Positions 1 through 15,485 of a DNA stretch of 15,485 bases are shown here, piece by piece. The notes below the pieces were generated by a model, which did not search any database, was not told the DNA's origin, and was given only the letters and a program-made list of their open reading frames with translations. Source of the stretch: Kiritimatiellia bacterium (lineage in GTDB: Bacteria > Verrucomicrobiota > Kiritimatiellia > RFP12 > UBA3636); contig JAFUXX010000111.1 in NCBI GenBank assembly GCA_017476965.1, forward strand, positions 1 to 15,485, given 5' to 3'. Position 1 is the first letter of the stretch. Each line of letters starts with the position of its first letter. Position numbers and translations under genes: made by a program.

Positions 1-1
1 C

Positions 2-1897
2 TTCGCGCCAGGCGGCGGCGACGCCTTCCGGCAGCGGCGCTTCGACGGCGCGCGGCAGCGCGAGACGCCCCGCGAGCGCGCCGTGGAAGGCGTCGAGGAA
101 TTTTTCGTCGCCGCGCGTCGCGAGGTACCACGCTTCGCCTTTGCCGAAGGCGTGGCGCACGAGGGCGGGGGCGCCGGCGTAGAAGTCGCGCCCGTACGCC
201 GCCACGGTCTCGGCGCCGTCTTCGGGGTGGACCACTTCGCACACGAGCGAAGCCCCGAACTTGCCGGCGAGTCCGAGCGTGTTGCCGGCGGCGGGGACTA
301 TTTCGTTGCTTTCGTCGTCGTACAGGTAGTCCGTCTCTTCGGCCCAGACTCCGAGCACTTTGCGCAGCGGCCCCGGGAACCCGCCGCGGAAGCACAGCCC
401 CGTCGGGCCCACGACGCCCGTGAGCCACGTGGCGACGAACGTGCCGCCCGCCGCGACGAAGCGCTCGACCCTTTCGGCGAACCCGTCGCGCAGCATGAAG
501 AGGCTCGGCGCGACGACGAGAGAGTACCCGTCGAGCGGCGCGTCGCCGTCCACGACGTCCACCTGCACGCCGCGTTTCCAGTACGGGCGGTAGTGCGCGG
601 CGACGGTGTCCGCGTTGCCCCGTTTGACCGCGTCGAGCGGCCCCTGCGACGCCTTGAGCGCCCAGTCGCTCTCGCGGTCGAAGATCATGGCGACTTTGGG
701 GCGCACCACGGAGCCGAGTGCCGGGCGCAACGCTTCGAGGTCGCGCCCGACTTGCGCGACTTCCTTGAACATCCGCGTGTTGCCGGTGCCTTCGTGGTCG
801 ATCACCGCGCCGTGGAATTTTTCCGATCCCCCGCGCCCTTTGCGGATCTGGAAGTACTGGACGGAGTCCGACCCGTGCGCCACGGCCTGGATCGACTTCA
901 TGCGGTGCTGTCCCGGACGCAGCAGGCGGTTGTGGTGGTACCAGTTCACGGGCCCCGGGCTCGATTCCATCATGAGGAACGGACGGCCGGGCTTGAGCGA
1001 GCGCATGTAGTCGTGCGCGAGCGCGATGAAGCAGGCCTGCTTTTCGGTTCCCCCGGGGCGCTCGTGGCACTGCGGGTAGCAGTCCCACGAAACGACGTCG
1101 ATCTCCTTGGCGAGCTTGGCGTAGTCGAGCCCGTCGTAGAAGCCCATCATGTTCGTCGTGACGGGCACGCCGGGCGAGAGGCGGCGGAGAGGCTCGACTT
1201 CGTTGCGCAGGAAATCCGCGGTCTGGTGCGACACGAAGCGGCGCCAGTCGAGGACGAGGCCGTCGACCGAGTCGTCGATCTGCTCGATCTGGTTCCAGTC
1301 CGTGTACGTGTGGCTCCAGAACCCTGTCCACCACGCCCGGTTCACAGCGTCGAGCGTTCCGTACTTGGCGCGCAGCCACGCGCGGAACGCTTCGATGCAG
1401 AGCGGGCAGCGGCAGTCGCCGCCGTACTCGTTGGAAACGTGCCAAAGCGCGAGCGCCGGGTGCTTGCCGTAGCGCGAGGCGAGCGCTTCGTTGATCCTTT
1501 TCACCGCCGCCCGGTAGACGGGGGACGTGAAGCAGTGGTTGTGGCGACGCCCCTGGAGCGCGCGCAGCGGCGGGCGGTCCGTCGGCCAGTCCATGCGGCG
1601 GATTTCGGGATTCGCCGCCGCGAGCCAGTTGGGCTTGGCGCCGGAAGGCGTGGCGAGCACCACCGCCATGCCGCGGTCCGCGGCGCGGTCCATGACGTCG
1701 TCGAGCCAGCCGAATTCGTACCGCCCCTCTTCCGGCTCCAGCGCCGTCCAGGAGAAAATCCCGACGGAGACGGAATTGATCCCGGCCTGCGGGAAAAGTG
1801 CGAAATCTTCGTCCACGATGCCCGGAACGTGGCGCCACTGGTCCGGGTTGTAGTCGCCGCCGTGGAGGAAAAACGGGAATTTTGTCGCGGTTTTCAT
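2..1897 (-). CDS. GH42 beta-galactosidase, C-terminus cut by the window edge
   Basis: Glycoside hydrolase family 42 enzyme that should hydrolyse terminal beta-D-galactosyl bonds of oligosaccharides. The minus frame is open without a stop from ATG at 1897 to the left edge (632 codons); family members are usually about 650-700 residues, so only the last part is missing. Residues 1-390 form the TIM barrel. It opens with the family-typical GGDYNPDQW, and the acid/base is Glu157 in SNEYGG. The nucleophile is Glu311 in FLMMES, followed by PGPVNW. Cys122, Cys162, Cys164 and Cys167 match the zinc-site cysteines of thermophilic GH42 enzymes. From about residue 398 (RPKVAMIFDRESDW) comes the trimerisation domain. 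There is no signal peptide, so it is probably cytoplasmic. It lies 70 bp downstream of the AsmA-like gene and is probably co-transcribed. No Shine-Dalgarno sequence precedes the start. Family assignment is secure; the natural substrate is not. Confidence 0.95.
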   Translation of the reverse strand, partial: MKTATKFPFFLHGGDYNPDQWRHVPGIVDEDFALFPQAGINSVSVGIFSWTALEPEEGRYEFGWLDDVMDRAADRGMAVVLATPSGAKPNWLAAANPEIRRMDWPTDRPPLRALQGRRHNHCFTSPVYRAAVKRINEALASRYGKHPALALWHVSNEYGGDCRCPLCIEAFRAWLRAKYGTLDAVNRAWWTGFWSHTYTDWNQIEQIDDSVDGLVLDWRRFVSHQTADFLRNEVEPLRRLSPGVPVTTNMMGFYDGLDYAKLAKEIDVVSWDCYPQCHERPGGTEKQACFIALAHDYMRSLKPGRPFLMMESSPGPVNWYHHNRLLRPGQHRMKSIQAVAHGSDSVQYFQIRKGRGGSEKFHGAVIDHEGTGNTRMFKEVAQVGRDLEALRPALGSVVRPKVAMIFDRESDWALKASQGPLDAVKRGNADTVAAHYRPYWKRGVQVDVVDGDAPLDGYSLVVAPSLFMLRDGFAERVERFVAAGGTFVATWLTGVVGPTGLCFRGGFPGPLRKVLGVWAEETDYLYDDESNEIVPAAGNTLGLAGKFGASLVCEVVHPEDGAETVAAYGRDFYAGAPALVRHAFGKGEAWYLATRGDEKFLDAFHGALAGRLALPRAVEAPLPEGVAAAWRE

Positions 1898-1967
1898 GTC
1901 GCGTGTGTTGCGTTTGGCCACGCCGAGGCCCGCAACGGCGCGCGGCGGGGGAGGGAAAGGACGGGGT

Positions 1968-3731
1968 TCAGCGGGTGGCGCGCGATTTCGAGAACGGCGA
2001 GAGCGACCATTTGGCGTCCGTCACGCTGCCCGTGCCGCGCACGCCGAGCAGACCGGAGAGCGGATGCAGCAGCGAGCGCAGGCGGCGCCCGAGCCACGTC
2101 CTGCCGTTGAGAACGCGGACCCGCGCCGCGACGTCGAGGTCCGTGCCGTCCTGCGCCGCGGTGCCGTCGCCGTCGATGCTGAACGCCGCGCCCGACACTT
2201 CGAAGCGCGACACGTTCCAGCGTCCGCCGTCGAGCGTCGCGCGCAGGCTCGCGTTCGCGCGGTTCACCGCCGAATCCACTCCGGGGACGAATCTCGCGAT
2301 GACGTCGGCGAGGCCCGAGAAAAGCGGGATGCGGAACAGGCGGGCTTCGACGATGTCGGCCGCGAACGCGCCGCCGCCGCCGAGGCCTCCCGTCGGCAGG
2401 GAGACCGAGCCCGCGATCGTGCCGCCGAAGACTTCGGCGGAAATGTCCGGGAAGTCGAGCGTCCCGCCTCCCGCGGTGCCGGAAACCGCGACGTTGCCCA
2501 GCTCCACGCCGCGCACCGCGGCCGACGCCGCCGTTGCGGCTAGGCGCAGCGCAGTGCGCTCCCGCCCCCGCGGGCCGAAGCCGAGCGTCCCGCTGCATCG
2601 TATTTCGACCGGGCCGTCGAACGACACTCCGGCCTCCGCCGCCTGCCTCCCCATTCCGGCGATGCCGGCGAGGCAGAGCGGGTCGATCCCGGAAACGCAG
2701 TCCACCGCGACCGTGCCGCCCGGGACGTCCACCGCGAGCGTTCCGGAAAGGTTCCCCTCGGGGCGGATCAGTTCCGCTTCGCCGACGTCGACGCGGCTCC
2801 ACGAATCGGTCCCGCCCGCGCGCGCCGTGGCGGAAAAGCCGGCGAACCTGGCGCCGTCCACGCGGAACGGGCCGGACCGCACCGTCGCGCCCAGCGAGCG
2901 CTTCCCGTTTTCCGGATCCCAGCAGAACGCGGTTTCGAGATGCGGCGGAAGGAACGGAAATTCGATTTTTTCGAGCACGCCGGCGATTCCCGCGCAGTCG
3001 AGGGCGCGGAGCAGCGGCGCGAGTTTCGTGAAATCGAGGTCGCCTTCGCAGTCCGCCTCCACGGCCGGCGCCGCGGGGTCGATCCCGACGCGTCCGCGTA
3101 TCGTCTGCGCCCTTTCGCCCGGGGCTTCGAACGACGCGGACGCGTTTTCGACGCGGATTTCGCCGGCGTCGGAAACAACCGTCCCGCCGACGTTCCGCAC
3201 TTCGAAGTCCGGGTGCCGGAACGCGGCGGCGCCGGAGATGCCGCCGATTGCGACGCGGCGCACGGAGAAGTCCACCGGGCCGAATCCGGGAAGCCCGCCG
3301 TCGCCGGAGCCGCCGCCGAGCGACGCGATCGAGGAGGCGTCCAGTTCGAGCGACCGCATGGAAATGCCGCGGAGCCAGCCGGCCCCGGGCACGATCGAAT
3401 CCGGGCTGAAAACGATTTCCGCGCCCGACGCCGAAATCGCGGCGCGGCGCGAATCCGCGCCGCCGGCTGCGGGATAAACGGCGACGGACCCCGCCTTGAG
3501 GACGATGCGCGGGAGGACGTGGAGCGAAACGTCCGTCGCCTCGACTTGCATCCCGTCGGAGGAAAGCGCCTTGGAAAGCCGGCGCTCCCACGACGACGGG
3601 AATCCGGCCGCCGCGCGCCAGAGGACGAAAACGGCCGCGATTGCGACGACCGCCGCCGCCGCGCGGATCGCCCGCCCGAGCTTGGAACGCGGTCGTTTCC
3701 CGGGAAACGGATTGTGGCTTGTCGTGCCCAT
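1968..3731 (-). CDS. AsmA-like inner-membrane-anchored protein
   Basis: A 587-residue protein. It has a basic N-terminus (residues 11-23), one membrane segment at about 24-43 (Ala/Val-rich, ending FVLW), and then a long extracytoplasmic region of beta-strand-rich, Gly/Ala/Val/Asp-alternating sequence. Phrases such as DVSLHVLPRIVLKAGSV and AEVFGGTIAGSVSLP, and the C-terminal run RVRVLNGRTWLG to VRGTGSVTDAKWSL, fit the AsmA/YhdP/TamB superfamily. Known members bridge inner and outer membranes and help phospholipid or outer-membrane-protein transport. The reading frame continues upstream to 3974, but that stretch overlaps the divergent promoter region. I chose ATG 3731 because a good promoter (-10 at 3777-3782) would start transcription near 3769, and because it puts the membrane segment near the N-terminus. 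No clear Shine-Dalgarno sequence is seen. The superfamily call is by style rather than a diagnostic motif. Confidence 0.75.
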   Translation of the reverse strand: MGTTSHNPFPGKRPRSKLGRAIRAAAAVVAIAAVFVLWRAAAGFPSSWERRLSKALSSDGMQVEATDVSLHVLPRIVLKAGSVAVYPAAGGADSRRAAISASGAEIVFSPDSIVPGAGWLRGISMRSLELDASSIASLGGGSGDGGLPGFGPVDFSVRRVAIGGISGAAAFRHPDFEVRNVGGTVVSDAGEIRVENASASFEAPGERAQTIRGRVGIDPAAPAVEADCEGDLDFTKLAPLLRALDCAGIAGVLEKIEFPFLPPHLETAFCWDPENGKRSLGATVRSGPFRVDGARFAGFSATARAGGTDSWSRVDVGEAELIRPEGNLSGTLAVDVPGGTVAVDCVSGIDPLCLAGIAGMGRQAAEAGVSFDGPVEIRCSGTLGFGPRGRERTALRLAATAASAAVRGVELGNVAVSGTAGGGTLDFPDISAEVFGGTIAGSVSLPTGGLGGGGAFAADIVEARLFRIPLFSGLADVIARFVPGVDSAVNRANASLRATLDGGRWNVSRFEVSGAAFSIDGDGTAAQDGTDLDVAARVRVLNGRTWLGRRLRSLLHPLSGLLGVRGTGSVTDAKWSLSPFSKSRATR

Positions 3732-3776
3732 CAGGAAGACTCGGCCGCGCGTTTCGGCGCGGTTTCTCGCGGCGGA

Positions 3777-3806
3777 ATGATAGGACATCGCCGAATCCGG
3801 TGTCAA
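3777..3806 (-). promoter_or_regulatory. Sigma70-type promoter of the AsmA-like/GH42 operon
   Basis: Read on the minus strand, a perfect TTGACA (-35, positions 3806-3801) is followed after 18 bp by TATCAT (-10, positions 3782-3777), five of six matches to consensus. Transcription would start near 3769, leaving a leader of roughly 38 nt before ATG 3731. The GC-rich palindromic run CCGCGCGCGG lies just upstream (about 3812-3821), between this promoter and the divergent plus-strand promoter. Confidence 0.7.
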
Positions 3807-3844
3807 ATTTCCCGCGCGCGGAAAAATCCGGGCGCGCGAGGGCG

Positions 3845-3873
3845 TTGACCGGGGCGGGAGTTTGCGGTATAGT
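3845..3873 (+). promoter_or_regulatory. Sigma70-type promoter of the beta-helix/GH50-1 operon
   Basis: TTGACC (-35, 3845-3850), a 17-bp spacer, then TATAGT (-10, 3868-3873): five of six matches in each box with optimal spacing, and AT-rich boxes standing out in very GC-rich DNA. The predicted start is near 3880, giving a leader of about 80 nt. Its -35 box is 38 bp from the -35 box of the divergent minus-strand promoter, so one bound regulator could affect both. Confidence 0.75.
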
Positions 3874-3942
3874 CGCCCCCGACGGAAGCCGTGAGACACC
3901 GGCCTACCCGTCGCGACAACAAAACCCACATCCAAGAGAACT

Positions 3943-3950
3943 GAGAAAGG
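3943..3950 (+). promoter_or_regulatory. Ribosome binding site of the beta-helix gene
   Basis: GAGAAAGG lies 8 nt before ATG 3959. It is the clearest purine-rich ribosome-binding sequence in the window; most other genes here have none recognisable. Together with the signal peptide that begins at 3959, it selects this start over upstream in-frame ATGs such as 3641, which lie before the promoter. Confidence 0.6.
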
Positions 3951-3958
3951 TTCAGAAG

Positions 3959-6700
3959 ATGACCCGTTCCGCAAAAACGGCGTTTTTCGCCGCAGCGGCT
4001 TTGGCCGCGTTCGCGCCCGCGCTCCGGGCGACCGATTATTACGTTTCCGTCGACGGCGACGACGAGTCCGACGGTCTCTCCGCCGAATACCCGTTCGCGA
4101 CGCTCGACAAGGCGATCATCACCGCCACGGCGGCTGGCGACGTCATTCACGTCGCAACGGGCGAATACCTGACCGGCTATCCCGAATACGTGGCCCAGAC
4201 CGACAATGCCAAGTGGGGGCCCAATCTCAAGGCCAAGCTCGTCGGCGGCGGCGCTTCGCGCGACGGCGTCGTGATCAAGTCGCATGGCGAGTACCGCACT
4301 CTCCGCATGGCGGCGGGCTCCTGGCTCGAAAACGTCACCGTCGTCGGCGTCACCGACATATCCATCGCCGACAGGGGCGGTGCGATCGAAATTTCCGGCG
4401 GCACGGTCACGAACTGCGTCGTCCGCGACGGCACCTCCTACGCCAACGGCAACGTCTCCGGCGGCAACCTCTACGTCAACAACAACGACGCGCTCGTGGT
4501 CGATTGCGAAATCTACGGCGGCCGCGCCAAGAAGCGCGGCGGCAACGTCTATCTCGACCGCGGCACCGTCCTGAATTGCACGATCCACGACGGCGTCTGC
4601 GAAGACAACATCGGCGGCAACGTCTACCAGTACCAGGGCCTCCTGAAGGGCTGCACCATCTACGGCGGCACGGCGCTGAACGACGGCGGCAACGTCCGCA
4701 TGAACGGCTCCGGCACGATGGAAGATTGCTACATCTACGGCGGCGTCGTGCAGGCGAACGAAAAGAAGGGCGCCAACGTTTACATGGACTCCTCCGCCAA
4801 GATGTCCCGCTGCCGCCTCTCCGGCGGCTCCCACGCCGGCGGCTACAACGGCGGAAGCCTCGCGATCGGCTCTGCCACGGCCGTAGTCGAAGACTGCCTG
4901 GTCGAGGGGAGCGAGTGCGGCGGCGTTCTCTTCGTCGGAACGTCGTATCTCTACAACTGCACCGTCGTCGACAACGACAAGTACGGCATTTGGGCGTGGA
5001 ACGCCAGCTCGCACGTGTTCGACACCGTGATCTACGGAAACACGGAAAACGGTTCCAACAAGGACTGGACGGGCAACATCACCGGTTCTTCGGGCGAATT
5101 CGTGAACAACGCCGTGACCGAATCCGGAAGCCGCCACACGACGAGCGCTTACCCGTCAGTCGTCCTGCTCGCCGACGACTCGGCGTTCGCCGATTACGCC
5201 GGCGGCGACTACCGTCCCGCCGCAGGCGGGCCGCTCGTCGATGCCGGTGCCTCCGATACGCGCGGCGTCGCGGCTTCTACGACCGACCTTGACGGCAACC
5301 TGCGCACGAGCGGCGTCATCGACATCGGCTGCTACGAATACCAGAAGCCCGACATGGTCGTGCACATCGACGACGCGCAGTACAGCCAGGCGTTCGCCCC
5401 GGCGACCGTCGTGTTCTCGCATTCGACCGACAATTCGGCCTCGCCCGAAAACGTCGTCTTCACCTACGACTTCGGCGACGGCTCCGACGCCGCCACGACC
5501 GCCGGGGGGACGATTTCCCACGAATACGCCGAGCCCGGCATCTACACGGTTGCGATCTCGGCCGTGAACGACTGCGAAGAGGAAGAGGCGGAGATGGTCT
5601 ACGAGGGCTACGTGCGCGTGGCGTCGTCCACCGTTTACGTGACGCCAGGCAACCCCTCCGCCGGCACGTTCCCGTTCGACACTCCGGAAAAGGGCTACGG
5701 CAACCTCAAGACCGCGGTGCAGAACGCCCTCGACGGCTACACGCTCCTGCTCGGCGAGGGCGTCCACGAGACAGTCGACCAGGTTTCGTTCAACAAGGCG
5801 CTCGTCCTCCGCGGCGTCGGCGACACGCCGGAGGCGGTGGTCGTCCGCAACGTCACCGCGACGCCCGACACCTACTACCACCGGACGCTCGAAATGAACA
5901 ACGCCGCAGGCCGCATCGAGAACCTGACGATCGAGAACGGCTGCGTCCGCAACCAGAACGGCGGCAATCTCCGGCTCGTCACCGGCGTCGTTTCCAACTG
6001 CGTCATCCGCGGCGGCCTCGCCGTGGCCGACGGCGGCAACGCCGCCGGCGCGGGCGTGGAACTCGCCGGCGCGGGCACGCTCACCCACTGCATCGTTTCC
6101 AACAACGTCGTCCGCGGCACGTCTTCGAACGGCGGTCTCACCGGCGGCGCGGTTTTCGTGACCTACAACGCGAAAAACGGGCGCGTGTCGAACTGCCTCG
6201 TCGCGGGCAACGTCTACGAGACGAGCGGCGACACCGTGAAGTCCGGCGCGGCCGGCATCCGGTTCGGCGGCTCCAACGACAACACGCAGATCGAGAACAA
6301 CACCGTTGCCGGAAACGTCGTGGATGGCGAGCTTTCCGAGGATTCCGCCGGCATCCACTGCACCACGTGGTACGGCCGCCTGCGCAACAACGTCGTCGTG
6401 GGCAACTACGAGACGGGCAAGGCGAAGTACACGTCCGTGAAGGTTGATTTCGACCACTGCACCTGGGTCGGCAACGTCACGGACGACGACACGGCGCCGG
6501 AATCGCTCTTCGAGGATTTCGCCGGCTGCGACTACAGGCCGCGCCCCGGTTCCGTCGCCTTCAACGCGGGCGTGCTCGACGGGCTCGTCCTCCTTCCAGG
6601 CATCGACCTGGACGGAGAGGCCCGCGTCGCGTTCGGGAAAATCGACGCCGGATGCTACGAATGCCAGGCGCTTCCCGCCACGGTTCTCGTGGTCCGCTAG
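3959..6700 (+). CDS. Secreted double right-handed beta-helix protein with PKD domain and choice-of-anchor Q segments
   Basis: A 913-residue exported protein. Residues 1-23 are a signal peptide (basic MTRSAK, Ala/Phe-rich core, likely cleavage after ALRA). DYYVSVDGDDESDG starts the first parallel beta-helix (about 25-415), a fold shared with pectate lyases and adhesins. Its coils repeat Cys-x-Ile/Val-x-Gly-Gly with GGNV, with Cys at 153, 183, 207, 232, 257, 285, 313 and 334. Residues 417-460 (DYRPAAGGPLVDAGAS to DIGCYEY) match the choice-of-anchor Q pattern. A PKD domain follows (about 467-558, YDFGDGSD, ISHEYAEPGIYTVAIS). A second helix (about 560-857) and a second anchor-Q segment (858-901) complete the protein. 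No catalytic lyase residues can be assigned, so it may bind or cut polysaccharide at the surface. It ends LPATVLVVR with no visible PEP-CTERM or LPXTG signal. Its end overlaps the next gene. Confidence 0.9.
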   Translation: MTRSAKTAFFAAAALAAFAPALRATDYYVSVDGDDESDGLSAEYPFATLDKAIITATAAGDVIHVATGEYLTGYPEYVAQTDNAKWGPNLKAKLVGGGASRDGVVIKSHGEYRTLRMAAGSWLENVTVVGVTDISIADRGGAIEISGGTVTNCVVRDGTSYANGNVSGGNLYVNNNDALVVDCEIYGGRAKKRGGNVYLDRGTVLNCTIHDGVCEDNIGGNVYQYQGLLKGCTIYGGTALNDGGNVRMNGSGTMEDCYIYGGVVQANEKKGANVYMDSSAKMSRCRLSGGSHAGGYNGGSLAIGSATAVVEDCLVEGSECGGVLFVGTSYLYNCTVVDNDKYGIWAWNASSHVFDTVIYGNTENGSNKDWTGNITGSSGEFVNNAVTESGSRHTTSAYPSVVLLADDSAFADYAGGDYRPAAGGPLVDAGASDTRGVAASTTDLDGNLRTSGVIDIGCYEYQKPDMVVHIDDAQYSQAFAPATVVFSHSTDNSASPENVVFTYDFGDGSDAATTAGGTISHEYAEPGIYTVAISAVNDCEEEEAEMVYEGYVRVASSTVYVTPGNPSAGTFPFDTPEKGYGNLKTAVQNALDGYTLLLGEGVHETVDQVSFNKALVLRGVGDTPEAVVVRNVTATPDTYYHRTLEMNNAAGRIENLTIENGCVRNQNGGNLRLVTGVVSNCVIRGGLAVADGGNAAGAGVELAGAGTLTHCIVSNNVVRGTSSNGGLTGGAVFVTYNAKNGRVSNCLVAGNVYETSGDTVKSGAAGIRFGGSNDNTQIENNTVAGNVVDGELSEDSAGIHCTTWYGRLRNNVVVGNYETGKAKYTSVKVDFDHCTWVGNVTDDDTAPESLFEDFAGCDYRPRPGSVAFNAGVLDGLVLLPGIDLDGEARVAFGKIDAGCYECQALPATVLVVR

Positions 6701-8505
6701 GAAACACCGCGGTTCGCTTGCTTTCCGGTTTCGCCGCCGCGGTTCTTGCCGCGGCGGCGTCCGGCGCCGCGTCCGATCCCGGTCTTTCGCTCGCGCGCGG
6801 CCGCGCCGAGGCCGTCCAGAGCGGGCGGCTCGCGTTCGAGGGCGGCGGTTCCGTGGTGCTGAGCAGTTCCAGCGCGGAATGGTCGTCCGGCTTCCGGCTC
6901 CTGCCGCCGCCGGGCAGGGATTCGTTCGACCTGTCGTCCGGCCGCTACCTCGCGGCCGACGTCGAAAATCTCGGCGACCACCAGCAGCGGCTCTGCCTCC
7001 AGATCAAGGACGCCTCGCGCGACGTTTACGCCGGCATCGCCCTCGATCCAGGCGAAAAGGGAACGGTGAAGCTCCAGCTTCCGCACCAGTCGGTGTACGC
7101 TTTCCCGGCGGGCGCCAAGGGCGTGAAGACGCTCGACACCGCCGCGGTCACGAACATCGCGTTTCTCGTCGTGTGGCCGTACGAAGGGCAGTTCGCCGAC
7201 CTGCTGCGCTTCCGCGTCTCGAACGTGCGGCTCGACGGCGAACCGGACTGGGCGCGCTCCGTCGCTCCGGGCTCGTACCTGCCGTTCGTCGACAAGTTCG
7301 GCCAGTTCGCGCACGGCACGTGGAAGGGCAAGGTGGCGTCGTACGAAGATTTGCGCGCCGACTTCGCCGCCGAAACCGCCGCGCTCAAGCCGCCGCCCGC
7401 GTCCTGGGACGAGTTCGGCGGCTGGAAGGACGGCCCCCGCCTCGCCGCGACCGGAAACTTCCGCACCGAGAAGGTGGACGGCAAGTGGTGGCTCGTCACG
7501 CCGACGGGGCGCCTCTTCTGGTCGCTCGGCATCGACGTCGTGAAGATCGACAGCGACGCGCCGGACGGCCGCCTCCACCCCGATTGGTACGAAAGCCCGG
7601 CCCGGGCGTCGATGAGTTTCCCGACGTGGAACCTGCGCGAGAAGTTCGGCAAGACCGATTTCGCTCTCGACTACTGCGATTTCGTCATCCGCCGCCTCGA
7701 CTCGTGGGGAATCAACACGCTCGGCAACTGGTCCGAAAGCCTGTTCACGTCCGTTTCGCGCAAGCCGTACGCGATCGTCGCCGTCTCCAAGCCAGCCGGC
7801 GTGCCGTACCTCTCGGGCGGCTTCTACGACTCGCTCGACGCCACCTTCGCGGACAAGATGCGCGAGGCCGTGGCGGCGGCGTTCGCGGTGCCGGGCTCGG
7901 CGCTCGAAAACGCCGCGCTCGATCCGATGTGCATCGGGTTCTTCATCGACAACGAGCTCTCGTTCCCGTCCGACAGCGCGTACTACGAGCCGTACTTCAA
8001 GGCCTGCAAGGAGGCGCTCGCCGCCGCCGCGCCGGGCAAACTCTACCTCGGTTCCCGCTTCACCGGCCTGCGCAACTCCGACGCGCTCTGGAACGCCGCC
8101 GCGAAGTGGTGCGACGTGATTTCGGTCAATTCCTACGTGAACAGCGTGGAAGTTTTCGGACGCGGCGCCTACTCCGCTCCGGCGATCGACAAGCCGCTCC
8201 TGCACTCGGAGTTCCACTTCGGGACGATGCAACGCGGGATGTTCTCGGCGGGGCTGTGCCCGGTCGGCGACCAGTGCGAGCGCGCGCGCAGCTTCAAGCG
8301 CGTCGTCGAAGGCGCGCTGCGCCATCCGCTCTTCGTCGGCGCGCACTGGTTCCAGTACCGCGACCAGCCGCTCGTCGGCCGCGGCGACGGCGAAAACTAC
8401 CAGATCGGCTTCGTCGACGTCTGCGACCGCACGTACCCCAAACTCGCCGAAGCCGCCCGCGCGGTCGGCGAGGAGATGTACGAACTGCGGTCGTCCGCGA
8501 AGTGA
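6652..8505 (+). CDS. GH50-1: secreted GH50-type (beta-agarase family) hydrolase
   Basis: A 617-residue secreted hydrolase. An Arg/His-containing N-terminus and an Ala-rich core ending ASGAASD form a signal peptide. Residues of about 45-205 form an N-terminal beta-sandwich, carbohydrate-binding-like domain (LDPGEKGTVKLQLPH, RVSNVRLDGEPD). The catalytic TIM barrel starts near GNFRTEKVDGKWWLVTP. The acid/base is Glu435 (FFIDNELSF) and the nucleophile Glu520 (LLHSEFHFG), followed by HWFQYRDQPLVGRGDGENY, which resembles the GH50 C-terminal signature. Known GH50 enzymes are exo- or endo-beta-agarases; other galactans remain possible. The start is uncertain: ATG 6652, ATG 6661 and TTG 6718 are in frame and none has a good ribosome-binding site. 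Both ATGs lie inside the end of the beta-helix gene in another frame, which suggests translational coupling. The segment after the acid/base is much shorter than in GH50-2. Confidence 0.85.
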   Translation: MLRMPGASRHGSRGPLGNTAVRLLSGFAAAVLAAAASGAASDPGLSLARGRAEAVQSGRLAFEGGGSVVLSSSSAEWSSGFRLLPPPGRDSFDLSSGRYLAADVENLGDHQQRLCLQIKDASRDVYAGIALDPGEKGTVKLQLPHQSVYAFPAGAKGVKTLDTAAVTNIAFLVVWPYEGQFADLLRFRVSNVRLDGEPDWARSVAPGSYLPFVDKFGQFAHGTWKGKVASYEDLRADFAAETAALKPPPASWDEFGGWKDGPRLAATGNFRTEKVDGKWWLVTPTGRLFWSLGIDVVKIDSDAPDGRLHPDWYESPARASMSFPTWNLREKFGKTDFALDYCDFVIRRLDSWGINTLGNWSESLFTSVSRKPYAIVAVSKPAGVPYLSGGFYDSLDATFADKMREAVAAAFAVPGSALENAALDPMCIGFFIDNELSFPSDSAYYEPYFKACKEALAAAAPGKLYLGSRFTGLRNSDALWNAAAKWCDVISVNSYVNSVEVFGRGAYSAPAIDKPLLHSEFHFGTMQRGMFSAGLCPVGDQCERARSFKRVVEGALRHPLFVGAHWFQYRDQPLVGRGDGENYQIGFVDVCDRTYPKLAEAARAVGEEMYELRSSAK

Positions 8506-8532
8506 CCGATGCCGGTCCGCCGGAAAATCCGC

Positions 8533-8560
8533 TTCAAATTTCCACGCGTGGACATATAAT
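8533..8560 (+). promoter_or_regulatory. Candidate promoter with palindromic operator before GH50-2
   Basis: TTCAAA (8533-8538, four of six -35 matches), a 16-bp spacer and a perfect TATAAT (8555-8560). The spacer contains the perfect 12-bp palindrome TCCACGCGTGGA (8541-8552), centred on CG as in LacI-family operators, so a bound repressor would block the polymerase. Transcription would start near 8567, about 60 nt before ATG 8629. The rest of the 123-bp gap holds only a weak CCGG/CCGG hairpin at about 8514-8525 and no convincing terminator, so read-through from GH50-1 remains possible. No regulator gene is in the window. Confidence 0.6.
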
Positions 8561-8628
8561 TTTTCCCCGGCGCCCGCCGCTCTCCCGTTTCAGCTTCTTT
8601 CCCACGACGCTCATCTTCGATCCCTCCA

Positions 8629-10092
8629 ATGGTCTCACCCCGATATTCCATCTATTCGCCGGCCGTTCCGTACGACGCCCTCAGGCGCCCGTTCGTTGAC
8701 CGGTTCGGCCAGTTCGCCCACGCGGACTGGCCGGCGAAGGTCCACGACGAGGCGGAGCTGCCTGCCGACCTCGCGCGCGAACGTGCCGCGCTCCTTCCGG
8801 CGCCGGCCGCGTGGGACCGCTGGGGCGGCGCGCTCGACGGCCCCGCGCTCGAAGCCACCGGCGCGTTCCGCACCGAAAAAACCGGCGGCCGCTGGACACT
8901 CGTCGATCCGGACGGCGCCCCGTTCTTCTCGCACGGCCTCGACACGCTGCGCCACTACACCGACGCCGCCAACGGACTCGCGAATCCCGACTGGTACGAA
9001 ACCCGTCCCCCGAAGAACGGCCGCATGGCTTTCACTCACTGGAACCTGCAGAAGAAGTTCGGGAAGATCGACTACCTTTCGGACTACTACGGTTTCATCC
9101 ACGCGCGCTTGGCGTCGTGGGGCTTCAACACCGTCGGCCGCTGGGGCGCATGGCGGCTCTCCGCCGCGGGGCTCACCCCGTACGTGCTGCTGCTCGACTC
9201 CCCGGCGAAGGCCCCGCGCCTGCCCGGCACCCGCATCTACGACGTGTTCCATCCGGATTTCGAGTCGAAGTACCGCGCCGGAATCCTCGACCAGACCCGC
9301 ACCGAGCCCGCCGTCGCCGCCGCCGTCGAAGATCCGTCCTGCATCGGCATTTCGGTGGACAACGAACTTCCGTTCGAGTCGATGATCGGCGCGATGATGG
9401 CGCAGGACGTCCGCGTCGCTCCGGTCAAGAACGCGTTTTTCGGCCACGTCCACGCGAAGTACGGCTCCCTCGGCGCGCTGAACGACGCATGGGGCACGAG
9501 TCTCAACACGTGGCCTTCCCTCGCCATGCTCGCCGCGCCGCTGCCGGGCTCCGGGTTCGCGGCCGACGTCGAGGAGTTCCGCCTCGAATGGCTCCGCCGC
9601 TATTTCCGCGCGGCGCGCGACGCGGTGAAGGCGCTCGCGCCTAAGCGCCTCTACTTCGCTGCGGCGTTCGCCGGCATGGAGCAGCCCGCGGCGGCGTGGG
9701 ACGCCGCCGCGGAGTTCGCCGACGTGCTAGTCGCCGACGTCCACGAGCGCGACGCCGCCTCGCTGCGTCCTCTCGGAACCGCCGCGATGGCGGACAAGCC
9801 GCTCCTCGTCGGCGCGTTCACGTTCGGGTGCCTCGACCGCGGAATGTTTTCCGCCGGGCCGTGTCCCGTCGAGGGGCAGAAGGCCCGCGCGGAGGCGTAC
9901 GCGAGGTTCGTCCGCGGCGCTCTCGCGAACCCGTGCGTCGTGGGGTGCCACTACTTCCAGTACCGCGACCAGCCGCTCGTCGGCCGCGGCGACGGCGAAG
10001 CGTTCCAGATCGGCTTCGTCGACGTCTGCGACCGCACGTACCCAGAGATGTGCGCCGCCGCCCGCGCGGTCGGCGAAAGCCTCTACGGTTGA
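8629..10092 (+). CDS. GH50-2: cytoplasmic GH50-type paralogue with missing nucleophile (likely pseudoenzyme)
   Basis: A 487-residue GH50-type barrel protein. It begins at the equivalent of the region just before the barrel (RRPFVDRFGQFAHADWPAKV), so the N-terminal beta-sandwich of its neighbours is absent. There is no signal peptide, and none can be added upstream: TAA at 8557-8559 closes the frame and no ATG, GTG or TTG lies in frame between it and 8629. The acid/base glutamate is kept (Glu246, SVDNELPF), but the nucleophile position is Ala396 (codon GCG at 9814, GAFTFG against GEFHFG or SEFHFG). Other shared positions also differ: LGSRF is FAAAF (Arg to Ala346), VNSY is ADVH (Asp370, His372) and FHF is FTF. 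The C-terminal YFQYRDQPLVGRGDGE block is intact. It retains a longer segment after the acid/base (GSLGALNDAWGTSLNTW) that its neighbours lack. The frame is fully open, so it is probably a maintained non-hydrolytic protein. Confidence 0.85.
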   Translation: MVSPRYSIYSPAVPYDALRRPFVDRFGQFAHADWPAKVHDEAELPADLARERAALLPAPAAWDRWGGALDGPALEATGAFRTEKTGGRWTLVDPDGAPFFSHGLDTLRHYTDAANGLANPDWYETRPPKNGRMAFTHWNLQKKFGKIDYLSDYYGFIHARLASWGFNTVGRWGAWRLSAAGLTPYVLLLDSPAKAPRLPGTRIYDVFHPDFESKYRAGILDQTRTEPAVAAAVEDPSCIGISVDNELPFESMIGAMMAQDVRVAPVKNAFFGHVHAKYGSLGALNDAWGTSLNTWPSLAMLAAPLPGSGFAADVEEFRLEWLRRYFRAARDAVKALAPKRLYFAAAFAGMEQPAAAWDAAAEFADVLVADVHERDAASLRPLGTAAMADKPLLVGAFTFGCLDRGMFSAGPCPVEGQKARAEAYARFVRGALANPCVVGCHYFQYRDQPLVGRGDGEAFQIGFVDVCDRTYPEMCAAARAVGESLYG

Positions 10093-10111
10093 CCGCAATC
10101 CAATCCAGGCC

Positions 10112-12175
10112 ATGAAAGCGTTTTTCTTCACGATCCTCTTTGCGGCGGGCGTCCTTTTCGCCGTCTACCGCCTGTCGCCCCCTCCGGCCTCCACGGGCGA
10201 AGCGCCCGCCGATGCGCAGGCTGATCTCCCGCAGGAGCCTGCCGTCGACGAGTCTCCCGCTCCCGACGAGTCTCCCGCCCCCGCCGAGTCTCCGGCCACC
10301 GGCAAGCCTCCCGCCCCCGATTCTCAGGCTGCCCTCCCGCAAGAGCCCGCTCCCGCGTTTTCCATGGAAACCTGCCGTCTTGAGCCGGTCCACGGCGCTG
10401 AGGTTCTGCGCGACGGCGGAAACGCCGTCGTCCTGCGCCTCCCCAGCGCCGAGTGGAGCTGCGGGCTGCGCTTCCTACCGCCCGCGGGCCGCCGCTCGCT
10501 CGACCTTTCCGGCGGCAAGTACCTCGCGATCGACGTCGAGAACCGCTCCGCGTCGCGCCAGATGCGCCTCACGATGCACGTGTCGAGCGGCGGCGCGAAC
10601 TCCGAGGCCGCGGACCACGCCGTCGCCAACTTCACGAAGAACCGCGCGATAAACACCGGCATCGGTCTGGATCCCGGCGAAAAGGGCACCATGCGCATCC
10701 TGCTGCCGCACCCGGAAATCTACGCTTCGCCGGCCGGCGCGCCGGGGCCGTTCCTCGTCGACACCCACCACGTCAATTCCGTCGATCTCCAGGTGCAGTG
10801 GCCGTACGAGGACGAATTCCGCTACGTCGTCGATTGCCGCGTTTCAAACCTGCGCCTCGAAGGCGAGCCGGATGTTTCCCGCGCGATTCCCGCCGGGAGT
10901 TTCTTCCCGTTCATCGACCGCTACGGGCAGTTCATGCATTCCGAATGGCCCGAGAAGGTGCATTCCGACGAAGAGCTGCGCGAGGACCTGGCCCGCGAAG
11001 AGGCCGCGATCGCGGCGTCGCCGCGTCCCGCTTCGTGGGACCGCTACGGCGGCTGGGCGAGCGGCCCGCGCCTCGCCGCGACCGGCAACTTCCGCACGGA
11101 GAAGGTGGACGGCAAATGGTGGCTCGTCACGCCCGAAGGGCACCTTTTCTTCTCGACGGGCGTCGACGTGCTGCGCAACAACGTCGATTCCTCCGACGGC
11201 TCGAAGCATCCGGATTGGCACGAAACGCCCGTGCCGCCGGACCGCATGATGGCGTACCCGGACTGGAACCTGCGCAAGAAATTCGGCAAGGACGACTACC
11301 TCGCCGACTACTACCTCTTCAGCCAGAAGCGCCTCTGCGCGTGGGGCCTCAACACGATCGGCAACTGGGCGGCGCGCGAACTGCTCGTTTCTGCGCACAT
11401 CCCGTACGTGGCGAGCGTGGTTGAGCACGCGCGCGGCGTGAAGCGCCACCCGAAGTTCCACATCTACGACCTCGAAGACCCGGACTTCGAAAAGAACATG
11501 CGCGAGGCGATCCGCCGTCGTTTCGCCGAGGATTCGCCCGACGGCAAGATGCTGCGCCACGCCGCGCACGATCCGTTGTGCATCGGGTTCTTCGTGGACA
11601 ACGAGCTTCAGTTCCAGAAGTGGATACCCGAAGTCGGCGCGGAAAAGGCGGCGCCGCTTCTCGATCTCTACTTCCGCGTCTGCAAGGAAGAGATCCAGCG
11701 CGCCGCGCCGGGCAAGCTGTACCTCGGGAGCCGTTTCGTCGGGTTCCGCCAGGCCGGCATCCTGTGGGACGCCGCCGCGCGCCACTGCGACGTCGTGACC
11801 GTGAACGCCTACGCCAACTCCATCGCCAACATTTCCTCCAAGATCATGAACGGCGGCGTGCAGAAGCCGATCCTCGTCGGCGAATTCCACTTCGGCTGCA
11901 TGGACCGCGGGATGTTCAAGGCGAGCCTTTGCCCGGTGGGCGACCAGACGGAGCGCGGCCGCTCCTACACCCGCTTCGTCGAAGGCGCGCTGCGGCATCC
12001 GCTCGTCGTCGGTTGCCACTGGTTCCAGTACCGCGACCAGCCGCTCATCGGCCGCGGCGACGGCGAAGCGTACCAGTGCGGCTTCGTGGACGGCACCGAC
12101 CGCCCATACTGGCCCCTCTGCTTCGCCGCCCGCAAACTCGGCGAAAAAATGTACCTCGAACGCAATGCAAACTGA
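10112..12175 (+). CDS. GH50-3: membrane-tethered or secreted GH50-type hydrolase with proline-rich linker
   Basis: A 687-residue GH50-type enzyme. Residues 2-19 (KAFFFTILFAAGVLFAVY) are a hydrophobic signal or signal-anchor with no lipobox cysteine. Residues 22-82 are a Pro/Ala/Ser/Glu-rich stalk with four tandem six-residue units and LPQEPA twice. An N-terminal beta-sandwich like that of GH50-1 follows (about 84-265, LDPGEKGTMRILLPHPEIY). The catalytic barrel begins near GNFRTEKVDGKWWLVTP. The acid/base is Glu498 (FFVDNELQF) and the nucleophile Glu591 (ILVGEFHFGCMDRGMF); HWFQYRDQPLIGRGDGEAY follows. It should be catalytically competent and act outside the cytoplasm, possibly held on the membrane by the uncleaved segment. 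The ATG lies 19 bp after GH50-2 and has no good ribosome-binding site. The last 11 nt overlap the oxidoreductase start. Substrate is inferred as agar-like or another galactan from family only. Confidence 0.87.
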   Translation: MKAFFFTILFAAGVLFAVYRLSPPPASTGEAPADAQADLPQEPAVDESPAPDESPAPAESPATGKPPAPDSQAALPQEPAPAFSMETCRLEPVHGAEVLRDGGNAVVLRLPSAEWSCGLRFLPPAGRRSLDLSGGKYLAIDVENRSASRQMRLTMHVSSGGANSEAADHAVANFTKNRAINTGIGLDPGEKGTMRILLPHPEIYASPAGAPGPFLVDTHHVNSVDLQVQWPYEDEFRYVVDCRVSNLRLEGEPDVSRAIPAGSFFPFIDRYGQFMHSEWPEKVHSDEELREDLAREEAAIAASPRPASWDRYGGWASGPRLAATGNFRTEKVDGKWWLVTPEGHLFFSTGVDVLRNNVDSSDGSKHPDWHETPVPPDRMMAYPDWNLRKKFGKDDYLADYYLFSQKRLCAWGLNTIGNWAARELLVSAHIPYVASVVEHARGVKRHPKFHIYDLEDPDFEKNMREAIRRRFAEDSPDGKMLRHAAHDPLCIGFFVDNELQFQKWIPEVGAEKAAPLLDLYFRVCKEEIQRAAPGKLYLGSRFVGFRQAGILWDAAARHCDVVTVNAYANSIANISSKIMNGGVQKPILVGEFHFGCMDRGMFKASLCPVGDQTERGRSYTRFVEGALRHPLVVGCHWFQYRDQPLIGRGDGEAYQCGFVDGTDRPYWPLCFAARKLGEKMYLERNAN
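10247..10318 (+). repeat. Four 18-bp tandem units encoding a Pro-rich stalk
   Basis: Four consecutive in-frame 18-bp units at 10247, 10265, 10283 and 10301 encode DESPAP, DESPAP, AESPAT and GKPPAP. The first two differ at one base; the last two have diverged. They make up part of the flexible linker of GH50-3 between the membrane segment and the beta-sandwich. Such in-frame minisatellites can change linker length by slippage without breaking the gene. Confidence 0.85.
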
Positions 12176-13928
12176 AAAAATCGGAGTCGATTTCTGCGTG
12201 GTCGGCGGCGGTCTCGCCGGGCTTTGCGCCGCGGTCGCAGCTGCGCGCCGCGGCGCGAAAGTCGCGCTCGTCCACGACCGTCCCGTGCTTGGCGGCAACA
12301 GTTCGAGCGAAATCCGGATGCACGTGTGCGGCGCCCGCGGCGAGAACACGCGCGAGACCGGCTTGGTGGAAGAGCTGATGCTGGACAACTACCGCTACAA
12401 CACGCGCCCCACGTATTCGGGGTGGAACGCCGTGCTCTACGGCAAGGCGCAGTACCAGCCGGGCCTGACGCTCGTCCTCAACGCGAGCGTGAGTTCCGCG
12501 GCGGCGGAGGACGGCAAGATCCGTTCCGTCCGCGCCTGGCAGTGCACCACGCAGCGGTGGATCGAAATCGAGGCGTCGCTCTTCGCCGACTGTTCCGGCG
12601 ACGCGGTGCTCGCGCCTCTTTCGGGCGCGCTGTTCCGCCAGGGGCGCGAAGCGCGCGGCGAATACGGCGAATCGATCGCGCCGGTGGAGGCCGATTCGTG
12701 CACCATGGGCGCGAGTTGCCTTTTCCAGGCGCGCGAGTATGCCGAGCCGCAGCCGTTCGTTCCCCTGCCTTGGGCCAACCGCTACGAAAGCGCGGCCGAT
12801 CTGCCCGACAGGTTCATGGACGTGTTCCAGACCAATTTCTGGTGGATGGAAGTCGGCGGCACGGAAGATACTCTTTCCGGCGCGGAAAAGTGCCGGGAAG
12901 AACTGCTCCGGATCGCGTACGGCGTGTGGGACTACCTCAAAAACCGTTCGCCGGACCGCGCCCGTTACGAGCGGCTGGCGCTCGACTGGGTCGGCTTTCT
13001 CCCGGGCAAGCGCGAGAGCCGCCGCTACGTCGGCGACCATGTCCTGACGCAGGGCGACGTGGAGTCCGGCGGCCGTTTCCCGGATGTCGTGGCCTACGGC
13101 GGTTGGCCGATGGACGACCATTTCCCCGAAGGCTTCCACTACCGCGGCGCGGTTGGCACCACCTACCACCCGGCCCCGAGTCCGTACGGCATTCCCTACC
13201 GGTGTCTCTACTCGCGCAACGTCGGGAATCTCTTTTGCGCCGGGCGCGACATGAGCGCCACGCACGCGGCCCTGAGCTCGACCCGCGTCATGGCCACGTG
13301 CGCTCTCGAAGGCCAGGCGGTCGGCGTCGCCGCCGCGATCGCGGTGCGCGACGGTCTTTCCCCGCGCGCCGTCGGAGCGGAACGCCTGGCGGAATTGCAG
13401 GGCGCGCTGCTCGATGACGACTGCTGGCTCCCCGGCGTGCCGCGCCGCATTCCCGAGCCGTGCGCCGGCGCGGAATTGAGGGCCGGGGCAGGGGAGCCCG
13501 AACCTCTCCGCAGCGGCATCGACCGTCCTGTCGGCGGCGTGTCAAACTGCTGGACCGCCCCGGTCGGCACTCCGGTCGAGTACCGTTTCGCGCAGCCCGC
13601 GGCGCTTTCGTCCTGCCGGCTGGTGTTCGACAGCGATCTGGACCGCGGCGACCCTTCCCGCAAAGAAGGCCAGACGCGGCTGCTCAACATGCGCTACTGG
13701 ACCGGCATCGACGATTCTGCCTTCGCCCCGCCTGCGACGCTCGTGCGCGACTTCCGTCTGGAAGTGCTCGGCGACGGCGGCGCCTGGACCCTCGCCGCAA
13801 CAGTCCGCGACAACCACCAGCGCCTCGTCCGCGTGCCGCTTTCCGCCACCTGCCGCGGCCTCCGCCTCGTAGTCGAGCGCACCTGGGGCACCCCATCCCC
13901 CCGCGTCTTCGCCTTCGACGCGACCTGA
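12165..13928 (+). CDS. FAD-dependent oxidoreductase with C-terminal beta-sandwich domain
   Basis: A 587-residue flavoprotein of the FAD_oxidored type (PF12831-like) common in polysaccharide loci of Bacteroidetes and PVC bacteria. The N-terminal Rossmann motif is VVGGGLAG (Gly14-Gly15-Gly16 to Gly19), followed by VALVHDRPVLGGNSSSEIRM, a hallmark stretch of this family. The second FAD contact region is VGNLFCAGRDMSATHAALSS, followed by the helix carrying EGQAVGVAAAIA. After about residue 430 comes an all-beta domain of about 150 residues, possibly galactose-binding-like. There is no signal peptide, so it is cytoplasmic. The reaction is unknown; oxidation of a sugar or sugar-derived product of the neighbouring hydrolases is plausible but inferred. 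ATG 12165 lies inside the end of GH50-3 (TGA at 12173-12175), so translation is probably coupled. It is the last gene of the operon. Confidence 0.92.
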   Translation: MQTEKIGVDFCVVGGGLAGLCAAVAAARRGAKVALVHDRPVLGGNSSSEIRMHVCGARGENTRETGLVEELMLDNYRYNTRPTYSGWNAVLYGKAQYQPGLTLVLNASVSSAAAEDGKIRSVRAWQCTTQRWIEIEASLFADCSGDAVLAPLSGALFRQGREARGEYGESIAPVEADSCTMGASCLFQAREYAEPQPFVPLPWANRYESAADLPDRFMDVFQTNFWWMEVGGTEDTLSGAEKCREELLRIAYGVWDYLKNRSPDRARYERLALDWVGFLPGKRESRRYVGDHVLTQGDVESGGRFPDVVAYGGWPMDDHFPEGFHYRGAVGTTYHPAPSPYGIPYRCLYSRNVGNLFCAGRDMSATHAALSSTRVMATCALEGQAVGVAAAIAVRDGLSPRAVGAERLAELQGALLDDDCWLPGVPRRIPEPCAGAELRAGAGEPEPLRSGIDRPVGGVSNCWTAPVGTPVEYRFAQPAALSSCRLVFDSDLDRGDPSRKEGQTRLLNMRYWTGIDDSAFAPPATLVRDFRLEVLGDGGAWTLAATVRDNHQRLVRVPLSATCRGLRLVVERTWGTPSPRVFAFDAT

Positions 13929-13966
13929 TTCCCCGTTTCCCTCCGCGGTTTTCCGCCTCTTCGTGA

Positions 13967-14026
13967 GCCGATCCGCCGATTCATCGGCGGTTTCCCGTGC
14001 GCCGATCCGCCGATTCATCGGCGGTT
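13967..14026. terminator. Tandem pair of identical hairpin repeats between convergent genes
   Basis: An identical 26-bp sequence occurs at 13967-13992 and 14001-14026. Each copy carries a perfect inverted repeat, CCGCCGAT and ATCGGCGG with TC between (13973-13990 and 14007-14024). The first is followed by TTT on the plus strand. They lie between the plus-strand oxidoreductase stop and the minus-strand stop TAA at 14027-14025, so they suit a bidirectional terminator pair. The second hairpin touches the minus-strand stop codon. A short family of extragenic palindromes is the alternative reading. Confidence 0.7.
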
Positions 14027-15485
14027 ACGGCATCCCTACCTTCACGCGGAAGAAGCGGCTCGCCGCGTTCGTCGGGCTCCAGTCGCCGCCAAGCGTCTCC
14101 TTGCCCTTGACCGTGTAGACGCGCGCTTCGCCGAGATCCGGCGTCCACGTCACGACCGGGGAGCCGTCCGCTCCGATCCAGATGTGCGTCTCGAAACGGT
14201 CGGACCAGTTTGTCGGGTTCAGTCCCGCCACGTAGCACTGCCAGACCGCGTTCACGCCGTTGGCGGCGGTTGCCCGCGCCGCCGCCTCGTAGCCCGCTTC
14301 GCTGCCGTCGCCCAGCATGTACGAGTCCAGCCAGGCGTAGGGAACCGGCACGGGCGTGGTGACTGTGTGGTCGCCGCCGTTCTTCACGAGCGGATCGGTG
14401 AAGGTCGCGTAGACTTCGTCGTAGTCGGTCACGCCGTCGCCGTCCGTGTCGGCCTTCGTCGGGTCGGTCCCGAGCATATCCTCCTCGGCGTCGAGCAGTC
14501 CGTCGCCGTCGGTGTCGAGCGCGGTCATCACGCGGATCGGCTGCGCCCGCGTAGAATCAGCGAGGGGGTCGCCCGTGTCGACCACCGCCCAGACCGTCTC
14601 CCACGCGCTCGTGAACGAAATGCCCGCCATGTTCCAGGAGATTCCCGCGTCGTAGCCGTTGCCTTCGCCCGCGAGCACCGCTCCGAGGTCGTCGGCGCCG
14701 ATTTCCGGCCCGTCCGGCTCGCCCCGCCGGAACGAAACGACCGTCCCTTCGCGCGCCGGTCCGAGCCCGTAGTTGCGCACCGTGGCGGTGAGAAGGCGGA
14801 TTTCCGCCGTCTCCGCGACGCACCGCGCGTTCTCCGGCCACAGGTCCGGTGCGCCGGGCTTCCAGACCGCTTGGTTGTTCGAGAGCTCCGCGTCAGCTGC
14901 GGACGCCGGCGTTTCCGCCGCCGCGCGGAACGTCAGTTCGGCGAGCGAATCGTCGCAGACCCAGAGGTTCGTCACGGCGACCGCCGCGCCGCCGGGCAGG
15001 TCGAGCGCGACGTGCGCGCCGGTTTCGCCGAAAAGCTCCGTTTCGGCGCCAGCGCCGTCGCGCACCCACAGGCGCGGCCTCACCCCCGCCGCCGTCCCGA
15101 GCCCGAGGTTTCGCACCGTCATTACGATGCGCGCCTCTTCGCCGGGGACGGTGTCGCCCTCGGCGAAGGAGATGTCCGCCGCCAGCACCGCCGGGTCGGC
15201 CGTCGCCGGGAGTGCCGCCTCGCGAATCTCCGTCACGCCGGTTTCGACCTCGCCCGCGGCATTCGTCGAAACGGCGGCGCTTTCCCAGGCAAGATGCAGC
15301 GCCCCATCCGCGTCGAACGCGCCCGACACGGCCCGCGACTGGCGCCCTTTTTCCGCCGCCGCCGCCACCGGACCGCCCCACGCGCCCGTGGCTGGGTCCC
15401 GCGGCATCGCGACGGGATGCGAGGAAAGCCCGTCGTCGGACGGCTCGGCCCAGACGAGCGCCATCGCGCCGTTTGCGCCGCGCAC
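14025..15485 (-). CDS. Secreted CARDB/calcium-repeat protein, N-terminus outside the window
   Basis: The C-terminal 486 residues of a larger surface or secreted protein; the frame is open to the right edge, so the GTG there is not a supported start. The visible order is as follows. The end of a region with ALHLAWESA- and ALVWAEPSD-like strands may be beta-propeller blades. Two CARDB-like adhesion domains follow (about 15210-14870, VMTVRNLGLGTAAGV; and 14860-14530, TATVRNYGLGPAREG). Next are two acidic thrombospondin type 3-like calcium repeats (DTDGDGLLDAEEDMLGTDP and DTDGDGVTDYDEV, about 14520-14405). Last is a C-terminal module (YVAGLNPTN, VVTWTPDLGEARVYTVKGK, RFFRVKVGMP; about 14350-14028), which I recall as a recurring tail of Kiritimatiellota secreted proteins and which may be a sorting domain. 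It converges with the oxidoreductase operon and is probably transcribed separately. Function is likely adhesion or binding; no catalytic site is seen. Confidence 0.85.
   Translation of the reverse strand: MRGANGAMALVWAEPSDDGLSSHPVAMPRDPATGAWGGPVAAAAEKGRQSRAVSGAFDADGALHLAWESAAVSTNAAGEVETGVTEIREAALPATADPAVLAADISFAEGDTVPGEEARIVMTVRNLGLGTAAGVRPRLWVRDGAGAETELFGETGAHVALDLPGGAAVAVTNLWVCDDSLAELTFRAAAETPASAADAELSNNQAVWKPGAPDLWPENARCVAETAEIRLLTATVRNYGLGPAREGTVVSFRRGEPDGPEIGADDLGAVLAGEGNGYDAGISWNMAGISFTSAWETVWAVVDTGDPLADSTRAQPIRVMTALDTDGDGLLDAEEDMLGTDPTKADTDGDGVTDYDEVYATFTDPLVKNGGDHTVTTPVPVPYAWLDSYMLGDGSEAGYEAAARATAANGVNAVWQCYVAGLNPTNWSDRFETHIWIGADGSPVVTWTPDLGEARVYTVKGKETLGGDWSPTNAASRFFRVKVGMP

Follow-up and report, generated by a model that had tools for sequence, protein, structure and literature searches.

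Why would a GH50-fold protein be kept within a cluster of hydrolase genes after losing the nucleophile of its family? The question is raised by a 15,485-nucleotide stretch of DNA from a Kiritimatiellia bacterium (contig JAFUXX010000111.1; this whole stretch is hereafter the window), whose genome, G000, is incomplete (75% complete) and in which three GH50 genes follow one another on the forward strand. The original prediction held that the middle gene, GH50-2, encodes a pseudoenzyme: a retained cytoplasmic protein with another role, such as binding, sensing or scaffolding a galacto-oligosaccharide, or with an altered mechanism. The genes of the window are as follows.

2..1921, reverse strand: GH42 beta-galactosidase with a trimerisation domain, reaching the window end
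3959..6700, forward strand: large protein with matches to PKD and choice-of-anchor Q
6652..8505, forward strand: GH50-1, a GH50 protein with both catalytic Glu residues and a hydrophobic N-terminus
8629..10092, forward strand: GH50-2, a GH50-fold protein of 487 aa that lacks the nucleophile, an N-terminal domain and any obvious signal sequence
10112..12175, forward strand: GH50-3, a GH50 protein with both catalytic Glu residues and a hydrophobic N-terminus
12165..13928, forward strand: FAD-dependent oxidoreductase (PF12831), its start overlapping the end of GH50-3
14028..15485, reverse strand: TSP3-repeat protein, reaching the window end

The reading frame of GH50-2 was intact, free of stops and frameshifts as had been claimed, and the predicted lack of an N-terminal sandwich and signal peptide agreed with what we found. 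GH50-2 is separated from GH50-1 by 123 bp and from GH50-3 by 19 bp, so GH50-2 and GH50-3 are probably co-transcribed. Searches of Pfam and NCBIfam assigned no family to GH50-1, GH50-2 or GH50-3 at E 1e-3, and Rfam gave no match anywhere in the window at E 0.1. Judged by eye, the 3959..6700 product has a signal-like N-terminus and beta-helix-like repeats; a protein of this type also lies upstream of GH50 genes in several of the loci.

Two noncoding stretches near these genes were inspected. The leader of the 3959 gene (3877..3958) was conserved in the window and in loci L038, L039, L040, L042 and L044, and carried a promoter-like TTGAC...TATAGT together with a purine-rich, RBS-like 16-mer, GAACTGAGAAAGGTTC, that could fold into a small hairpin. 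In its exact form this 16-mer occurred once each in 5 of the 40 genomes searched (its own included), always at this locus; the L044 copy deviates at the last base. A stem was predicted upstream, with both-sided changes in just 2 of 14 pairs and an unfavourable covariation term, and L042 breaks most of it. Between GH50-1 and GH50-2, positions 8533..8560 read TTCAAA-16-TATAAT with a perfect palindrome, TCCACGCGTGGA, in the spacer. We rejected this as a promoter of GH50-2 itself: it was not found upstream of GH50-2 in L038, L041 or L042, and its single match in the window compares with 0.59 expected, 91 of 200 shuffles giving at least one.

To place GH50-2 among its relatives, we aligned the three window proteins with the best 120 of 358 matches from a 5.8-billion-protein set, giving 123 rows. 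Three rows whose later parts failed to align (P0017, P0020 and P0042) were dropped before counting, leaving 120; P0017 and P0020 carry A346. A 305-aa fragment, P0021, was included in the tree and residue counts and lay outside the entropy and N-terminus counts. The nucleophile Glu was absent in 21 of the 120 rows and present in 99. In a quick tree, the 21 rows formed one side of a single branch (SH-aLRT 100) with a stem of 1.03 changes per column, and a single change explained the loss of Glu, compared with a mean of 19.8 when labels were shuffled (0 of 500 shuffles were as low). The clade comprises the window protein, P0001-P0016 (488-503 aa, 62-87% identity), the P0021 fragment, the longer P0018 and P0019 (53-54% identity), whose N-terminal extension resembles by eye that of GH50-3, and P0038, a compact, deep member that also has no N-terminal domain. 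Because P0038 leaves the same fork as P0018 and P0019, either the nucleophile or the N-terminal domain may have been lost first. A profile search added 11 proteins (P0121-P0131, from the best 120 of 351 matches), all with Glu.

Orthologues with the same substitution, the search for which had been proposed as a check, were indeed found. Among 387 genomes of the phylum, 40 matched at 1e-100, and the matches with a locus were inspected: the clade members were the top matches of G000, G001, G003, G011, G014 and G023, and apart from L072 the remaining loci inspected have Glu. Together with G006, G009, G012 and G032, this brings the number of genomes with the clade to 10. As judged from the aligned proteins, the loss of the nucleophile is a feature of the clade and not a lone mutation, and a catalytic residue has been lost in a conserved lineage, as would be expected of a glycosidase pseudoenzyme. 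Outside the clade, the protein of L072 (G412) has Val at the nucleophile position and is normal at the other sites inspected, which would be either an independent single change or an error.

The residues that set GH50-2 apart, all on the forward strand, are these.

8953..8955: His109, just past barrel strand 1; conserved in 20/20 clade rows covering the site
9139..9141: Arg171, just past barrel strand 2; conserved in 20/20 clade rows covering the site
9364..9366: codon 246, GAA (Glu), the acid/base position, Aga50D Glu534; Glu in 21/21 clade rows
9664..9666: Ala346; Arg in 99/99 Glu-bearing rows, and in the clade Ala in 20 and Pro in P0038
9736..9750: residues 370-374 (Asp370, His372, Arg374), at and after barrel strand 6
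9814..9816: codon 396, GCG (Ala), the nucleophile position, aligned to Aga50D Glu695
9820..9822: Thr398, where the clade has Thr, Ser or Asn and 94/99 Glu-bearing rows have His

Homology to GH50 structures extended across the whole barrel. The Glu after barrel strand 4 that serves as acid/base is present in GH50-2, whereas the nucleophile of a retaining GH50 enzyme is replaced by Ala in 20 of 21 clade rows and by Thr in P0011, against Glu in 99 of 99 others. By sequence and fold, GH50-2 is therefore a GH50 relative without the nucleophile of catalytic GH50 proteins. The original prediction had named these same changes (Ala396 at the nucleophile site, Glu246 kept, the Arg of LGSRF and an Asn/Tyr pair lost), and the alignment bore it out on each: Asn370 and Tyr372 are both present in 99/99 Glu-bearing rows, and Tyr372 is lost in all 21 clade rows. 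R346A, N370D, Y372H, E396A (T in one) and F242S set the 18 compact rows apart from every one of the 99 Glu-bearing rows, and V106T did so for 16 of 17 compact rows. H109 and R171 were present in all 17 compact rows covering them, as well as in P0018, P0019, P0038 and the L089 protein; position 171 is Asn in 81/99 Glu-bearing rows. Since His372 becomes Arg in P0038, and Arg374 becomes Tyr in P0018 and P0019, only H109 and R171 of these residues are clade-universal.

A different Glu at the nucleophile position would have spoken against the prediction; the alignment showed none. We also considered, and rejected, a substitute nucleophile elsewhere. Position 351 holds Glu (E351 of GH50-2) in 17 of 18 compact rows, yet P0018 and P0019 have Arg there, and among positions holding D, E, H, K, R, N or Q, the residues newly invariant in the clade were H109, N130, H137, R171, H208, Q222, Q259 and N434, none of them acidic. 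Residues 258-316 of GH50-2 weakly resemble GH42 and GH14; the segment, retained in GH50-2, is missing from its Glu-bearing neighbours GH50-1 and GH50-3, and it is absent from 40 of 123 rows, including P0038 of the clade.

A lost residue, together with three rows (P0017, P0020 and P0042) whose unaligned ends may mark frame-disrupted or misassembled copies, could be read as a duplicate in decay or a sequencing error. We reject this reading as highly improbable, given orthologues in 10 genomes that have the change in common, their single clade in the tree and the low dN/dS. In NG86 comparisons of the window with L038, L039, L040, L041 and L042, dN/dS for GH50-2 was 0.119, 0.182, 0.190, 0.188 and 0.167, respectively (dS 0.71-1.24, the L041 and L042 pairs being near saturation). 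Values for GH50-1 over the same loci were 0.241, 0.206, 0.197, 0.137 and 0.191, and those for GH50-3 were 0.216-0.221. The closest pair, L039/L040, gave 0.095 for GH50-2, 0.087 for GH50-3 and 0.342 for GH50-1; distant GH50-2 pairs, which are less reliable, gave 0.341 (L044) and 0.436 (L045), with L043 saturated. GH50-2 is under purifying selection, at dN/dS similar to that of its catalytic neighbours, and the relaxed selection or frame disruption in orthologues that would have told against retention was not seen.

The locus is conserved as well, consistent with the claim of a place inside a hydrolase operon. GH50-3 was the next same-strand match downstream of the clade member in 10 of 10 loci (the window, L038-L045 and L089), and GH50-1 lay upstream in 6 of them (the window and L038-L042). 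GH50-2 is missing from loci L047 and L056, which both carry the upstream protein together with GH50-1 and GH50-3, so GH50-2 looks like an addition within one lineage. Sodium:solute symporter genes were present among the neighbours scanned in L040 and L045. Upstream of the P0018-type gene, L045:3658-7293 encodes a large protein that matches PA14 and GLEYA, for which tblastn gave no match to the window's upstream protein (3959..6700).

Where in the cell would such a protein act? As a crude stand-in for signal-peptide prediction, we took the highest mean hydropathy of any 11-residue stretch among the first 50 residues, with a cut of 1.8. GH50-2 reached 0.55, compared with 2.22 for GH50-1 and 2.83 for GH50-3. 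More broadly, among the 98 Glu-bearing rows that exceed 560 aa, 95 scored at least 1.8, versus 2 of 20 clade rows with an N-terminus, namely P0014 (1.84) and P0019 (2.29), the latter perhaps through an overlong start. That GH50-2 has no hydrophobic N-terminus thus held; the cytoplasmic location itself, which the original prediction had also claimed, is likely on this crude proxy.

The pocket of GH50-2 appeared well preserved. With the changed residues already known, we took strand ends -2 to +5 as an active-site face, 64 residues in all. Over the 17 compact rows, mean entropy was 0.42 on the face versus 0.74 elsewhere, a ratio of 0.56 that no permutation of 5000 reached; with P0018 and P0019 added (19 rows) the ratio was 0.63 (0 of 5000). 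The 99 Glu-bearing rows gave 0.76 (40 of 5000); 0.56 versus 0.76 is a descriptive contrast between groups that differ in depth. Of 132 family-conserved positions, 17 were changed in the clade and 115 unchanged; 8 of the 17 lay on the face, compared with 18 of the 115 (one-sided Fisher p 0.006, on a face defined post hoc). A useless pocket should have relaxed.

Together, these data suggest that the GH50 clade of GH50-2 is conserved and neofunctionalised, and that it is very unlikely to carry out retaining double-displacement hydrolysis: with Glu396 missing, the covalent intermediate cannot form. Since Glu246 is kept, one-step inverting cleavage would be possible, given a supplied nucleophile. 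The invariant acid/base Glu, the conserved pocket, the gain of H109 and R171 and the lack of a new carboxylate lean towards altered chemistry with an anion such as phosphate, on the analogy of GH130 and GH112 described below. We accordingly rank first, if tentatively, a repurposed cytoplasmic catalyst that uses an anionic nucleophile. In the proposed scheme, exported GH50-1 and GH50-3 would cut a galactan-type glycan, and a short oligosaccharide product would be imported and acted on by GH50-2 in the cytoplasm. Glu246 would still give a proton to the leaving group. An anion would sit in the space freed by Glu396, held by Arg171, His109 and, in most members, His372, and would attack the anomeric carbon in a single inverting step. 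In clan GH-A, residues of strands 2 and 6 lie on either side of the nucleophile; from their place at barrel strand ends only, R171 and H109 may face the A396 cavity. The favoured anion would be inorganic phosphate, yielding alpha-galactose 1-phosphate; the sugar, the anion and the geometry are all putative. That GH50-2 is a beta-galactoside phosphorylase proper is a narrower claim, possible but rather doubtful.

One point against the anionic nucleophile is the variation at positions 372 and 374 noted above. A second is that the residues preceding the acid/base Glu vary (DSE in L038, GNE in P0038, GSE in L089), with Asn245 becoming Ser in L038 and L089 and Asp244 becoming Gly in P0038 and L089, though the equivalent Asn533 is an active-site residue in Aga50D. 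Another is that a binder, too, would keep its pocket. A non-catalytic binder or sensor, the main reading of the original prediction, whose pocket would hold a galacto-oligosaccharide and signal or buffer it in the cytoplasm, is a serious possibility that we place behind the anion-using catalyst; R171 and H109 might then meet a negatively charged group on the ligand, either sulfate or uronate. The nucleophile and two more family-invariant residues are gone, while equivalents of F443, R453 and E457 are kept in 19-20 of 20 clade rows, and nucleophile-to-Ala mutants of the same clan bind ligand, such as the E324A beta-galactosidase in complex (4uoz). Against a binder, the acid/base Glu is present in every clade row, where a binder would have no need of it, and none of the 8 window proteins scanned matched a regulator family in Pfam. 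Of the original prediction, a retained protein that is no normal hydrolase stands; a pseudoenzyme is one of two live readings.

Two other kinds of chemistry seemed less probable. In an inverting hydrolase, Asp370 or another carboxylate would activate water, as in GH97, where one subfamily has Gly at the nucleophile site, a small residue as in GH50-2, and a base elsewhere (PMC2670981). Asp370 occurs in 18 of 18 compact-subclade rows but is Asn in P0018, P0019 and P0038, and unlike the GH97 inverters with their separate conserved base, the clade has no newly invariant acidic residue; we regard this reading as improbable. Less probable still is substrate-assisted catalysis, or transfer or lyase chemistry, in which Glu246 would serve as the acid on a modified sugar and a substituent of that substrate would occupy the Ala396 cavity. 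GH50-3 has an FAD oxidoreductase gene as its neighbour in the window and in L038, but that gene lies on the opposite strand in L042 and had no match in the available DNA of the seven remaining GH50-2 loci, several of which stop shortly past GH50-3; no specific signature of such chemistry was found.

For the preferred anion-using catalyst, the fate of galactose 1-phosphate was sought in the genomes. A galactokinase-domain match was present in 9 of 10 clade genomes. None of the 10, of which five are 90% complete or more, had a match to the GalT C-terminal domain PF02744, and the usual route from this sugar phosphate was accordingly not seen; the two results speak neither for nor against its formation. 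Even at a Pfam cut-off relaxed to E 5, 18 clade members gave no GH112 family, on the premise that a GH112 model is among those searched; GH112 was also absent among the structure-search matches listed, which is uninformative either way.

If GH50-2 is a phosphorylase, one cluster would show a retaining hydrolase turning into a phosphate-using enzyme through a small, testable set of residues, with paralogues that have both catalytic residues and relatives that have the N-terminal domain (P0018 and P0019) at hand for comparison. If it is a binder, it would be a clean example of a glycosidase fold kept for recognition. On either reading, annotation by fold alone would mislabel GH50-2 as an agarase or galactosidase. 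Among the open-licence PMC papers listed, no title or abstract opening reported a nucleophile-less GH50 protein or a GH50 phosphorylase.

Compared with known systems, GH50-2 shares 27-30% identity with the GH50 exo-beta-agarases Aga50D (4bq2-4bq5), AgWH50C (5z6p) and PfGH50B (6xj9) but has no CBM-like N-terminal domain or obvious signal sequence, and it lacks the nucleophile Glu and the R646, Y672 and H697 equivalents of Aga50D. BpGH50 (5t3b), unlike GH50-2, aligned with both catalytic Glu residues, in DNE and TEF. VadG925 of Victivallis belongs to the same family but is a working beta-galactosidase (PMC11079163), which makes a beta-galactoside a plausible substrate for GH50-2. A missing signal peptide is named as a phosphorylase marker in PMC8950772. 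GH130 differs in family and sugar but offers the same contrast: in PMC4599007, its phosphorylases are cytoplasmic with basic phosphate-binding residues, its hydrolases are secreted with carboxylates there, and the authors propose predicting mechanism from location and residue features. The closest functional candidate is GH112, an inverting beta-galactoside phosphorylase whose phosphate site lies near the nucleophile position of GH42 beta-galactosidases (PMC8106489). The clade may, at a likelihood we would put below that of the general anion-using scheme, represent a new type of glycoside phosphorylase, cytoplasmic and specific for beta-galactosides, that arose inside retaining GH50 through loss of the nucleophile and gain of an anion site, paralleling the proposed relationship between GH42 and GH112.
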